64,000 bases of DNA from Humidesulfovibrio sp. (GTDB lineage Bacteria; Desulfobacterota; Desulfovibrionia; Desulfovibrionales; Desulfovibrionaceae): NCBI RefSeq assembly GCF_030689645.1, contig NZ_JAUYFU010000048.1, positions 62,001-126,000 on the forward strand, in the 5' to 3' direction. Made by a program: the position numbers and the translations under genes. Positions 1 through 64,000 of the stretch are shown in pieces (position 1 is the stretch's first letter; every line of letters begins with the position of its first letter). The notes beneath the pieces were generated by a model that was given only the letters and a program-made list of their open reading frames with translations, was not told where the DNA came from and did not search any database.

Positions 1-154
1 CGCAGACAGGGTCCTTGACCATCTCGCCTGAAGCCACGAGATCCTCTTTCTTTTCTTGCGCCTTGGTCTCTTTCCAGCGCTTGTCGCCGACGAAAAGCTT
101 CCAGACCACAAATGCGCAGATAGCCAGAATAAGAAGTTTGGTCACGCTCATCAT
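1..154 (-). CDS. Small membrane-anchored protein, 3' end cut by window edge
   Basis: Only the first 51 codons are visible; the gene runs off the left edge. The start is the first of two tandem ATG codons, with AAGGA about 8 bases upstream. Residues 5-20 form one hydrophobic helix, followed by a charged Lys/Glu-rich stretch and then MVKDPVC just before the edge. A short N-terminal anchor followed by a VKDPVC segment resembles the small PP0621-like proteins, but too little is present to assign a family. Function unknown. It lies downstream of folK on the same strand and could be the last gene of the dapL-folK unit. Confidence 0.6.
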   Translation of the reverse strand, partial: MMSVTKLLILAICAFVVWKLFVGDKRWKETKAQEKKEDLVASGEMVKDPVC

Positions 155-201
155 GGGATTTGTCCTTCTTGAGAGGGCCGGTTGACGGACACCGGAGCGC
201 C

Positions 202-717
202 CTACTTCTGGCTGATGTTGCGGCCGTCCAGGATGTATGAAAGCCCGGAGAGCGTCTCCTCGATGGTTTTTCCGCCAGGCAGCACAAGGCCGGGCGCAAC
301 ATCACGCAGGGGGACAAGCACAAAGGCCCGCTCAAGCATGCGCGGGTGCGGAAGCGTCAAGTATTCGTTCCGCATTTCCACATCACCGAACATCAGCAGG
401 TCAAGGTCGATTGCCCTGGGACCTCCCACTAGCTCGCCGCGCGTGCGGCCCATCTGAGACTCTACTGCCTGCAGCGTGGATAACAGACCTTCAGGAGCCC
501 AGATTTCCGAGCTGACCTTCAGGCGCACCACACAGTTCATGAACCAGGGCTGCTCTTTGACTCCCTGCGGTTCAGTTTTGTAAATAGGCGACTGCACGTC
601 GAACACAAGGTCGTTACCATAGTGCTCGAGCCGGTGCAGCGCTTCTTCTAAATTCGCCTCGGCATCGCCCTGATTGGAACCAAGGGAGATGTATGCGTCT
701 AAAGTTGGGTAATCCGT
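202..717 (-). CDS. folK: 2-amino-4-hydroxy-6-hydroxymethyldihydropteridine pyrophosphokinase (HPPK)
   Basis: HPPK transfers pyrophosphate from ATP to the pterin alcohol in folate synthesis. The N-terminal AYISLGSNQG motif and the hallmark GPRAIDLDLLMFGD segment, followed by LPHPRMLERAFVLVPL, make the family certain, and about 170 residues is normal. The start is a problem. An AGGAGG Shine-Dalgarno lies at the end of dapL, but no ATG, GTG or TTG is in frame between it and the conserved N-terminus. The codon at the right distance is ACG (715-717), used here provisionally. The nearest in-frame ATG, at 880-882, would add about 55 residues that look like an out-of-frame reading of dapL. The gene overlaps the dapL 3' end, so translational coupling is likely. 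Confidence 0.88.
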   Translation of the reverse strand, partial: TDYPTLDAYISLGSNQGDAEANLEEALHRLEHYGNDLVFDVQSPIYKTEPQGVKEQPWFMNCVVRLKVSSEIWAPEGLLSTLQAVESQMGRTRGELVGGPRAIDLDLLMFGDVEMRNEYLTLPHPRMLERAFVLVPLRDVAPGLVLPGGKTIEETLSGLSYILDGRNISQK

Positions 718-1865
718 AACACCGCCTCCTTCAGCAGATCCGTGTTCACCGTGAGCGATATGCGGAAATAGCCTTCGCCCGGTGTGCCAAAACCATTGCC
801 GGGGGTGGTCACCACGCCAGTCTGCATCAACACGCGGGTGACGAAATCCTGGGACGAGATGCCCTGGGGCACTTTGGACCAAACATAAAAAGTGGCGTCG
901 GGCACACGGCAGGAGATGCCGGCCTTGTGCAGCGCGCTCACAACCACGTCACGCCGTTCCTTATAGATATTACGCAACTCGGCGCTGTAAGCATCGCCCT
1001 GATTCAGGGCCACGATGCCCGCCTCCTGCACTGCCTGGAAGATGCCGGAGTCCATGTTCTCCTTCACCTTTCCAAGCCCCTTGACCAGAGAGCTGTTGCC
1101 AACGGCCATGCCGATGCGCCAGCCGGTCATGTTGTAAGTCTTGGACAAGGAGTGGAACTCGATGGCGACATCGCGTCCGCCGGGGATCTCCAGTATGGAC
1201 AGGGGCTTCTTGGCTTCGTCGAAGTACATTTCGGTGTAGGCTGCGTCGTGAACAACGATGACGTTGAATTCTTGCGCCTTTTGCACCAACTTTTCGTAGA
1301 ATGAGCGCGGAGCCGTGGCAGCTGTGGGATTGTTGGGGTAATTAACGTAAATGGCTTTGGCGCGCTTCCATGTGTCGTTGTCGATGGCGTCGAGATCCGG
1401 CAAGAAGTTGTTCTCGTCGGTCAGGGGCAAGTACATGGGGATGCCGCCAACGAACTCTGTGGTGACGCCGTATACGGGATAGTTCGGGGTGGCGATGAGC
1501 ACCAGATCGCCAGGATTCACAAAGGCCAGCGGGAAATGCGCAATGCCTTCCTTGGAGCCAATGAGGCTCACGACCTCGTTGTTCGGGTCCAGATCCACGT
1601 TAAAGCGGCGTTTGTACCAATCGGCAACGGCCTTGCGGAAAGTGAAGAGGCCCACGTATGAGGGGTACTGGTGGTTCACCGGGTTGCGAGCGGCCGCGCA
1701 TAGCGCGTCGATGATGAAGTCCGGGGTGGGCAGATCGGGGTCGCCAATGCCCAGGCTGATGATGTCCATGCCTTTAGCGCGGACTTCTTCCTTGGCTTTG
1801 TCGATGGCTGCGAACAGGTACGGGGGAAGGTTCGCAAGACGCTGTGCAAGCTGGAATTCGGACAT
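699..1865 (-). CDS. dapL: LL-diaminopimelate aminotransferase
   Basis: A PLP-dependent fold-type I aminotransferase that converts tetrahydrodipicolinate directly to LL-diaminopimelate, bypassing the succinylase or acetylase steps of lysine and peptidoglycan precursor synthesis. The 388 residues contain the PLP lysine in SLSKTYNMTGWRIG (K242), the YPNNPTAA substrate and PLP loop, and HDAAYTEM. The start ATG at 1865 has AAGGAG upstream and gives the usual N-terminus MSEFQLAQRLANLPPYLF; an in-frame ATG 21 bases upstream lacks a comparable ribosome site. A generic aspartate or alanine aminotransferase is the alternative name, but the length and the lysA gene in the same window favour DapL. Confidence 0.87.
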   Translation of the reverse strand: MSEFQLAQRLANLPPYLFAAIDKAKEEVRAKGMDIISLGIGDPDLPTPDFIIDALCAAARNPVNHQYPSYVGLFTFRKAVADWYKRRFNVDLDPNNEVVSLIGSKEGIAHFPLAFVNPGDLVLIATPNYPVYGVTTEFVGGIPMYLPLTDENNFLPDLDAIDNDTWKRAKAIYVNYPNNPTAATAPRSFYEKLVQKAQEFNVIVVHDAAYTEMYFDEAKKPLSILEIPGGRDVAIEFHSLSKTYNMTGWRIGMAVGNSSLVKGLGKVKENMDSGIFQAVQEAGIVALNQGDAYSAELRNIYKERRDVVVSALHKAGISCRVPDATFYVWSKVPQGISSQDFVTRVLMQTGVVTTPGNGFGTPGEGYFRISLTVNTDLLKEAVLRITQL

Positions 1866-2112
1866 GAAGGGCTCCTTGTGGTGCAAATGGAAACGTCTGT
1901 GTAATGCCAGCGCCTCGTGCTGTCAATCGAGCTGGTTCCCTTGAACGAAAGCTCCATTGGGAATTGCATGTTTTGCATCGTCTTTGACCGTCTTCTTGCC
2001 GAATGACAAGAAAAAGTTTAGATGATGCTGGCCATGTCGGGGATATTCTGAACTCTGGCGCTCACGGATGCCTGTCGACCCTTGGCGAACCTCTATCGCC
2101 GGTGATGATCTG

Positions 2113-3072
2113 ATGAACAGCGCTGACGAAGGAACACAAAAGAACCTCTCGCACCCCATTGCGGACAGGTATCTGGAACACCTCACAGTGGAGCGTGGAC
2201 TATCGGAAAACACCCTAGTGGCCTATGGTGCGGACATAGGCGCCCTGCTTGCCTTTTTGGACGGCCTTGGCGTGAGCCTGGAGCGCTGCATCACGCGGCA
2301 CCTTTTCCTGTACCTGACCCACCTGCGCGCCAAGAAACTGGCCGCCACCAGCTTGGCCCGGCACCTTTCCACGGCGCGAGGCCTGTTCGCCTTTGCCGTG
2401 CAGGCACGGCTTCTGGATGAGGACCCCTCTGCCCTACTGGAAAGCCCCAAGCTTCCAGCCCAACTGCCTGAATTCCTGACCCAGGCGGAAATGGACTGTC
2501 TTCTCGACCAGCCCGATCCCAGCACGAATCTTGGCTTCCGCGACCGGGTGATGTTGGAACTGCTCTACGCCGCTGGCTTGCGCATCTCAGAGCTCATCAA
2601 TCTGGCGCTGGGGGATTTTGATCCGCAGACTGGAATTTTGCGTGTGTTTGGCAAGCGCGCCAAGGAACGCCTGGTTCCCATCCATTATGCAGTCCAGCGC
2701 CTGCTCTGCGACTATCTGGACCACAAGCGCCCGGCCTTCCAGCCATTGTGCCAGCAGATATTTCTGAACCGCTCAGGCAAGGGGCTCACCCGGCAAGGGG
2801 TATGGAAACTCATCAAGCGCTACGCCGAGGCCGCAGGAATTCGCCGCAGCATTTCCCCGCACACTTTTCGGCACACCTTTGCGACCCATCTTCTTGAGGG
2901 CGGAGCGGACTTGCGCACAGTGCAACTGCTCCTTGGGCATGCCGCCATTAACGCCACGGAGATTTACACCCACATCCAATCAGGACGGCTCATGCGCATT
3001 CACGAACAGTTTCACCCGCGATCAACGGCCTTCGCAGCCGCCAAACCCCGGCGCACAGGAACAAAAGAATGA
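2113..3072 (+). CDS. xerD: Tyrosine site-specific recombinase, XerC/XerD type
   Basis: Tyrosine recombinase of the size used to resolve chromosome dimers (319 residues from this start). The N-terminal SAM-like core-binding domain covers about residues 15-105. The catalytic domain shows the full set R157 (GLRISEL), K181, H250 and R253 (PHTFRHTFATHLL), H276 (LLGHAAI) and nucleophile Y285 (EIYTHI). The start is uncertain: ATG at 2113 was chosen because the N-terminus then matches Xer length, but neither it nor ATG 2068 has a strong ribosome site. Nothing nearby suggests a phage or integron, so a housekeeping Xer role is inferred. The stop overlaps the next gene by ATGA. Confidence 0.85.
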   Translation: MNSADEGTQKNLSHPIADRYLEHLTVERGLSENTLVAYGADIGALLAFLDGLGVSLERCITRHLFLYLTHLRAKKLAATSLARHLSTARGLFAFAVQARLLDEDPSALLESPKLPAQLPEFLTQAEMDCLLDQPDPSTNLGFRDRVMLELLYAAGLRISELINLALGDFDPQTGILRVFGKRAKERLVPIHYAVQRLLCDYLDHKRPAFQPLCQQIFLNRSGKGLTRQGVWKLIKRYAEAAGIRRSISPHTFRHTFATHLLEGGADLRTVQLLLGHAAINATEIYTHIQSGRLMRIHEQFHPRSTAFAAAKPRRTGTKE

Positions 3073-5780
3073 ATGCCCCTATCCGTCCGCGACCTAAAAC
3101 GGTCATAACAGCCCACGCCAACGCCGACTTCGACGCCCTGGCGGCCATGATAGCGGCCAATCGGCTATACCCTGACGCCGTTCTTATCTTCCCAGGCAGC
3201 CAGGAGAAGAACCTCCGGAATTTCTACATTCAAAGCACCACGTATCTGTTCAACTTCAAATCCTTCAAGGATATCGATCCGGCTGATGTAGAGCTGCTCG
3301 TCATCGTGGACACCCGGCAGAAGTCCAGAGTGTCCCATGTACAGGCTCTGGTGGACAAGCCGGGAATCCGCATTCACGTGTTTGATCACCACCCCGACAC
3401 AGAGGAGGACGTAGAGCCGGAATACTCCTGCGTTAAAAACTGGGGTTCCACCACCACCATCATCACCCATGAACTCATGGACCGAGGCATCGCGCCAACA
3501 ATTGAAGAAGCCACTGTGCTGGGATTGGGCATTTTTGAGGACACGGGCTCCTTCACATTCAATTCAACCACGCCGGAGGATTTTCGTGCAGCGGCCTGGC
3601 TCCGTCAAAACGGCATGGACCTGGGCGTCATTTCTGACCTTCTCGCACGCGACCTTTCCTCAGAGCAGATCCGGGTGCTTTCTGAGCTTATTGATTCAGC
3701 CAAGACCCATGACTTTCACGGTATCGAAGTCACCGTCGCCGAGGTTAGCACCGAAGGTTTCATTAGTGATTTCGCATACCTTGTTCATAAGTTCATCGAC
3801 ATGGAGAATGTCCGCGTCATGTTCGCCCTGGGGCGTATGGGCGACCGGATTCACATCGTTGCGCGTTCGCGCGCCAGTGATGTCAATGTGGGCTTCATCT
3901 GTTCATTTTTTGGCGGCGGTGGTCACGGGTATGCCGCCTCGGCCACGGTAAAGGACAAGACTTTGAGCCAGGTTCGCGATGAGCTCCTCACTCTGCTCTA
4001 CTCCCACATCAATCCCCAGATCACGGCAGCGAGCCTCATGTCCAAACCGCCCAAGGTGATAGAGTCAAACCGCTCCATGGCGGACGCGGCGGAACTAATG
4101 ACCCGCTTCGGACTCAAGGCTGTGGCGGTTGTTGCGCCTGGCACCATGAGTTGCGTTGGCCTGCTGGAGCACCGTACGGCGGACAAAGCCGTAGCCCACG
4201 GTCTGCGCCATGTGCCGCTGGTGGAGTATATGCTTGTGGATTTCGCCAAGGTGGGGCCGACCGCAACGCTGCATCAAGTAATGGAAATAATCATAGGCAA
4301 GCGGCAGCGCTTCCTGCCGGTGGTTGAGGCTGATCAAACCGTGGGCATCATTACGCGCACGGACTTGGTTAATCTCCTTGTTGAAGAATCTGCACGCATC
4401 TCCGAGACGCTCATGCCCGACCCCAAGCGCGACCGGAACATCCGTTCAGTGATGCGCACGCGGTTGCCAGGCTCAATTCTGGCTCTGTTGGAACAGGCCG
4501 GAATGCTTGCCAAGGAGCTTGGATTCAAGATCTACGCTGTTGGCGGTTTCGTGCGTGACATTCTTCTGGGTCGGCAAAATCTGGACATTGACCTCGTTGT
4601 CGAGGGGGATGGGATTCTGTTCGCCAAGGCGCTGGCCAAGGCCCGCCAGGGCCGCGTGAAGGAACACCAGAAGTTTAAGACAGCCGTTGTAGTTTTTCCA
4701 GACGGACATCGCATAGATGTGGCCACAGCACGTCTGGAGTATTATGAATACCCGACTGCCCTGCCAACGGTTGAGCTTTCGTCCATTAAGATGGACCTGT
4801 ACCGCCGCGACTTTACGGTTAACGCCTTGGCCCTTAACCTTTCGCCCGGGCACTTCGGGCAGCTCATGGACTTCTTCGGCGCACAGCGGGACATTAAGGA
4901 AAAGACAATTCGCGTACTGCATTCGTTAAGCTTCGTTGAAGACCCTACGCGAATTCTTAGAGCAGTGCGATTTGAGCAGCGCTTCAATTTTCGGATCGAT
5001 GGCCAGACATTGCGTCTTATAAAAAATGCAGTGCAGTTGAATCTGTTCTCCAAGCTTTCAGGCGCTCGGTTGACACATGAAATGCAGCTCATTCTGAACG
5101 AGGAAAACGTTCTGGAGTGTCTGAACCGCATGCAGGATCTCAAGCTGCTCGCCACCATCCATCCGCAGCTGAATCTGGATGCGGACAGGCTGCGAGTGCT
5201 CATGGAACTGCGCAAGGTACATGATTGGTATACCCTGCTGTATCTTGAACCGTCTGTGAACACCTGGAAACTGTATATGCTTGGCCTGACAATGGGTACG
5301 GAGCGTGATCAGCTTGAGCAGATCTGCCGGCGTCTGCGTTTTTCCGACCGCGAGTTGCGTGAATTTCTCTCCTTGCGCGATCATTTGGGCGAAGCCTTGG
5401 CACGTCTCATGACCTGGCAGGAAGCCCAGTCAAACATGAGTGAGATCTATTTCACCCTGGATCCCTTACCGGTGGAAGGTGTGCTTTTTCTGATGGCTCG
5501 CAGCCGACGCGAAGTCATGCGCAAGAATATCTCCCAGTATCTGACGCGACTGCGCAGTCAGGAATTGCTCATCGACGGATCCGACCTAAAGGCGCTCGGG
5601 CTCAAGAGCGGACCGGGTTTTGCCAAGATACTGCAAAAGGTTCGCGCTGCAGCCATCGATGGCCTAACAACAACACGCGAACGTCAGCTTGAGCTTGCCA
5701 AAACCTTTATGGAAGGACTACGCATGGAAGGGTATGATGAACAGCCGCACGGGCCGCGCCCAAGACGTTCAACTAAATAA
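3069..5780 (+). CDS. DHH-CBS-CBS-tRNA nucleotidyltransferase (CCA/A-adding) fusion
   Basis: A 903-residue, four-part protein. Residues 1-315 are a DHH/DHHA1 phosphoesterase module: HANADFDA at 16-23, DHH at 106-108 and FGGGGHG near 281-287. Two CBS domains follow at about 324-375 and 388-440. From about 475 comes a class II nucleotidyltransferase head with GGFVRDILLG (492 on) and the catalytic pair D506/D508 in DIDLV, then RRDFTVNALAL and an RNA-binding tail. Known fusions of this type in deltaproteobacteria are annotated as tRNA nucleotidyltransferase or poly(A) polymerase. tRNA 3'-end CCA or A addition is therefore the likely job, with the DHH part perhaps a nuclease and CBS an adenylate sensor (inference). 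Its ATG overlaps the xerD stop. Confidence 0.88.
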   Translation: MNAPIRPRPKTVITAHANADFDALAAMIAANRLYPDAVLIFPGSQEKNLRNFYIQSTTYLFNFKSFKDIDPADVELLVIVDTRQKSRVSHVQALVDKPGIRIHVFDHHPDTEEDVEPEYSCVKNWGSTTTIITHELMDRGIAPTIEEATVLGLGIFEDTGSFTFNSTTPEDFRAAAWLRQNGMDLGVISDLLARDLSSEQIRVLSELIDSAKTHDFHGIEVTVAEVSTEGFISDFAYLVHKFIDMENVRVMFALGRMGDRIHIVARSRASDVNVGFICSFFGGGGHGYAASATVKDKTLSQVRDELLTLLYSHINPQITAASLMSKPPKVIESNRSMADAAELMTRFGLKAVAVVAPGTMSCVGLLEHRTADKAVAHGLRHVPLVEYMLVDFAKVGPTATLHQVMEIIIGKRQRFLPVVEADQTVGIITRTDLVNLLVEESARISETLMPDPKRDRNIRSVMRTRLPGSILALLEQAGMLAKELGFKIYAVGGFVRDILLGRQNLDIDLVVEGDGILFAKALAKARQGRVKEHQKFKTAVVVFPDGHRIDVATARLEYYEYPTALPTVELSSIKMDLYRRDFTVNALALNLSPGHFGQLMDFFGAQRDIKEKTIRVLHSLSFVEDPTRILRAVRFEQRFNFRIDGQTLRLIKNAVQLNLFSKLSGARLTHEMQLILNEENVLECLNRMQDLKLLATIHPQLNLDADRLRVLMELRKVHDWYTLLYLEPSVNTWKLYMLGLTMGTERDQLEQICRRLRFSDRELREFLSLRDHLGEALARLMTWQEAQSNMSEIYFTLDPLPVEGVLFLMARSRREVMRKNISQYLTRLRSQELLIDGSDLKALGLKSGPGFAKILQKVRAAAIDGLTTTRERQLELAKTFMEGLRMEGYDEQPHGPRPRRSTK

Positions 5781-5901
5781 TGCTGCCTGACGACCACTGA
5801 CGGAGCTGAAGACCAAGGCTTTGCCCTCTGTGGTCAAAGGAGGGGCTGGCGGATGCGCATGCTCTGTACGGGCTCTCCACATAGGTCGGGGCTAGCCTGG
5901 G

Positions 5902-5930
5902 GCGTTACGCGAATCAGGGAATGGTAACGC
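5902..5930. repeat. Inverted repeat upstream of the antiporter-like gene
   Basis: A perfect 7-base inverted repeat, GCGTTAC and GTAACGC, separated by 15 bases, lies in the leader region about 70 bases before the GTG start of the membrane protein. It could be an operator or RNA hairpin; no T-run follows, so a terminator is unlikely. Confidence 0.3.
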
Positions 5931-5997
5931 GCATTTTGCGGCAGGGCATTCCAGATCAGGTTTCGCCAACATTTTATTGCGTTGGAGGTTCTTGGTT

Positions 5998-7431
5998 GTG
6001 CGCGACTTGAATTCAATTCCCATTATTGGCGCCACCGCTTTCATGCTTTTGTTCTGTGCCATGCCCGCAGAAGCTTCTGGGGGGACTGCACTTTTGGACG
6101 GCTCGGGCCTTTCGTTCTGGTGGGCGATTCCTTTCGCAGGCATGTTGCTTTCCATCGCTATTCTGCCGCTTCTTCTCCCCGTACTTTGGGCCGAACATTT
6201 CGGCAAAATCGCCGTGTTCTGGTCATTAGCCTTCTTGGGCCCCTGCGCGCTGCTTTTCGGTCCCGGTTTGGCTTTATCTGCTCTTCTACATACAATAGCG
6301 ATGGAGTATATCCCTTTTATCATCCTCCTTTTCTCATTGTATACCATTTCCGGCGGGGTGCGTCTTACGGGTAACCTGAGCGGTAAACCAACGTCGAACA
6401 CTGCAATTTTGCTTGTCGGCACTTTTCTGGCGAGTGTTATGGGTACCACTGGTGCCTCGATGCTGCTTATTCGGCCCTTGCTGCGCGCCAATATGCACCG
6501 CAAACACAAAGTTCACACAGTAATTTTTTTTATTTTTCTGGTTTCAAATATTGGTGGATCACTTAGTCCATTGGGAGATCCACCACTTTTTCTTGGTTTC
6601 CTGAAAGGCGTTGATTTCTTTTGGACCACAGAACATCTTTTTAGTGAAATGATGTTTGCTTCTTCTATCTTGCTCTTACTCTACTATTTTCTCGACACAA
6701 TGATGATGAAGAAAGAAGCACCCCTTGGACCTGCCATTAGCAGGCAGCGTCATGTCTTGCGCCTGGAGGGTGGTGTCAATGTATTGTTGCTGCTGGGGGT
6801 TATAATTACGGTACTGTTAAGCGGTGTATGGAATCCTGAGATGCAATTAACTGTTGGAACATTATCCATTGCCTTGCAAGATTTGATGCGTGATGTGGTT
6901 CTGCTTGTACTCGCTGGATTTTCCCTGCTTATCACTGCCAGTGAGACCAGGAAGCTCAACAACTTCAGTTGGGAGCCCATTGAGGAGGTGGCCAAATTGT
7001 TCTTCGGCATTTTTGTCACCATGATTCCCGCGATCTCCATGCTGAAAGCCGGGTCCGAGGGGGCTTTTCGCAACGTGATCGCTCTGGTGACCAAGGACGG
7101 CCAGCCGGTGAACCACATGTATTTCTGGCTGTCTGGTATTCTTTCCAGCTTCCTGGACAACGCTCCGACGTACGTTGTGTTTTTCAACACTGCGGGCGGC
7201 GACGCCTCTCAATTGATGCACGACGCTCCCCTGACCTTGGCGGCCATCTCCTGCGGAGCGGTGTTTATGGGCGCCAACTCTTACATCGGCAACGCTCCAA
7301 ACTTCATGGTCCGCTCGATCGCGGAGTCGCAGGGTGTAAAAATGCCGAGCTTTTTCGGTTATATGGCATGGTCTGCCGGTATTCTCATCCCGTTGTTTCT
7401 GCTTATGACCTTCATCTTTTTCATGGGATGA
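5998..7431 (+). CDS. Putative sodium:proton antiporter / citrate-transporter-like membrane protein
   Basis: A polytopic inner-membrane protein of 477 residues with roughly 11-12 hydrophobic segments and, at the N-terminus, a cleavable-looking or first membrane segment ending near MPAEASGG. The central segments SPLGDPPLFLGF and SNIGGSLSPLGDPP, and the C-terminal FLDNAPTYVVFFN and GANSYIGNAPNFMV, are typical of the ion-transporter superfamily in its CitMHS_2/NhaD-like branch, usually annotated as sodium:proton antiporter. Substrate cannot be fixed from sequence. The start is GTG at 5998, nine bases after GGAGG; the in-frame TTG codons upstream are too close to or ahead of that site. It stands alone between longer intergenic regions. 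Confidence 0.75.
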   Translation: MRDLNSIPIIGATAFMLLFCAMPAEASGGTALLDGSGLSFWWAIPFAGMLLSIAILPLLLPVLWAEHFGKIAVFWSLAFLGPCALLFGPGLALSALLHTIAMEYIPFIILLFSLYTISGGVRLTGNLSGKPTSNTAILLVGTFLASVMGTTGASMLLIRPLLRANMHRKHKVHTVIFFIFLVSNIGGSLSPLGDPPLFLGFLKGVDFFWTTEHLFSEMMFASSILLLLYYFLDTMMMKKEAPLGPAISRQRHVLRLEGGVNVLLLLGVIITVLLSGVWNPEMQLTVGTLSIALQDLMRDVVLLVLAGFSLLITASETRKLNNFSWEPIEEVAKLFFGIFVTMIPAISMLKAGSEGAFRNVIALVTKDGQPVNHMYFWLSGILSSFLDNAPTYVVFFNTAGGDASQLMHDAPLTLAAISCGAVFMGANSYIGNAPNFMVRSIAESQGVKMPSFFGYMAWSAGILIPLFLLMTFIFFMG

Positions 7432-7779
7432 TTCCAGTGTGCATCACGTTTCATGTTGGGATCGCCGCGTGCTTCTCATCGGTAGGCAACGGTTTGCGAA
7501 CAAATGGCGATTGGGCGAAGAACGAACGATCAGGCCTGAATTGCATCTGATGATCCGTCGGCGTGTTGAGTGAGATAGCTTTTTTTTGATTCAGTCGAGC
7601 TCAAGATCGTGAACATGGGTGAGCCATGCCGATCAAGTCACCATCGCAAAGGTTCGAACGAACGCGTCAGGTCATGCCAAGTCTCGAAGTATACGAGGTC
7701 TTGCCCTGGAAGGGTCCACACGTTAAGAAGAATTTGTGGTACCTGCGATTACGCGAAATCGAATAAGGCGAGGAAAGTC
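7432..7779. other. 348-bp intergenic region without a recognised gene
   Basis: No convincing protein gene, tRNA or riboswitch was seen. It holds a T8 tract (7580-7587) without a strong stem directly before it, a small imperfect hairpin around 7679-7704, and the leader of the HIT gene. A frame open from 7609 joins the HIT gene in phase, but the family's N-terminus and ribosome site are at 7780. Confidence 0.5.
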
Positions 7780-8265
7780 ATGAACGTTTTGTGGGCTCCT
7801 TGGCGAATGGACTACATCTTGGGACCCAAGCCTGATGAGTGTGTTTTCTGCGTGCCCGACCATGACGGCGAGGACGCCGAACGCTTCATTCTCTATCGTG
7901 GCGTTTATTGCTATGTCATCATGAATCGCTACCCATACAACAATGCGCATCTCATGGTGACTCCCTATCGTCATGTGAACTGCCTTACCTCCCTGGCTCC
8001 TGAGGAAGCACATGAGTGTATGGACCTGTTGCAGCGCTGCGTTGAGATCCTGCAGGACGTTTTTAAGCCTCATGGCATCAACGCCGGACTTAACCTTGGC
8101 GAGGCTGCTGGATCTGGCATCGCCGCGCATATCCACTTCCAGATCGTGCCGCGTTGGAACGGCGATAATTCCTACATGGCTGTGTTCAGCGAAACCAGAG
8201 TCATTCCCGAGCACCTGCGCTCGACTTATGATCACCTGAAGCCACATTTCGACGCTCTGGGCTGA
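7780..8265 (+). CDS. HIT-superfamily protein, possible Ap4A phosphorylase-type
   Basis: A 161-residue histidine-triad nucleotide-binding protein. The signature reads HIHFQIVPRW (H117, H119, Q121), so the third position is Gln rather than His. HxHxQ is known from Ap4A phosphorylases and GalT-like nucleotidyl transferases, whereas HINT and Fhit hydrolases carry HxHxH. C21 and C24 (CVFC) may bind zinc. An AMP- or ADP-forming diadenosine polyphosphate enzyme is the most reasonable reading; the substrate is inference. The start ATG has AGGA upstream and gives the family N-terminus MNVLWAPWRMDYI. It is followed after 31 bases by the lapA-like gene. Confidence 0.85.
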   Translation: MNVLWAPWRMDYILGPKPDECVFCVPDHDGEDAERFILYRGVYCYVIMNRYPYNNAHLMVTPYRHVNCLTSLAPEEAHECMDLLQRCVEILQDVFKPHGINAGLNLGEAAGSGIAAHIHFQIVPRWNGDNSYMAVFSETRVIPEHLRSTYDHLKPHFDALG

Positions 8266-8296
8266 CACCCAGGCTTGATAATCAAGGAGACCCACA

Positions 8297-8665
8297 GTGC
8301 GCTACCTGAAATTCTTCACCCTGCTCCTCGTTTTCGTGGTGTCCATGCTGTTTTTCGTGCAAAATAACCAGCCTCTGTCAACCACAGTAGTCTTGGAGTT
8401 CAATGTAGTGGCCGCCCACCTGTATTCTTTGCCGTTGCCCTTGTATCTGTTGGTGCTGGGCGGCTTCTTCCTTGGCGCCGTATTCTGCCTAGCCTTCCTT
8501 CTTGTTGATCGGATTCGGCTCGGGCTCGAACTCAAGACACTGCGCACCCGGTACGCTGGCCTGGAAGATGAGGTGCTCTCATTACGCACCATTCCGCTCA
8601 ACCAGTCGCAGAACCAGCCTGGTCAATTGGGGCAATCGAGCAGCCAGTCTTCTACTGGCCTCTAG
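8297..8665 (+). CDS. lapA: LapA-domain (YciS-like) small membrane protein
   Basis: A 122-residue protein with two membrane helices (about residues 5-22 and 48-72), an FVVSMLFFVQNNQPL segment typical of the LapA/YciS family, then a short coiled coil and a Gln/Ser-rich tail. In Escherichia coli LapA sits next to LapB, which controls LpxC and so lipopolysaccharide level; the same gene order is seen here. The start is GTG at 8297 after AAGGAGA. Its TAG stop is embedded in the AGGAGG ribosome site of the following gene, so the two are probably translated together. Confidence 0.78.
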   Translation: MRYLKFFTLLLVFVVSMLFFVQNNQPLSTTVVLEFNVVAAHLYSLPLPLYLLVLGGFFLGAVFCLAFLLVDRIRLGLELKTLRTRYAGLEDEVLSLRTIPLNQSQNQPGQLGQSSSQSSTGL

Positions 8666-8675
8666 GAGGTATTTC

Positions 8676-9806
8676 TTGCCCTGGAATTCGCTATTCCGGC
8701 TTGGCCGCAAAAGGCACTCGATAACGGGGGCTGATGGCGTGCGCGCCCCAGAACCAATGACCCACCAGGACACACGCGCTGCCATCGAGGAGCTTTCCCA
8801 GGCCGTTCGCAACAACCCAGAATCAGTAGAGATCTATTTGGCTCTCGGCAATTTGTACCGTTCCCAGGGCGAAATTGAACGGGCCATCCATATCCGCAAC
8901 AGCCTCATCAACCGTCCAGGGCTCGATCAGGCCCTGCGCGCGCGAAGCTACTTTGAGTTGGGTCGTGACTTCCGGCGTGGCGGCATGCTGGACAAGTCCC
9001 GCGAAGCTTTTTCACAGTCTGCTGACCTTATGGGCGATACCGAGGCCGTGCAGCTTGAGCTGGCCCGGTTGGCCGCAGATTGCGGCGAGTTCGAGCGCGC
9101 CGCTGATCATTACGGTCGTGTGGGACGCAATATGGCCCAGGCCCATTACTTGGCCCAACAGGCCAGCGACTGCTTTCGGCATGGAGACCCTGTCGCTGGG
9201 GACCGTTTGGTGCAGCAAGCTTTGTCTGCCTTTCCCGCATCGCCGGAGGCCTGGCTGGCGAGTGTGGTGCAAAGCGCCTTGTGCGCCAACATCCCGGTGC
9301 TTGAAAAGACGCTAACCGCCGCCTGCGCAAACATCCCGGCAAATCAGCGCTTTCTGTTGCTAGAAGGGTTGTTGGATGTGCTTTCCGCGGCTCGCGTGGA
9401 GGATGGCACCCCTGGCCTGCCTCTTCGTCCAGAAACTATCACCGAATTGGTTCGTGCCTGCGTCTCCGTGCTTACCGGACTCCATCCCGACGCTTTGATT
9501 TGCTATTACTGCGCCAAGCTTTGCCTCTTTGAAGCCGACTTGGACAACGCTCGGCACTGGCTGGAAAAATCGCTGGTGCTCAATGCCGATTTTTGGCTGG
9601 CACGACTTGAACTGGTAAGCCTTGTGCTAACCGATCTCGAACTGACGCCGTTTCTTAGCGAGCAAATGGTTTACTTCGTTGGCCACGCTCGGAAGAGTAA
9701 GCGTTTCGTTTGCAAGGGGTGCGGCTTTCGCTGGGACAAAACTTTCTTCATCTGCCCGCGCTGCCGTTCCTGGCACAGCATCCTGTTTCGTCAGGAGTTC
9801 TCGTGA
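8676..9806 (+). CDS. lapB: TPR protein with C-terminal rubredoxin-like zinc ribbon (LapB/YciM-like)
   Basis: A 376-residue protein. TPR-like helical repeats start near residue 35 and continue through most of the chain. It ends with a zinc ribbon formed by C346, C349, C360 and C363 (CKGC and CPRC). This domain order and the adjacent lapA match LapB/YciM, the adaptor that directs FtsH to LpxC in lipopolysaccharide control. The start is TTG at 8676, six bases after a perfect AGGAGG. From this start there is no N-terminal membrane helix, unlike E. coli LapB, so it would be soluble or held by LapA (inference). The TGA stop overlaps the mutS GTG. Confidence 0.75.
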   Translation: MPWNSLFRLGRKRHSITGADGVRAPEPMTHQDTRAAIEELSQAVRNNPESVEIYLALGNLYRSQGEIERAIHIRNSLINRPGLDQALRARSYFELGRDFRRGGMLDKSREAFSQSADLMGDTEAVQLELARLAADCGEFERAADHYGRVGRNMAQAHYLAQQASDCFRHGDPVAGDRLVQQALSAFPASPEAWLASVVQSALCANIPVLEKTLTAACANIPANQRFLLLEGLLDVLSAARVEDGTPGLPLRPETITELVRACVSVLTGLHPDALICYYCAKLCLFEADLDNARHWLEKSLVLNADFWLARLELVSLVLTDLELTPFLSEQMVYFVGHARKSKRFVCKGCGFRWDKTFFICPRCRSWHSILFRQEFS

Positions 9807-12469
9807 GCCAGATGACGCAGACTGCCGCAGAGGGCGCCAAGCTCACCCCCATGTTCGAACAGTACATGCAGGTGAAGGCCGAGCATCCGGACGCCCTGCT
9901 TTTCTTCCGCATGGGCGACTTTTTCGAGTTATTCTTCGAGGATGCGCAAACGGCTGCGCGCGAGTTGCAGATCACCCTCACCACCAGGAATCCAAACTCG
10001 GAATCCAAGATTCCAATGTGTGGCGTGCCGCATCACTCGGTGAACGGCTATCTCGCCCAACTTTTGGAGAAGGGCTACAAGATCGCTGTCTGCGACCAAA
10101 TTGAAGATCCGCGTCAGGCCAAAGGGCTGGTGAAGCGCGCCGTTACGCGCGTGCTGACCCCTGGAACTATAGTTGAGGATCTCTCGCTTTCCGCAAAGGC
10201 CCACAATTACCTTTGCGCTCTCTACTGGGACGCGGACAAGGGCGCGGGGGGGCTGGGCTGGGTCGACGTGTCCACTGCGGAATGGTGCGGACTCCATTCC
10301 CGACGCGAACCAGAGTTGTGGCAGTGGGCCATGAAGCTGTCTCCCCGCGAAATCATTTTGCCACAGGGCAAAAAAGTCCCTACATCCTTCCAGGATCTGG
10401 CGGCTCAGGTGAGCCAAATGGCCTCGCCAAGCTCTTTCGATCTGGCCTCTGCCACTTCTGCGGTGCTGACTTCACAAGGCGCTGTGGACCTGGGCACTCT
10501 GGACTTGGCCGACAAGCCAGAGCTTGTGCGGGCTCTGGGGGCGCTCCTTGCATACCTGCGTATGACTCAACGCACAGAACTGCCGCCACTGGGCGAGTTC
10601 CGGCCATTGGACCTCTCGCGTCATCTGGTGCTCGACGAGGTAACAGAGCGCAACCTTGAAATCTTCCGCAGGCTTGACGGCAAGTCCGGGCCAGGCACCC
10701 TGTGGCATGTGCTGGACAAGACCGCAACGTCCATGGGCGGACGGCTGCTCGAATCCCGCCTGCGCCAGCCCTGGCGCGAGCTTGGCCCTATCTTGCGCAC
10801 ACAGGAAGTGGTGGCTTTTCTGTTCGAGCGCGACAGCCTGCGCCAGGAATTGCGCCGCATTCTGCTGGACGTGCAGGATCTGGAGCGCCTGAGCACGCGC
10901 ATTGCCCTGGCGCGCGCCACCCCGCGCGACTTCGTGGCCGTGCGGGAGAGCCTGAAACGCCTACCGGGCCTGCGCGCCCTTATGAGCGACGCAACGAACC
11001 AACCCGGCGTCGAAGCCCCAGCGGAGCTCAAGGGCCTGCTCAAGAACTGGGACGATATGGCGGACATTTCGGACCTGCTTACACGGGCCTTTGTGGACTC
11101 CCCGCCGCTGGCCGTCACCGACGGCGGTCTGTTCCTGCCCGGCTTCGACCCGGCTCTCGATGAGCTCATCAGCCTCACAGAGCATGGTGAGGCGCGCATA
11201 CAGGAAATGCTGGAGCGTGAGCGCGACTCCAGCGGCATCTTAAAACTCAAGCTCGGGTACAACAAGGTATTCGGCTACTACCTGGAGATTTCCCACGCCT
11301 ACCAGGGCAAAGTGCCAGAGCATTTCATCCGAAAGCAAACCCTGGTGAACGGTGAGCGCTACATCACCCAGGAACTCAAGGACCTGGAAGATCGACTGCA
11401 GGGCGCGTCTGAAGAACGCAAGTCGCTTGAGTACAAACTTTTCGGTGAACTGCGCGAGACTGTGGCCCAGGTGCGCACGCGGCTCATGTTCATGGCCGCC
11501 AGTCTGGCCGGGCTTGATTACTGGCAGGGACTGGCCGAGGCGGCTCGTGTGAACGACTGGTCCCGTCCGGCTCTGCATGAAGGCATCGAGATCGAGGTGA
11601 CACAGGGACGCCACCCCGTTGTGGAGGCGGCCACGGGCTCGGCTGGCTACATCCCAAATGACCTGCGCATCGACGAAAGTCGTAGAATTTTGCTCATAAC
11701 AGGCCCAAACATGGCGGGAAAGTCAACGGTCCTGCGCCAGGCTGCGCTCATGAGCATCCTGGCCCAGCTGGGCTCTTTTGTGCCTGCGCAGTCCGCCAGG
11801 CTTGGGCTGGTTGACCGGGTGTTTTCGCGCGTGGGGGCATCGGACAACCTCGCCCGCGGCCAGAGCACCTTTATGGTTGAGATGATGGAGACTGCGCGCA
11901 TTTTGCGTCAGGCCACGTCGCGCAGCCTGGTGATATTGGACGAAATCGGGCGTGGCACCAGCACCTTTGATGGCCTGGCGCTGGCCTGGGCCGTTGTAGA
12001 GGAGCTTTCGCGCCGAGGCCGTAACGGCATCCGCACACTTTTCGCCACGCACTACCATGAGCTCACGTCTCTAGAGGGCCGCATTCCCGGCCTACGCAAT
12101 ATGAACATTGCCGTTCGGGAGTGGAAGGGCGACATCGTGTTCCTTCGCAAGCTCATCCCTGGACCGGCGGACAAGAGCTACGGAATCGAAGTGGCGCGGC
12201 TGGCGGGAGTGCCGCAGCCTGTTGTGCTGCGCGCGCGCGAAATACTTGCGTCCCTCGAGGAAAAATCGCAAAGTGAACGCGGCGGCTCACAGGCGCAAAT
12301 TGCACGGCAGAGCCTGTTGCCTGGCGTGCCAGCTCCGCAGGAACCCAAAACAGTGGAGCCCGAGCACCCGATGCTCGTCGAGCTCAAGCGTCTTGATGTG
12401 AACGGCCTCTCGCCATTGGCCGCCCTGACCCTCTTGCATGAATGGAAAAAGAACGTGAGCGCCCAATGA
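9803..12469 (+). CDS. mutS: DNA mismatch repair protein MutS
   Basis: MutS recognises base mismatches and small loops and starts methyl-independent or MutL-dependent repair. The 888 residues are normal for MutS1. The N-terminal mismatch wedge GDFFELF, connector and lever domains, and the ABC-type ATPase with Walker A GPNMAGKST (from G634) and Walker B VILDEIGRGTSTFDG are all present. The start chosen is GTG 9803, overlapping the upstream stop (GTGA) and preceded by AGGAG; ATG 9812 is a possible alternative. The stop overlaps the lipoprotein gene as ATGA. Confidence 0.97.
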   Translation: MSQMTQTAAEGAKLTPMFEQYMQVKAEHPDALLFFRMGDFFELFFEDAQTAARELQITLTTRNPNSESKIPMCGVPHHSVNGYLAQLLEKGYKIAVCDQIEDPRQAKGLVKRAVTRVLTPGTIVEDLSLSAKAHNYLCALYWDADKGAGGLGWVDVSTAEWCGLHSRREPELWQWAMKLSPREIILPQGKKVPTSFQDLAAQVSQMASPSSFDLASATSAVLTSQGAVDLGTLDLADKPELVRALGALLAYLRMTQRTELPPLGEFRPLDLSRHLVLDEVTERNLEIFRRLDGKSGPGTLWHVLDKTATSMGGRLLESRLRQPWRELGPILRTQEVVAFLFERDSLRQELRRILLDVQDLERLSTRIALARATPRDFVAVRESLKRLPGLRALMSDATNQPGVEAPAELKGLLKNWDDMADISDLLTRAFVDSPPLAVTDGGLFLPGFDPALDELISLTEHGEARIQEMLERERDSSGILKLKLGYNKVFGYYLEISHAYQGKVPEHFIRKQTLVNGERYITQELKDLEDRLQGASEERKSLEYKLFGELRETVAQVRTRLMFMAASLAGLDYWQGLAEAARVNDWSRPALHEGIEIEVTQGRHPVVEAATGSAGYIPNDLRIDESRRILLITGPNMAGKSTVLRQAALMSILAQLGSFVPAQSARLGLVDRVFSRVGASDNLARGQSTFMVEMMETARILRQATSRSLVILDEIGRGTSTFDGLALAWAVVEELSRRGRNGIRTLFATHYHELTSLEGRIPGLRNMNIAVREWKGDIVFLRKLIPGPADKSYGIEVARLAGVPQPVVLRAREILASLEEKSQSERGGSQAQIARQSLLPGVPAPQEPKTVEPEHPMLVELKRLDVNGLSPLAALTLLHEWKKNVSAQ

Positions 12470-12954
12470 CCGGCACCCCTCCCTCCTCTCAACGCATCTT
12501 TGACCGGTTCCAGGCTGCAAGACCCATTGCGGCCTTGCTTCTGGCCGTGCTGGTCCTGGGGCTCGCCTCCTGCGGCAAACGCGAATGGCCTGCCCCCAAG
12601 TTGAGCGAAGACCGTTTTCGCTTGCGCACCATGACCGTGCAACGTGGCCAGGGGTGTCTCATCATCGACTGCGAGTTGGCGGGCGCATGGGACAATCTGG
12701 ATAGCGTGCGCCTGCACATCGAGGCTATCGGCAGCGAACCCGGCGACGGCTGCCCCACCTGTCCCTTTGTTCCGCGCATTTCCCGGTTCTATGGACCTGG
12801 AGCGCCGGAAATGCGTCGCGACATGAACCGTCTGATCATCACGGCCTGCGACCTGGACCCCAGGAAGACCTATCGGGTGCAGCTCGTGGCCAACAATGTC
12901 TATCCGGCTTTGGATCTTGTTATCTCTGATCTTGTTATCTCAGCGCCGCAATAA
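12466..12954 (+). CDS. Predicted lipoprotein of unknown function
   Basis: A 162-residue exported lipoprotein. A hydrophobic signal segment (about residues 18-34) ends in the lipobox L33-A34-S35-C36, so the mature protein would carry a lipidated Cys and sit on the membrane. The mature part is about 125 residues with two further Cys in CPTC and no domain I recognise. Start ATG at 12466 overlaps the mutS stop; an in-frame ATG at 12442 lacks a ribosome site. It lies 29 bases before lysA and is probably co-transcribed. Function unknown. Confidence 0.75.
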   Translation: MTGTPPSSQRIFDRFQAARPIAALLLAVLVLGLASCGKREWPAPKLSEDRFRLRTMTVQRGQGCLIIDCELAGAWDNLDSVRLHIEAIGSEPGDGCPTCPFVPRISRFYGPGAPEMRRDMNRLIITACDLDPRKTYRVQLVANNVYPALDLVISDLVISAPQ

Positions 12955-12983
12955 CCATCCCCTTGTAGAGGAGTATAGCCCCG

Positions 12984-14222
12984 ATGCATCATTTCGAGAT
13001 GAAGAACGGCACCTTGTATGCGGAAGGCGTCAGCGTGAAGGAACTTGCCCAGCGCTACGGAACCCCATTGTACATCTATTCCACGGCCACCCTCAAACGC
13101 CACTATCAGGCTTTTGATTCGGCCTTTGACGCGGTGCCGCACCTCACCTGCTATTCCGTCAAAGCCAACTCCAATCTGGCTGTGCTGCGGCTGCTGGCCT
13201 CCCTTGGCGCGGGCATGGACATCGTCTCCGGCGGCGAGCTTTACCGCGCGCTCCTGGCTGGTGTCCCGGCGGAGCGCATCGTTTACTCCGGCGTGGGCAA
13301 GAAGGCCCCGGAGATAGCCCAGGCGCTGAATGCAGGCATCCTGATGTTCAACGTCGAGTCCGTTCAGGAACTCATTCGCATCAACGATGTGGCGCGCGAC
13401 CTGGGCAAAAAGGCCCAGGTGAGCTTCCGCATCAACCCGGATGTCGACCCCAAGACCCATCCATACATCTCTACGGGCATGAAGAAGAACAAGTTCGGGT
13501 TGAACATCGAAAGCGCCCTGGATGCCTACGCCATGGCGCGCGACCTGCCGGCCATCGAGCCTGTGGGCATCGACTGCCACATCGGTTCGCAGCTCACCAC
13601 CATTGAGCCCTTCCTGGAGGCGCTGGACAAGCTGCTGGCCTTCTACGAGAAACTCAAAGGCATGAACCTGGACATCCGCTACCTCGACCTTGGCGGCGGC
13701 CTCGGCATTCCCTACGATGAAGAAGAGCCTCCACACCCCAAGGAATTCGGAGCGGCCCTCACCAAGGCCCTTGCTGGCATTCCCCTCAAGGTCATTCTCG
13801 AGCCCGGTCGCGTCATTGTGGGCAACGCGGGCATCATGGTGACTGAAGTGCTGTACACCAAGCAGACCCCGAGCAAGAGCTTCGTCATTGTGGACGCGGC
13901 CATGAATGACTTGGTGCGGCCATCGCTCTACGGCTCCTTCCACCGCATCGAGGAAGTTGAGCCCCAGGGGCGCGGCGCACAGGACGTGGACGTTGTGGGT
14001 CCCATCTGCGAGTCCAGCGATTTCCTGGCCAAGGACCGCATGCTTCCAGAGGTTCGCCAGGGCGAGCTCCTGGCAGTGTATTCTGCCGGCGCCTACGGCT
14101 TCACCATGAGCTCCAACTACAACACCCGCACCAGAGCCGCCGAGCTCCTGGTGGATGGCGAGAACGTCATAGTCGCTCGCCGCCGCGAAACCTTTGAGTC
14201 CCTTGTGGCGCACGAAATCTAG
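12984..14222 (+). CDS. lysA: Diaminopimelate decarboxylase
   Basis: Last step of lysine synthesis: decarboxylation of meso-diaminopimelate to L-lysine with PLP. The 412 residues have the alanine-racemase-like barrel with PLP lysine K60 (CYSVKANSN), the HIGSQ motif, the glycine-rich phosphate loop DLGGGLGI, EPGR, and the C-terminal CESSDFLA and AGAYGFTMSSNYN segments specific for LysA. The start ATG follows GAGGAG. With dapL in the same window it completes the two distinctive ends of the lysine pathway used here. Confidence 0.96.
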   Translation: MHHFEMKNGTLYAEGVSVKELAQRYGTPLYIYSTATLKRHYQAFDSAFDAVPHLTCYSVKANSNLAVLRLLASLGAGMDIVSGGELYRALLAGVPAERIVYSGVGKKAPEIAQALNAGILMFNVESVQELIRINDVARDLGKKAQVSFRINPDVDPKTHPYISTGMKKNKFGLNIESALDAYAMARDLPAIEPVGIDCHIGSQLTTIEPFLEALDKLLAFYEKLKGMNLDIRYLDLGGGLGIPYDEEEPPHPKEFGAALTKALAGIPLKVILEPGRVIVGNAGIMVTEVLYTKQTPSKSFVIVDAAMNDLVRPSLYGSFHRIEEVEPQGRGAQDVDVVGPICESSDFLAKDRMLPEVRQGELLAVYSAGAYGFTMSSNYNTRTRAAELLVDGENVIVARRRETFESLVAHEI

Positions 14223-14229
14223 CCCGTAC

Positions 14230-14266
14230 GCGGGGCCGACCGGGACTTGCTCCTGGGCGGCCCCGC
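14230..14266. repeat. Perfect 9-bp GC-rich inverted repeat between lysA and rsmE
   Basis: GCGGGGCCG and CGGCCCCGC, 19 bases apart, lie just after the lysA stop. No T-run follows, so a simple intrinsic terminator is not supported; it may be a 3'-end stabilising hairpin or a weak transcript boundary. Confidence 0.4.
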
Positions 14267-14278
14267 ATCCTGCAAACC

Positions 14279-15016
14279 ATGACCCGTCTCAACTCCTACC
14301 ATTTGCCGCAAGAGCGCTGGCCTGGACCAAACGGCGCAGCCGAGCTTGAAGGTCCGGAAGCCCGACACCTGCTGGGTGTTTTGCGCGCCCGCGTTGGTGA
14401 AACCGTGCGCCTGTTCGATGGCGTTGGTCGCCACGGAATTTTCGAAGTTGCCGCCATCACCGCAAAAACAAGGGCCGAGTTGTGCCGCATATCCGAAACA
14501 TTTGAGCCAGCGCCCACCCGTGGGGTGACCCTGGCCTTGGGCTGGAACAAGTCCTCGCGGCGTGATTGGCTTCTTGAGAAGGGAGTTGAACTGGGCGCTT
14601 TGGGCATCCTTTTCTGGCAGGCCGCTCGAAGCCAGGGGGATGTTCCTGATGAGCCCAAGGACTCCTGGCTTGAAAAGTGTGTGCAAGCGGCCAAACAGTG
14701 CCAGAGCGCCTGGCTGCCGGGCCTTATTGTGGTTTCTGGCGGCGTGGACGGGCTGATCCGCGTTGCGAGGGATTTTGACGGATGCTATGTGCTCTACGAA
14801 GGTGCTGGTCCGCAGGATCTGCTTGCGCCGGAGATCCTTGTGCGCGGGCGCAGCTTGGTGGTGCTCGGACCAGAGGGCGGACTTGAGGAGCGGGAAGTTG
14901 CGCGCCTGGCCCAGGCCGGATTCGTGTCCATGAGTCTCGGCCCCAGCCCACTGCGCTGGGAGACTGCTGCACTGTCCTGCCTGTCCCTTGCGCACCACGC
15001 CCTGCTGAAAACTTAA
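14279..15016 (+). CDS. rsmE: 16S rRNA (uracil-1498-N3)-methyltransferase
   Basis: RsmE methylates U1498 of 16S rRNA in the assembled 30S subunit using S-adenosylmethionine. The 245 residues have the small N-terminal PUA-like domain and the SPOUT knot, seen in GPEGGLEEREVARLAQAGF and LGPSPLRWETAALSCL, which form the cofactor pocket. The ribosome site before ATG 14279 is weak; the N-terminus fits the family. It is followed by rarA after 18 bases on the same strand. Confidence 0.92.
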   Translation: MTRLNSYHLPQERWPGPNGAAELEGPEARHLLGVLRARVGETVRLFDGVGRHGIFEVAAITAKTRAELCRISETFEPAPTRGVTLALGWNKSSRRDWLLEKGVELGALGILFWQAARSQGDVPDEPKDSWLEKCVQAAKQCQSAWLPGLIVVSGGVDGLIRVARDFDGCYVLYEGAGPQDLLAPEILVRGRSLVVLGPEGGLEEREVARLAQAGFVSMSLGPSPLRWETAALSCLSLAHHALLKT

Positions 15017-15034
15017 TAACGCCCGGACCGGTTC

Positions 15035-16273
15035 ATGCGCATTGAAATTTCCGAAAAGCAGCCCCTGGCGGACAAGATCCGGCCTCAGACCCTGACCGAA
15101 TTCGTAGGCCAGAGCCATCTGCTGGAGCGCATTGCGGCCTTTGCCAGCGGACCGCGCCTGCCAAGCCTGCTTTTCTTTGGCCCGCCGGGCTGCGGCAAAT
15201 CCACTCTGGCCATGCTCATGGCTAAGGCGGCCGGAAAAAAATGGGTCCGCGTCAGCGCTCCAGAGGCTGGGCTCACCGCGTTGCGCAAGCATCTGCAAGG
15301 CGCTGAGGTTTTGATCCTCGACGAGATCCACCGCTTCTCCAAAGCGCAGCAGGACTTTTTTTTGCCCATTTTGGAGAGTGGGGAAATTGTGCTCTTGGCC
15401 ACCACCACGGAAAATCCATCTTTCAGCGTTACCCGTCAGTTGCTCTCAAGGCTGCACGTGCTGCGCTTTCGTTCTCTCACGCGGGAGGAGCTCATCCGCA
15501 TGGCCAGGCGCGGGGCCAAGGTGCTTGGGTGCGAATGGCCTGATGAGGTGTTCGACCTGTTGGCTGGCATGTGCGCAGGCGATGGCCGCGCCCTTTTGAA
15601 CCTCGTGGAGCATGTGTCCGGGCTGTCTCAGGATAAGCTCGGCCTGGACACCCTGCGCCAAGCATTGCCCGAGGTCATCATCCGTGGCGACCGGGAAGGC
15701 GATTCCCACTACGAGTTGGCTTCGGCGCTCATCAAGTCCATCCGCGGCAGCGACGTTGACGCAGCGCTCTATTACTTGGCCTGTCTGCTGGAAAGCGGTG
15801 AAGATCCCCGCTTTGTATGCCGCAGACTGATTCTGTCGGCATCCGAGGACATCGGCCTGGGAGACCCGCAGGCCTTGCCCCTAGCTGTGGCATGTCAGCA
15901 GGCCGTGGAATACGTGGGCATGCCCGAAGGCTTCATCCCCCTGGCGGAAACCGTGGTCTACCTTTCCCTGGCCCCGAAGAACAACGCAAGCTATGGCGGA
16001 TATTTAAATGCTCTCAAGGAAGTGCGGGAAAACGGCATGCAGCCTGTTCCCCTGCACTTGCGCAATGCCAGCACCAGCCTGCATAAAGAATGGGGTTATG
16101 GCCGGGGTTACAAGTATCCGCACGCCTTCCCCGGCTCCTGGGTGGATCAGGAATACCTGCCCCACGATCTCGCCAAGCGTGGTGCGCAGTTCTTTGTACC
16201 AAAAAACGAGGGCGCCGAGGCCCGCATGCATGTCTGGCTTGCTTCGCGCAAGCGGGGAATCAAGAAGCCCTGA
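15035..16273 (+). CDS. rarA: Replication-associated recombination protein A (AAA+ ATPase)
   Basis: RarA/MgsA is a clamp-loader-like AAA+ protein that acts at stalled replication forks. The 412 residues carry LADKIRPQTLTEFVGQSHLL, Walker A GPPGCGKST, Walker B LILDEIHRF, sensor 1 TTTENPSF and the C-terminal RarA domain ending with YKYPHAFPGSWVDQEYLP. It is close to the usual length. It converges on the glycosyltransferase gene with only 17 bases between the stops, leaving no room for a separate terminator. Confidence 0.94.
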   Translation: MRIEISEKQPLADKIRPQTLTEFVGQSHLLERIAAFASGPRLPSLLFFGPPGCGKSTLAMLMAKAAGKKWVRVSAPEAGLTALRKHLQGAEVLILDEIHRFSKAQQDFFLPILESGEIVLLATTTENPSFSVTRQLLSRLHVLRFRSLTREELIRMARRGAKVLGCEWPDEVFDLLAGMCAGDGRALLNLVEHVSGLSQDKLGLDTLRQALPEVIIRGDREGDSHYELASALIKSIRGSDVDAALYYLACLLESGEDPRFVCRRLILSASEDIGLGDPQALPLAVACQQAVEYVGMPEGFIPLAETVVYLSLAPKNNASYGGYLNALKEVRENGMQPVPLHLRNASTSLHKEWGYGRGYKYPHAFPGSWVDQEYLPHDLAKRGAQFFVPKNEGAEARMHVWLASRKRGIKKP

Positions 16274-16290
16274 GGCCTCCGCCGCGTTTC

Positions 16291-17559
16291 CTACGCCTTT
16301 CCCGTCTGGCGCGCGTACAGCTTGCGCCACTCATCGAGAAACAACACAGCCGCATCCAGTTCGCCCAGCTTGCCCTGTTGCTGGCGCACGGCCCAAACGA
16401 GATCGTTGAAGCCCGTGTCTGACGGCAGGCCCAGGCGTTCAAGCAAACTTTGGATGTCAGTGGCGAGTTCTGGAGGTAGCCCTTCGGAGGCGGCAGAGAC
16501 CGCACGGGGTTTGGGCCAACCAGGTCGACACTCTGCAACGAACTCCAACAAGGTGCGCATGCGTGCTGCATAGGTGTGCTGGGCCAGCACTCGGGCTTGA
16601 CCGCGTTTGGCGATGGTGATGCGTTCTTCCGGAGATGCGAGGTAGTGCTCAATGCGTGGGGACAGCTCGTCCATATTGTCGAAGATGGCGAGCTCGTCAT
16701 CCGCAAACAGCTCGGACATGAGGCTCCGACGGTCCACAAGCTGAAAAGCCCCGCAAGCGGCCACCTCAAAGGTTCGCGGATTCACGAAGTCGCCGCCGGT
16801 TACCAGCTCTTTGGCCTGAATGCTGGAGTGCAGGTTGATGTTCACTTTGGTGGCGTTGAAGATGCGTACGCAATCCTCGCTCGTCACCCTGGCTCCAGCC
16901 ATCTGCACATAAGGCATCAGGATGGAATCGCCGTCCCAGTCCGTGCCCCAAAGCTTGAAGTCAAAACGCACCAACTGTCGGAAGGCCACGCGGCGGTTGG
17001 GGTAGCCTGCCCCCATGAAGGATACGTCAGAACCGAACTTGCGGCGTTCAACTCCAGAAAGTTCAAGTCGTTTATGAACATCCGGATGGGCCGCCAGGGG
17101 AAGATACAGAGAGCGTTCAACGCCAAGCCGTTTTAATTGCTCGATGAAATCACCCTTCTGGATGACGGCGAAAAAGTCGTAATGCTGGGCAAAGGCTTGC
17201 CAGTAGGTAAAGAGGCGGTAGTCCTCCACGAACCACATGGCCGTAGCCACACCGTCTCGCTTGAGGCGTTTCAGGGTCTGGATCGACAGCGGCGCCTGGG
17301 CCAAGGCCAAAACCAAATCCGGCTCAAATGTATCCACTTTAGCCAGAACTGCCTGCGAAACCACTTGCAAGTAACTGTTTTCCAGATATTGCAGTCGGTC
17401 GGAAGTAACTTTGAGCCCTTTGATAGCTTGAAACGAGGTGTAAAACTCAGGGGCCTCAAAAACTTCAACCACGTGCCCCAGCTCGGCGAGTGCAGATGCG
17501 CAATACCTCCCCACGGGCAGCGATCCGCCGTACAATGGAAGCACAACCAATACCCTCAT
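16291..17559 (-). CDS. CgeB-like glycosyltransferase family protein
   Basis: A 422-residue protein with a GT-B-like layout. The N-terminal MRVLVVLPLYGGSLPVGRYC nucleotide-fold start is followed by a C-terminal half with SDVSFMGAGYPNRR, VNINLHSS and the donor-side segment PRTFEVAACGAFQLVD. This pattern matches the CgeB/Glyco_trans_1_2 group. The acceptor is unknown; a surface polysaccharide or glycoprotein is a reasonable guess. ATG 17559 with AGGGGG upstream was preferred to an in-frame start 42 bases earlier. It follows the family 9 glycosyltransferase on the same strand, but an AT-rich 105-base gap leaves room for its own promoter. Confidence 0.75.
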   Translation of the reverse strand: MRVLVVLPLYGGSLPVGRYCASALAELGHVVEVFEAPEFYTSFQAIKGLKVTSDRLQYLENSYLQVVSQAVLAKVDTFEPDLVLALAQAPLSIQTLKRLKRDGVATAMWFVEDYRLFTYWQAFAQHYDFFAVIQKGDFIEQLKRLGVERSLYLPLAAHPDVHKRLELSGVERRKFGSDVSFMGAGYPNRRVAFRQLVRFDFKLWGTDWDGDSILMPYVQMAGARVTSEDCVRIFNATKVNINLHSSIQAKELVTGGDFVNPRTFEVAACGAFQLVDRRSLMSELFADDELAIFDNMDELSPRIEHYLASPEERITIAKRGQARVLAQHTYAARMRTLLEFVAECRPGWPKPRAVSAASEGLPPELATDIQSLLERLGLPSDTGFNDLVWAVRQQQGKLGELDAAVLFLDEWRKLYARQTGKA

Positions 17560-17664
17560 GAACGCCCCCTTGCCTGATTCCGCCCCACATAAGCAGAACA
17601 ACTGTGTTCCGCGAATGGAAGATTGGGATTAGATATTATCTAGACTTTATTTAACAATCAAATA

Positions 17665-18960
17665 TCACAATAAATATTTCATTGTGGAGAGAAAGGCACG
17701 ATTGTGGCTGGACTCTAGATCGGGCGTCATCCAGTCGCGTTCGGAGTACAAGCGTTCAGCGAACTTCAGCGCATCAGGATGCTCCCAAGAGTAGCCTGCG
17801 CCCAGGTGACGGGCAAGGAATTCGCGAAAGTCCGAGCGCAGCCCGTTTGAAGTGTCTTCGCCTGCTGTTGAGACATAGACCACCCCAAGGCTGTCAAAGG
17901 CCGATTCAAGATCCAGCAAGCCCTCTGGCAGATGTTTGGGGGCGCTGGTGGCGAGGTAGCGCATCAGGCGCGCGTCGGAAAAGGCCCGCAGACAGATTAC
18001 GCCGAGTTCGCAGGGCTGCGACTCCAGACAGGGCAGACAGTCCGTTATTGCCTGAAAAATGCGGTGACCTTGACCGTAAGGGCCGGTTTCGCTGCACCAG
18101 GCCGAGGAGAGGAAGGTCGCCAGCACGGGTGTTCCCAGCGCTGCGGCCAGATGCATGGTGCCGGTGTCCGGGGTTAGCAGCAGGTCAAGCTCAGCCACGG
18201 CCTCAATAAGCCCGGGCCAGTCCGTTGCGCCGCAGAGGTTTTTGGCCTTTCCTGCGTGTTTTGTGGGCAGTTCGCGCAGTAATTGATGTGCAGCCTTGGC
18301 TTCGAATGTGCTCCCCAGGAGGGTAATTGGACCGTTGCCCAGTGTCGGATTTGTTTCAAGCAGCGATGTCACCAATCCGGCCAGCTCCTTTGGAGGAAGC
18401 GACCGGCGTGATTCGCGTCCGGCAAGCACCACACCAAGCCCCCCTCCCCTGCCTTGAACAGGCGGATTGACCTCGCGCGGCGAAACAGGAGTTGGATGAT
18501 GCCAGGCCCAGAAATCCGCGATGTTCAACCCTATGCGGCGCATGGACGACCAGCGCATGGCAAGACGGGCCCACTGTCCCACTGACTCCTGACCATTATG
18601 CCACACATGCCCGCGCACGATGCTCGGATCAAAGAGGCTGGCCACGCGGAAGTTGAGTGGCGAAAAATTTAGGTTGTACACTCGCTGAAAGTCTAGCCTC
18701 GCAAGCCTCCGGAAGGCTGGCACGTTGGCCGTGAGCAGCGCCTGGGCCTGTTCTTCAGCCGACAGCTTCGCCAGGGCCGTTCCGTGGGCTGTCACCGGGT
18801 GCAGAATGACTTTGGGATACAGAATCGCGGCAAGCCCAGCGAGCGAACGGTCAAGGCAAAGGTGCACCTCGGTTTCAGGCTCGGCCAGCAGCGAGAGCAG
18901 CAGACGCTTGGTTTGCACGAGGTCGCCGAATCGGGCGAGCTGAATCACGAGTTGGCGCAT
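17665..18960 (-). CDS. Glycosyltransferase family 9 (heptosyltransferase-like) protein
   Basis: A 431-residue GT-B glycosyltransferase of family 9, the ADP-heptose:LPS heptosyltransferase family. The N-terminus IQLARFGDLVQTKRLL gives the acceptor-side loop, and LLLTPDTGTMHLAAALGTPVLATF is the donor-binding signature. A Cys-rich segment (DCLPCLESQPCELGVIC) follows the donor site. Lipopolysaccharide core or another envelope glycan is the probable target. ATG 18960 is chosen because GAGG stands six bases before it; an ATG four codons upstream is part of that site. About 60 residues after the conserved domain have no match I recognise. Confidence 0.82.
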   Translation of the reverse strand: MRQLVIQLARFGDLVQTKRLLLSLLAEPETEVHLCLDRSLAGLAAILYPKVILHPVTAHGTALAKLSAEEQAQALLTANVPAFRRLARLDFQRVYNLNFSPLNFRVASLFDPSIVRGHVWHNGQESVGQWARLAMRWSSMRRIGLNIADFWAWHHPTPVSPREVNPPVQGRGGGLGVVLAGRESRRSLPPKELAGLVTSLLETNPTLGNGPITLLGSTFEAKAAHQLLRELPTKHAGKAKNLCGATDWPGLIEAVAELDLLLTPDTGTMHLAAALGTPVLATFLSSAWCSETGPYGQGHRIFQAITDCLPCLESQPCELGVICLRAFSDARLMRYLATSAPKHLPEGLLDLESAFDSLGVVYVSTAGEDTSNGLRSDFREFLARHLGAGYSWEHPDALKFAERLYSERDWMTPDLESSHNRAFLSTMKYLL

Positions 18961-19071
18961 GGACGACCTCATTTTTTGTGGTGCCTTTCTCTACCCCAGG
19001 CGCAGGGAATCTGGCAAGAAAGCCCTTCTTCGCATTTTACAGAGACCCCCGGTATTTGGTATGGGTTGCGA

Positions 19072-19749
19072 ATGCGTTATTATCCCATGTTCGTGAGTCT
19101 TGAGGACCGGGCCTGCCTTGTGGTTGGCGCGGGCCAGGTCGGCCTGCGAAAGATTCAGTCTTTGGCGGATTGCGGCGCGTCCAGACTGGTGGTGATTGAC
19201 CGCAGAGAGCCCAATCAGGCCCTGCTCGAACTGGCCATGCGCCCAGGCGTCAGCCTTGAACAGCGCGATTTCCAGGAGAGTGATCTGGAAGGTGTCTTTC
19301 TTGTCATCGCCGCCACAAGCGACGCGAGCTTGAACCTGCGCATCGGAGCGCTCTGCCGCGAACGCGGCATCCTGTGCAACATGGTTGATGCGCCGGACCA
19401 GGGCAGCTTCATCGTTCCATCCAGCGTCACGCGCGGCGATCTCTCCATCGCCATTTCCACCAGCGGACAGAGTCCCGCCCTGACCAAGCGCATTCGAAAA
19501 GACTTGCAGGACCGGTTCGGGGAGGAGTACGCAAGGTTCCTGCAGCTCATGAGTCGACTGCGCCCCAGTGTTCTCGCCCTTGGACAGGAAACGGAGGCTA
19601 ACTCGGCACTGTTCCGCAGGCTTGTCGGATCAAAACTTCTAGAGGCGTTCCGGCTAGGCGACGTATCACTCGCGCAGGTCGAACTTTCTGTCCACTTGCC
19701 CCCTGAATTGCACCATCTCATCCCGGAGTTGCTTGATGGGCTTGCCTGA
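19072..19749 (+). CDS. Precorrin-2 dehydrogenase / sirohydrochlorin ferrochelatase domain protein
   Basis: A 225-residue homologue of the N-terminal half of CysG (Met8p type). It oxidises precorrin-2 with NAD and may insert iron to make siroheme, the cofactor of dissimilatory sulfite reductase. CLVVGAGQVGLRK is the NAD-binding Rossmann loop; CNMVDAPDQGSFIVPS and DLSIAISTSGQSPALTKRIRKDL are family signatures. The start ATG gives MRYYPMFVSLE, the usual beginning, though the ribosome site is weak. It overlaps the next gene, hemX-like, and stands two genes before hemA, a tetrapyrrole cluster. Confidence 0.88.
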   Translation: MRYYPMFVSLEDRACLVVGAGQVGLRKIQSLADCGASRLVVIDRREPNQALLELAMRPGVSLEQRDFQESDLEGVFLVIAATSDASLNLRIGALCRERGILCNMVDAPDQGSFIVPSSVTRGDLSIAISTSGQSPALTKRIRKDLQDRFGEEYARFLQLMSRLRPSVLALGQETEANSALFRRLVGSKLLEAFRLGDVSLAQVELSVHLPPELHHLIPELLDGLA

Positions 19750-20569
19750 CATTCTGCCGATGCTGGTCATTGGTCTCTACTTCCTGGGAACGGCTTTCTA
19801 TGTGCTTGGCTCAGCCCTGCGCAACGAGCGCATCAAGGTCATGGCTTTGTGCCTGGCCGCTGCGGGCTTCACCCTTCACGCCCTTGACCTCGCCAGCCAA
19901 TTGGCCGGGGCCGACGCCCTGTCGGCGCTGACCTCGGGCCGTTTTTTGTTCTGTCTGCTTGGGCTGGGCATCCTAATCATATTCCTGCTTCTGTGGTGGC
20001 GGCTCAACATGCGTTTCCTCGCGGTGGTCGCCTTGCCCTTGGCTTTGGTTTTTTACGCCACAGCCAATGCCACCTCGGACATCAATGCCAGCCTGCCTCC
20101 AATGCTTTCCGGGCTATTCTTCTTGCTGCACATCGGCACCCTATTCTCAAGCATGGCGCTTTTGGCAATGGCCTTTGGCGCTGGGCTCGCTTTCATCCAT
20201 CTTGAAAAGCGCATCAAGACCAAAGTCGGCCTCAAAAATTTTCAACAGGACATGCCCTCCCTGGACACCTTCGACAAGGTGAACCACTGGGTCATCGTCA
20301 TCGGTTTTCCGCTGTACACTGTAGGGCTTGTGTCTGGCTTCGTGTGGGCCTGGCTGGCGTCCAAGCGCGTGTTCTCCTTTGATCCCAAGGAGATTCTCGC
20401 CCTTGCGATTCTTGGACTCTACGCCTACCTCTTCCACCAGCGCCTAGCTTACGGCTGGCGGGGCAAAAAGCCGGCGGTCATGGCTATCGCTGTGTTCCTC
20501 CTCACTGTGCTTTCCATGCTCGGGATCAACTTCCTGGTTCCCACAACCTTCCACGGGTTCAAGCCATAA
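19736..20569 (+). CDS. HemX/CcsA-like cytochrome c assembly family membrane protein
   Basis: A 277-residue integral membrane protein with about eight helices, matching the CcmC/CcsA/HemX superfamily. The tryptophan-containing segment near GFVWAWLASKRVFSFDPKE is characteristic. In several bacteria HemX precedes hemA and influences glutamyl-tRNA reductase level; a haem or haem-precursor handling role is inferred. ATG 19736 has GGAG seven bases upstream and starts inside the previous gene. The stop and the hemA start share one base (TAATG). Confidence 0.82.
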   Translation: MGLPDILPMLVIGLYFLGTAFYVLGSALRNERIKVMALCLAAAGFTLHALDLASQLAGADALSALTSGRFLFCLLGLGILIIFLLLWWRLNMRFLAVVALPLALVFYATANATSDINASLPPMLSGLFFLLHIGTLFSSMALLAMAFGAGLAFIHLEKRIKTKVGLKNFQQDMPSLDTFDKVNHWVIVIGFPLYTVGLVSGFVWAWLASKRVFSFDPKEILALAILGLYAYLFHQRLAYGWRGKKPAVMAIAVFLLTVLSMLGINFLVPTTFHGFKP

Positions 20570-21966
20570 TGGATAAGAACATATTCCTTGTCGGACTCAA
20601 TCACCGTTCCGCCGGTGTGGATGTGCGCGAGAAATTCGCGTTGACCAGCGTCGCGGACTTCGAAAAAAGTCTGCTGGGCACTTGCCCCCTGCGCGAGGTC
20701 ATGGCCCTGTCCACCTGCAATCGCGTGGAGATCCTCGTGGTTGCCGATGGTAATCGCTGTCAGGATCAAGACATCTCCGAGGCTGTGCTGGCCCACTGGG
20801 CCGAGACCTGCCAGGGGCCGCTCGACGTACTGCGCGACCACACCTATAAGCACCAGAGCCTGGACGCAGTTACCCATCTGTTCTGCGTGGCCGCCAGCCT
20901 GGACTCCATGATCATGGGTGAGCCGCAGATCCTGGGCCAGCTTAAGAACAGCTACCGCAAAGCTGTTGAGACCGGAACCGCGCGCGTGATAATCAATCGC
21001 CTGCTGCACAAGTCCTTCTCCGTGGCCAAACGGGTGCGCACCGAGACGGCCATCGCCAGCAGCGCTGTTTCCATCAGCTATGCCGCCGTGGAGTTGGCCA
21101 AGAAGATCTTTGGCGAGTTGACCGGCAAGACCGCCATGCTTGTGGGCGCTGGCGAAATGGCGGAGCTGGCGGCAACGCATTTGCTCGCCTCGGGCATTGA
21201 AAAGCTCTACATCTGCAACCGCACGTATGGCCGCGCCCAGGAACTGGCCAAAACCATGCGCGGCGAAGCGGTCTTTTTCGAGGATATGGTGGAACGTCTT
21301 TCCGGCGTGGACATCGTCATCAGCTCCACCGGCTCACCCACGGCCATCATTCGCGCCAAGGACATCCGCGAGGTGCTGAAAAAACGTCGCAACCGCGCCA
21401 TGTTCTTCATCGATATCGCCGTGCCGCGCGACATTGACCCGGATGTGAACAGCCTGGACAATGTCTACCTCTACGACATCGACGACCTTAAGGAGGTCGT
21501 GGAGGAGAACATGAGCGCCCGCAAGGGCGAGGCAGTGAAGGCCCGGGCCATTGTGGACCTGGAGACAGAGGCTTTCGCCACCTGGATGAAGTCCCTGGCC
21601 CTGCAACCCACCATCACCGACCTGCTGAGACGGGCTGAAGACGTTGCCCAGCGCGAGCTGGCCAAGACCCTGAAGCGGCTTGGCGCTGTGGATGATGAAA
21701 CCAGACAGGCTCTCGAGGTGCTGGTGAACTCGGTCAGCCGTAAACTCCTGCATGAGCCCATCTGCTTCCTCAAGCGCCGCACGCGTGAGGAAGGCTCATC
21801 CGATCGTTTCATCGACGTCACACGGCGCATCTTCAATCTGGACAGCGACCCCGTGAACCCGGACGCCCACCTGGATCGCAGGGGAAGCGAGGATGACGAA
21901 CCGCTGGATTGCGAATGCTGTCGAGAGGACGCAGAAAGCGGGCTCGATAATTCCACCAAGCAATAG
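20569..21966 (+). CDS. hemA: Glutamyl-tRNA reductase
   Basis: First committed step of the C5 tetrapyrrole pathway: NADPH reduction of glutamyl-tRNA to glutamate-1-semialdehyde. The 465 residues have the catalytic Cys50 in LSTCNRVEI, the GLNHRSAGVDVREK N-terminus, the MIMGEPQILGQLK motif, the NADPH site VGAGEMAELAATHL and the C-terminal dimerisation helices. The tail after about residue 425 is acidic and ends in a Cys cluster (DCECC), which is not part of the conserved enzyme. It follows the hemX-like gene with stop/start overlap. Confidence 0.96.
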   Translation: MDKNIFLVGLNHRSAGVDVREKFALTSVADFEKSLLGTCPLREVMALSTCNRVEILVVADGNRCQDQDISEAVLAHWAETCQGPLDVLRDHTYKHQSLDAVTHLFCVAASLDSMIMGEPQILGQLKNSYRKAVETGTARVIINRLLHKSFSVAKRVRTETAIASSAVSISYAAVELAKKIFGELTGKTAMLVGAGEMAELAATHLLASGIEKLYICNRTYGRAQELAKTMRGEAVFFEDMVERLSGVDIVISSTGSPTAIIRAKDIREVLKKRRNRAMFFIDIAVPRDIDPDVNSLDNVYLYDIDDLKEVVEENMSARKGEAVKARAIVDLETEAFATWMKSLALQPTITDLLRRAEDVAQRELAKTLKRLGAVDDETRQALEVLVNSVSRKLLHEPICFLKRRTREEGSSDRFIDVTRRIFNLDSDPVNPDAHLDRRGSEDDEPLDCECCREDAESGLDNSTKQ

Positions 21967-21972
21967 GAATAC

Positions 21973-22314
21973 ATGATGCGCAGTTACCTCATTGAGGATT
22001 TCTACCCAGAGCACCTGCAAAAGGTGCTGGCGAGCTTGACGGACATGGGCCTTGCCGGCTCCCTCGACGGCATCTTCTACCTGCCGCTGCCGGAAGCCTT
22101 GCTTACCGACGTGCAGCGCGAACATATGGGCGAATGCGGACCGCATATGTTTGTGCTGGAAGTACAGGACGAGAGCACCCTGAAGCTGGAACTGCTTGTG
22201 CGCGCCCAGAAGAAGCTTCGCTGCGAGTGCGTCTCGTACGCTACACCGCATCAGCGCGAACATATCATCAACTACCTCGACGACCTCCTCCGCCAACTCG
22301 ACATAACGGCCTAG
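21973..22314 (+). CDS. Conserved-looking protein of unknown function
   Basis: An acidic 113-residue cytosolic protein beginning with tandem ATG codons; the second (21976) has the better spacing from AGGA. It has no signal peptide or membrane helix. The sequence alternates short hydrophobic strands and helices (MRSYLIEDFYPEHLQKVLAS, then MFVLEVQDESTLKLELLVRA), suggesting a small alpha/beta fold. I do not recognise a family. Its position, six bases after hemA and 22 before tilS, implies co-transcription with them. Confidence 0.72.
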   Translation: MMRSYLIEDFYPEHLQKVLASLTDMGLAGSLDGIFYLPLPEALLTDVQREHMGECGPHMFVLEVQDESTLKLELLVRAQKKLRCECVSYATPHQREHIINYLDDLLRQLDITA

Positions 22315-22336
22315 CCTGGCGCCGCTGCGGAGCATA

Positions 22337-23383
22337 ATGCGTCCCCTGCCGAGACTTCAGGATCTGCCGCCCAAATGGGCGAGATTTTGCCTCGGTGTCA
22401 GGGCCTTTGTCACGCGCGAACTCGCCTGCGATTTCACTTCACAGCCGTGCATCGTGGCTTGCTCCGGCGGGGCCGACTCAACCGCGCTGCTGCTCCTATC
22501 CACCCTGCTCTGTCGCAAGAACGGCGGTCAAGTCATAGCCGTTCACTTGGACCATTGCCTGCGCGAAGACTCGGCGCAAGATGCGTGCTTCGTTGCCAGA
22601 CTTTGTGAAAACTGGAACATTCCGCTGATTTTGCAGCGCGAGAATGTGCAGGCCCAAGCCCAATCAAAAGGCCTTGGACTCGAAGAGGCTGGACGTTTGG
22701 CACGCTATGAGTTGCTGGAGCGCGTACGCCGTGAAACCGCTTCACAATACATTCTGCTGGGACATCAACTCAATGATTTGGCCGAGGACCAGCTTCTGCG
22801 CCTTATGCGCGGGGTGGGCTGGCCTGCCCTTGGCGGCATGGCCGGGCAAGATCCGGCACGAGGGCTGGTGCGACCGCTGTTGCTTACGCCCAGAGCACAG
22901 CTGGAAGAATTCCTCAAGGCCGCCGGGCTGGCATGGCGGGTTGATCAAAGCAATTTCGAGGGCGCAACCACACGGAATCGTGTTCGATTGGATCTGCTGC
23001 CCGTTCTGCTGCGTGAAAATCCAGCCTATCTTGATGCTGCGGCTCGGCTATGGCGGCAGGCTCGCGTTGACGAGGACCACTGGGACTCTGAAACAGCCCG
23101 CATGCTTTCAGGATTGCCCGAAAGCGCCAGAGGCGACGCTGCATTGCTCCCAACCAGGGTGTTGGAACAGTCCCCTGCCCCGCTACGGCTCAGGCTCTAC
23201 AAGGCTGTGTTGGAGCGCCTTGGCCCCGGGCAACCTCTGAGCGACAGCCTTTTCCGCTTGGATGAATTGTGGCGGGAACATGCGACCGGAAAAAAGGTTC
23301 GCTTTCCCGGTGACAAAGAAGCCAGGCTCACCAAGGCAGGCATCGCGATGCAGGTCATTGACAGGAAAAAAGAGTGCGGATAA
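22337..23383 (+). CDS. tilS: tRNA(Ile)-lysidine synthase
   Basis: TilS attaches lysine to C34 of the tRNA-Ile CAU anticodon, changing its identity to isoleucine. The ATP-pyrophosphatase P-loop CSGGADSTALLLL, HLDHCLREDSAQDA and LGHQLNDLAEDQLLRLMRG are all present. At 348 residues it is shorter than the E. coli enzyme and probably lacks the full C-terminal tRNA-binding domain, as in many deltaproteobacteria. The start ATG has CGGAG upstream. Confidence 0.92.
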   Translation: MRPLPRLQDLPPKWARFCLGVRAFVTRELACDFTSQPCIVACSGGADSTALLLLSTLLCRKNGGQVIAVHLDHCLREDSAQDACFVARLCENWNIPLILQRENVQAQAQSKGLGLEEAGRLARYELLERVRRETASQYILLGHQLNDLAEDQLLRLMRGVGWPALGGMAGQDPARGLVRPLLLTPRAQLEEFLKAAGLAWRVDQSNFEGATTRNRVRLDLLPVLLRENPAYLDAAARLWRQARVDEDHWDSETARMLSGLPESARGDAALLPTRVLEQSPAPLRLRLYKAVLERLGPGQPLSDSLFRLDELWREHATGKKVRFPGDKEARLTKAGIAMQVIDRKKECG

Positions 23384-23385
23384 GA

Positions 23386-23408
23386 GCTTGTGAATCTTTT
23401 GCACAAGC
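23386..23408. repeat. Inverted repeat in the adk leader
   Basis: GCTTGTG and CACAAGC form a perfect 7-base stem with a 9-base loop just after the tilS stop and about 15 bases before the adk ribosome site AGGAGG. A run of five A follows. It may be a leader hairpin or processing site between tilS and adk; a terminator is unlikely. Confidence 0.4.
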
Positions 23409-23434
23409 AAAAAGCATATACTCTAGGAGGCTCA

Positions 23435-24103
23435 ATGAATATTCTTATGTTCGGACCTAACGGCAGCGGCAAAGGCACCCAGGGCACCCTGGTTAAGGCC
23501 AAATTTGATCTGGACCACATCGAATCCGGCGCCATCTTCCGCAAGCACATCGGCGGCGGCACTGAGCTCGGCATGAAGGCCAAGGAATTCATCAACCGCG
23601 GCGAGCTGGTGCCCGACGACATCACCATTCCCATGGTTCTTGACGTGCTGCAGAACGCCAGCAAGAACGGTTGGCTTCTGGATGGCTTCCCCCGCTCCCT
23701 GGTTCAGGCTGAGAAGCTGTGGGAAGCGCTTGAGAAGGGCGGCGAGAAACTGGACTTCGTCATCGAGATCCTGCTGCCCCGCGCCGTTGCCAAAAACCGT
23801 ATCATGGGCCGCCGTCTGTGCGCCAATGACAACAACCACCCGAACAACATCTTCATCGACGCCATCAAGCCCAACGGCGACGTGTGCCGTGTTTGCGGCG
23901 GCGCCCTGACCGCCCGCGCCGATGACCAGGACGAGGGCGCCATCGACAAGCGCCACGACATCTACTACGATGAGACGACCGGAACCCTGGCCGCCGCTTA
24001 CTTCTACAAGGCTCTGGCCGCCAAGGGCGCCTGCAAGTACATTGAGCTGAACGGCGAAGGCTCCATCGACTCCATCAAGAAGACCCTGCTGGATCAGCTG
24101 TAA
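23435..24103 (+). CDS. adk: Adenylate kinase with metal-binding LID domain
   Basis: Catalyses ATP + AMP to 2 ADP. The 222 residues have the P-loop GPNGSGKGTQ, the AMP site LDGFPRSLVQAE and a long LID. The LID contains C129-x5-H135-x15-C151-x2-C154, exactly the spacing and numbering of the metal site described for Desulfovibrio gigas adenylate kinase, which can bind zinc, cobalt or iron. Most Gram-negative enzymes lack such a site and Gram-positive ones use four Cys. ATG 23435 follows AGGAGG; a strong terminator lies downstream. Confidence 0.97.
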   Translation: MNILMFGPNGSGKGTQGTLVKAKFDLDHIESGAIFRKHIGGGTELGMKAKEFINRGELVPDDITIPMVLDVLQNASKNGWLLDGFPRSLVQAEKLWEALEKGGEKLDFVIEILLPRAVAKNRIMGRRLCANDNNHPNNIFIDAIKPNGDVCRVCGGALTARADDQDEGAIDKRHDIYYDETTGTLAAAYFYKALAAKGACKYIELNGEGSIDSIKKTLLDQL

Positions 24104-24127
24104 AACCAGCTCACAAAGCAAACAAAG

Positions 24128-24166
24128 AGGCCCCCCTTCCGCAAGGAAGAGGGGCCTTTCTTTTTT
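24128..24166. terminator. Intrinsic terminator between convergent adk and secF
   Basis: A 13-base stem with one mismatch (24128-24140 pairing with 24145-24157), GCAA loop and a TTTCTTTTTT tail. It is oriented for adk. Confidence 0.9.
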
Positions 24167-24181
24167 GCAGTAGCCAGAAGC

Positions 24182-25270
24182 TTATGCGGTCTTGGTCTTA
24201 GCCCGCACCGGGGTGGCCGGGACGTCAAGGTCTTCAGGCGGAGTCAGGCTCGCGATGATCGGGGCTGCGACATAGATGGACGAGAAGGTTCCCGCCACAA
24301 TGCCCAGAAGCATGGCCAGCGCGAAGTCATGGATAACCTGACCGCCAAACAAGTACAGGCTGAACACGGCAAGGAAGGCCAGACCGGAAGTCAGCACGGT
24401 GCGCGAAAGGGTCTGATTCACGCTTCTGTTGATGATGGTCGTGAGCGGTTCACCGGTCTTCAGCTTGCGGATCTCACGGATGCGGTCATAGACGATGATG
24501 GTGTCATTGAGCGAGAATCCAATCAGGGTCAAAAGCGCCGCGATGATGGTGAGGTCGAATTCTTTGTTCAAGATGGAGAAAATGCCGACTGTCACAAGGA
24601 CGTCGTGTATGAGCGCTGCGATGGCCCCCAGCGCGTAGTTGAGTTTGAGCAGGAAGCATAGAGCAAGGGTGATTATCAACGCGCCGAAAACCAGCCAGAC
24701 CTGCGGCGCATTGACATATTGCAGAGCTGTTATGCCGCCGAAGAGTCCAGCAGCCATAATCCCAGCCGCTACCCACCGCTGCTCAAAACGTCCGGAGATG
24801 TAAATGGCGATGAGCAAGATGGCGAAGTACATGGCCTCAAGGGCCTTGCCTCGAAGGTCCTCGCCAACCTTGGGGCCGACCATCTCAATACGTTTATACG
24901 TATAGGATGTGCCTGACAGGTCTTTGTTCAGCGCGTTGGTGACGGTGTTCTGAACTGCATTGCTGGTGGCTTCCGTCGTGCTGGTGCGGATGAGGAAGTC
25001 ATTGTCCTTTTCTTGACCCAACTGCTGGACCACAAGACCAGGTAGATTGGTCGCCTCGAGTGAGCGCTTCAACGTGTCGAGTTTGGTCGGCGCATCGAAC
25101 TTGGCCTGGATGATGACGCCGCCTGCGAAGTCGATGCCGTAGCGTGGGCCGCCTTTCATGACTAGGGAGACTGCGCCTATGAAGATCATCAGGGCGGACA
25201 ATGCGAAGGCGTAATAACGAAGTCCGATGAAATCTATCTTGGTGTCGTTTTTAATGAAGTGGAAGCTCAT
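24182..25270 (-). CDS. secF: Protein translocase subunit SecF
   Basis: Inner-membrane subunit of the SecDF complex, which uses the proton motive force to pull exported proteins through SecYEG. The 362 residues have an N-terminal helix, the motif GGPRYGIDFAGGVIIQ, a periplasmic loop, and the five-helix RND-type bundle with SLNDTIIVYDRIRE. A Lys-rich tail extends past the last helix. Start ATG has AAGGAG; it follows secD by nine bases. Confidence 0.96.
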   Translation of the reverse strand: MSFHFIKNDTKIDFIGLRYYAFALSALMIFIGAVSLVMKGGPRYGIDFAGGVIIQAKFDAPTKLDTLKRSLEATNLPGLVVQQLGQEKDNDFLIRTSTTEATSNAVQNTVTNALNKDLSGTSYTYKRIEMVGPKVGEDLRGKALEAMYFAILLIAIYISGRFEQRWVAAGIMAAGLFGGITALQYVNAPQVWLVFGALIITLALCFLLKLNYALGAIAALIHDVLVTVGIFSILNKEFDLTIIAALLTLIGFSLNDTIIVYDRIREIRKLKTGEPLTTIINRSVNQTLSRTVLTSGLAFLAVFSLYLFGGQVIHDFALAMLLGIVAGTFSSIYVAAPIIASLTPPEDLDVPATPVRAKTKTA

Positions 25271-25279
25271 GGCGTCTCC

Positions 25280-26875
25280 TTAAATGCTCACGGCGGAATC
25301 CGCCGGGCGCTTGGAGAGGTACAGGTCGAACATGATCCGCGAAACGAAGATGGCGGTGAACATGCTCATGATGATGCCCAGAACCAGGGTGACGGCGAAA
25401 CCGCGGATGGGGCCGGTGCCGAACTGATACAGGATGATCGCCACAAGGACGTTCGTGGTGTTCGAGTCCAGAATTGTCAGGGTCGCGCGGTCATAGCCTT
25501 TATGCACGGCATCGCTGGCCTTCATTCCGTGGCGTAGTTCCTCGCGAATGCGTTCATATATGAGCACGTTTGCGTCCACGGCCATAACGATGGTCAGGAT
25601 GATTCCAGCGATACCTGGCAGAGTCAGGGTCGCGCCAAAGGCGGCCAGGCCAGCCAGGGTCAGCACGATGTTCAGAATCAGCACTGCGTTGGCGAAGAGC
25701 CCGGCTGTTCCGTAGTAGAAGCTCATGAACACAATGATGGCGATTGCTGCAATGCCGGTGGCCATGATGCCAGCGTCAATGGATTCCTGACCAAGGGTGG
25801 GCCCGACTGTGCGCTGCTCCAGCACGTTGACCGGGGCAGGCAATGCGCCTGCGCGCAGCACGATGGCGAGGTCACGGGCCTCCTCTTGAGTGAAGCTGCC
25901 AGTAATCTGGGCCTTGCCGCCAGAGATCTTATCCTGGATGACAGGGGCGGAATAGCACTTGCCATCCAGCACGATGGCCAGCCGCTTCTTGATGTTTTCT
26001 TCCGACACGCGTTCAAAGATTTTGGCGCCGCGTGCGTTGAAGGTCATGCTCACGGAAAACTGGCTGTTGTTCTGTTCAATGGTGGCGCGGGCGTCGGTGA
26101 TGTACTCGCCGGTCATGACCGCGTCTTTCTTCAGCACAATGGGAGCTTCGGTTGTGGAGCCCTTGGGACCTCGCGTCTTGATCACGGAAAGTTCGCGACC
26201 AGGGCCGAGAATGGGGCTCGACGGATCCACTGTGTCGTCCACGACTTTGAATTCCAGGTGCGCGGTTTTGCCGATGATGGCGATGGCGCGTTCGGGATCG
26301 CTCAGTCCGGGCAACTGCACCTGGATACGGTTGCCTTCCTGGCGGCGGATGTCCGGCTCGGCAACACCAAACTGGTCAACGCGGTTACGGATGGTCTTTA
26401 CCGCCTGGTCCAGGGTGAGCTTGGATAAATAGTTTTTATAGTCCGGTGTCATGGACAGGAAGTATTTGACCTTGTCCTCGGCCTGGACTTCCTTGGCGTC
26501 GATCTTGAGGGAGGAGAACTGCTTCTGCAGCAGCTTCTCGAAGGCTTCCTGCTTGTCCGCTCCAACAAGCACAGCCTCAAGACGAGGGCCTGGCAGAACA
26601 TTTGGTTTAAGCAGCGCCAGGTTCTCTTCACGAGCGCTGGCCTTGATGTCCTGGCCGAGGCTGGACATGTTGTTGTCTATGGCCTTGTCGACATCAACAC
26701 CAAGGGTGAGGTGGATTCCGCCCTTGAGGTCGAGCCCCATGTTGATGGCCGTGTCGGGCAGGATTTTACCCAGGCTCGTGTCCTTGATGCCAGGGACTGA
26801 AGGCAGCACCAAGGTCAAGGCCACGATCATCACCGCTAGGGTAAGAAGTAAACGCCAGCGCAGGTTGCGGTACAT
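25280..26875 (-). CDS. secD: Protein translocase subunit SecD
   Basis: Partner of SecF. The 531 residues contain one N-terminal helix, the motif INMGLDLKGGIHLTLGVD, a large periplasmic domain with QFGVAEPDIRRQEGNRI and the P1 head region, and the C-terminal six-helix bundle with AVDANVLIYERIREELR. The start ATG follows GGGAGAG. The gene order yajC-secD-secF is conserved in many bacteria. Confidence 0.96.
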   Translation of the reverse strand: MYRNLRWRLLLTLAVMIVALTLVLPSVPGIKDTSLGKILPDTAINMGLDLKGGIHLTLGVDVDKAIDNNMSSLGQDIKASAREENLALLKPNVLPGPRLEAVLVGADKQEAFEKLLQKQFSSLKIDAKEVQAEDKVKYFLSMTPDYKNYLSKLTLDQAVKTIRNRVDQFGVAEPDIRRQEGNRIQVQLPGLSDPERAIAIIGKTAHLEFKVVDDTVDPSSPILGPGRELSVIKTRGPKGSTTEAPIVLKKDAVMTGEYITDARATIEQNNSQFSVSMTFNARGAKIFERVSEENIKKRLAIVLDGKCYSAPVIQDKISGGKAQITGSFTQEEARDLAIVLRAGALPAPVNVLEQRTVGPTLGQESIDAGIMATGIAAIAIIVFMSFYYGTAGLFANAVLILNIVLTLAGLAAFGATLTLPGIAGIILTIVMAVDANVLIYERIREELRHGMKASDAVHKGYDRATLTILDSNTTNVLVAIILYQFGTGPIRGFAVTLVLGIIMSMFTAIFVSRIMFDLYLSKRPADSAVSI

Positions 26876-26956
26876 GTGCTCTCCCAGTTGCTTCCAAAAT
26901 AAAACACGAAAACGGCGATTTACGCGACAAAAAATTAAGAGCCAGACAAAGACAAG

Positions 26957-26986
26957 CGCGGACCCAGGCGCATCCCCAGGTCCGCG
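26957..26986 (-). other. Hairpin between yajC and secD
   Basis: A perfect 8-base inverted repeat, CGCGGACC and GGTCCGCG, with a 14-base loop. On the minus strand the downstream bases are only moderately T-rich, so it may be a partial terminator or attenuator that lowers secDF expression relative to yajC. Confidence 0.4.
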
Positions 26987-27020
26987 TATCCGCCTAACGG
27001 CTTAAAATCAAAAGAAAGGC

Positions 27021-27371
27021 CTACTTTCCCTTCTTTTCCAATTTCTCAAACGCCTCAGCCTTGTCGGCAACGGTGTTGCGGAGCATTTCCACCTGCACCT
27101 TCTCGGCGATCTCAACGATGACGGTCTGGTCCTTCATGCGGACGATGGTGCCATAAATGCCACCATTGGTGACAATGCGATCGCCTATCTTCAGGTTGTT
27201 GATCATCTCCTTGTGCTGTTTGGCCTTTTTCTGCTGAGGCCGGATAAGCAGAAAATAGAAGATGGCGAACATGAGAATGAGCGGAACAAACGCGCCAAGG
27301 GGATTGCTACCCTGTGCGCCGCCGTTACCTGTAAGACCGCCCATGGCGAAAGCGAGATTGTCAAAAAACAT
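27021..27371 (-). CDS. yajC: Preprotein translocase auxiliary subunit YajC
   Basis: A small single-pass membrane protein associated with SecDF. Of 116 residues, about 25-45 form the membrane helix ending in FYFLLIRPQQKKAKQHKEM, the YajC hallmark, followed by the conserved LKIGDRIVTNGGIYGTIV domain. Start ATG after AGGAGG. It lies 59 bases after the last glutamate synthase gene with no clear terminator, so read-through from that operon is possible. Confidence 0.96.
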   Translation of the reverse strand: MFFDNLAFAMGGLTGNGGAQGSNPLGAFVPLILMFAIFYFLLIRPQQKKAKQHKEMINNLKIGDRIVTNGGIYGTIVRMKDQTVIVEIAEKVQVEMLRNTVADKAEAFEKLEKKGK

Positions 27372-27430
27372 TGCATCCTCCTGGATGGTGGCGCCAAAGG
27401 CGAAATGCCCTGCGCCCTGCCCTCCCGGCC

Positions 27431-28183
27431 TTACGCCGGCACGTACAAGTTGCCGTACGGGCGGTGCGAGAAGGGTTTGATCTTCACGAAATCAGCCGCC
27501 AGAATCTCCTTGGCATCAAGATGGAGTTCCTTGGCGTATTCCTTGACGATACCCTCTATGACCGTTTTATCGGAGTCATCGAGGGGTTGCGTCGAGAGGC
27601 CGGGGCCTATCTGCTCCTTGGGAACCTCGCCGCGCACATAAATCACACCGCCGTGCATGCCTGTTCCCAGGCTGCGTCCGGCAATGGGTTCAGTGGGCTT
27701 ATCAGAATACATTCCAAGAAGCAAAAGGATTCCGCCTGCCATATATTCGCCAAGAAAGTCGCCAGCCTTGCCGCCGATGACGATGACGGGGAGCTTTTCC
27801 ATGTAGGCTTTCATGTGGATCCCCACGCGGTAGCCGACATCTCCCTTGATGAAAATCTTGCCGCCGCGCATGGCGTAGCCCACCACATCTCCAGCGAGAC
27901 CTTCGATGATGATGGTGCCGTCATCCATGGTGTTGCCGATGCCGTCCTGGGCATTGGCCTTCACGCGGACCTTGGGTCCGCGCATGAAGGAGCACAGGTC
28001 CTGACCGGGCACGCCCTGAATCTCGAAGGTCAGGTCGCCTTCAAGTGCGCCTGCAATGTAGCGTTGTCCGTTGACGTTTTTAAGCACGAAGTTGGTTGAG
28101 CCAGCGGCAACAGCCGCGCGGATCTGCTCATTGAGCTGGCGGTAGTACATGCCGCTCGCGTCCAGGGTGAAAGTCTTGGCCAT
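27431..28183 (-). CDS. Glutamate synthase GXGXG-domain subunit (split GltB C-terminal part)
   Basis: A free-standing 250-residue version of the C-terminal beta-helix domain of the glutamate synthase large subunit. Repeated Gly-rich turns (GDVVGYAMRGGKIFIKGDVG, GGKAGDFLGEYMAGG, TGMHGGVIYVRG) define the GXGXG family. In archaeal-type glutamate synthases this domain is a separate polypeptide that holds the amidotransferase and FMN domains together. Last gene of the five-gene unit, four bases after the amidotransferase gene. Confidence 0.9.
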   Translation of the reverse strand: MAKTFTLDASGMYYRQLNEQIRAAVAAGSTNFVLKNVNGQRYIAGALEGDLTFEIQGVPGQDLCSFMRGPKVRVKANAQDGIGNTMDDGTIIIEGLAGDVVGYAMRGGKIFIKGDVGYRVGIHMKAYMEKLPVIVIGGKAGDFLGEYMAGGILLLLGMYSDKPTEPIAGRSLGTGMHGGVIYVRGEVPKEQIGPGLSTQPLDDSDKTVIEGIVKEYAKELHLDAKEILAADFVKIKPFSHRPYGNLYVPA

Positions 28184-28187
28184 TATC

Positions 28188-29285
28188 CTACGCCTCCAGA
28201 TGCACGATGACCGGTTCGCCAGCCTTGGGCATCCACACGCGGTCCAGCTCAGCCTGGATCTCGCGGATGGAGCTCTCCTCGCTCGACATGAAGACCATGT
28301 CGTCCTTCTCGGCAACCACCAGCGGCCGCAGTTTGATGCGGTCGTTGAGGCCGAAGAGGCCAGTGCTGTCGGCTACGAGAATAGCGAAGGGTCCGTTCAG
28401 CAGCGCCTGTCCGTACACCATGCGCAGGGCGGTGTAGGCGTCCCTTTCCTGCTTGGGCATGCGGGCGATCTCGTCCCAGAAGGGCGGGGCGAAGACCTTG
28501 CAGGCCATCTCTTTGGAAAGGCCGTGCTTGCGGATGAGCAGGTCCAACTCGTAGGCCACAACCTCGGTGTCGGTCATAAGCGTGCACAGATAGTTATGCT
28601 CGCACAGGTATCGGCGATTGATGCCGTAAGAGCTAATCTCGCCGTTGTGCACGATGGACCAGTCGAGCAACGTGAAGGGGTGCGCCCCGCCCCACCAGCC
28701 CGGAGTGTTGGTCGGGAAGCGGTTGTGGCCAGTCCAGATGTAGGCCTTGTATTCTTCCAGGCGGAAGAAATCGGCGATATCTTCCGGAAAGCCTACGCCC
28801 TTGAAGGCGCCCATGTTCTTGCCGCTGGAAAAGACGAACGCGCCAGGAACCTTGTGGTTGATGTGCATCACTGCGCCAACAACGTAATCCTGCTCGCCCA
28901 GTTCGCGAACTTCCTCAGGCCGATCCTTCTTGATAGTCAAGAAATACCGGGTCATAATAGGCGGATTTTTGATGGTAACGACCTTGCGGGTCGGAATTGG
29001 ATGGTACTCGTGAACCGTAAAGTAGTGCTTGATCACCTGCTCGGCGCTGTCCAGCGCAGACTGGGTGTCGCACATGAGGTGGAAGGCGTACTTGTCGGCC
29101 AGTTCGGGGTAGATGCCATAGGCCGCGAATCCGCCGCCGAGGCCATTGCCGCGGTCGTGCATGCAGGCCATGGCCCGGATCGGCGTTTCGCCGGGAATGA
29201 GTCCACGCTTCTTGTGGATCACCCCAAAGACGCCGCAACCGGAGATGTCTTTTTGGAAGTCGTAATACCGTTCAGGTGCTTTCAT
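28188..29285 (-). CDS. Class II glutamine amidotransferase subunit of split glutamate synthase
   Basis: A 365-residue Ntn-type glutaminase domain that releases ammonia from glutamine for the FMN subunit. The candidate nucleophile is C17 in ISGCGVFGV, so 16 residues would have to be removed for Cys to become N-terminal, as in glutamate synthase precursors. MHDRGNGLGGGFAAYGIYP and WTGHNRFPTNTPGWWGGAHP carry the other amidotransferase signatures. The gene stands between the flavoprotein and GXGXG genes. Confidence 0.9.
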   Translation of the reverse strand: MKAPERYYDFQKDISGCGVFGVIHKKRGLIPGETPIRAMACMHDRGNGLGGGFAAYGIYPELADKYAFHLMCDTQSALDSAEQVIKHYFTVHEYHPIPTRKVVTIKNPPIMTRYFLTIKKDRPEEVRELGEQDYVVGAVMHINHKVPGAFVFSSGKNMGAFKGVGFPEDIADFFRLEEYKAYIWTGHNRFPTNTPGWWGGAHPFTLLDWSIVHNGEISSYGINRRYLCEHNYLCTLMTDTEVVAYELDLLIRKHGLSKEMACKVFAPPFWDEIARMPKQERDAYTALRMVYGQALLNGPFAILVADSTGLFGLNDRIKLRPLVVAEKDDMVFMSSEESSIREIQAELDRVWMPKAGEPVIVHLEA

Positions 29286-29330
29286 CCTACTCGTGCTCCT
29301 ACGCGGATGTTCTGCAAGATCGCCAGCTTG

Positions 29331-30620
29331 TTAGCGGGCGGCCTTGGCCGGCTCGGGGTTCCAGGTCTCGTCGAACAGCTCGGCTGGCCAGAGGAAGACC
29401 TCGGGCCCGCCATTGATGAGCTTGTCCTTGGCCTCGCCGGCAAGCGGCATCTCAAACTTGATGAACGCGGTGTACATGCCACCCTTGTCGATATCACCCA
29501 CAAGCACGTAACCCACGAGCTTCTCGTCACGGAACACCAGCTTGCGGTAGGTCTCTTTCTCTTCATCAAGAAGGGCGTGGACCTCAAAGCTGCTGTCGCC
29601 CTCAGGCGGGTTCACCGTGCCCACCGAGATGGTGGGCAAGCCGTAGAAGCTGATGGAATTCATGGGCAGGCCGCCCATGTAGGGCTGTTTGGCTCCGGCC
29701 ATGTTGCGGCCTGAGGCGTAGCCCTGATTGTAGGCATTGGGCCAGATGGGAACCACGCGATGCTCGCCGGTGATCTGGTCCATGGCCTGGGCCACGTCGC
29801 CTGCTGCGTACACGTCCCTGGCATTGGTCATGAGCTTGCTGTCCACCATGATGCCGCGCTCGACCTTGACCCCGGCATCCTTGGCGATGGAGCTGTGGGG
29901 CACAACGCCGATGGCCACAACCACGACATCGCATTCCAGGAAACGGTCGTCGGTCAGGAGCACGCCTTTGACGCGGCCTTCCTTGGTGCGCTGGATCTCT
30001 TTGGCGGTAACACCGCAGTTGACCTCGATGCCGACTTTCTTCAGACGGTTGGCGGCCAGTTTCCCGGCCTTCTCGTCAAAGCCGCCGGACAGGATGCGCG
30101 GAGCAAGTTCGACGATGGTCACGGCCACGCCGCGGTCGAAGATGCTCTCCGCAGCCTTGAGGCCGATGAGTCCGCCGCCGATGACCACGGCGCGCTTGAT
30201 CTTGCTCGAAAGCTCAATCAGGGTGTTGGCGTGGGCCAGGGTGGTGAAGCTGTAAATGTCAGGTCCCTGCACGCCCGGGATGGGCGGAACAAAAGGAATG
30301 CCGCCAGTGGCGATGAGCAGGCGGTCGTATTTCACCGTCTCACCCTTGTCGGTCGTTACGGTTTTCTTTGCCGTGTCGATACTCGTGGCAGTGGTGCCGA
30401 GTTTCAACTCCACGCCATTTCGGGTGTAGTAGTCGTCGCCGCGCAGGGCCAGACGCTCGGGGCCGATCTTTCCGGCCAGCAGATACGAAATGAGCGGGCG
30501 TCCATAGGCGGCAGTATCTTCTGCGCCGATGATGACGATCCGCCCGTCCTTGTCATGCCGCCGGATGCCCTCTATTGCGCCGATGGAGGCAACGCCGTTG
30601 CCGATAATCACATAGGTCAT
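29331..30620 (-). CDS. FAD-dependent pyridine nucleotide oxidoreductase of the split glutamate synthase operon
   Basis: A 429-residue flavoprotein with FAD loop MTYVIIGNGVASIGAIEGI, NAD(P) loop AVVIGGGLIGLKAAE and the second FAD motif DVYAAGDVAQAMD. It belongs to the NADH oxidase/nitrite reductase-like NAD(FAD)-dependent dehydrogenases. No active-site disulfide CxxxxC is seen. In this operon it probably passes electrons from NAD(P)H to the ferredoxin-like subunit and the FMN domain, taking the place of the usual GltD subunit (inference). It starts one base after the iron-sulfur gene stop. Confidence 0.87.
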   Translation of the reverse strand: MTYVIIGNGVASIGAIEGIRRHDKDGRIVIIGAEDTAAYGRPLISYLLAGKIGPERLALRGDDYYTRNGVELKLGTTATSIDTAKKTVTTDKGETVKYDRLLIATGGIPFVPPIPGVQGPDIYSFTTLAHANTLIELSSKIKRAVVIGGGLIGLKAAESIFDRGVAVTIVELAPRILSGGFDEKAGKLAANRLKKVGIEVNCGVTAKEIQRTKEGRVKGVLLTDDRFLECDVVVVAIGVVPHSSIAKDAGVKVERGIMVDSKLMTNARDVYAAGDVAQAMDQITGEHRVVPIWPNAYNQGYASGRNMAGAKQPYMGGLPMNSISFYGLPTISVGTVNPPEGDSSFEVHALLDEEKETYRKLVFRDEKLVGYVLVGDIDKGGMYTAFIKFEMPLAGEAKDKLINGGPEVFLWPAELFDETWNPEPAKAAR

Positions 30621-30621
30621 G

Positions 30622-31068
30622 TTAGCGCTCCTCCTGTTTCAGGGCCTTGTTCGGACAGGCGGCCACGCAGGCCGGGCCGCCGGGACGATCAAAGCACAGG
30701 TCGCACTTGACTATCTTCTGCTCCAGCGGATGCCTGGCAATGGCCCCGAATGGGCAAGCCATGAGACAGGACCAGCAGCCGACGCACTTTTCGCGATCAT
30801 AGATCGTGCGGCCACTTTCTGGATCCTTCTGCAAGGCGCCAGAAATGCAGGCGGCGACGCAGGAGGGCTCGTCGCAGTGACGGCAAGAGAGGGCCACACA
30901 GGTGGCGCCGCCCTCGTGCACGTGCTTGCTGGAGGCCACGCCGTTCTGTCCGCGCTCAACCGTGTAGGCCAGGATCAGATCCTTGCTCTTGGAGTGGGCG
31001 GTAAGGCAGGCCAACTCACAGATGTGGCAGCCGATGCAGAAGTCCTTATTGGGGTAGACGCGTTTCAT
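30622..31068 (-). CDS. 4Fe-4S dicluster electron-transfer protein
   Basis: A 148-residue ferredoxin-like protein of the DMSO reductase B-subunit type. Four Cys groups (CIGCHICELAC, CRHCDEPSCVAAC, CVGCWSCLMACP, CDLC with CVAACP) can hold up to four [4Fe-4S] clusters. Its place between the FMN subunit and the flavoprotein suggests it wires electrons into glutamate synthase. Start ATG 31068. Confidence 0.9.
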   Translation of the reverse strand: MKRVYPNKDFCIGCHICELACLTAHSKSKDLILAYTVERGQNGVASSKHVHEGGATCVALSCRHCDEPSCVAACISGALQKDPESGRTIYDREKCVGCWSCLMACPFGAIARHPLEQKIVKCDLCFDRPGGPACVAACPNKALKQEER

Positions 31069-31085
31069 TCTCTTTCCTCCCCCTT

Positions 31086-32612
31086 TTAGCGGCCAGCGTG
31101 TTTGACGCCGAGAATGTCCATCTCGGTGTCGGACAGGCCTACAGCGCGAAGTTTGTCGCGGTTGCCGCGCAGGCTCTCAATGGAATTGAGGCCCATGCCG
31201 CCGAGCATTTCCTCGATTTCATGGCCCCAAGCATGCACCAGGTTGACCATCTTCTGGGCGGCGACGTCCGGGTTCTGGCGCTTGGCCAGACGTGCGTCGT
31301 TGGTGGCGATGCCCCAGGGGCACTTGCCGGTGTAGCACTTGGCGCACAGGGTGCATCCAACGGCCAGCAGAACCGAGGTGGCGATGTAGCAGGCGTCTGC
31401 GCCAAGAGCGATGGCCTTGACCACATCGGCGCTGCAACGGGTGCCGCCAGCGGCGACAATGGAGGCGCGGTTGCGGATGCCCTCGTCGCGCAGGCGTTGG
31501 TCTACCTGGGCCAATGCAAGCTCAATGGGGATGCCCACGTTGTCGCGGATCATGCCGGGAGCTGCGCCCGTGCCGCCTCGAATGCCGTCGATGGCAACGA
31601 TGTCGGCTCCGGCGCGCACGATGCCTGAGGCGATGGCGGCAACGTTATGCACTGCAGCAATTTTAACGCTCACAGGCACGCGGTATTCGCTGGCCTCTTT
31701 CAGGGCGTAAATAAGCTGGTGCAGGTCTTCAATTGAATAGATGTCATGATGCGGAGCCGGGGAGATGGCGTCGGAACCGAGGGGAACCATGCGCGTCTCG
31801 GAGACCATGGCGTTGATCTTCTCGCCAGGCAGATGCCCGCCGATGCCGGGCTTAGCGCCCTGTCCCACCTTGATCTCGATGCCTGCGCCAGCGTTCAAGA
31901 AGTCCCGATGGACGCCAAAGCGACCGGAAGCGACCTGGACGATGGTGTTCTTTCCATACTCGTACAGGCTCTTGTGCAGGCCGCCCTCGCCAGTGTTGTA
32001 GCAGATGCCCAACTCCGTGGCCGCGCGCGCCATGGCGACATGGAGGTTGAAGTTGATAGAGCCGAAGCTCATGGCCGAGAACATCAAAGGATAGTTCAGC
32101 TCAATCTGCGGGGCCAGCTTAGTCTTGAGCTTGGGGCTGCCGTCCTTGGTCTTGGCAAATTCAAGCTTATCCGGCTTTGATCCCAGGAAGGTCTTGAGTT
32201 CCATGGGCTCGCGTAGCGGGTCAATGGAAGGGTTGGTGACCTGACTGGCATCCAGCAGGAGTTTATCCCAGTAGATCGGGATATTCACCGGGCTTCCCAT
32301 GCCCGTAAGAAGAACGCCGCCGGTGTCGGCTTGTTTATAGATGTATTTGATGAATTCAGGACGCCAGAGCGCATTGTCCTTAAAATCCGAGCGCTTCTTC
32401 TGGATCAAAAGCGCAGAAGTCGGGCATAGGGCTTCGCAGCGGTGGCAACCCACACACTTGGCGTTGTCATGCATGACCTTCTGGCGCGTCTCGTCCCAGA
32501 AATGGGCCTCGTACGAGCACTGGCGGACGCAGACCTTGCAGTTGATGCAAAGGTCCTTGTCGCGGACGATGGAGAAGTCGTGATAATTTCGGTTGATCGG
32601 CTGAAAAAGCAA
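31086..32612 (-). CDS. Glutamate synthase FMN-domain subunit with N-terminal ferredoxin domain
   Basis: A 508-residue protein. Residues about 10-75 form a two-cluster ferredoxin (CINCKVCVRQC, CVGCHRCEALC). The rest is the FMN/2-oxoglutarate barrel of glutamate synthase (FSAMSFGSIN, NTGEGGL, KVGQGAKPGIGGHLPGEKI, GIRGGTGAAP) with a Cys group GCTLCAKCYTGKCPWGIAT for the 3Fe-4S cluster. It forms glutamate from 2-oxoglutarate and ammonia. The start is TTG 32612, eight bases after GAGG, giving the N-terminus MLFQPINRNY; an in-frame ATG 57 bases upstream lacks a ribosome site. Confidence 0.92.
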   Translation of the reverse strand: MLFQPINRNYHDFSIVRDKDLCINCKVCVRQCSYEAHFWDETRQKVMHDNAKCVGCHRCEALCPTSALLIQKKRSDFKDNALWRPEFIKYIYKQADTGGVLLTGMGSPVNIPIYWDKLLLDASQVTNPSIDPLREPMELKTFLGSKPDKLEFAKTKDGSPKLKTKLAPQIELNYPLMFSAMSFGSINFNLHVAMARAATELGICYNTGEGGLHKSLYEYGKNTIVQVASGRFGVHRDFLNAGAGIEIKVGQGAKPGIGGHLPGEKINAMVSETRMVPLGSDAISPAPHHDIYSIEDLHQLIYALKEASEYRVPVSVKIAAVHNVAAIASGIVRAGADIVAIDGIRGGTGAAPGMIRDNVGIPIELALAQVDQRLRDEGIRNRASIVAAGGTRCSADVVKAIALGADACYIATSVLLAVGCTLCAKCYTGKCPWGIATNDARLAKRQNPDVAAQKMVNLVHAWGHEIEEMLGGMGLNSIESLRGNRDKLRAVGLSDTEMDILGVKHAGR

Positions 32613-32708
32613 AACCGTTACCTCGCTCCAAGTGGTTTGGATGAACGCGCACGGGGCCGCAGGCCGCATCCCGCTTCATCCGATATGCCCGGCTGACAGG
32701 GGTTGGCC

Positions 32709-32737
32709 AGAAAATCATAACCGTCATGGGCTGTCAA
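32709..32737 (-). promoter_or_regulatory. Candidate sigma-70 promoter for the split glutamate synthase operon
   Basis: On the minus strand a perfect -35 TTGACA (32737-32732) is followed after 17 bases by TTTTCT (32714-32709), about 95 bases before the TTG start. The -10 match is weak. Confidence 0.45.
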
Positions 32738-32832
32738 GAAAGGATTACAAATATACGTCGAATTTTCGGTTTTTGTCATATTCTGCAAGCATGGCTAGAA
32801 TACAAAGCCAGCGAAAATGACGAAAATTGAGC

Positions 32833-32867
32833 TAAAAAATGGCCGCCTTTCCGAAGATAAGGCGGCC
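32833..32867 (-). terminator. Intrinsic terminator after the glucan phosphorylase gene
   Basis: A perfect 9-base stem, GGCCGCCTT with AAGGCGGCC, and a 9-base loop, followed on the minus strand by a T6 tract. It starts 14 bases after the stop. Confidence 0.88.
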
Positions 32868-32880
32868 TGAACTACGCAAA

Positions 32881-35448
32881 TCAGACGGAGGCCCAGTGAA
32901 TTAATCCCAGGGCATGGGAATCTAGTAGGTACGGATGGTGGGGCAAAATCCTGACTGTGAAGCCAAACCTCCCGGCTTCTGGAGGCATCACTTCACCGCG
33001 GTATAAATGCCAGCCGTCCCCAAGCTCCTTTTCCGGAGCCATGGGCATGGTGTTGCGACGTGTGAAGGCGCTGTCCTGACTTACCGGCCCGTGGTAAATC
33101 TCAACACGCACGTCCGAAGGCGAAAGCCCGTCCAGGTGCACTCGCGCTTCGATGAGGATGGGTTCCTCCACGAACACTGTGGCATGGGTCTCTGTGCGGA
33201 TGTCTGCAATGGCCAAATTACTCCAACGGGTCATGAGACGCATGCGCCAATCGGCCAACTCCTTGGCCGCGCGGAAGTCGTCCTTCACAAGATTCACGTA
33301 ATTGCGGCAGGATGGCAAATAGGCTCGCTCAACATACTCTTCAACCATGCGGTGAGCGTTGAACACAGGGCCCAGCTCTCTCAAGGCAGACTTCATCTTG
33401 CGGATCCAGTTGCGCGGCAGGTTGCCACGGCCTCGATCGTAGAATTCCGGCAGGATGTCATTTTCGATAATGTTGAACAGGGTTTGGCTCTCCACGAAGT
33501 CCTGATAGGCCAAGTCCTCGTACTCCTCTCCCCTGCCGATGGCCCAGCCCAGGCTGTTGTCCGCCCGGTAGGCCTCGTCCCACCAGCCGTCCAGCGTAGA
33601 GGCCTGAAGCACGCCGTTGCACATGGCCTTCATGCCGCTTGTTCCGCAGGCTTCCAAAGGCCGGCGCGGATTATTGAGCCACACGTCGCAGCCCTGCACC
33701 ATCCGGCTGGCGATTTTCACGTCATAGTCTTCAAGAAACACCATGCTCAGGCGGCAATCGTCGCGGCGGCAAAGCTGCTGCAACTCCTGGATGATCTTTT
33801 TACCCTCGTTGTCATTTGGATGCGCCTTGCCTGCAAAGATGAACTGCACCCGGCGCTCAGTGTCGTTCAGCAGCCGCACCAGCCGCTCCTTGTCCATGAG
33901 CAGCAGGTTGGCGCGCTTGTAGGTGGCGAAGCGCCGCGCAAACCCGATGGTCAGCGCCTGCGGATCAAGCACCTCGTCGGCCACCTGCATTTCCTTGTGG
34001 CGGGCGCCCTTGTCCTTCAACTGCTTGTGCAGGCGCTTGCGCACAAAATCCACCAGCCGCTCGCGCAGACGCTCATGTGTGCGCCAGAGCTCGGCGTCGG
34101 GGATGGTCTCGGCCTGATCCCAGATGCGGCCGCAGTCGGGATCCTCGCGCCAGTTGCCCAGATAGCGGTCGTAGAGGATGGCCATGTCCGTGGCCACCCA
34201 GGTGGCGGCGTGGATGCCGTTGGTGATGGACCCGATGGGCACGTCCTCAACTGGATTTTGGGGCCACACGCGCTGCCACATGTGACGCGAGACCTCGCCA
34301 TGAAGCTTGGACACGCCGTTGCTGAAGCGCGAAAGCCTGAGCGCCAGCACGGTCATGCAAAAGTGTTCGCCTTCGTCGCGCGGGTCTTCCCGTCCAAGGG
34401 CCATGAAGACCTTGAACGCAAGCCCAAGCTTGGCGGAATACTGCTCAAAATACGTGCGCATAAGGTCGGGCGGGAAGCGGTCGTTGCCAGCCGGAACCGG
34501 AGTGTGGGTGGTGAACACGCTGGACGAAGCCGTAAGTTCCGTTGCGGCCTCGAAAGTCAGGCCGTGGTCCTGCATGTACACCCGAATACGCTCCAGGCCG
34601 GCAAAGGCCGAATGCCCCTCATTCATATGGATGACCATAGGCTCTATGCCCATGGCGGTCAGGGCTTTGATGCCTCCGATGCCGAGCAGAATTTCCTGCC
34701 ACAGACGCATTTCCAGGCCGCCGCCATATAATCGCGCTGTGACCTGTCTGAATTCCGGCGAATTGTCCGGCAGATTGGTGTCGAGAAGAAACAGGCGCAC
34801 CTTGCCGACACGCGCCTCCCAAAGACGCGCACATAGGTTCTGCCCCGCAAGGTCGACACAAATGCGCAGTTGGTTGCCAAGATCGTCCTGCACCGGTTTG
34901 ATGGGCATCTGCTCGAAGTCGTGGTCCGGGTAACGCTCCTGCTGCCAACCGTCCGGAGTCATGTACTGCCGGAAGTAGCCTTCACGGTACAGGAGGCCAA
35001 TAGCCACCAGCGGGACGTTGAGATCGCTGGCGCTTTTGAGGTGGTCGCCCGCAAGCACGCCGAGGCCGCCGGAATAAATGGGCAGGCACATGGCGATGCC
35101 GTACTCAAGGCTGAAATAGGCCACGGCCATGTTTCGATCCGGCAGGACCGGAAACTTGAACGGGGAGTGGCGGCGCATGAGATAGTGGTCAAGGGAGCGT
35201 TTTGCGTCCGCCAGACGCTGCAGAAAGAAGTCATCGCGCGACAATTCTTCAATGCGGCGCTGGGGCAGCCTGTTAAGGAGCTCTATTGGATTCTGGTCAC
35301 AGGCCACCCAGAGGGCGTGGTCAATTGTTGTAAATATGTTCGTGAGGTCGTTGTTCCACGAAAACCAGAGATTATGTGCGATGTCCCAGAGAACTTCCAG
35401 GCGGGGCGGAAGCTTGGGTACAACGCTGAACACGCGTAGCGCCTGCAT
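32881..35448 (-). CDS. glgP: Alpha-glucan (glycogen/maltodextrin) phosphorylase
   Basis: An 855-residue phosphorylase that releases glucose-1-phosphate from alpha-1,4-glucans. It belongs to the alpha-glucan family with the short N-terminal DUF3417 segment (LEVLWDIAHNLWFSW). YFSLEYGIAMCLPIYSGGLG, TTHTPVPAGNDRFP and the PLP site ACGTSGMKAMCNG are clear, and RRPLEACGTSG is the phosphate-loop context. The gene stands alone with its own terminator and AAGGAG ribosome site, divergent from dut. Confidence 0.93.
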   Translation of the reverse strand: MQALRVFSVVPKLPPRLEVLWDIAHNLWFSWNNDLTNIFTTIDHALWVACDQNPIELLNRLPQRRIEELSRDDFFLQRLADAKRSLDHYLMRRHSPFKFPVLPDRNMAVAYFSLEYGIAMCLPIYSGGLGVLAGDHLKSASDLNVPLVAIGLLYREGYFRQYMTPDGWQQERYPDHDFEQMPIKPVQDDLGNQLRICVDLAGQNLCARLWEARVGKVRLFLLDTNLPDNSPEFRQVTARLYGGGLEMRLWQEILLGIGGIKALTAMGIEPMVIHMNEGHSAFAGLERIRVYMQDHGLTFEAATELTASSSVFTTHTPVPAGNDRFPPDLMRTYFEQYSAKLGLAFKVFMALGREDPRDEGEHFCMTVLALRLSRFSNGVSKLHGEVSRHMWQRVWPQNPVEDVPIGSITNGIHAATWVATDMAILYDRYLGNWREDPDCGRIWDQAETIPDAELWRTHERLRERLVDFVRKRLHKQLKDKGARHKEMQVADEVLDPQALTIGFARRFATYKRANLLLMDKERLVRLLNDTERRVQFIFAGKAHPNDNEGKKIIQELQQLCRRDDCRLSMVFLEDYDVKIASRMVQGCDVWLNNPRRPLEACGTSGMKAMCNGVLQASTLDGWWDEAYRADNSLGWAIGRGEEYEDLAYQDFVESQTLFNIIENDILPEFYDRGRGNLPRNWIRKMKSALRELGPVFNAHRMVEEYVERAYLPSCRNYVNLVKDDFRAAKELADWRMRLMTRWSNLAIADIRTETHATVFVEEPILIEARVHLDGLSPSDVRVEIYHGPVSQDSAFTRRNTMPMAPEKELGDGWHLYRGEVMPPEAGRFGFTVRILPHHPYLLDSHALGLIHWASV

Positions 35449-35530
35449 GAGGACTCCTTGAAGTTGTGACGGATGAAATTTCTTCCGCTTACAGCCTATA
35501 AAGCACCCAAAGAAAATGCAAGGCTCGTTA

Positions 35531-35539
35531 TGCTACAAT
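35531..35539 (+). promoter_or_regulatory. Candidate extended -10 promoter for dut
   Basis: TGCTACAAT fits an extended -10 (TGN before TACAAT), about 78 bases upstream of the dut ATG. No good -35 is visible. Confidence 0.4.
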
Positions 35540-35616
35540 TCTGTCACGGTCAGATTCATTGACAGGCAAGCGATTCGGTGGAAAGAAATCCGCTCCACGC
35601 GCAAGGAGGAATCTTG

Positions 35617-36105
35617 ATGACAGACCAGCAGCATACGGCAGCCAGCCTGGAATCCATGGAAGTGCGGGTGCGCTTTCTGCATCCCGTTTGGCAAGAGCAC
35701 GCCCTGGCCTACGCCACGAATGTTTCCGCCGGTCTCGACCTGCGCGCCTGCATCGACTCTGACACACTCGCCATCCCCGCCGGAGGCCGAGCAGCCATCC
35801 CCGCTGGCCTGGCCATCGAAATCATGCGTCCGGGCATCGCAGGATTCATTTTTTCGCGCAGCGGCCTTGGCACAAAGGAAGGCCTCACTGTAAGCCAAGG
35901 CGTAGGCGTCATCGACCCGGACTATCGGGGACAGATCATCGTGTCGCTTTTAAACACCTCGGACCAGCCGCGAACAATTGAGCGAGGTCAGCGCATCGCA
36001 CAGCTGGTGTTCATGCCGGTCTTCACCGCCCGGCTCACCGCTGTGGATGCGCTTGGCGAGACCGCGCGCGGCGCGGGCGGCTTTGGTCATACCGGAAAGG
36101 TGTAA
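35617..36105 (+). CDS. dut: dUTP diphosphatase
   Basis: Trimeric dUTPase that hydrolyses dUTP to dUMP, keeping uracil out of DNA and feeding thymidylate synthesis. The 162 residues have the five family motifs: AGLDLRA, RSGLGTKEGL, GVIDPDYRGQI, RGQRIAQLVF and the flexible C-terminal RGAGGFGHTGK that closes over the active site. ATG 35617 has AGGAGG seven bases upstream; an in-frame start 39 bases earlier has no such site. argD follows after 32 bases. Confidence 0.96.
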   Translation: MTDQQHTAASLESMEVRVRFLHPVWQEHALAYATNVSAGLDLRACIDSDTLAIPAGGRAAIPAGLAIEIMRPGIAGFIFSRSGLGTKEGLTVSQGVGVIDPDYRGQIIVSLLNTSDQPRTIERGQRIAQLVFMPVFTARLTAVDALGETARGAGGFGHTGKV

Positions 36106-36137
36106 GCACACGTTCAGTCCCGCAAGGAGCATATATA

Positions 36138-37346
36138 ATGAGCAGCAAATACGACGCGCTGGTGGCCCGGGAAAAGAAAGTCCTTTGTCAGACCTATGGG
36201 CGCTACCCTCTGGCCATTGAAAAGGCCGTTGGCGCGCGCATGACCGATCTTGACGGCAAGGAGTACGTGGACCTGCTTGCGGGCATCGCCGTGGCCAACT
36301 TGGGCCACAGCCACCCAGAGCTTTTGAAGGTCATGGCCGAGCAGGCCCAGGAGCTCCTCCACGTCAGCAATCTCTTCTTTCAGCCCAGGCAGGTTGAGTT
36401 AGCGGAAATTCTGCTCTCCACTTGCGCCTGCGACAGGGTGTTCTTCTGCAATTCCGGCGCAGAGGCCAACGAGGCAGCCATCAAGCTCGCCCGGCGTTAC
36501 ATGCGCACAGTGCGCTACAAGGATGCATACGAGATAATCACCCTCACGGGGTCGTTCCATGGCCGCACCCTGGCCACTCTTACGGCCACAGGCCAGGCCG
36601 GGCGCATCAAGGAAGGCTTCGAGCCCCTGCCCGAGGGCTTCCGCGCCGTGCCCTTCGGCGATATCGAGGCGTTGCGGTCTGCGGTGACGCAAAAGACCGC
36701 CGCAGTGCTTGTGGAGATGGTCCAGGGCGAGGGCGGCGTGCTGCCCCTGCCTGAGGCCTACGCACGCGAGGTGCAGGAAATCTGCCGCGCGGCCGGGTGC
36801 CTGTTCATGGTGGATGAAGTGCAGACCGGCCTGTGCCGCACAGGAAAATTCTGGGCGCACCAGCATTTCGGACTGACGCCTGACGTGTTCACCACCTCCA
36901 AGGCCTTGGCCAACGGCCTGCCCATGGGCGCCATGCTGGCCCAGGAGCATGTGGCCAAGGGCTTTGTGCCTGGCGCCCACGCCACCACCTTTGGCGGAGG
37001 CGGCGTGGTTTCCGCAGTTGCGGCCAAGGTCATTGAGATATTGAAGCGTGACGACATGGCCGGTCAGGCGCGAGACCTTGGCGCCCTCGCCCTGGACGCC
37101 TTCCGCAAGGTGCAAGACAAGCACCCGGAATGCATCAGCAACGTACGCGGCCTGGGGCTCATGATCGGTATTGAGCTTTCCGCCCCTGGCGAGAAAATTC
37201 ATTCGGAATTGAGGGAGCGCGGCTTCGTGTGCAATCTTGCCCATGGCAGGGTTCTGCGCCTTTTGCCGCCGTTGGTCATCAGCGCCGATGATCTGCTTGC
37301 CTTTGCTGCGGCACTGGATGATATTATTGAGTCGAACAAGGCGTAG
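36138..37346 (+). CDS. argD: Acetylornithine / N-succinyl-diaminopimelate aminotransferase
   Basis: A class III PLP aminotransferase of arginine synthesis, producing N-acetylornithine. The 402 residues show FCNSGAEANEAAIKLAR, GSFHGRTLATL, VDEVQTGLCRTGKFWA and PLP lysine K255 in TTSKALANGLPMGAML. Some ArgD proteins also serve in lysine synthesis, but the DapL route here makes that unnecessary. AAGGAG precedes the ATG. Confidence 0.93.
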   Translation: MSSKYDALVAREKKVLCQTYGRYPLAIEKAVGARMTDLDGKEYVDLLAGIAVANLGHSHPELLKVMAEQAQELLHVSNLFFQPRQVELAEILLSTCACDRVFFCNSGAEANEAAIKLARRYMRTVRYKDAYEIITLTGSFHGRTLATLTATGQAGRIKEGFEPLPEGFRAVPFGDIEALRSAVTQKTAAVLVEMVQGEGGVLPLPEAYAREVQEICRAAGCLFMVDEVQTGLCRTGKFWAHQHFGLTPDVFTTSKALANGLPMGAMLAQEHVAKGFVPGAHATTFGGGGVVSAVAAKVIEILKRDDMAGQARDLGALALDAFRKVQDKHPECISNVRGLGLMIGIELSAPGEKIHSELRERGFVCNLAHGRVLRLLPPLVISADDLLAFAAALDDIIESNKA

Positions 37347-37379
37347 ACTGAAACGTCTTTTATAGGCCTGGGGGCGGGA

Positions 37380-37628
37380 ATGTCGGGGATAACTCCAATT
37401 TCCAAGGGTGCGGCAGTGCCAAACCCGGTACAGAACGTCACCGTGCCGGACGAGCCGCACCTGCCCAAGGGCAGGCAAATCACCACGGTGCAGCCACACC
37501 CGATGCCGCTCATCGCAGCGGCGGAAACGGGCCAGCCTGTGGTGGACGAAAAGGCGAACCAGCTGCATGTGGCCCAGATGCGCGCCGACATAACGGGCAC
37601 TGGCAATATTATGGACGTCATAGCTTGA
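37380..37628 (+). CDS. Small protein of unknown function between argD and prmA
   Basis: An 82-residue, Pro- and Val-rich protein without membrane helix or signal peptide. A Gly-rich ribosome site (GGGGGCGGGA) stands directly before ATG 37380. The N-terminal half looks disordered (PNPVQNVTVPDEPHLPKGRQ) while the end is a possible amphipathic helix (ADITGTGNIMDVIA). The stop overlaps a TTG that could begin prmA. No family recognised; the gene could be real or a spurious frame, and codon use resembles its neighbours. Confidence 0.55.
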   Translation: MSGITPISKGAAVPNPVQNVTVPDEPHLPKGRQITTVQPHPMPLIAAAETGQPVVDEKANQLHVAQMRADITGTGNIMDVIA

Positions 37629-37666
37629 CGCCCTGTGAACCTTTTGCAAATGGAATGTTACCGAAC

Positions 37667-38554
37667 ATGACTCAGGATCTGCTTAAAATCGAATTCTCGC
37701 TGCCTTCCGCCGACTACGACGACGGGGTTGTCTTTCTTTCCGGTGCCATACAGCATGGCTGGGAAGAGACCCAGGCCACAGACGGCACCACGCATTTCAG
37801 CACCTACCTTGAGAACCACGAGGCTGGGCGTGAAGTCGCCCGCCAGATAGGCGAACTCTGGCCGCACTCCGGCATCCGCACCGAGGAAAGCGTAAGCCAG
37901 GACTGGGGCCAGTCCTGGCGCGAGTTTTTCACTCCCATCGAGTGCGGCGGGAGGTTTGAGATTCTGCCTCCTTGGCTTGCCGATGCGCAGCACGCCGAGT
38001 TCACTCCCATCATCATCGAGCCAAAGATGGCCTTCGGCACCGGGCACCACCCCACTACGGCGCTTTGCCTCACCTGCATCGCCGACCTGCACCGCTCCGG
38101 TGCGATGGCCACGGGAATGGAATTTCTGGACCTGGGCACGGGGTCGGGCATCCTGGGCATCGGCCTGGCCAAGCTGGGACTCACCGGCCTCGGGCTCGAC
38201 ATCGATCCCCAGGCCATTGCCTGCGCGGATGAAAATGCCGTCATCAACAACGTGGCCGACACCTTCAAGGTGGCTGTGGGCGGCATCAACTCTCTGCCGG
38301 ATGACAAGCAGTTTCAGGTGATTGTGGCCAACATCCTCTCCAAACCGCTGATCTTCATGGCCTCAGACATATTGCGCCACCTGGCTCCTGGCGGCTGCCT
38401 GGCCCTTTCCGGCATTCTTGTGGAGCAGGCTCCAGACGTCATCCGCGCATACCTGCGCCTGGGTCTGCCCGAACCAGTGCAGCGCAACGAAGGCGAATGG
38501 TGCGGCCTGCTGTGGACCAACGTAGTGCAGAACGCAGAGATCGCGGGGTCCTAA
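37667..38554 (+). CDS. prmA: Ribosomal protein L11 methyltransferase
   Basis: PrmA tri-methylates lysines and the N-terminus of ribosomal protein L11 with S-adenosylmethionine. The 295 or so residues have the C-terminal class I methyltransferase fold: AFGTGHHPTTALCL, LDLGTGSGILGIGLAKLG, GLDIDPQAI and VANILSKPLI (the NxxL-type motif IV). The start is uncertain: ATG 37667 fits the family; in-frame TTG 37625 overlaps the previous stop and ATG 37655 lies between. The stop shares a base with the next start. Confidence 0.9.
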   Translation: MTQDLLKIEFSLPSADYDDGVVFLSGAIQHGWEETQATDGTTHFSTYLENHEAGREVARQIGELWPHSGIRTEESVSQDWGQSWREFFTPIECGGRFEILPPWLADAQHAEFTPIIIEPKMAFGTGHHPTTALCLTCIADLHRSGAMATGMEFLDLGTGSGILGIGLAKLGLTGLGLDIDPQAIACADENAVINNVADTFKVAVGGINSLPDDKQFQVIVANILSKPLIFMASDILRHLAPGGCLALSGILVEQAPDVIRAYLRLGLPEPVQRNEGEWCGLLWTNVVQNAEIAGS

Positions 38555-39228
38555 TGTCGCGGCGGGGGGACACCATCCGGGGGCTGTACCAAGTCTTTGG
38601 CCAAACGCTCGGCCCGAGCCATTGGTGGCCCGGAGACACTCCCTTTGAGGTGGCCGTTGGCGCCATCCTCACCCAGAACACCAACTGGAAAAACGTTGAG
38701 CGCGCCATAGCCAACCTGAAGGAAGCTGGCGCCATGACTGAATCCGGCCTGCGCGCCCTCGCTCCGGAGGCCGTTGAAGAACTCATCCGGCCTGCCGGGC
38801 ATTTTCGTATTAAAACAAAACGCTTGGCTTTATTTCTTGATTTCCTTGAGCAGGAGTCCGGCCTCGATATAGAGAACTTGTCCACGCAAAGCCTTTATGA
38901 TTTGCGACCCAAACTCTTGTCCGTGCGCGGCATCGGGCCAGAGACGGCGGATTCCATCTTGTGCTATGCTCTGGGAAAGCCAACCTTTGTGGTCGACGCC
39001 TACACAGTTCGAATGTTCAGCCGCCACGGCCTTATCCCAGAGGTCACCGACTACCATGAGGTTCAGGAAATCATCCAGAGCGCCCTGCCGGAAACGGTTC
39101 AAGACTACAACGAATTCCATGCCCTCATCGTCCGAGCGGGTAAGGAATGGTGCAGCAAATCAAAACCCAAGTGCGCCCTTTGCCCTGCTCGGAACCTGCT
39201 TCCAGACCCAGACCGGTTGCCGCAATGA
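38554..39228 (+). CDS. HhH-GPD DNA glycosylase, endonuclease III-like (COG2231/MagIII type)
   Basis: A 224-residue base-excision repair glycosylase. The helix-hairpin-helix SVRGIGPETADSILCYAL and the catalytic aspartate in FVVDAYTVRMF are present, and WWPGDTPFEVAVGAILTQNTNW resembles the 3-methyladenine glycosylase III group rather than Nth itself. The C-terminal Cys set is C-x6-C-x2-C, but the fourth Cys of the Nth [4Fe-4S] loop is replaced by Leu, so a normal cluster is doubtful. Damaged-base specificity is unknown. The ATG overlaps the prmA stop, and the TGA overlaps the next start. Confidence 0.82.
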   Translation: MSRRGDTIRGLYQVFGQTLGPSHWWPGDTPFEVAVGAILTQNTNWKNVERAIANLKEAGAMTESGLRALAPEAVEELIRPAGHFRIKTKRLALFLDFLEQESGLDIENLSTQSLYDLRPKLLSVRGIGPETADSILCYALGKPTFVVDAYTVRMFSRHGLIPEVTDYHEVQEIIQSALPETVQDYNEFHALIVRAGKEWCSKSKPKCALCPARNLLPDPDRLPQ

Positions 39229-40355
39229 CCAGAATGCAAAAGCGCGTTGTCCGCTTCCCCATCTGCCTCTGCCTTTGCCTTATATCCTGTCCCCTGCTGT
39301 CCCGACAGGGCCTTGCCCAGCCTGCACACCTGGAAAAAGCTCTTCAATCAGAACGCCAGAAGGCAGATGAACGTAAGGGCGCAGTGCAGAAGCTGGCCGA
39401 CCGAGAAAAGGCGCTTGTCGGCAAGCTCAGTGAAATTGACCAACGCATGAAAGCTGCGCAGGCCCGTATCGACAAGCAGGAAGAGGCCCTCGATATTATC
39501 CGCAAGGAAGAGGCCAAATACGCTGAACAGTACGAAGTTGTGCGCAAGCGGCGCGAGCAGTCCGTACGCGAATTACGCCGTCTGCTCGATCTGCTGTGGC
39601 CCATCAATGCCCAGGGTATGCACGAAGGCGCGCGTCTGGCTGACAGCTGGGACACAGCCGACCGCCGCTTTCAGTGGAACAGCGCAGCTTACAACCGCGC
39701 CCGCTCCATGCTTGAAGGCGTTCGACGCCAGGAGCAGGAACTAGCCGGAGTGGTGGCCAAGCAGAAAGAGCTTGAGGCACAGGTGGACCGCCAGCTTGTC
39801 GGCATCAACGCAGACAAAGACACGTTGCTCAGGGACAAGCTGTCCACCAACGCGCGCATTAGTCAGGTGAGCAACCAGCGTCGTGACCTCGAGTCCGAGC
39901 TTCAGTCCATCATCAAGACCATCCAGCAGTTGAATTACCAGCTGGTGAGCCAGCGCAGCCGCAAGTTCGACTCGTTCAAGTCTTCGCTACCCTGGCCCGT
40001 GGGCGGCAAGCTTGTCGCCACCTTCGCTCCGGATGGCAAGCCCGCACGCAGGGGCATCGGCATCGCCACAAGCGATTCCGCTACGGTGCGTAGCGTGTTC
40101 TGGGGCAAGGTGGTGCACAACGATGTTCTGAGAGGGCTTGGCAAAGTTGTCATATTGTACCACGGCGGCGACTACTACAGCCTGTATGCCTACCTATCGG
40201 ATGTGAGCGTAGAGACCGGGCAGGATGTGGAAAAGGACGAGGCCATAGGACATGCCGGGTACTACCCGGAAGCCCACGGCAACGGACTCTATTTCGAATT
40301 GCGTTTTCATCAGAAACCCATTAATCCCCAGCAGTGGCTCATGCCCGCCCAGTAG
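39225..40355 (+). CDS. EnvC-like murein hydrolase activator (degenerate M23 domain)
   Basis: A 376-residue exported protein: N-terminal signal segment (CLCLCLISCPLL, possibly a lipobox), a long coiled coil at about residues 30-255, and a C-terminal LytM/M23 domain. The zinc ligands of active M23 peptidases are missing: the HxGxD position reads RRGIGIA and the final HxH reads NGLYFEL. EnvC and NlpD are inactive in this way and instead activate amidases at the division septum, which is the likely role. A ctpA-type protease gene follows. Confidence 0.85.
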   Translation: MTRMQKRVVRFPICLCLCLISCPLLSRQGLAQPAHLEKALQSERQKADERKGAVQKLADREKALVGKLSEIDQRMKAAQARIDKQEEALDIIRKEEAKYAEQYEVVRKRREQSVRELRRLLDLLWPINAQGMHEGARLADSWDTADRRFQWNSAAYNRARSMLEGVRRQEQELAGVVAKQKELEAQVDRQLVGINADKDTLLRDKLSTNARISQVSNQRRDLESELQSIIKTIQQLNYQLVSQRSRKFDSFKSSLPWPVGGKLVATFAPDGKPARRGIGIATSDSATVRSVFWGKVVHNDVLRGLGKVVILYHGGDYYSLYAYLSDVSVETGQDVEKDEAIGHAGYYPEAHGNGLYFELRFHQKPINPQQWLMPAQ

Positions 40356-40394
40356 CGGTCGAAATTCCCGGCCGATTTGTCTTTTGGAGGAACT

Positions 40395-41702
40395 ATGCGC
40401 ATTGGCATCTGGTTTGTTTGTTTTGTCATGCTTCTCACCCTGGCCGTGGCACCGGCCCCGCTTGGTGCGGCTTCAGGTAAAGATGACCAGTTTGAGGCCC
40501 TGCGCAGATTCAGTCAGGTGGTGGACATGGTGGAGACCCATTATGTCAAACCGGTAACCAAAGCTGAACTGATTCAGAATTCCATCAAGGGCATGCTGGA
40601 GCAATTGGACCCCCACTCCTCCTTCCTTTCGGTCGACGACTTCAAGGAGTTGCAGGTCTCCTCCAGTGGCGCGTTCCACGGCATCGGCATCGAGATCAGC
40701 TCCGAGAACGGACGACTGATCGTGGTTTCCCCTATTGAAGACACGCCCGCCTACAAGGCCGGTCTCAAGAGCGGAGACATCATTCTGGAGATCGACGGAG
40801 AACCCACTTCCGAAATCGGCCTGAACGAGGCAGTGAAGAAGATCCGCGGCCCCCAGGGAACCAGCGTCACTCTGACAATCTTGCACAAAGGGGCGCAGCA
40901 GCCCATTGACGTCACCATCGCCCGCGGAACCATCCCCATCGTCAGCGTGAAGACACAGGAGCTCGAAAAGGGCTACCTCATGTGCCGCATCACCCGTTTC
41001 AACGAGCACACCACGAAGGAATTGCACGACAAGATCACGGAGTACGCCAAGAAGACCCCCATTCAGGGCATCGTTCTCGACCTGCGCAACAACCCCGGCG
41101 GGTTGCTCGATCAGGCCGTCACCGTGGCCGACACCTTTCTGGCCGATGGGCTCATCGTGTACATTCAGGGCAAAGACCCACAGTCACGCCGCGACTTTAA
41201 TGGCCGCAAGTCCCAGGATGACCTCACCCAGGTGCCCCTCGTAACCCTCATCAATGCAGGCAGCGCCTCCGCCTCGGAAATCGTGGCCGGAGCGCTGCAG
41301 GATCGCAAACGCTCGCTGCTGGTGGGTGAAAAGACCTTTGGCAAGGGCTCTGTGCAGACCGTGGTCTCCCTGCCTGACGGCTCTGGCATCAAGCTCACCA
41401 CAGCCTTGTACTACACGCCTAATGGCCGCTCCATCCAAGCCGAGGGCATCGTTCCGGATCTTGAGATTCCCTTCGTCGCTCCGCCCTCTGATGAGGACAA
41501 AAACCTCAAAGACCGCTTCACTTTCCGCGAGAAGGACTTCTCCCGCCACCTGGAGAACGGCACCGCCAAAAAGGGCAAGAAAGGCGCTGCAAAGCCCGGC
41601 GCGGAAAATGAAACCGCCCGGAACATGATCGATAAGGACAACCAGCTGCGCCTGGGCCTGGAAATGGTCAAGACCTTGCCCAAGATTCGGGACATCCGGT
41701 AA
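40395..41702 (+). CDS. ctpA: S41 family C-terminal processing peptidase
   Basis: A periplasmic serine protease of 435 residues that trims or degrades envelope proteins with exposed C-termini. A signal peptide (about residues 1-25) precedes an N-terminal helical cap, a PDZ domain with FHGIGIEISSENGRL and the GLKSGDIILEIDG loop, and the S41 catalytic core: nucleophile Ser in NAGSASASEIVAGAL and Lys in GEKTFGKGSVQ. A Lys-rich low-complexity stretch and short tail follow. ATG 40395 has GGAGG upstream. The preceding gene is an EnvC-like activator, a frequent pairing. Confidence 0.93.
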   Translation: MRIGIWFVCFVMLLTLAVAPAPLGAASGKDDQFEALRRFSQVVDMVETHYVKPVTKAELIQNSIKGMLEQLDPHSSFLSVDDFKELQVSSSGAFHGIGIEISSENGRLIVVSPIEDTPAYKAGLKSGDIILEIDGEPTSEIGLNEAVKKIRGPQGTSVTLTILHKGAQQPIDVTIARGTIPIVSVKTQELEKGYLMCRITRFNEHTTKELHDKITEYAKKTPIQGIVLDLRNNPGGLLDQAVTVADTFLADGLIVYIQGKDPQSRRDFNGRKSQDDLTQVPLVTLINAGSASASEIVAGALQDRKRSLLVGEKTFGKGSVQTVVSLPDGSGIKLTTALYYTPNGRSIQAEGIVPDLEIPFVAPPSDEDKNLKDRFTFREKDFSRHLENGTAKKGKKGAAKPGAENETARNMIDKDNQLRLGLEMVKTLPKIRDIR

Positions 41703-41714
41703 CCGCCTGCGCAC

Positions 41715-42926
41715 ATGACGAAACCTACGGACAACAAGGACCAGGCTGGACCATCCCGGCCTGGTTCTTCTTCTTCAAACGAGGGAAGGAGCCCCAAGCG
41801 AAGGGGCAATTCCGCAGTCTGGATTGCGTTGGCATTGTTTGCCGGACTTGTCGGCGGCTTTTTCCTGTCCCGTCAGTTCCCTGCGCCCCCTGTCCTCCCT
41901 ACACACAATGCCACCCTGGACGAGCCACGCGAAGGTGAGGTTGCCAAAAGGGCAAAGCTTGCCGACAAAGCCTTGCGTGCAAGCCTCAAGGCCGTGTCGC
42001 CGGAAGCTGCTGCGCCGCAGGTTGTGAGCACTGAACAACGCGAGCACGCTGGGCAGAAATACACCGTCGAGATTCTGCGCCTGCCTCCGTCAGACAGGCA
42101 GGCATTGCATGATCGACTCGTCAAGGAACTGGCGTCGTTTGTGCCTGGAGCCAAGCTCCTACGCATCTCCCCTGAGAACTGGGATATCTCCATAGACGGA
42201 CTGCCAACGCAACGCCTACACCTGCCCGCAGAGGCGCCAAAGCCAGAGGAACCCAAACGGGCCGCAGGGCGCCTTGCCATTGTCATCGACGACATGGGAG
42301 AGGACGTGGGACTTGCCCGCGAACTGGCAAAACTCGGCGTGCCTGTGGCCTTTTCCATATGGCCAGACAGCGGAAACCGCGAGGACGTCCTTAAGATCGC
42401 AAAGGCCGCTGGACGTGAAATCCTGATCCATCTGCCCATGCAGCCCAAGGGTTACCCCCAGGTGGCGCCAGGCCCTCACGCGCTCTTGACCACCATGACC
42501 GCCGAACAGATCCAGGATGCCGTGCACCGCTCAACAAAGCGAGTTCACGGAGCCATCGGCCTTAACAACCACATGGGATCAGAGTTTACCGAGTCCAATC
42601 TGGGCATGCGCGCAGCCCTTTCCGCCATGCGGGACGAGGGCCTGTTCTTCCTGGACAGCCGCACCACCGCCGCCAGCGTGGGAGTGGTCGAAGCCAAAAA
42701 GCTCGGCATTCGAGCACATCAGCGCGACGTGTTTCTTGACAATGAGCTGGTTGTGTCCGCCATTCTGAAGCAATTGCGCAAGGCTGAAGCCCTGGCGCGG
42801 GAGCGTGGACACGCCATCGCCATCGGCCACCCGCACAAAGAGACCGTTGCTGCGCTGCGTCAATGGCTCAAGGAAAAAGACTCCTCAGTGCAGGTGGTTA
42901 CGGTTACGTCTCTGTCGCCCCAGTGA
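41715..42926 (+). CDS. Divergent polysaccharide deacetylase (YibQ-like) membrane protein
   Basis: A 403-residue protein with a disordered Ser/Arg N-terminus, one membrane helix (about residues 34-52) and an exported domain. From about residue 185 it has the divergent polysaccharide deacetylase barrel: AIVIDDMGED, VAFSIWPDS, ILIHLPMQPKGYP, GLNNHMGSEFTE, LFFLDSRTT and IGHPHKET. The catalytic D-D-H-H pattern appears kept, but the substrate of this family is not established. It is commonly found after envC and ctpA, as here, suggesting a cell-wall role. The ribosome site is weak. Confidence 0.87.
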   Translation: MTKPTDNKDQAGPSRPGSSSSNEGRSPKRRGNSAVWIALALFAGLVGGFFLSRQFPAPPVLPTHNATLDEPREGEVAKRAKLADKALRASLKAVSPEAAAPQVVSTEQREHAGQKYTVEILRLPPSDRQALHDRLVKELASFVPGAKLLRISPENWDISIDGLPTQRLHLPAEAPKPEEPKRAAGRLAIVIDDMGEDVGLARELAKLGVPVAFSIWPDSGNREDVLKIAKAAGREILIHLPMQPKGYPQVAPGPHALLTTMTAEQIQDAVHRSTKRVHGAIGLNNHMGSEFTESNLGMRAALSAMRDEGLFFLDSRTTAASVGVVEAKKLGIRAHQRDVFLDNELVVSAILKQLRKAEALARERGHAIAIGHPHKETVAALRQWLKEKDSSVQVVTVTSLSPQ

Positions 42927-43080
42927 TGTTCCTTGCCAACGCCGCCCTGCTCGGGCTATCGTGTTTGAAACCGTTCGCCCCTTAACTCGAAACACCATCG
43001 GTCCGATTTTTGCTTATATTTCATGACCGGGTGGCTATTTTCGCCCTGGCAGACCATGCGGCCCACGAGGAATCGCGGAC

Positions 43081-44058
43081 ATGAGTAAGATTCTTGAACA
43101 AGATGAGGTGGATGCCCTTCTCCGCGGTCTTTCTGGCGGCGAGGTTGAAACCACACCCGACATACCGGAAGATGATTCCGGCATCGTTCCCTTTGACCTC
43201 ACGAACCAAGACCGCATCATCCGGGGCCGCATGCCGGTCCTCGAGATCGTCAACGACCGCTTCGCGCGGCTGTGCACCAACGCCCTCGCCAACACCATGC
43301 GCAAGCGCGTAGACATCAACCCAATCTCCATAGACATGTCCAAGTTTGGCGACTTCATGCGCTCCCTCCCAGTGCCGACAAGCATCTCCATCTTCAAAAT
43401 GGAGCCTCTGCGCGGAAATGCCCTGCTTGTGGTGGACTCGCGCCTGGTGTTCGCACTGGTCGAGAACTTTTTCGGCGGCGCAGGCTCACAACCCAAGGTG
43501 GAAGGCCGCGATTTCACGCCCATTGAGCAGGCCATCGTTGACAAGGTCGTCAAAGTTGCCCTTGCCAACATGGAGGAGTCCTGGAAACCGGTGCACGAGG
43601 TGCACATCGAAGTGGTGCGCTCTGAGGTGAATCCGCAGTTCGCAGCCATTGTGCCCCCAAGCGACGTGGTCATTGTCATCACCTTTGAGGTGGAGCTGGA
43701 AAACGCCATTGGCTCGCTCATCTGCTGCCTGCCCTACGCCACCATGGAGCCCATTCGCTCCAAGCTCCACGCCTCCTTCCAGTCCGAACGCCTGGAGGTG
43801 GACCATGTGTGGATCAACCGCTTCAAGGAGCGCCTCTTCGAGACCCCTGTCGAGTTCCTGGTGCGCCTGGGCAAGACGCGCATCACTGGACGTCAGCTCC
43901 TGAACCTTGATGTGGGGGATATTCTGCTCTTGGATACGGACGCCGAGGATCTGCTTGAGGTGGAGATCGAAGGCGTGCGCAAGTTCTACGGCCTACCTGG
44001 CCGCGTGAAAGGAAACAAGAGCTTTAAAATCATCAAGGACGAGCAGCTGCATTTCTAA
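43081..44058 (+). CDS. fliM: Flagellar motor switch protein FliM
   Basis: A C-ring protein that binds CheY-P and sets rotation direction. The 325 residues start with the CheY-binding MSKILEQDEVDALLRGL motif, followed by the middle CheC-like domain (NTMRKRVDINPISIDM, GGAGSQPKVEGRDFTPIEQ) and the C-terminal SpoA domain (LGKTRITGRQLLNLDVGDILLL). ATG after GAGG. No other flagellar gene is in the window, so this motor gene is unlinked from any flagellar operon here. Confidence 0.96.
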   Translation: MSKILEQDEVDALLRGLSGGEVETTPDIPEDDSGIVPFDLTNQDRIIRGRMPVLEIVNDRFARLCTNALANTMRKRVDINPISIDMSKFGDFMRSLPVPTSISIFKMEPLRGNALLVVDSRLVFALVENFFGGAGSQPKVEGRDFTPIEQAIVDKVVKVALANMEESWKPVHEVHIEVVRSEVNPQFAAIVPPSDVVIVITFEVELENAIGSLICCLPYATMEPIRSKLHASFQSERLEVDHVWINRFKERLFETPVEFLVRLGKTRITGRQLLNLDVGDILLLDTDAEDLLEVEIEGVRKFYGLPGRVKGNKSFKIIKDEQLHF

Positions 44059-44083
44059 CTGCTGTTTGCACCGCATCACTCGG

Positions 44084-44104
44084 GAGGCCGCCGTTGGCGG
44101 TCTC
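44084..44104 (+). other. Hairpin downstream of fliM
   Basis: GAGGCCGCC and GGCGGTCTC form a 9-base stem (one G-T pair) with a GTT loop 26 bases after the fliM stop. No T-run follows, so termination would be weak. Confidence 0.4.
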
Positions 44105-44165
44105 ATTACTTGAAAGCCCTTGACTTGAAGCCTCATTAAGGTGCATTTCCCCAACACACGAATAC

Positions 44166-44187
44166 AAGCGGCCAATACTGGCCGCTT
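44166..44187 (+). other. Leader hairpin before ndk
   Basis: AAGCGGCC and GGCCGCTT form a perfect 8-base stem with a 6-base loop followed by TCTAC, 18 bases ahead of the ndk ribosome site CGGAGG. It may be a terminator for upstream transcripts or a leader element. A possible -35 TTGACT lies at 44120-44125, with only a poor -10. Confidence 0.45.
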
Positions 44188-44217
44188 TCTACACTCATTC
44201 CCCCGGAGGACACGCAC

Positions 44218-44637
44218 ATGACTGAACGCACTTTTTCCATCATCAAGCCTGACGCCGTTGCCGCCAAGCAGACTGGCGCCATCATCCAGATGATCCTTGA
44301 CGCGGGCCTGACCGTGAAGGGCATGAAGATGATTCAGCTGACCCGCGCGCAGGCCGAAGGCTTCTACGCCGTTCACAGCGCACGCCCCTTTTTCAAGGAT
44401 CTTGTCGAGTACATGATCTCCGGCCCGGTGGTCGTTTCGGCCCTCGAAGGCGAGAACGCCATCGCCCGCTACCGTGATCTGATGGGCGCAACCGACCCGG
44501 CCAAGGCTGCCGAAGGCACCATCCGCAAGAACTTCGGAAAGAGCATTGAAGCCAATGCCTGCCACGGTTCCGATGGGCCCGACACCGCCAAGGTGGAAGT
44601 GTCCTACTTCTTCAGCTCCCTGGAGCTGGTGGGCTAA
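44218..44637 (+). CDS. ndk: Nucleoside diphosphate kinase
   Basis: Transfers the gamma-phosphate of ATP to NDPs through a phospho-histidine. The 139 residues contain [12 protein letters not shown] at the start and the active-site His in [18 protein letters not shown]. Length and sequence are typical. GGAGG precedes the ATG. The proC start is four bases after the stop, so the two are co-transcribed. Confidence 0.97.
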
Positions 44638-44641
44638 AGCC

Positions 44642-45436
44642 ATGAAACAGAGCGTCGGCTTCATTGGCGTCGGCAATATGGGCACGGCCATCATCAAGGG
44701 ATTGGCCGCCCAGAAGCTGGAGGTCCACGGCTGCGATCTGAACAAAGAAAAGCTTGAAATACTGAGTCAGGAAGTTGGTCTCAAGATTGAGGCCACCCCA
44801 CGCGACTTGGTGAAGAAATGCCGCTATGTGCTGCTGGCCGTCAAACCACAGCATCTGGCGGGCGTTCTTGCTGACTTAGCGCCGGACTTGACGACGGAGC
44901 ATTGCCTCTTGTCTATCGCCGCGGGCGTCACCATGACGCGGCTCAAGGAGCTTTCCGGCGGACTCTGCCCCGTGGTGCGCATCATGCCCAACACCCCGGC
45001 CCTTGTTGGCGCTGGGGTGTTCGCCCTGTGCTTCGACGACCCCGACCTGGATGAGGAGCGCCGGGAGTTCCTGCGCGCAATGCACAAGCCCCTCGGCCAG
45101 GTGCATGAACTGCCTGAGAAGCTCTTTGATGCGTTCACTTCCGTCGCAGGCTGCGGCCCGGCCTATGTGTTCTATGTCATGGACGCCATTGTTGAGGCCG
45201 GAGTGAACCTCGGCCTTCCACGCGCCCAATCGACGGAGATCGTCAAGGCCTTGTTCAGCGGCTCGGCCAAGCTTGCCGAGGAAGGCGGCCTGCATCTCGC
45301 GGAACTGCGCGAGATGGTCACCTCACCTGCCGGATCCACAATCCGTGCAACCATGCACTTCGATCGTATGGCCATGCGCGGCATCATCATCGACGCAGTG
45401 AGCGAAGCATATGATCGGAATATTGAGCTAGGTTAG
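44642..45436 (+). CDS. proC: Pyrroline-5-carboxylate reductase
   Basis: Final step of proline synthesis, reducing pyrroline-5-carboxylate with NAD(P)H. The 264 residues have the Rossmann loop VGFIGVGNMGTAIIKGL, VRIMPNTPALVGAG and the C-terminal dimer motif VAGCGPAYVFYVMDA, then LREMVTSPAGSTIRATM. ATG 44642 fits the family N-terminus. A strong terminator follows. Confidence 0.95.
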   Translation: MKQSVGFIGVGNMGTAIIKGLAAQKLEVHGCDLNKEKLEILSQEVGLKIEATPRDLVKKCRYVLLAVKPQHLAGVLADLAPDLTTEHCLLSIAAGVTMTRLKELSGGLCPVVRIMPNTPALVGAGVFALCFDDPDLDEERREFLRAMHKPLGQVHELPEKLFDAFTSVAGCGPAYVFYVMDAIVEAGVNLGLPRAQSTEIVKALFSGSAKLAEEGGLHLAELREMVTSPAGSTIRATMHFDRMAMRGIIIDAVSEAYDRNIELG

Positions 45437-45456
45437 CAGGCCCTCTGGTTACACAC

Positions 45457-45494
45457 GCAAAAGGCCGACTGGGAGAACCCAGTCGGCCTTTTTT
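45457..45494. terminator. Bidirectional intrinsic terminator between proC and cbiB
   Basis: A perfect 13-base stem (45461-45473 with 45478-45490), AGAA loop, T-run after it and A-run before it, so it can serve both convergent genes. Confidence 0.93.
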
Positions 45495-45563
45495 GGTGCC
45501 TGAAAGCTGTCGAATCGCTCGCCGAGCAGCGTTACGCCGAGATGGATAACAAAAGAAATAGGA

Positions 45564-46517
45564 TTACCAGGCTGTGAGAGCAACCTTGAGCCCCTGGAGC
45601 AGCACGACAACCGCAAAGCCAGAGAACACAACGAGTCTAAACAATTTCTTAAGTTTCTCTATACTCCAAAGTTGACCTGCCGGACCGAGCGTTGGCTTCA
45701 ATTTTGGTTCGCCGAAGTAGGTTGCATGGCCACCCATGCGGCCCTGCATGAGCCAGGCGCAGGCGGACATTGGCCAGCCCGCGTTGGGACTGTCCATGGT
45801 CGCAGCGTCGGCTCGGAACCGGGAGAGTGACTCACGCCAGTTGAGTCGCAACAGCGCACCGACACCAATGAGGACAAAAGCCGAGATCCGCGCCGGAATG
45901 TACGCCAGGAGGTCGTCCGTGCGGGCGGCGGCCCACCCGAGGTCGCGGAAACGATCCGTCTTGTACCCCCACATGGAATCCATGGTGCTCACGGCCTTGT
46001 ACGCCCACATAAGTGCCGGGCCTCCAAGAACAAGATAAAACATTGGGGCAACAAATCCATCGCTGAAATTTTCACTCACTGTCTCGGCCAAGGTCTTGCG
46101 CAGGTCGTCGGCCTCCATGTCGGTGGTGGAGCGGCTTACCAGCATACCAACGGCTACCCGGGCCTCGTCCAAACGCCCATCCTCTTCAATGAGGTCAAGG
46201 GCATCGCGAGCGCTGTCGATGAGTTCACCGAGCGCGAGGCCAGCGTAGGCCAGATAAAACATCATTGCCAAACCGAAGAACTTCAGTTCAGACAAAAATT
46301 GCACCGCCAAATAGCAAAGAGCAGCCGTGCTGAGAACACAAAAGGCCCCACTGACACGCTGCGACAGATTCAAGGCTTTGGCAGTGGGCTCAAGCCAGTC
46401 CAGCCAGCGCCCGATGAGCCTGACGGGATGCGGCAAGCGACGAGGGTCGCCAAGCAGCAGATCAAGGACAAAGGCGAGGAAGGGCAGGCTAAACAGCGTA
46501 AGGACGATAAATTTCAC
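45564..46517 (-). CDS. cbiB: Adenosylcobinamide-phosphate synthase (CobD/CbiB)
   Basis: An integral membrane enzyme of cobalamin synthesis that attaches the aminopropanol arm to adenosylcobyric acid. The 317 residues have FVLDLLLGDPRRLPHPVRLIGRWLDWLE and several membrane helices, with SENFSDGFVAPMFYL and PARISAFVLIGVGA as family segments. The start is GTG 46517 with GGAG six bases upstream. Its start is only about 20 bases after the T-run of the rpoD terminator, so its promoter must overlap that region or it depends on read-through. Confidence 0.92.
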   Translation of the reverse strand: MKFIVLTLFSLPFLAFVLDLLLGDPRRLPHPVRLIGRWLDWLEPTAKALNLSQRVSGAFCVLSTAALCYLAVQFLSELKFFGLAMMFYLAYAGLALGELIDSARDALDLIEEDGRLDEARVAVGMLVSRSTTDMEADDLRKTLAETVSENFSDGFVAPMFYLVLGGPALMWAYKAVSTMDSMWGYKTDRFRDLGWAAARTDDLLAYIPARISAFVLIGVGALLRLNWRESLSRFRADAATMDSPNAGWPMSACAWLMQGRMGGHATYFGEPKLKPTLGPAGQLWSIEKLKKLFRLVVFSGFAVVVLLQGLKVALTAW

Positions 46518-46536
46518 GGGAGACTCCGTGGTGGTG

Positions 46537-46574
46537 AAAAAAAGGCGGGGAAGGCGTTCATCGCCCTCCCCGCC
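46537..46574 (-). terminator. Intrinsic terminator after rpoD
   Basis: A 13-base stem with one mismatch (46544-46556 with 46562-46574), short loop, and a T7 tract on the minus strand, 21 bases after the rpoD stop. Confidence 0.9.
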
Positions 46575-46594
46575 CGAATGTTTTATGCGGGGGG

Positions 46595-48355
46595 TTAGCT
46601 TTCGAAGTAGGAGCGAAGCACGGAACTGCGCACAGGGTGGCGCAGCTTACGCAGAGCCTTGGCCTCAATCTGGCGGATGCGTTCGCGGGTGACGTTGAAC
46701 AGCTTGCCCACTTCCTCAAGGGTGTGGTCGCTCTTCTCGCCGATGCCGAAACGCTTGCGCAGCACCTGCTCCTCTCGAGGCGTCAGGTCGGCAAGCACCT
46801 TGGCGATCTGCTCAGAAAGCTTGGTGCTCACCACTTCTTCCGCAGGGGCCGTGGCCTTCTTGTCCTCAATGAAGTCGCCCAGGTTCGAATCCTCTTCGTC
46901 GCCGATGGGCGTCTCAAGAGAGATGGGCTCCTTGGCGATTTTAAGGACCTTCTTTACCTTCTCAACCGGGTAATCCATGCGCTCGGCGATTTCTTCCGGC
47001 GAGGGGTCGCGGCCAAGCTCCTGCACCAGGTAGCGCGAGGTGCGGATAAGCTTGTTGATGGTCTCGATCATATGCACCGGGATGCGGATGGTGCGCGCCT
47101 GGTCCGCGATGGCGCGGGTGATGGCCTGGCGGATCCACCAAGTGGCGTAGGTGCTGAACTTGTAGCCACGCTGGTACTCGAACTTGTCCACGGCCTTCAT
47201 GAGGCCGATGTTGCCCTCCTGAATCAGATCCAGGAACTGCAGGCCGCGGTTGGTGTATTTCTTGGCAATGGAGACAACAAGACGCAGGTTGGCGCGGATG
47301 AGCTCCTGCTTGGCGCGCATGGCGGCCAGATTACCTCGCTTGATGCGCCAGAGCACTTCTTCCAGGTCGTCGACATTGTGGCAACACTTGTCCTGAAGGC
47401 GGGTGATGATCTCCATCTTGCCGGAAAGCATTTCCTTGAAGGAGAAAAACTCCTCCACAGACATGCCGAGGGCGTCGGCAGCGCTGACAGGATTCATCTC
47501 GCGGTCGTCAACAGCGCGGAAAATGCGCACGATTTCGTCGCGGTTCTTGCCCACGGAAAGAATGTAGGCCGAGAGGTCGCGCTGGCAGTTGTGCATCTGG
47601 CGGACGTAGTCGGATACCGTCTCGATGATGCGGTCAATGAGCGTCTTCTCGATCTTGATGTCGCGCAGGCGGGTGACGATCTCTTCCTTGTAGGACAGAA
47701 TCTCGTTCTGCACGCCGGTGACGCGGCGGTCCAACTGGGCGCAGGAGTCAAGCTTCTCGTAGATCTTGCGTTTTTTCTTGAAGAGCGTCTTGACCTCGTC
47801 GAGCAGGAAGATGACCCGCTGGCGCTGGTTCATCTCGTCTTCGGTGGGGTCATCCTCCTCAATGGTCTTGACCACGTCCTTGAGCTTGATGCGTGTGTTC
47901 TTGAGGTCTTCGCCCACCTGGACGAGCTCTTCAACGGCCACAGGCACCTCAACAAGGGCGTAAAGCACCTCAAGCTCGCCGTTCTCGATCTTCTTTGCGA
48001 TGACCACCTCACCCTCGCGGTCAAGCAGAGGCACTGCGCCCATCTCGCGCAAGTACATGCGCACGGGGTCGGTGCTGCGGGAGGAATAATCGGCAGCATC
48101 GTCACCTTCGCTGGGCACCAAGTCAAGCTCTTCGTCCGTGTCAGTGGTCTCGGTGGTCAGCTTCTTGCCGTTCTCTTCGCTGTCCACGATGACAATATTC
48201 ATCTGGTCGAAGATGCTCATCACTTCTTCGAGCTGGTCGGGGGTGTTCATCTCTGTGGGCAGAGTCTTGCCCACTTCCTCGAAGGTCAGAAATCCGTTTT
48301 TCTTCCCTTTGGCTATAAGAAGCTTAATTTGCTGGATTTCTTTGAGATTATTCAT
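46595..48355 (-). CDS. rpoD: RNA polymerase primary sigma factor RpoD
   Basis: The housekeeping sigma-70. The 586 residues contain region 1.1, an acidic and variable non-conserved insert, region 1.2 with [11 protein letters not shown], region 2 [34 protein letters not shown] and [15 protein letters not shown] (split here as two motifs), region 3, and region 4 with [16 protein letters not shown] and the -35 helix [18 protein letters not shown]. The ATG overlaps the dnaG stop (ATGA). Last gene of the macromolecular synthesis operon. Confidence 0.97.
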
Positions 48356-50118
48356 TCGTCCTCCCTGCTGGGGGCATTGAGATCTTTTAGGACAACCAGG
48401 AGTCTCATCAACTCTTGCGTATCGCCACTTTCTTGAGCGATACGAATATCTTCTTTCACCTGCTCACGCTTAAGGCGAAAACCTGCGATTTCAATCTGCG
48501 AACATATATGTTGCCATTCGATAGTTAATGCATCGCCTTCGTGATGCGGCTGCTCTTCCTTCACTATCAAGTATTCATTCTTCTCCGGGCCTTGGAAAAG
48601 AGACAGCATATCCTCGTGTGAAGACGCCATGCGAAGCTGACTCCAAATGTTCTTGGCCAAATCCGTGTGCAGAAGAACCTCGAACCCTCTCTTGTTGAGT
48701 TCAGCAATATATTCAGGGTAATGCACAGGCAATGACAAAAAACGGCGGTCCGTACTTTGGTCGTTACCGGTGGACTTCGCTCGAGCTCGCTCCTGCTGGG
48801 GCTGCGAAACTTGTCTTGTCTGGGGCGAAGCACTCTGTCCACCCGTTCCAAGCCTGCCCTGCCCGCCTCCGAAGCGGCGCAAATCTGCTTCTGCAATGCC
48901 AAGGCCCAGGGCCAGGCGCGGGATGTAAAATGGTCGCAAGGAGTTATCGGCCAGATGCGCCAAAAACCCATTGGCCCAGGCCACGATTTCACGCGGCGAA
49001 AACCCCTCTCGCACCACTTCCAGGCAATAATCAAGTCCATCCAGCGCCGCATCCAGGCGAGCGTCCAGGCCCTCGCGCCCCATCTTCTGGAGCAGGCTGT
49101 CCACATCTTCGCCGTCAGGCATGAGCACCACGCTGCACTTGGTGCCGTATTGCAGAATCATTTCCGCGCTGCGCAACGCCGCCTTACGGCCAGCTGTATC
49201 TCCGTCAAAGATCAAAACCATGCGCGAGCAAAATCCTGCTACCCGCTTCACCTGATCCTGGGTGAGGGCGGTTCCGAGGACCCCGCAGGCATCCGTGTAG
49301 CCAAACTGGTGCAGCGCAAGCACATCCATATACCCTTCCGTGAGTATTGCCCGCTTGCTGCGGGTCATGGCCTGGCGGGCCTGGAAGAGTCCGTAGAGGT
49401 GTTCCCCCTTTTTATAAATGGGCGTGTCGCTGCTGTTCAGATACTTGGGTTCACCATCTGTAAGTATTCTTCCACCAAAGGCAATAACCTGACCTGATAA
49501 ATTCTGTATCGGAAAGATGAGACGGCTTCGAAAACGGTCGTAAATTTTGCCGCGATCGTTCTGCGACAAGAGCCCAGCCAAAACTCCCTGCTCAGGAGAA
49601 AATCCACGCGAGGCGAGAAATGTCGACAGGCCGTGCCAGTCATCCGAGCTTGCACCCAGACCGAAGGCCGCTACTGCGTCCTTGTCCGCACCACGCTTTT
49701 GCAAATATACACGCGCAACATCGCCCGCAGCCAAATCAAGGTTGCGGCGATAATACTCTTGCGCTGCATCGTGCATTTCAAGGCACAAGCGCTTCAGTTT
49801 CTGGCGTTCGTCGTATTCCGGGTCTGGCTTGAACGCCTTGAGTTCAATACCGGCTTCCGCCGCCAATTGTTCGAGTGCGTCCTTAAACTCCAACCCGTTG
49901 ACGCGCTGGTAGAAGTCCAGCACATCGCCTCCGGCCTGGCATCCGAAGCAATAGAAAAAGCCTTCGTGTTCGTTCACGCTGAAGGAGGGCGTCTTCTCCT
50001 GGTGGAACGGGCACAAACCCATCTGACGTCCGCCACCGGGCCTAAGCGAGACATAGCGCCGAACAACATCAACGATGTTGAGCCGCTGCTTGAGCGTCTG
50101 AATGACCTGCTTGTCCAT
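48352..50118 (-). CDS. dnaG: DNA primase
   Basis: Makes RNA primers for replication. The 588 residues have the N-terminal CHC2 zinc finger ([13 protein letters not shown] and [10 protein letters not shown]), the TOPRIM catalytic core with [13 protein letters not shown] and the acidic DGD in [12 protein letters not shown], and the C-terminal helicase-binding region. ATG 50118 was preferred over TTG nine bases earlier, which is too close to AGGGA. The gene is followed by rpoD with overlap. Confidence 0.95.
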
Positions 50119-50145
50119 GGACCGCAATTCCCTATTGAGATGACG

Positions 50146-52446
50146 CTATTTAAGCGTCACTTCGGTCATGCCGTCGCCGCCACGATCCTCATTGGCCAAG
50201 GTGAACGCCGCCACGCCAGGAGCCGTGCGGAGATACGCGTGGATCTCCTTGCGCAAAGCGCCGGTGCCGCGCCCGTGAACGATTTCAACACCATTTGCTC
50301 CACGCAGGAGCGAGGCGTCCAGAAACTGTCCGAGGGCGGACAAGGCCTCGTCAGCGCGCTGACCACGCAGATCAATGCTCGGGGTGAAGCCAAGTTCCGC
50401 AGTCACGCCCTGCGATACGCGTTCTGTCTTGCGGGCACTTTTCCCGTCCAAAGTCAGTTCTGAAAAAGCCACCCACATGGCCACACCAGAAAAATCTACC
50501 TTAACCTGACGCTTGCGCTCATCCTTTTCCAGAACAACGCCAGCCTTTCCCCAGGCTTTATAGCCCACACGCTGGCCAGAGGTAATCTCAGCCCAGTTGA
50601 GGTCTGGAGCAACTGCCGGTGCATCATCGCGCACAGCAGGTTCAAGGCGCTCGCGCACCTCAGAAAGTTTCTTGAGCGCCTGCTTACGGCCAATGCGTTC
50701 GGTCTTCCATTCGCGCAGCACGCCCTGAGCCAGTTCGCGGACTTCGCCCAACACCTTCACGCGTTCCTTCTCGTAGCGGGCTTCGAGGGTGTCGCGTTTC
50801 TTGCGCAATGCGTTGCGTTCATCCGCAAGGGCGTCGTTCTCGCGCTCGCGCTTTACCGCAAGGGAGTTCAGGCGCTCAAGAACGGCGCTGGTGTCCGAGC
50901 CATCCAGGAGCAGGTACTGTTCAGCCCGGGAAAGAATGGTGCGTGGCAAGCCATGCTCGCGTGCTACGTCGAGAGCGATGCTCGCGCCCACTTGGTCGTA
51001 GGCCAGACGGTACAGAGGCTTCTTGGTGCTCGGGTCGAAAAGAACGCTTGCGGCGCGCACCCGGGGGGTGGCCAGTGCATAAGCCTTGAGCGCTGGAAAG
51101 TGCGTGGCTGCGAAGCTGGCGGCGCCACGGTCCAGCAGCCCGTCGATGACAGCCTGGGCCAAGGCGGCGCCCTGGGTAGGGTCAGTGCCAGCGCCGAACT
51201 CATCAAGCAGGAAAAGAGTCTTGTCGTTCACGCGGTCCCAAACGCGGGCAAGATACTGAATCTGCGCAGTGAAGGTGCTCACGTGCTCTTCCAGGCTCTG
51301 CTCGTCGCCAAGAACAACAAAGATGTCGGTCCACAGCGGCAGGGAAGACCCCTCGGCAACAGGCACAGGAAGGCCGGAAAAGGCCATAAGAGCTATAAGC
51401 CCCATAGTCTTGAGGCAAACAGTCTTGCCGCCGGCGTTGCCGCCGCTGACGATGAGCGCCAACTGCCCTTCCTGGAGCTTGATGTCCAGCGGTTGCGTGT
51501 CAGCGTTGTGCAAGGCCAGCAAGGGGTGCCGTGCCTTAATGAGCCGGGCAGGCAGATCCGGGCCAATATCTAGCGCGCGCGCTCCGGTGGCGTCGGCCAA
51601 GCGAGCTTTTGCCATGAGCAGATCCAACTGCACAAGGCTGTCGTAGCTGGCCACAACGCCGGGGCGCTCCTGCCTGACAAGTCCGGTCAAATACTCAAGG
51701 ACCTTACGTTCTTCGACGCGTTCTTCGCGCTTGAGTTCCTGTAGGGTGTTATTAATCTCAACCAGGAACATGGGCTCGAAATAGCAGGTCTCACCGGTCT
51801 GGGAGTAGTCGTGGATGATGCCCGGGAAGCGGTTCTTAAAGTTAACCTTGAGGGGCAGAACATACCTGTCAGATGAAATAGTGATGTAGTCATCTTGAAG
51901 ATAATGAGAAATATTTTCAGAAAGAACGAAGTCCTTTACCCTCTTGGAACAGCGCTGATGGATGCTGCGGATTTCCTGCCGCACGGAGAACAAGCCAGGA
52001 GAACTCTCATCTTTGAGCCGTCCATCCGAATCAAGACAGCGTTTCAGGCCAGACCAGGTGGCCTGTGGCCAGGGCGCGCCAGCCACGGCCTCGGTGAGCT
52101 CGTCCCAACCGCGCTCGTGGTAAGGCTCAAGCAGTTCGCGGGCATGCCGCGCCTGTTCGAGTGTCTGGGAAAGGGCAAAGAGCGCGTCCAAGTCCAAAAC
52201 ACGGTGCGCGATATCTAGTTCCGGAAAAAAATTGGCGAAATCAGGGAAGGCCACCAGACGAAAGCCTGACTCACGAACCCAGCGCAGGGTCTGGTCCAGT
52301 AAAGTGAGTTGTTGCTGTACGGCCTGAGCCGTGGCGAGGGGGTGGAGCGCAAGACATGCGGCGACTCCGGGTTCGGAGACGGCAAATCCCGAAAGTTCCC
52401 TCAGGACCTTCGGGAACTCCAGCAGGTGCAGGGTTCTCGGTTCCAT
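50146..52446 (-). CDS. mutS2: Endonuclease MutS2 (MutS-like ATPase with Smr domain)
   Basis: A 766-residue MutS2, which is not a mismatch repair protein but acts on recombination intermediates or collided ribosomes. It lacks the N-terminal mismatch domain. The ATPase shows Walker A SGGNAGGKTV and LFLLDEFGAGTDPTQGA, followed by a coiled coil (about residues 500-620) and a C-terminal Smr nuclease domain with IDLRGQRADEAL and HGRGTGALRKEIHAYL. It sits between yqeY and dnaG in the macromolecular synthesis operon. ATG 52446 is the family start. Confidence 0.93.
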   Translation of the reverse strand: MEPRTLHLLEFPKVLRELSGFAVSEPGVAACLALHPLATAQAVQQQLTLLDQTLRWVRESGFRLVAFPDFANFFPELDIAHRVLDLDALFALSQTLEQARHARELLEPYHERGWDELTEAVAGAPWPQATWSGLKRCLDSDGRLKDESSPGLFSVRQEIRSIHQRCSKRVKDFVLSENISHYLQDDYITISSDRYVLPLKVNFKNRFPGIIHDYSQTGETCYFEPMFLVEINNTLQELKREERVEERKVLEYLTGLVRQERPGVVASYDSLVQLDLLMAKARLADATGARALDIGPDLPARLIKARHPLLALHNADTQPLDIKLQEGQLALIVSGGNAGGKTVCLKTMGLIALMAFSGLPVPVAEGSSLPLWTDIFVVLGDEQSLEEHVSTFTAQIQYLARVWDRVNDKTLFLLDEFGAGTDPTQGAALAQAVIDGLLDRGAASFAATHFPALKAYALATPRVRAASVLFDPSTKKPLYRLAYDQVGASIALDVAREHGLPRTILSRAEQYLLLDGSDTSAVLERLNSLAVKRERENDALADERNALRKKRDTLEARYEKERVKVLGEVRELAQGVLREWKTERIGRKQALKKLSEVRERLEPAVRDDAPAVAPDLNWAEITSGQRVGYKAWGKAGVVLEKDERKRQVKVDFSGVAMWVAFSELTLDGKSARKTERVSQGVTAELGFTPSIDLRGQRADEALSALGQFLDASLLRGANGVEIVHGRGTGALRKEIHAYLRTAPGVAAFTLANEDRGGDGMTEVTLK

Positions 52447-52459
52447 GAAGGGCCGCCAG

Positions 52460-52909
52460 CTACAAAGAAAGTCGGGCTCGAACGGCTTCGCTGGCCTTCT
52501 TGCCGTCGTAGCGTCCCTTGTACGCGAGCATAAGGGCCTGCATAACCTTGCCCATATCCTTGGCCCCCTGTGCACCCGTCTCTTTGGCAAGCAGGTCGAT
52601 GGCTTGCACCAACTCGGCCTCGGTCAAGGGGGCGGGCATGTAGTCCTGAAGAACGGAAAGCTCTGCGGCCTCAACTGCGGCGAGTTCGGCGCGGCCATGC
52701 TTTTCGTACTGTTCAAGTGATTCTCTACGCTGCTTGATCTGGCGGGCGATGATCTCAAGGTAGTCATCGTCATTAAGAGGACGCAAAACTTCTACCTCAC
52801 GGTTTTTGGCGGCTGTCTTGAGATGCCTCAAGACAGCCAGCCGAACCGTGTCTTTGGCCTTATAGGCCACTATGTAGTCGGACTCGATGCGTCCCTGGAT
52901 GCTGATCAT
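52460..52909 (-). CDS. yqeY: GatB/YqeY domain protein
   Basis: A 149-residue protein homologous to the C-terminal tRNA-binding tail of GatB. The exact role is not settled. The conserved region runs through [31 protein letters not shown] and [13 protein letters not shown]. Known location next to rpsU and dnaG is reproduced here. Its ATG overlaps the rpsU stop. Confidence 0.93.
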
Positions 52910-53109
52910 CCGTCAATCCTGGACTTGCGCATCTTCTTGACGAGACGCTTTTTAGCGGCCGCCTTCTTTTTCTTTTCCTGAACGCTGGGCTTCTCGTAGT
53001 GCTGACGCTTCTTAAGCTCAGAGAGGACGCCGGCCTTTTCAACCTGCTTCTTAAAACGACGCAGGGCGATCTCGAAGTTATCACTGTCATCCAACAAAAT
53101 ACCGGGCAA
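52906..53109 (-). CDS. rpsU: Ribosomal protein S21
   Basis: A small basic 30S protein, 67 residues, needed for initiation. Sequence [20 protein letters not shown], then [21 protein letters not shown] and a Lys/Arg-rich tail. The start is TTG at 53109, eight bases after GGAGG; a GTG three codons earlier lies in the ribosome site. First gene of the macromolecular synthesis operon. Confidence 0.95.
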
Positions 53110-53267
53110 TAGAATCACCTCCCCGAACAGATCTGGTCAAACGAAGAGCGAACCTCTACCCCAACCCTTGACACAATGCAAGAAGAAAGAGAAAGAGGAT
53201 ATTGGACCCCCCCGGCCTTCACCGGAAGGGCCCACGAACAACTCGTAAGTTAGCTGCCTGCGAAAGC

Positions 53268-53453
53268 TTAGTGCGCGGAGTTATGGCTGTCGTTGCAGCA
53301 GTCAAACCAGGACTTCAGGATGCAGTAGCCCATCCCGGAGCAGATGACGAACAGAACGATGTAAAGCACGCCAAAAAAAATCGCATGGTCAGCCTGAAAC
53401 CAGGGCAGATCCTGGGGCAAGGGGCTATGAACAGTCTCACCGCGAAGCATCAT
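53268..53453 (-). CDS. Small single-pass membrane protein, unknown function
   Basis: A 61-residue protein with one predicted helix (about residues 24-46) and a short Cys/His-rich tail: C38, C44, C52, C53 and two His near the end, which could bind metal. Start ATG has GGAGG upstream. It stands 16 bases after the HU gene and is probably transcribed from its promoter. I do not recognise a family. The region between it and rpsU (53110-53267) holds only a weak hairpin and the rpsU leader. Confidence 0.7.
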   Translation of the reverse strand: MMLRGETVHSPLPQDLPWFQADHAIFFGVLYIVLFVICSGMGYCILKSWFDCCNDSHNSAH

Positions 53454-53469
53454 GGGAAGCCCTCCAAAT

Positions 53470-53742
53470 TTACTTTACTGCGTCCTTCAGGAGCTTACCG
53501 GGACGGAACTTCACGACCTTAGTGGCGGGAATCTTGATTTCCTTGCCGGTGCGAGGGTTGCGACCGACACGGGCCTTGCGTTTCTCCACCTGGAAGGTAC
53601 CGAAGCCGGTAAGGGTCAGCTTGCCTTCCTTCACCAGGACGTCTTCAACGGCACCGATAAAAGCATTCAGGGCGCGCTCGGCATTGGCCTTGGTAAGGTT
53701 GGCCTTTTCAGCAATTTTGACAACCAGCTCAGCTTTAGTCAT
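53470..53742 (-). CDS. hup: HU family DNA-binding protein
   Basis: A 90-residue nucleoid protein that bends DNA as a dimer. [20 protein letters not shown] forms the helical body, and [23 protein letters not shown] with [12 protein letters not shown] is the DNA-grasping arm. GGAGGAAGG precedes the ATG. The open frame upstream of this start is not part of the protein. Confidence 0.97.
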
Positions 53743-53922
53743 GTGTCCTTCCTCCTCATTGGTGGTCACTGTTTGCGGCCCGGACCTATCCGAGTCTGCC
53801 TTGAAATTCTGTATGGTCTGGGTGGGTAACACAGACCGGCAGGCCGGGGCGCTCCATCCTCTTACCTCACTTGCAGCAGAGACGAATGACTCCGTACCTG
53901 CCGCAATATGCAACTGGACCTG

Positions 53923-53951
53923 GATAAACACCAAAGCAAAAGGCAAGTCAA
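53923..53951 (-). promoter_or_regulatory. Candidate sigma-70 promoter for HU
   Basis: On the minus strand TTGACT (53951-53946) and TTTATC (53928-53923) with a 17-base spacer, about 180 bases upstream of the HU start and overlapping the 3' end of rsmA. Confidence 0.45.
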
Positions 53952-54757
53952 GCAAGAAAATCAGATGGCAATAGTTTTGCCAAAGCCTGAAACCGTTCTG
54001 GCGCAAGCGTCTCCGGGCGTTGCATCGGGTCGATATCCAGGGACTGAAGGAGTGCGGCGAAACAGGGAATATTCTTTGATTTCAGTATTGTACCAAGCTG
54101 TTTGCGCCGCTGCTGAAAGCACATGCGCAGAGTGGAAGAAAGACGCATCGCATCGACTTGTGTAGGCCTTTGCGGGTGCAAAAAAAATCGCAAGACCGCC
54201 GAGGTGACCTTAGGCTGTGGCCGAAAAACCTGCGGCGGAACCTTGAACAGCAACTCCGCTTGTGCATGCGATTGAACGAAGACCGAAAGAGCGCCATAGT
54301 CTCGCCCCCCCGGACCAGCCACGAGGCGCTGGCCTGCCTCTAGCTGCACCATAAATACCGCACGCGCAAACGCAGCCTGGCTCACGATGTCCCAAATCAG
54401 CGGAGACGCGATGTTGTAGGGCAGGTTGCCGACGATCTTCCAATCGTCCTCCTGAAGCAGGCGCCCCCAAGGGTATGCCATGGCATCTCCACGGACAACC
54501 TCAATGCCCGGATACTGGCGCTCTAATTCATCCGCAAGGGCATCATCCATCTCCAGCACGACATAACGCCCTGGCGCACGATCTGCCACATGGCGAGTTA
54601 AAGCGCCCCGCCCTGGGCCGATCTCAAGAACGCGGTCGCCTGGCTTAAGGTCCAGAGCGTCGACTATTTTGCGGGAAATGTTCGGGTCAACCAGGAAATT
54701 TTGCCCAAGGCTGCGTTTCGCCGGGGCGTATCGACCGGTCTGGCTATCATCATTCAT
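53948..54757 (-). CDS. rsmA: 16S rRNA (adenine-1518/1519-N6)-dimethyltransferase
   Basis: KsgA dimethylates the two adenines of the 16S 3' hairpin late in 30S assembly. The 269 residues have [23 protein letters not shown] motif [12 protein letters not shown], the catalytic NLPY motif in [16 protein letters not shown] and the C-terminal [15 protein letters not shown]. It is divergent from apt and upstream of HU on the same strand. Confidence 0.94.
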
Positions 54758-54785
54758 AAGATAAGCTTACCAACTGCCCTGCCAG

Positions 54786-54813
54786 TTGACAACCGCTTTA
54801 AGGACTCTGTAAA
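54786..54813 (+). promoter_or_regulatory. Candidate sigma-70 promoter for apt-mtnP
   Basis: A perfect TTGACA (54786-54791) and TGTAAA (54808-54813) with a 16-base spacer, about 33 bases before the apt ATG. Confidence 0.5.
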
Positions 54814-54845
54814 ACCTCGCATCATTACAGGAAGGAGCTATCCCA

Positions 54846-55355
54846 ATGGATCTGCGAAACTATATCCGCGACGTTCTTGACTTCAAGCCTGGCATCACCT
54901 TTTTCGACATAACGCCGCTCCTGGCCGAACCGGCAGCCTTCCGCTACGCCATCGACGCGCTGGCTGAACGCTACAAGGACAGCGGCGCCAACAAGATCGT
55001 CGCAGCCGAGGCGCGCGGCTTTCTCTTCGGCGCCCCCTTGGCATATAAAATGAATATCGGGTTCATCCCGGTGCGCAAACCCGGTAAACTCCCTTACAAA
55101 ACGAATTCCGTCACCTATGAACTTGAATACGGCACAGACAGCCTGCAAATGCACGTGGACGCGGTCAAGCCTGGCGACAACATTCTGATCATAGACGATC
55201 TGCTGGCCACGGGCGGCACTACGGGCGGCATGATCCAACTGGTGCAGAACTCTGGCGGCAATGTGGCAGGCATCGGGTTCCTCATCGAGCTCGGATTCCT
55301 GGATGGCTCCAGCAAGCTTGCCGGAATACCGCACGAATATCTCTTGAAACTCTAG
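54846..55355 (+). CDS. apt: Adenine phosphoribosyltransferase
   Basis: Salvages adenine to AMP with PRPP. The 169 residues contain the PRPP-binding loop ILIIDDLLATGGTTGG and the AAEARGFLFGAPLAYKM segment near the base site. AGGAAGGAG precedes the ATG. mtnP begins 14 bases later; its product adenine is the Apt substrate, so the pair forms a short salvage pathway. Confidence 0.95.
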   Translation: MDLRNYIRDVLDFKPGITFFDITPLLAEPAAFRYAIDALAERYKDSGANKIVAAEARGFLFGAPLAYKMNIGFIPVRKPGKLPYKTNSVTYELEYGTDSLQMHVDAVKPGDNILIIDDLLATGGTTGGMIQLVQNSGGNVAGIGFLIELGFLDGSSKLAGIPHEYLLKL

Positions 55356-55369
55356 GACGGCCGCTATTC

Positions 55370-56119
55370 ATGGGCATCATCGGCATCATCGGCGGCAGTG
55401 GCCTGGACAACCCCGACATCCTACAGAACCCACACGATAAACGTATCGCCACGCCCTACGGAGAACTCCCCTCCCCGGTTCGCGTCGGCACAATCGCCAA
55501 CCACGAGGTCTGCCTTGTTGCTCGGCATGGCCGGGAGCACACGGTGCCGCCCTCACAGGTGAACTCACGCGCCGCCATCGACACATTGAAGCAATTGGGC
55601 TGCACAGCCATCTTCTCCACCACAGCGGTGGGATCACTTCGCCAGGAAATCGGGCGGGGCGATCTGGTGGTTCTGGACCAATTCATTGATTTCACGCGAC
55701 AAAGGGCGCTCACATTTCACGAGTCCTTCGCCCCGCACGAACCAGTGCATACGCCAATGGCTGAACCATTTGACGCGGCCCTGCGCGGACTGTTGAACAG
55801 CTCGTGCCAGGAGCTAGGCATCCAGCATCATAAGACCGGCACCGTCATCACCATCGAGGGGCCGCGCTTCTCAACCAGGGCTGAATCGAACATGTTCCGC
55901 CTCTGGGGAGCGGATGTCATCAATATGAGCATTGCACCGGAATGCATTCTTGCCAACGAGGCCGGGATTCCGTACGCTTCAATCGCAATGAGCACGGACT
56001 ACGATTGCTGGAAGATGGACGAGGCCCCAGTGACCTGGGACGACATTCTGGCCATCTTTAAGCTAAACGCACAGAAAGTGACGGACGTGCTCATTAAATC
56101 AATTGGTAAAATGGCCTGA
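55370..56119 (+). CDS. mtnP: S-methyl-5'-thioadenosine phosphorylase
   Basis: Cleaves methylthioadenosine, the by-product of polyamine synthesis, to adenine and 5-methylthioribose-1-phosphate. The 249 residues have the phosphate site GIIGGSGLDNP, RHGREHTVPPSQVNSRAAI, TTAVGSLRQEIGRGDLVV and TIEGPRFSTRAESNMF. Close relatives prefer other purine nucleosides; the family motifs point to MtnP. Confidence 0.92.
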   Translation: MGIIGIIGGSGLDNPDILQNPHDKRIATPYGELPSPVRVGTIANHEVCLVARHGREHTVPPSQVNSRAAIDTLKQLGCTAIFSTTAVGSLRQEIGRGDLVVLDQFIDFTRQRALTFHESFAPHEPVHTPMAEPFDAALRGLLNSSCQELGIQHHKTGTVITIEGPRFSTRAESNMFRLWGADVINMSIAPECILANEAGIPYASIAMSTDYDCWKMDEAPVTWDDILAIFKLNAQKVTDVLIKSIGKMA

Positions 56120-56147
56120 TCCCAAGGCCAGAAGTCATGGCCTGCGC

Positions 56148-56175
56148 TTGACAAGCTGGGCCTTCCGTGCATAAA
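56148..56175 (+). promoter_or_regulatory. Candidate sigma-70 promoter for the PxxKW protein gene
   Basis: A perfect TTGACA (56148-56153) and CATAAA (56170-56175), 16-base spacer, about 69 bases before the ATG. Confidence 0.45.
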
Positions 56176-56243
56176 GAACCGCTCTCTATTTTCTGATGAC
56201 ACCCTGGCAGCCGCATGTGCGCCAGACAAGGAGGAACATTCCC

Positions 56244-56534
56244 ATGGCTGAAGACAAAAAGAAGGCCAGCGTCTTTGCAGGCGCTGTGATGACCGCTGAA
56301 GGCATGTCTTTTAAAGGCTTCATATTTTCTCCCGTTGTGGAGAACTGCGCCGGTTGCGAGCGCGTGGCCGCCTTTGAAGAACAGTCTTTCTGCCCGGCCT
56401 ATGCCGACCCCGCCACCAAATGGACCCGCGGTATTTGCAACTTTGCCACCCACGTGAAAGCCACTGTGGACAAGGAAGGCAAGACCAAGGTCAATCCGCT
56501 GAAGGCGTCCAAGCGCGCCGCCAGGGGCCGCTAG
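56244..56534 (+). CDS. PxxKW family cysteine-rich protein
   Basis: A 96-residue cytosolic protein with four Cys (C35-x2-C38, C50, C65) and the motif P56-A-T-K-W60, followed by RGICNFATH and a basic tail. These features match the small PxxKW cysteine-rich proteins known mainly from deltaproteobacteria. The Cys set could bind zinc or an iron-sulfur centre (inference). The function is unknown. Strong AAGGAGG before ATG, its own promoter candidate and a strong terminator suggest a well-expressed single gene. Confidence 0.88.
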   Translation: MAEDKKKASVFAGAVMTAEGMSFKGFIFSPVVENCAGCERVAAFEEQSFCPAYADPATKWTRGICNFATHVKATVDKEGKTKVNPLKASKRAARGR

Positions 56535-56546
56535 CCCGACCAAGCG

Positions 56547-56579
56547 AAAAAGGCGGGGGCGACCCCGCCTTTTCTTTTT
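56547..56579 (+). terminator. Intrinsic terminator after the PxxKW gene
   Basis: An 8-base GC-rich stem (AGGCGGGG with CCCCGCCT), GCGA loop, TTTCTTTTT tail and A-run on the other side. Confidence 0.92.
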
Positions 56580-56624
56580 CCAAACCAGCGACCCCGGTCG
56601 CAACCCGGCACCACGGAGCCCCCA

Positions 56625-57851
56625 ATGCTCGCCGCAATCAATCGGCATCTCGAGTCCTCGGCACAGACAATCATCGATCTGCAACGCTCCCTGGTGGGCA
56701 TCCCCGCCCTCGGTCCGCTCAATGGCGGCCCAGGCGAAAAGGACAAGACCGAATTCCTCAAGTCCTATCTCAAGGACATGGGATTCGCCGAAATCCGCGA
56801 GATGCGCGCGCCTGACCCGCACGTACCCTGTGGCTACCGGCCAAGCATCGCTGCAATTATCCCCGGACGAAACAGCGCCAAGACCTTCTGGGTCATCTCT
56901 CACACGGACATCGTGCCGCCGGGGGATCTGGCCCTTTGGGACAGTGATCCTTACACCCTCAAGGTCGACGGGGACATCCTCGTTGGCCGCGGCGTAGAGG
57001 ACAACCATCAGGGCATCGTCAGCTCTCTTGTTGTTGCAAAGGCGTTGCTCGATCTCAAGCTCACCCCGGACATGAACTACGGGGTGTTGCTGGTGGCTGA
57101 CGAGGAGACCGGCAGCAAGTACGGACTTGATTATGTGGTCAAGCGCCACCCGGAGATTTTCTCCCCTGGAGACTTATTCCTTGTGCCCGATTTTGGCGAG
57201 CCAACGTCGGAAATGATCGAAATCGCCGAGAAGAGCATGCTCTGGCTCAAGGTCATTGTGGAGGGCAAACAGTGCCACGCCTCTACGCCCAAGGCAGGAA
57301 TCAACTCGCTCCTGGCGGCCTCGGCCTTCATCACCCAAACGCCCAAGCTGCACCAGCGGTTCGATCGCCAGGATCCTCTTTTCGACCCGCCCCACTCCAC
57401 GTTCCAGCCCACCAAGAAAGAGGCCAACGTGGAGAACATCAACACCATTCCTGGCCGCGACGTGTTCTATCTGGATTGCCGAATCATGCCCGGCTACGAC
57501 CTGGACGATATAATGGCGGCCATCCACGAGATTGGGGATTCCGTCGAGCGCGAGCACGGCGTGACCATAAGCTATGAATACGTGCAGCGCGAGCAGGCCG
57601 CCCCGCCCACGCCGGTGGACAGCGAAATAGTCACCAGACTCATGGCGGCGGTGCGCCAGGTTTTCGGCAACAATCCTAAAGTGCAAGGCATCGGCGGCGG
57701 CACAGTGGCCGCGTATCTTCGCCGCGCCGGACATCAGGCCGCAGTGTGGAGCACCCTGATGCACAACGCCCATCAACCCAACGAGCGCTCCTCCATCAAG
57801 TGCAGCATCAAGGACGCCAAGGTTATGGCGGCCATGCTTTTCGACTCCTAG
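56625..57851 (+). CDS. M20 family metallo-hydrolase (peptidase/deacylase)
   Basis: A 408-residue dinuclear zinc amidohydrolase. The metal ligands appear in [23 protein letters not shown], the catalytic base in ADEETGS, and VPDFGEP; a dimerisation domain is inserted between about residues 200 and 310. Substrate is not determinable: related M20 enzymes include ArgE, DapE and dipeptidases, and several amino-acid genes are nearby only in a broad sense. CGGAG lies before the ATG. mnmG follows after 11 bases. Confidence 0.86.
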
Positions 57852-57862
57852 GGGGCGGGCGC

Positions 57863-59791
57863 ATGGACACCTTTCGCGCCCTGCCTTGGGTCGCCTTGCC
57901 AGAGGTCTTTGACCTCATCGTGGTGGGTGCCGGACACGCAGGATGCGAGGCGGCCAGCGCAGCCGCGCGCCTTGGCCTCGCCACACTGCTGCTCACCGGA
58001 AACATTGACCGCATCGGGCATTTATCCTGCAATCCCGCCATCGGCGGCCTGGCCAAGGGCCACATGGTGCGCGAGATCGACGCCCTTGGCGGACGCATGG
58101 GCCTTTGGGCCGACGCGGCAGGCATTCAGTTCCGTCAGTTGAACTTGAGCAAAGGCCCTGCCGTGCGCTCTACACGCGCCCAGATCGACCGTGCTGAATA
58201 TTTGCGCGTGGTCCAGGCCGACTTGTTCGCACAGCCCAATTTGTGGATCATGCAGGACATGGCTACGCAGGTTCTTGCGACCTCGGGCCGGGCCAGCGGC
58301 GTGCGCACCCTTATGGGGCAGAAATTCCCGTCGCGTGCGGTCCTGCTCACCACCGGCACCTTCCTCTCCGGCCTCATCCACATCGGTATGACGCAATTTT
58401 CTGGCGGCCGTCTGGGAGACTCTCCGGCCTTGGGACTATCTGAATCCCTGCGCAACCACGGCTTCGAACTGGGTCGGCTCAAGACAGGCACCCCGCCGCG
58501 CCTGCTCAAGGCCAGCATAGATTTTTCCGTCATGGAAGAGCAGCCCGGCGATGAGCCCCCCACCCCTTTCAGCTTCTTGAACACCACTGTTCCGTTGCCG
58601 CAAGTGCCCTGTCACCTGACCTACACCAACGAGAGCACCCACGCGGCCATCCGTGCAGGATTCGACCGCTCGCCGCTGTTCAGCGGCGTCATCCAGGGCA
58701 CTGGCGCGCGCTACTGTCCCTCGGTTGAAGACAAGGTGGCCCGCTTTCCGGAAAAGGACCGGCACCACGTGTTCATAGAACCGGAAGGCCTGGACAGCCC
58801 GGAGGTGTACCCGAACGGAATTTCCACCAGCCTGCCGCTGGATATACAAAAGGCGCTGCTCAAGACCATCCCCGGCCTGGAGAATACGGTCATCGCCCGG
58901 CCAGGCTATGCCATCGAATATGATTTCGTCCCCCCCACGCAGCTGTTGCCAACTTTGGAATCCAAGCCGCTCCCTGGTCTTTATATGGCAGGGCAGATCA
59001 ACGGCACCAGCGGATATGAAGAAGCAGCCGCGCAAGGCCTCTGGGCAGCGCTCAACGCCTTCTGCGCCCTGTCGGGCAGGGCTCCCTTCCTTCTGCGACG
59101 GGATCAGGCCTACATGGCCGTGTTGGTGGACGATCTTGTGACGCGCGGCACAAACGAACCGTACCGCATGTTCACATCGCGTGCAGAATACCGGCTGCTG
59201 CTGCGCGAGGGCAATGCCGACTCCCGGCTTACGCCCATTGGCCGGAAACTCGGGTTGATTGATGACGCCAGACACTCCATTTTTTCCGCAAAGATGCGCA
59301 GGCTTGAAGCTTTACTTGATGCTTTCAACACCGTGCACATACGACCTGACGCGCCAACCCGCGACATCCTGAACAGCATCGGCGCAGCAATCCCAGGCAA
59401 GTCGGTGAACCTGGCCGCTCTGCTGCGACAGCCTCAAGTGGAGATATTGGCGCTCACGCCCTTGTTGCCAGCCCTGGCCGACGAGGCCAAGGATGTGCTC
59501 ATGGAGGCCGAAACGCGCATCCGCTATCAGAACTACCTGGAGAAGGAGACGCTGCGCGTAGAGCACAGCCGTGGGCTTGAGGACACGCCCTTGCCGGGGG
59601 ACATGGAGTATGCTCTAGTGTCAGGACTCACCCGCGAGGCTGTTGAAAAGCTCACGCGCGTGCGCCCTGCGACACTTGGGCAGGCTGGCCGCATTTCGGG
59701 CATCACACCGGCTGCGATCACTTGCCTGGAAATCCACCTGCACAAGGCTGGGCGGGCGGCAGCCAACGCTAGAGCATCCCGTCATCATTGA
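57863..59791 (+). CDS. mnmG: tRNA uridine-5-carboxymethylaminomethyl modification enzyme MnmG (GidA)
   Basis: With MnmE it installs the cmnm5 group at wobble uridine U34. The 642 residues have the FAD loop [20 protein letters not shown], the family signature [28 protein letters not shown], and the C-terminal helical tail. ATG 57863 with AGGGGGCGGG was chosen; the frame open upstream is inside the M20 gene. MnmE is not in the window. Confidence 0.96.
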
Positions 59792-59816
59792 CATTGCTCC
59801 TGCCAAAACTTATTTT
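59788..59816 (+). promoter_or_regulatory. Candidate sigma-70 promoter for corC-lnt-prfB
   Basis: A perfect TTGACA (59788-59793, overlapping the mnmG stop) and TATTTT (59811-59816), spacer 17, about 78 bases before the corC start. Confidence 0.5.
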
Positions 59817-59893
59817 TTTATTTCAGCGCCAGAAGCGTAACAAACAAATCAGAAAGGCGGTCCGCTTGGACTGCATAAAAGAGGAGCCCAGTC

Positions 59894-60709
59894 TTGGACG
59901 AAGGGTCAAACGGCACAATAATTTCGGCCATCCGCAATCTTTTCCGCAAATCTGATTCCCCCTTGGACGAGATGTTCAAGGATGCGGTGGCCGAAGGCGA
60001 GATCAAAAGCGACGACGTGCGCATCCTGCAAAACGTCATCGACCTCGAAGACCGGCGCGTCAGCGAGATAATGATCCCCAGGCCGGACATCATATGCGCC
60101 GAGCAAGACAGCACTTTGGCCGAAGTGGCGGAGCTGATCATACAACACGGCCATTCACGTATTCCCATCTACCGAGACAACCGCGACCACATGGCGGGGG
60201 TGGTCCACGCGAAGGACGTCCTCGGCCCTTTGCTGTTGCCTGCCGGCGAGCAGCCCTCCGTCACCAGCATCATGCGCCCTGTGCATTTCGTGCCAGAGAC
60301 CACAAACCTCAAAAGCCTGCTGCACGATATGCAGTCACGCAAGATCCATCTTGTCGTCGCCTTGGACGAGTACGGCGGCACAGCCGGCATGCTCACCATG
60401 GAAGACGTGCTGGAGCAGATCGTGGGTGAAATCGGCGACGAGTATGACGCCTTGCGGCCAGAGGACGTTCAAGAACTGCCGGACGGCAGCCAAATCGTCT
60501 CAGGCCGCGTCTCCCTTGATGAGATCAACGAACTTTTCGGGCTTGACCTTTCCTCGGACCTGGTGGAAAGCATCGGCGGCCATTTGAGCGAAATCGCCGG
60601 GCATATTCCGGCAAAGGGCGAGAACTTCGATCTGGGCGGTTGGCGTTTCCAGGTGCATGAAGCCGATGCCAAGCATATCGAAAGCCTGCGCGTGCTGCGC
60701 GCGGAATAG
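59894..60709 (+). CDS. corC: CorC/HlyC-type CBS domain protein
   Basis: A 271-residue soluble protein with an N-terminal acidic segment, two CBS domains (about residues 60-180: VSEIMIPRPDIICAEQ and VTSIMRPVHFVPET) and a C-terminal CorC_HlyC domain with DALRPEDV and HIPAKGENFDLGGWRFQV. Homologues are linked to magnesium/cobalt efflux, and corC next to lnt is a common arrangement. The start is TTG 59894, after GAGGAG. lnt begins seven bases after the stop. Confidence 0.9.
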   Translation: MDEGSNGTIISAIRNLFRKSDSPLDEMFKDAVAEGEIKSDDVRILQNVIDLEDRRVSEIMIPRPDIICAEQDSTLAEVAELIIQHGHSRIPIYRDNRDHMAGVVHAKDVLGPLLLPAGEQPSVTSIMRPVHFVPETTNLKSLLHDMQSRKIHLVVALDEYGGTAGMLTMEDVLEQIVGEIGDEYDALRPEDVQELPDGSQIVSGRVSLDEINELFGLDLSSDLVESIGGHLSEIAGHIPAKGENFDLGGWRFQVHEADAKHIESLRVLRAE

Positions 60710-60716
60710 GACGCCT

Positions 60717-62246
60717 GTGCTTCACTCTCCTATCTTCTGGACCCTTGCCGCCGGCCTCGGGGTTCTGTTTGGCTATGCCAATCCCTGGACGCAACTGCCC
60801 ATAGCTTCTTTGCTTTTGCCCATTGCTCTGGCCTCATTCGGCATGGCTGCCCCAACGCCCTGGACAGCGTTCAAGCACGCTTGGCGCATAGGCTCCGTCG
60901 CCAGCTTTGCCTGCTTGTACTGGGTCTACTGGCCGGTTATGTATTACGGCGAGATCCACTGGGCGCTCTCCCTGCCCATGCCTGTGCTGCTGGCAATGGC
61001 CATGGGCTGTTACTATGGACTGTTCGGCCTGGCCGCACACCTCTCGAACAGAATTTCGCACGTTTTGGCAACAATGTTTCTCGGCTTTGCCTGGACCGTC
61101 ATGGAGTTGGCGCAGGCCAGCCTCCTGTCCGGTTTTTCCTGGCTCACGCTGTCCTCGGCCTTCGTCAGCTGGCCCATGGTGGTACAGGCCGCCTCGGTCA
61201 TCGGAGCCTACGGCGTATCCGGAGTGCTCGCCGCCATCGCCGTGGGCCTAGTGCTTGGTGTCCGATGCAGAATGTGCCTGCTTGTTCCTCTTTGCGGAAC
61301 GTTGGCCTTGCTTGTTTTTGGCTGGCAGCGCATGGACTCCTATGCCGAAACCACACCGGCGCATAACGTGGCGGTTGTTCAGGGCAACATCGACCAGAGC
61401 ATCAAATGGGATCCCGCCTACCAGCGATCAACCATGGACACTTACGTGCGCTTGAGCCGCGAGGTCGCAGCCAATTCCAACCCAGAACTCATTGTCTGGC
61501 CTGAGACATCCATGCCCTTCTATTTCCAGGACGACACCCCGCTTCGAGCCCCAGCTCTGGAGCTTGTGCGGTCTGGCAAGGCCGCTCTTATAGTTGGAGC
61601 GCCCGCCTACGAGCGGACAGCCGCCCCGCGCTCTTTTGTGCTTTTCAACAGGGCATTCTTGCTGAGCGGCGCAGATGCAAAGATGACCTGGTACGACAAG
61701 GAGCATCTGGTTCCTTTTGGGGAATATATGCCTTTTTCCAGCATTATTCCCGTGGACAAGATCATTTCCGGCGTTGGCGACTTTGTGCCCGGCAAGAATG
61801 AGCAGGCCCTTAAAAGCGGCGATCTTGCCCTTGGCATGCTCATCTGCTATGAGGCCATATTCGCTGAGCTCGCCCAGGAGCGCGTCGCACAGGGCGCAAA
61901 CCTGCTCATCAACATCAGCAATGATGCTTGGTTCGGCTCCACCTCGGCGCCGCATCAGCACTTGCAGTTGACCGCTCTTCGGGCCATTGAGCAAGGCCGT
62001 TACATAGTGCGCAGCACCAACACCGGACTGTCCGCGTTCATCGATCCTCTCGGCAGGATCAAGCTTGCCGGACCACAGTTTCAGCAACTTGCCACATCCG
62101 GCATGGTGCACACGCGCACGGAACTGACGCAGTTCCACGTCCTCTATGGCTACCTGCTCATGGGCCTGGGGGCGCTGGCCGTCTTGTTCGCCATACTCAT
62201 CATCCGGGGCGTTGGCCGCCCTGGCCAAAACCACAGCCTGCGCTAA
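60717..62246 (+). CDS. lnt: Apolipoprotein N-acyltransferase
   Basis: Adds the third acyl chain to lipoproteins in the inner membrane. The 509 residues have about seven membrane helices followed by a nitrilase domain with the catalytic triad E263 (WPETSMPF), K328 (YDKEHLVPFGE) and C377 (LICYEAIF), then a final helix. GTG 60717 follows AGGA; an in-frame ATG 60 bases upstream lies inside corC. Confidence 0.93.
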   Translation: MLHSPIFWTLAAGLGVLFGYANPWTQLPIASLLLPIALASFGMAAPTPWTAFKHAWRIGSVASFACLYWVYWPVMYYGEIHWALSLPMPVLLAMAMGCYYGLFGLAAHLSNRISHVLATMFLGFAWTVMELAQASLLSGFSWLTLSSAFVSWPMVVQAASVIGAYGVSGVLAAIAVGLVLGVRCRMCLLVPLCGTLALLVFGWQRMDSYAETTPAHNVAVVQGNIDQSIKWDPAYQRSTMDTYVRLSREVAANSNPELIVWPETSMPFYFQDDTPLRAPALELVRSGKAALIVGAPAYERTAAPRSFVLFNRAFLLSGADAKMTWYDKEHLVPFGEYMPFSSIIPVDKIISGVGDFVPGKNEQALKSGDLALGMLICYEAIFAELAQERVAQGANLLINISNDAWFGSTSAPHQHLQLTALRAIEQGRYIVRSTNTGLSAFIDPLGRIKLAGPQFQQLATSGMVHTRTELTQFHVLYGYLLMGLGALAVLFAILIIRGVGRPGQNHSLR

Positions 62247-62268
62247 CAGCGCTGCACAAGACACGAAA

Positions 62269-63397
62269 ATGCTGCAATTCGCCGATCTCAAGACCCAGGG
62301 CCTGTCCCTGCAGGAACAGTTCGAAACGCTCTGGGGGCGTCTTTGACTCCGCGGAATCCCGCGAACGCCTTTTGGAAATCGAGGCCCAGCTCTCCAAACC
62401 CGGTGCCTGGGACAAGCCTGAACTTCTGACCCCAGTCCTGCGCGAAAAGAGCGCCCTGGAATTCAAGCTCGGCATGTTCCGAGACCTGGAACAAGCCAAG
62501 ACCAATGTTGACGAATGGCTGCTGCTCGCCCAGGAGGACCAGGGTCAGGACGCCCTGGAGGCCCTGAACGAAAACCTGGCCCTGCTGCAGAAGCGCCTTG
62601 ACGACACGGAGCTGGCCACCCTGCTGAACGGGCCAGACGACAACACCCCTGCCATCCTTGAAATCCACCCTGGGGCAGGCGGGGTCGACGCCCAGGATTG
62701 GGCGGAAATGCTCTTGCGCATGTACCTGCGCTGGGCCGAGTCACGCGGCTTCCAGGTGGTCGAGCTGGACCGCTTATATGGCGACGAGGCAGGCATCAAG
62801 AGCGTCACACTTCAAATCACAGGTCCGTATGCCTACGGTCTGCTCAAGGGCGAGGCGGGCATCCACCGGCTCATCCGCATATCCCCCTTTGACGCCTCAG
62901 GGCGACGGCACACGGCCTTTGCCTCTGTTGACGCATACCCGGACATTGATACCAACATCGAAATCGACGTCCGCGAAGAGGACTTGCGAATCGACGTTTT
63001 CCGTGCAAGCGGACCCGGCGGACAGCACGTGAACCGCACCAATTCCGCTGTGCGCATCACCCACCTGCCCTCCAATATCGTGGTGCAGTGCCAGAACGAA
63101 AAGTCACAGCTCAAGAACAAGATTCTTGCCATGAAGGTCCTGAAGGCGCGTCTCTACGAGCGTGAGATAAAGGAACTGGAGGCCAGCAAAAAGGCCGATT
63201 ACGCCAGTAAGGACGCCATCGCATTCGGCAGTCAAATCCGAACGTACACGCTCCAGCCCTACCGCCTGGTGAAGGACCACCGCTGCGGCCATGAGGACTC
63301 AAGTGTGGACGCCGTGCTGGACGGACGCCTTGATGAGTTCCTGCGCGCCACCCTGCTGCATGTGCACGGCGGGAAGAAGAGCGGCCATGGAGGATGA
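62269..63397 (+). CDS. prfB: Peptide chain release factor 2 (programmed +1 frameshift)
   Basis: RF2 terminates translation at UGA and UAA. Translation starts at ATG 62269 and reads 25 codons to an in-frame TGA at 62344-62346. A +1 shift at CTT then gives a 375-residue protein ending at 63397. The shifted frame carries the anticodon-like SPF (205-207, in RISPFDASG) and the catalytic GGQ (250-252, [10 protein letters not shown]), the same positions as in E. coli RF2. Reading only the downstream frame from 62372 would drop the N-terminus. The gene overlaps the next one by 11 bases. Confidence 0.96.
62333..62347 (+). promoter_or_regulatory. prfB programmed frameshift site
   Basis: The sequence GGGGGCGTCTTTGAC contains the Shine-Dalgarno-like GGGGG three bases before the CTT slip codon, then TGA followed by C. 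This is the classical autoregulatory element: slow RF2-dependent stopping at TGA favours slippage and more RF2. Confidence 0.95.
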
Positions 63398-64000
63398 CGA
63401 TTTGCTGCGCGAGCTTAGCTGCATAAATTCTGCCTTCGAAAATAGGGGCCCCGGTGTAAGCAACAGCTCCTTGTGCCTCTACCGGGTTGTCAGCGGTCTT
63501 TCACCAGAAGCCTGGCTGGAGCTCAAGCAGCAGCTTGATTTGGACGCCTGGAGCGCCGCGCCGCCTGACGCAGTGCCTGCTGTTTCCAGCGAGGCCCGCC
63601 TGAAGCGCTTCCTGACGCGCGAGATGGACCGCGCCAGGCTGTGCCAGCTTCCCCTCGCCTTGGCTTTGGTGGAGCCGGAGCACACAGACATTTCCGACAC
63701 GGTGTTCGATCTTGCACGCGCGCAACTTCGCAGCTTCGACCACGCAGCCTGCCTTGACAGTGGCATTATCGCGGTGGTGCTCTCCGGCACCCCGCTTGCC
63801 TCAGCAGAACGGCTCCTCGGTGCCATGCTGCGGCGCATCCGCCAAGTCTGTGAGCCGTCACTGGTTTGCTCCGCCGGGCTGGTGGGCTATGGCGGGCTGA
63901 TGCAGCTCACAGCCGAGGCGCTCCTTGCGTGCGCAAACGATACCCTTGAGGGCGCGCGCCGCATGGGGGGAAACCGCCTGGAGGTTGCACCCAGCGCAGA
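63387..64000 (+). CDS. GGDEF-like domain protein, 3' end cut by window edge
   Basis: Open from ATG 63387 (inside the prfB 3' end; a GGAGG motif is near it) to the edge, 204 complete codons, with no stop. The part from about residue 75 resembles a degenerate diguanylate cyclase fold: a region FLTREMDRARLCQLPLALAL, a possible signature-loop equivalent near CLDSGIIAVVLSG, and ALLACANDTLEGARRMGGNR at the end. The catalytic GGDEF motif itself is not seen, so cyclic-di-GMP synthesis is unlikely; a sensing or structural role is possible. What follows is outside the window. Confidence 0.65.
   Translation, partial: MEDDDLLRELSCINSAFENRGPGVSNSSLCLYRVVSGLSPEAWLELKQQLDLDAWSAAPPDAVPAVSSEARLKRFLTREMDRARLCQLPLALALVEPEHTDISDTVFDLARAQLRSFDHAACLDSGIIAVVLSGTPLASAERLLGAMLRRIRQVCEPSLVCSAGLVGYGGLMQLTAEALLACANDTLEGARRMGGNRLEVAPSA

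Follow-up and report, generated by a model that had tools for sequence, protein, structure and literature searches.

The window analysed here, a stretch of 64,000 nucleotides from Humidesulfovibrio sp., encodes a fused protein that we read as the A-adding enzyme of a split CCA-repair pathway, with a DHH half that would be an active phosphodiesterase and a CBS pair that would be coupled to nucleotides. We hold this joint reading at a probability of roughly three in four. A partner enzyme encoded elsewhere in the genome, which lacks the A-specific flexible loop, would give damaged tRNA back its C74 and C75, and the nucleotidyltransferase of the fused enzyme would then add A76, as its family, loop and partner suggest. 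The invariant residues of the DHH-DHHA1 half make it most likely an active, metal-dependent phosphodiesterase whose substrates would be very short RNAs or nucleotide products. The weakest step of the scheme is the role of the CBS pair, whose probable ligand is an adenine nucleotide and through which energy state would be linked to either activity or to both. Addition of A as such should not need the DHH-CBS half, and A-adder-like proteins without a DHH domain do exist, one of them still adjoining a xer gene. Such DHH-less relatives are the natural comparisons for the DHH half.

The features of the locus are collected in Table 1. The gene begins with an ATG, which overlaps the stop of the upstream xer gene by 4 bases, and we take the reading frame to be real rather than a chance one because of its near-full-length match to a family model and because homologous open frames occur at 46–89% identity. 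Reading frame, Pfam and NF041569 together confirm the proposal of the first-pass annotation that DHH, two CBS domains and a tRNA nucleotidyltransferase are joined in one chain of 903 residues, and the catalytic motifs that it listed (D20/D22, DHH 106-108, GGGGH and D506/D508) are intact at those positions. The signature motifs of the protein are GGGGH (282-286), GGFVRD (492-497), RRDFT (579-583) and EDPTR (624-628), and D158 sits just past the end of the DHH domain. Two Pfam matches stay under their cut-offs in the whole protein, namely DHHA1 at 22.2 bits and tRNA_NucTran2_2 at 21.9 bits.

Table 1. Features of the xer and fused genes, in window coordinates.
Feature	Position	Strand	Basis
XerD-type tyrosine recombinase gene; conserved in position but outside the proposed mechanism	2068..3072	+	TIGR02225, 332.9 bits (cut-off 329.6)
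Complete ORF, DHH-DHHA1-CBS-CBS-tRNA nucleotidyltransferase (A-adding type), 903 aa	3069..5780	+	Pfam, NF041569, motifs
DHH domain, residues 10-154; H16, D20, D22, D81, D106-H107-H108	3096..3530	+	PF01368, 38.5 bits, above cut-off; residues invariant in 63/63 homologues
DHHA1 domain, residues 238-308; RSR 266-268, GGGGH-xx-AASA 282-292	3780..3992	+	PF02272 and motif conservation
First CBS domain, ~residues 320-376; without T-x-x-D ribose-type motif	4026..4196	+	PF00571 on cut-out segment, column counts, strand/helix pattern
Second CBS domain, residues 386-438; T429-x-x-D432 present	4224..4382	+	PF00571, above cut-off
Nucleotidyltransferase head, residues 488-615; carboxylates D506, D508, D550	4530..4913	+	PF01743 (PolyA_pol), 97.1 bits, above cut-off
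Flexible-loop region, residues 555-578, third carboxylate to RRDFT; full length	4731..4802	+	Alignment
PolyA_pol_RNAbd domain, residues 640-702	4986..5174	+	PF12627, above cut-off

The NCBIfam model for A-adding tRNA nucleotidyltransferases, NF041569, aligns residues 12-879 of the fused protein with model positions 3-875 of 880 (E 3.3e-269), a match that takes in the N-terminal half and an intact loop, as in the known A-adding enzymes such as AaL of Aquifex aeolicus. The score of 895.8 bits nevertheless lies below the curated cut-off of 1440, which is passed in only one of the 198 genomes sampled from the phylum and missed in the other 197. Our claim is therefore that the protein is an A-adder in looks and working, not that it is formally a member of the model. 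Conservation was assessed in a set of 65 rows comprising 30 from the phylum list, 30 from the order list, four named proteins and the window. These are the best-scoring members rather than a random sample, and they reduce to 63 distinct proteins on removal of two duplicates (window/L103 and L006/L104), four pairs being more than 95% identical. The nucleotidyltransferase core (G492, G493, R496, D497, D506, D508, D550, R579, R580 and D581) and the EDxxR nucleotide template (E624, D625, R628) are invariant in all 63. Among solved structures, the C-terminal half is closest to the T. maritima CCA-adding and the Aquifex A-adding enzymes (organisms from PMC3925840, in the sections drawn upon); a Geobacter A-adder, cited in the excerpted text of PMC8208693, is a further known enzyme of the A-adding kind.

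The domain combination is known and common in the phylum, and the fused enzyme is an ordinary member of its family. The excerpts of Jones 2021 (PMC8208693) already describe the combination for the Thermotoga enzyme, and a match of the fused type at E<1e-100 is found in 167 of the 198 genomes. Six of the others (G042, G064, G054, G011, G085 and G049) do not reach that threshold and were excluded; in G064 there is only a DHH-matching frame of 254 residues together with a loop-containing enzyme. The remaining 25, several of them incomplete, have neither an A-adder-sized nor a partial match to the family model. Nine of these have a single loop-containing enzyme, and in 11 the locus that was fetched is a PAP. 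Of the rest, G100 has an A-adder-like protein, G071 and G124 have a loop-less enzyme though no fused gene was found in them, G031 is masked and G115 gave no match. Given a known domain combination, the real question about this enzyme is the role of its N-terminal half.

A search for a second CCA-adding gene, as the first-pass annotation had recommended, did find a second gene, of CC-adding type: the genome has two matches to PF01743, the second of which is loop-less. This partner, encoded on another contig (C66), is a protein of 379 residues with an E. coli-like head and an HD domain. We measured the loop by alignment column as the number of residues from the third carboxylate to RRD, a measure that supersedes a cruder DxD-RRD distance. 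The span is 29 residues (D550 to R579) in the fused protein and in four other fused proteins, 30-31 in the nine single CCA-type enzymes, and 15 in the partner. With the role of the loop taken from section 10 of PMC3925840, as excerpted, the second nucleotidyltransferase of the genome is, judging by its missing loop, of the CC-adding type. The known A-adding enzymes likewise coexist with a loop-less CC-type enzyme; what sets the present pair apart, besides the curated cut-off, is the E. coli-like partner with its HD domain. The partner survey covered 67 of the 167 genomes with a fused gene (27 represented in the top 30 partner loci, the other 40 picked lower down among the rows listed), and the span is 14-21 residues in 66 of them and an intermediate 25 in G026. 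A tree with weak nodes was used only for grouping the partners of E. coli-like type. G102 carries a loop-containing E. coli-like enzyme alongside its loop-less one; G026 and G102, like G071 and G124, count against the split-repair reading.

The fused enzyme most likely adds A only, to tRNA-CC, as far as sequence comparison can tell. Against this predicted restriction stands the homologous T. maritima enzyme, which makes the whole CCA (PMC3925840, in the sections drawn upon). Every tRNA that ARAGORN reported in 30 loci, out of 48 tRNA matches, has an encoded CCA, and so the pair of enzymes probably repairs tRNA ends rather than making them. Of the two roles suggested earlier, maintenance of tRNA 3' ends is well supported by the family match, the intact A-addition loop and the loop-less partner, while for turnover we found no evidence.

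It is improbable, in our judgement, that the fused protein is a complete CCA-adding enzyme and the second gene redundant or directed at another substrate. The best solved relative is the T. maritima CCA-adding enzyme, whose native chain likewise has Nrn, CBS and nucleotidyltransferase parts according to the excerpts of PMC8208693, and in T. maritima one AaL-type enzyme makes CCA (PMC3925840, the excerpted section 10). T. maritima manages with this one enzyme, however, whereas here a CC-type partner is present, and such a loop-less partner is kept in all the surveyed genomes but the intermediate one; moreover, the fused gene is missing from the nine genomes whose only enzyme of this type contains the loop. 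We find it scarcely credible that the protein is a poly(A) polymerase for RNA decay with a DHH half that clears short oligonucleotides. In its favour, a tailing enzyme could sensibly be joined to a nanoRNase, Pfam names the head PolyA_pol, and the pcnB model matches at 97.6 bits (cut-off 305.65). Against it, the PAP signature given in the excerpts of PMC8208693 is absent from the fused protein, from its partner and from the whole fused set, while it does occur at 12 separate loci in other genomes of this phylum.

For the DHH half, we consider it very unlikely that it is a pyrophosphatase removing the PPi of nucleotide addition under CBS control. CBS-regulated pyrophosphatases exist, and the domain belongs to the DHH superfamily and does match Mn-dependent pyrophosphatase models, though always far under their cut-offs. 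Against this, the genome has a separate pyrophosphatase, which lacks the DHHA1-type GGGGH motif of the fused protein, and the solved structures closest to the DHH half are those of DhhP (a DHH family protein), GdpP and a RecJ-like protein. We are equally sceptical that the half is a catalytically idle scaffold for dimerisation: the DHH-less relatives would fit such a role, but it would not need the catalytic and other residues that are invariant in all 63 proteins.

That invariance argues that the DHH half has not decayed and is probably active on a substrate of its own. What stands of the earlier suggestion of a possible nuclease is the intact active site; nuclease activity itself stays a prediction. 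The catalytic residues, with the DHH and GGGGH motifs, are common to NrnA, TmPDE, DhhP and the catalytic domain of GdpP. Where NrnA-type proteins have GGGH-xx-ASG and R-x-R-x-R (PMC9757072), however, the fused proteins have GGGGH-xx-AASA and RSR, with AASA in 63/63 and R268 in 62/63. H240 and N247 (63/63) are absent from five standalone DHH-CBS-CBS paralogues and from the other DHH proteins of the genome, including its NrnA-like protein (GGGGH-xx-ASG); F41 (62/63) is likewise specific to the fused type. H103, P109, R260, G43 and E46 each occur in at least one other DHH protein and are thus not fused-specific. The five standalone proteins, which come from the same taxonomic order and have frames of 436-487 aa, share the DHH-DHHA1 and CBS part, with 27-30% identity over approximately residues 3-445; in a small tree, a split with support 0.90 places them with the fused DHH half. 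They differ in having no nucleotidyltransferase, in lacking F41, P109 and R268 as well as H240 and N247, and in having AGSA for AASA; H103 occurs in one of them and R260 in two.

Since the genome already encodes an NrnA-like protein and a Mn-pyrophosphatase separately, there is no evident gap for the DHH half to fill; this counts against our main reading, as do the A-adder-like proteins without a DHH domain. We rejected the idea that the half stands in for a missing nanoRNase, given the NrnA-like gene and another DHH gene, with neighbours that look by eye truB-like and polA-like. PF00929 (RNase_T) had no match in the genome at E 0.001, while 10 of 14 genomes matched in a control search; this result says nothing about the DHH half. 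In the excerpted open-licence literature on DHH, CBS and tRNA nucleotidyltransferases we found no treatment of what the DHH half does in a fused enzyme. As a tentative and rather unlikely reading, it may form its own nuclease subfamily for tRNA 3' ends, trimming ends that are damaged or wrongly made, or the short products that such trimming releases, while A76 is rebuilt, with the CBS pair balancing the two by AMP/ATP; H103, E157, H240, N247, R266-S267 and AASA would then be the predicted substrate pocket. If true, this would be an energy-gated switch between trimming and repair for tRNA charging in one chain.

A tandem CBS pair is present. Its first member is weak in the whole-protein scan, but the cut-out segment scores 27.8 bits (PF00571 cut-off 24) and the same segment exceeds 24 bits in eight other family members. 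The second retains T-x-x-D, with T in 58, S in 3 and D in 61 of the 63 proteins. A model of residues 1-454 has a mean pLDDT of 56.7 and is good only over ~321-430, a part that matches solved CBS pairs at ~2 Å, among them AcuB structures with AMP or ATP. The DHH matches of this model in the fold search (TM ~0.24-0.30 by query length) were given no weight, and the whole-chain AlphaFold2 model from six sequences (pLDDT 54.3, pTM 0.30) is too low in confidence for the geometry between the active sites. Regulation of the fused enzyme by energy state, through putative nucleotide binding to the CBS pair, is possible. If the pair does gate tRNA end repair, ATP level would be tied to tRNA charging in most sampled genomes of the phylum.

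A co-directional xer gene lies upstream of the fused gene in 48 of the 60 loci with room for one and is missing from 12; four of the 64 loci have no room. A functional link was considered and set aside, there being nothing beyond synteny (conserved order) in its favour. By eye, two of the 12 xer-negative loci, L128 and L131, look Xer-like.

In its product, P0001, Pfam detects the DHH, CBS, PolyA_pol head and PolyA_pol_RNAbd domains above cut-off, with DHHA1 and the C-terminal domain below it. The second CBS domain is detected directly; the first passes cut-off when its segment is scored on its own, and so do the corresponding segments of 8 relatives. Both CBS domains are genuine. The first-pass annotation, which had described DHH, CBS and nucleotidyltransferase parts in one chain, is thus confirmed by an intact reading frame (see the table) and its domains, and also by the motifs, which lie at the residues claimed. 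The start of the fused gene overlaps the stop of an upstream XerD-type recombinase gene by 4 bases.

Genes of the proposed tRNA end repair pair
Gene	Location	Strand	Residues	Remarks
P0001, fused gene	window 3069-5780	+	903	complete ORF
P0002, partner	contig C66:9077-10213 (L002, L073)		379	PF01743 match

P0001 is a further member of a known enzyme type, and its domain combination has already been published. The NCBIfam model for A-adding tRNA nucleotidyltransferases spans residues 12-879, DHH and CBS part included, at 895.8 bits (the cut-off, 1440, is reached by 1 of the 198 sampled genomes of the phylum). A hand count of the tabulated matches gives 167 of these 198, our own genome included, with a best match to the model below 1e-100; P0001 as query finds matches below 1e-100 in 61/61 genomes of the order. 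Named relatives are Desulfovibrio, Desulfovibrionaceae and Desulfocurvus assemblies at 80-89% identity and Pseudodesulfovibrio at 61% (partial). Among solved structures, the T. maritima and Aquifex enzymes (organisms taken from excerpts of PMC3925840) match the C-terminal half best. The excerpted text of PMC8208693 describes Nrn and CBS domains in the native T. maritima enzyme, states that CCA addition can do without them, and notes that in some delta-proteobacteria CC and A are added by two separate enzymes; it refers to Jones 2019 and Bralley 2009.

The first-pass annotation had proposed looking for a second CCA-adding gene, and a second nucleotidyltransferase gene was found: PF01743 has two matches in our genome (E 0.001). 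Within NCBIfam this partner, P0002, scores highest against PRK10885, the E. coli-type CCA model (199 bits; cut-off 451); relative to that model its main stretch is shifted by 18 residues within the flexible-loop region. Its HD domain scores just under cut-off. Passages of PMC3925840 and PMC7014341 describe this loop as required for A addition, and its shortness or absence as the mark of bacterial CC-adding enzymes. The aligned distance from third carboxylate to RRD is 29 residues in P0001 and in four further fused proteins, and 15 in P0002; in nine CCA-type enzymes, each the sole such enzyme of a genome without the fused gene, it is 30-31. Among 67 of the 167 genomes with the fused gene, the partner has 14-21 in 66 and 25 in the other, G026. 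G102 carries a loop-containing E. coli-like enzyme (33) alongside a loop-less one. G071 and G124 break the pattern: each has a loop-less enzyme, yet the fused gene was not found in them. The remainder is what would be expected if the fused protein supplies A. There is thus good reason to propose that P0002 adds CC and P0001 adds A76. In a tree, P0002 and partners of its family cluster with the loop-containing enzyme of G102 and away from the majority of the other loop-less partners, a grouping which moderately suggests a separate origin for this family of CC-adding enzymes. In seven partners (L086, L087, L089, L090, L096, L171, L174), Q aligns with the third catalytic carboxylate (E/D).

Encoded CCA ends every tRNA reported by ARAGORN in the 30 loci retrieved from 48 tRNA matches, so the pair should repair tRNA ends rather than make them. 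The earlier interpretation is confirmed in part: end maintenance has good support in the family match, the intact loop and the loop-less partner.

The DHH-CBS half is dispensable for nucleotide addition, given the excerpted T. maritima statement and the A-adder-like enzymes that lack that half in G011, G049, G085 and G054 and, more distantly, in G028, G065 and G128. By eye, the G028 gene (L217) has a xer gene directly upstream, matching the order in 48 of 60 fused-gene loci with room. In G064 (L212, L220), the only DHH-matching frame is 254 residues long and the nucleotidyltransferase is loop-containing; possibly a broken fused gene was replaced by a full CCA enzyme, or this is an assembly effect.

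We compared the DHH half across 63 distinct homologues, left after two duplicates were removed from 65 rows; they were taken for their score rather than at random and are 40-100% identical to P0001. Among them, H16, D20, D22, D81, H103, D106, H107, H108, E157, D158, T159, G160, D234, H240, N247, R266, S267, G283-H286 and A289-A292 are invariant, while R268, R260, P109 and F41 each occur in 62. We also aligned 15 fused proteins, five standalone DHH-CBS proteins and four other DHH proteins of our genome. In these 24 sequences F41, H240 and N247 are confined to the fused type; one standalone protein also has H103 and two have R260. The DHH protein before polA shares P109 and G43, the pyrophosphatase G43 and E46, and RecJ, as aligned, R268. 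Unlike NrnA, as excerpts of PMC9757072 describe it, the DHH half has neither GGGH-xx-ASG nor R-x-R-x-R. A small tree with weak inner nodes separates the fused and standalone DHH domains (0.90) from those of NrnA, the pyrophosphatase, the polA neighbour and RecJ. On invariance, motifs and tree, the DHH half is, as judged from sequence, no relic but an intact DHH-DHHA1 subfamily in its own right. With moderate support, we infer an active, metal-dependent phosphodiesterase whose substrates would be short RNA or nucleotides. It is not the sole enzyme of its kind, since the genome also encodes an NrnA-like gene, a Mn-pyrophosphatase, RecJ and the DHH gene before polA (named by eye and alignment). 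The exonuclease family RNase_T (PF00929) was not found at E 0.001 in this genome, which is listed as 99.99% complete; 10 of 14 control genomes match.

The CBS pair is the sole confident region in the predicted structure of residues 1-454, and it matches solved CBS pairs, including AcuB structures with AMP or ATP. T-x-x-D occurs in the second CBS only (T in 58, S in 3 and D in 61 of the 63 homologues). The pair may sense adenine nucleotides, the most tentative step of the proposed mechanism.

Five standalone DHH-CBS-CBS paralogues were fetched (L163-L167; open frames of 436-487 aa), and in three of these loci a large protein, glycogen phosphorylase-like by eye, adjoins. Across L016-L042, a trpS-like or scpA-like frame recurs 3' of the fused gene in several loci (by eye, uncounted).
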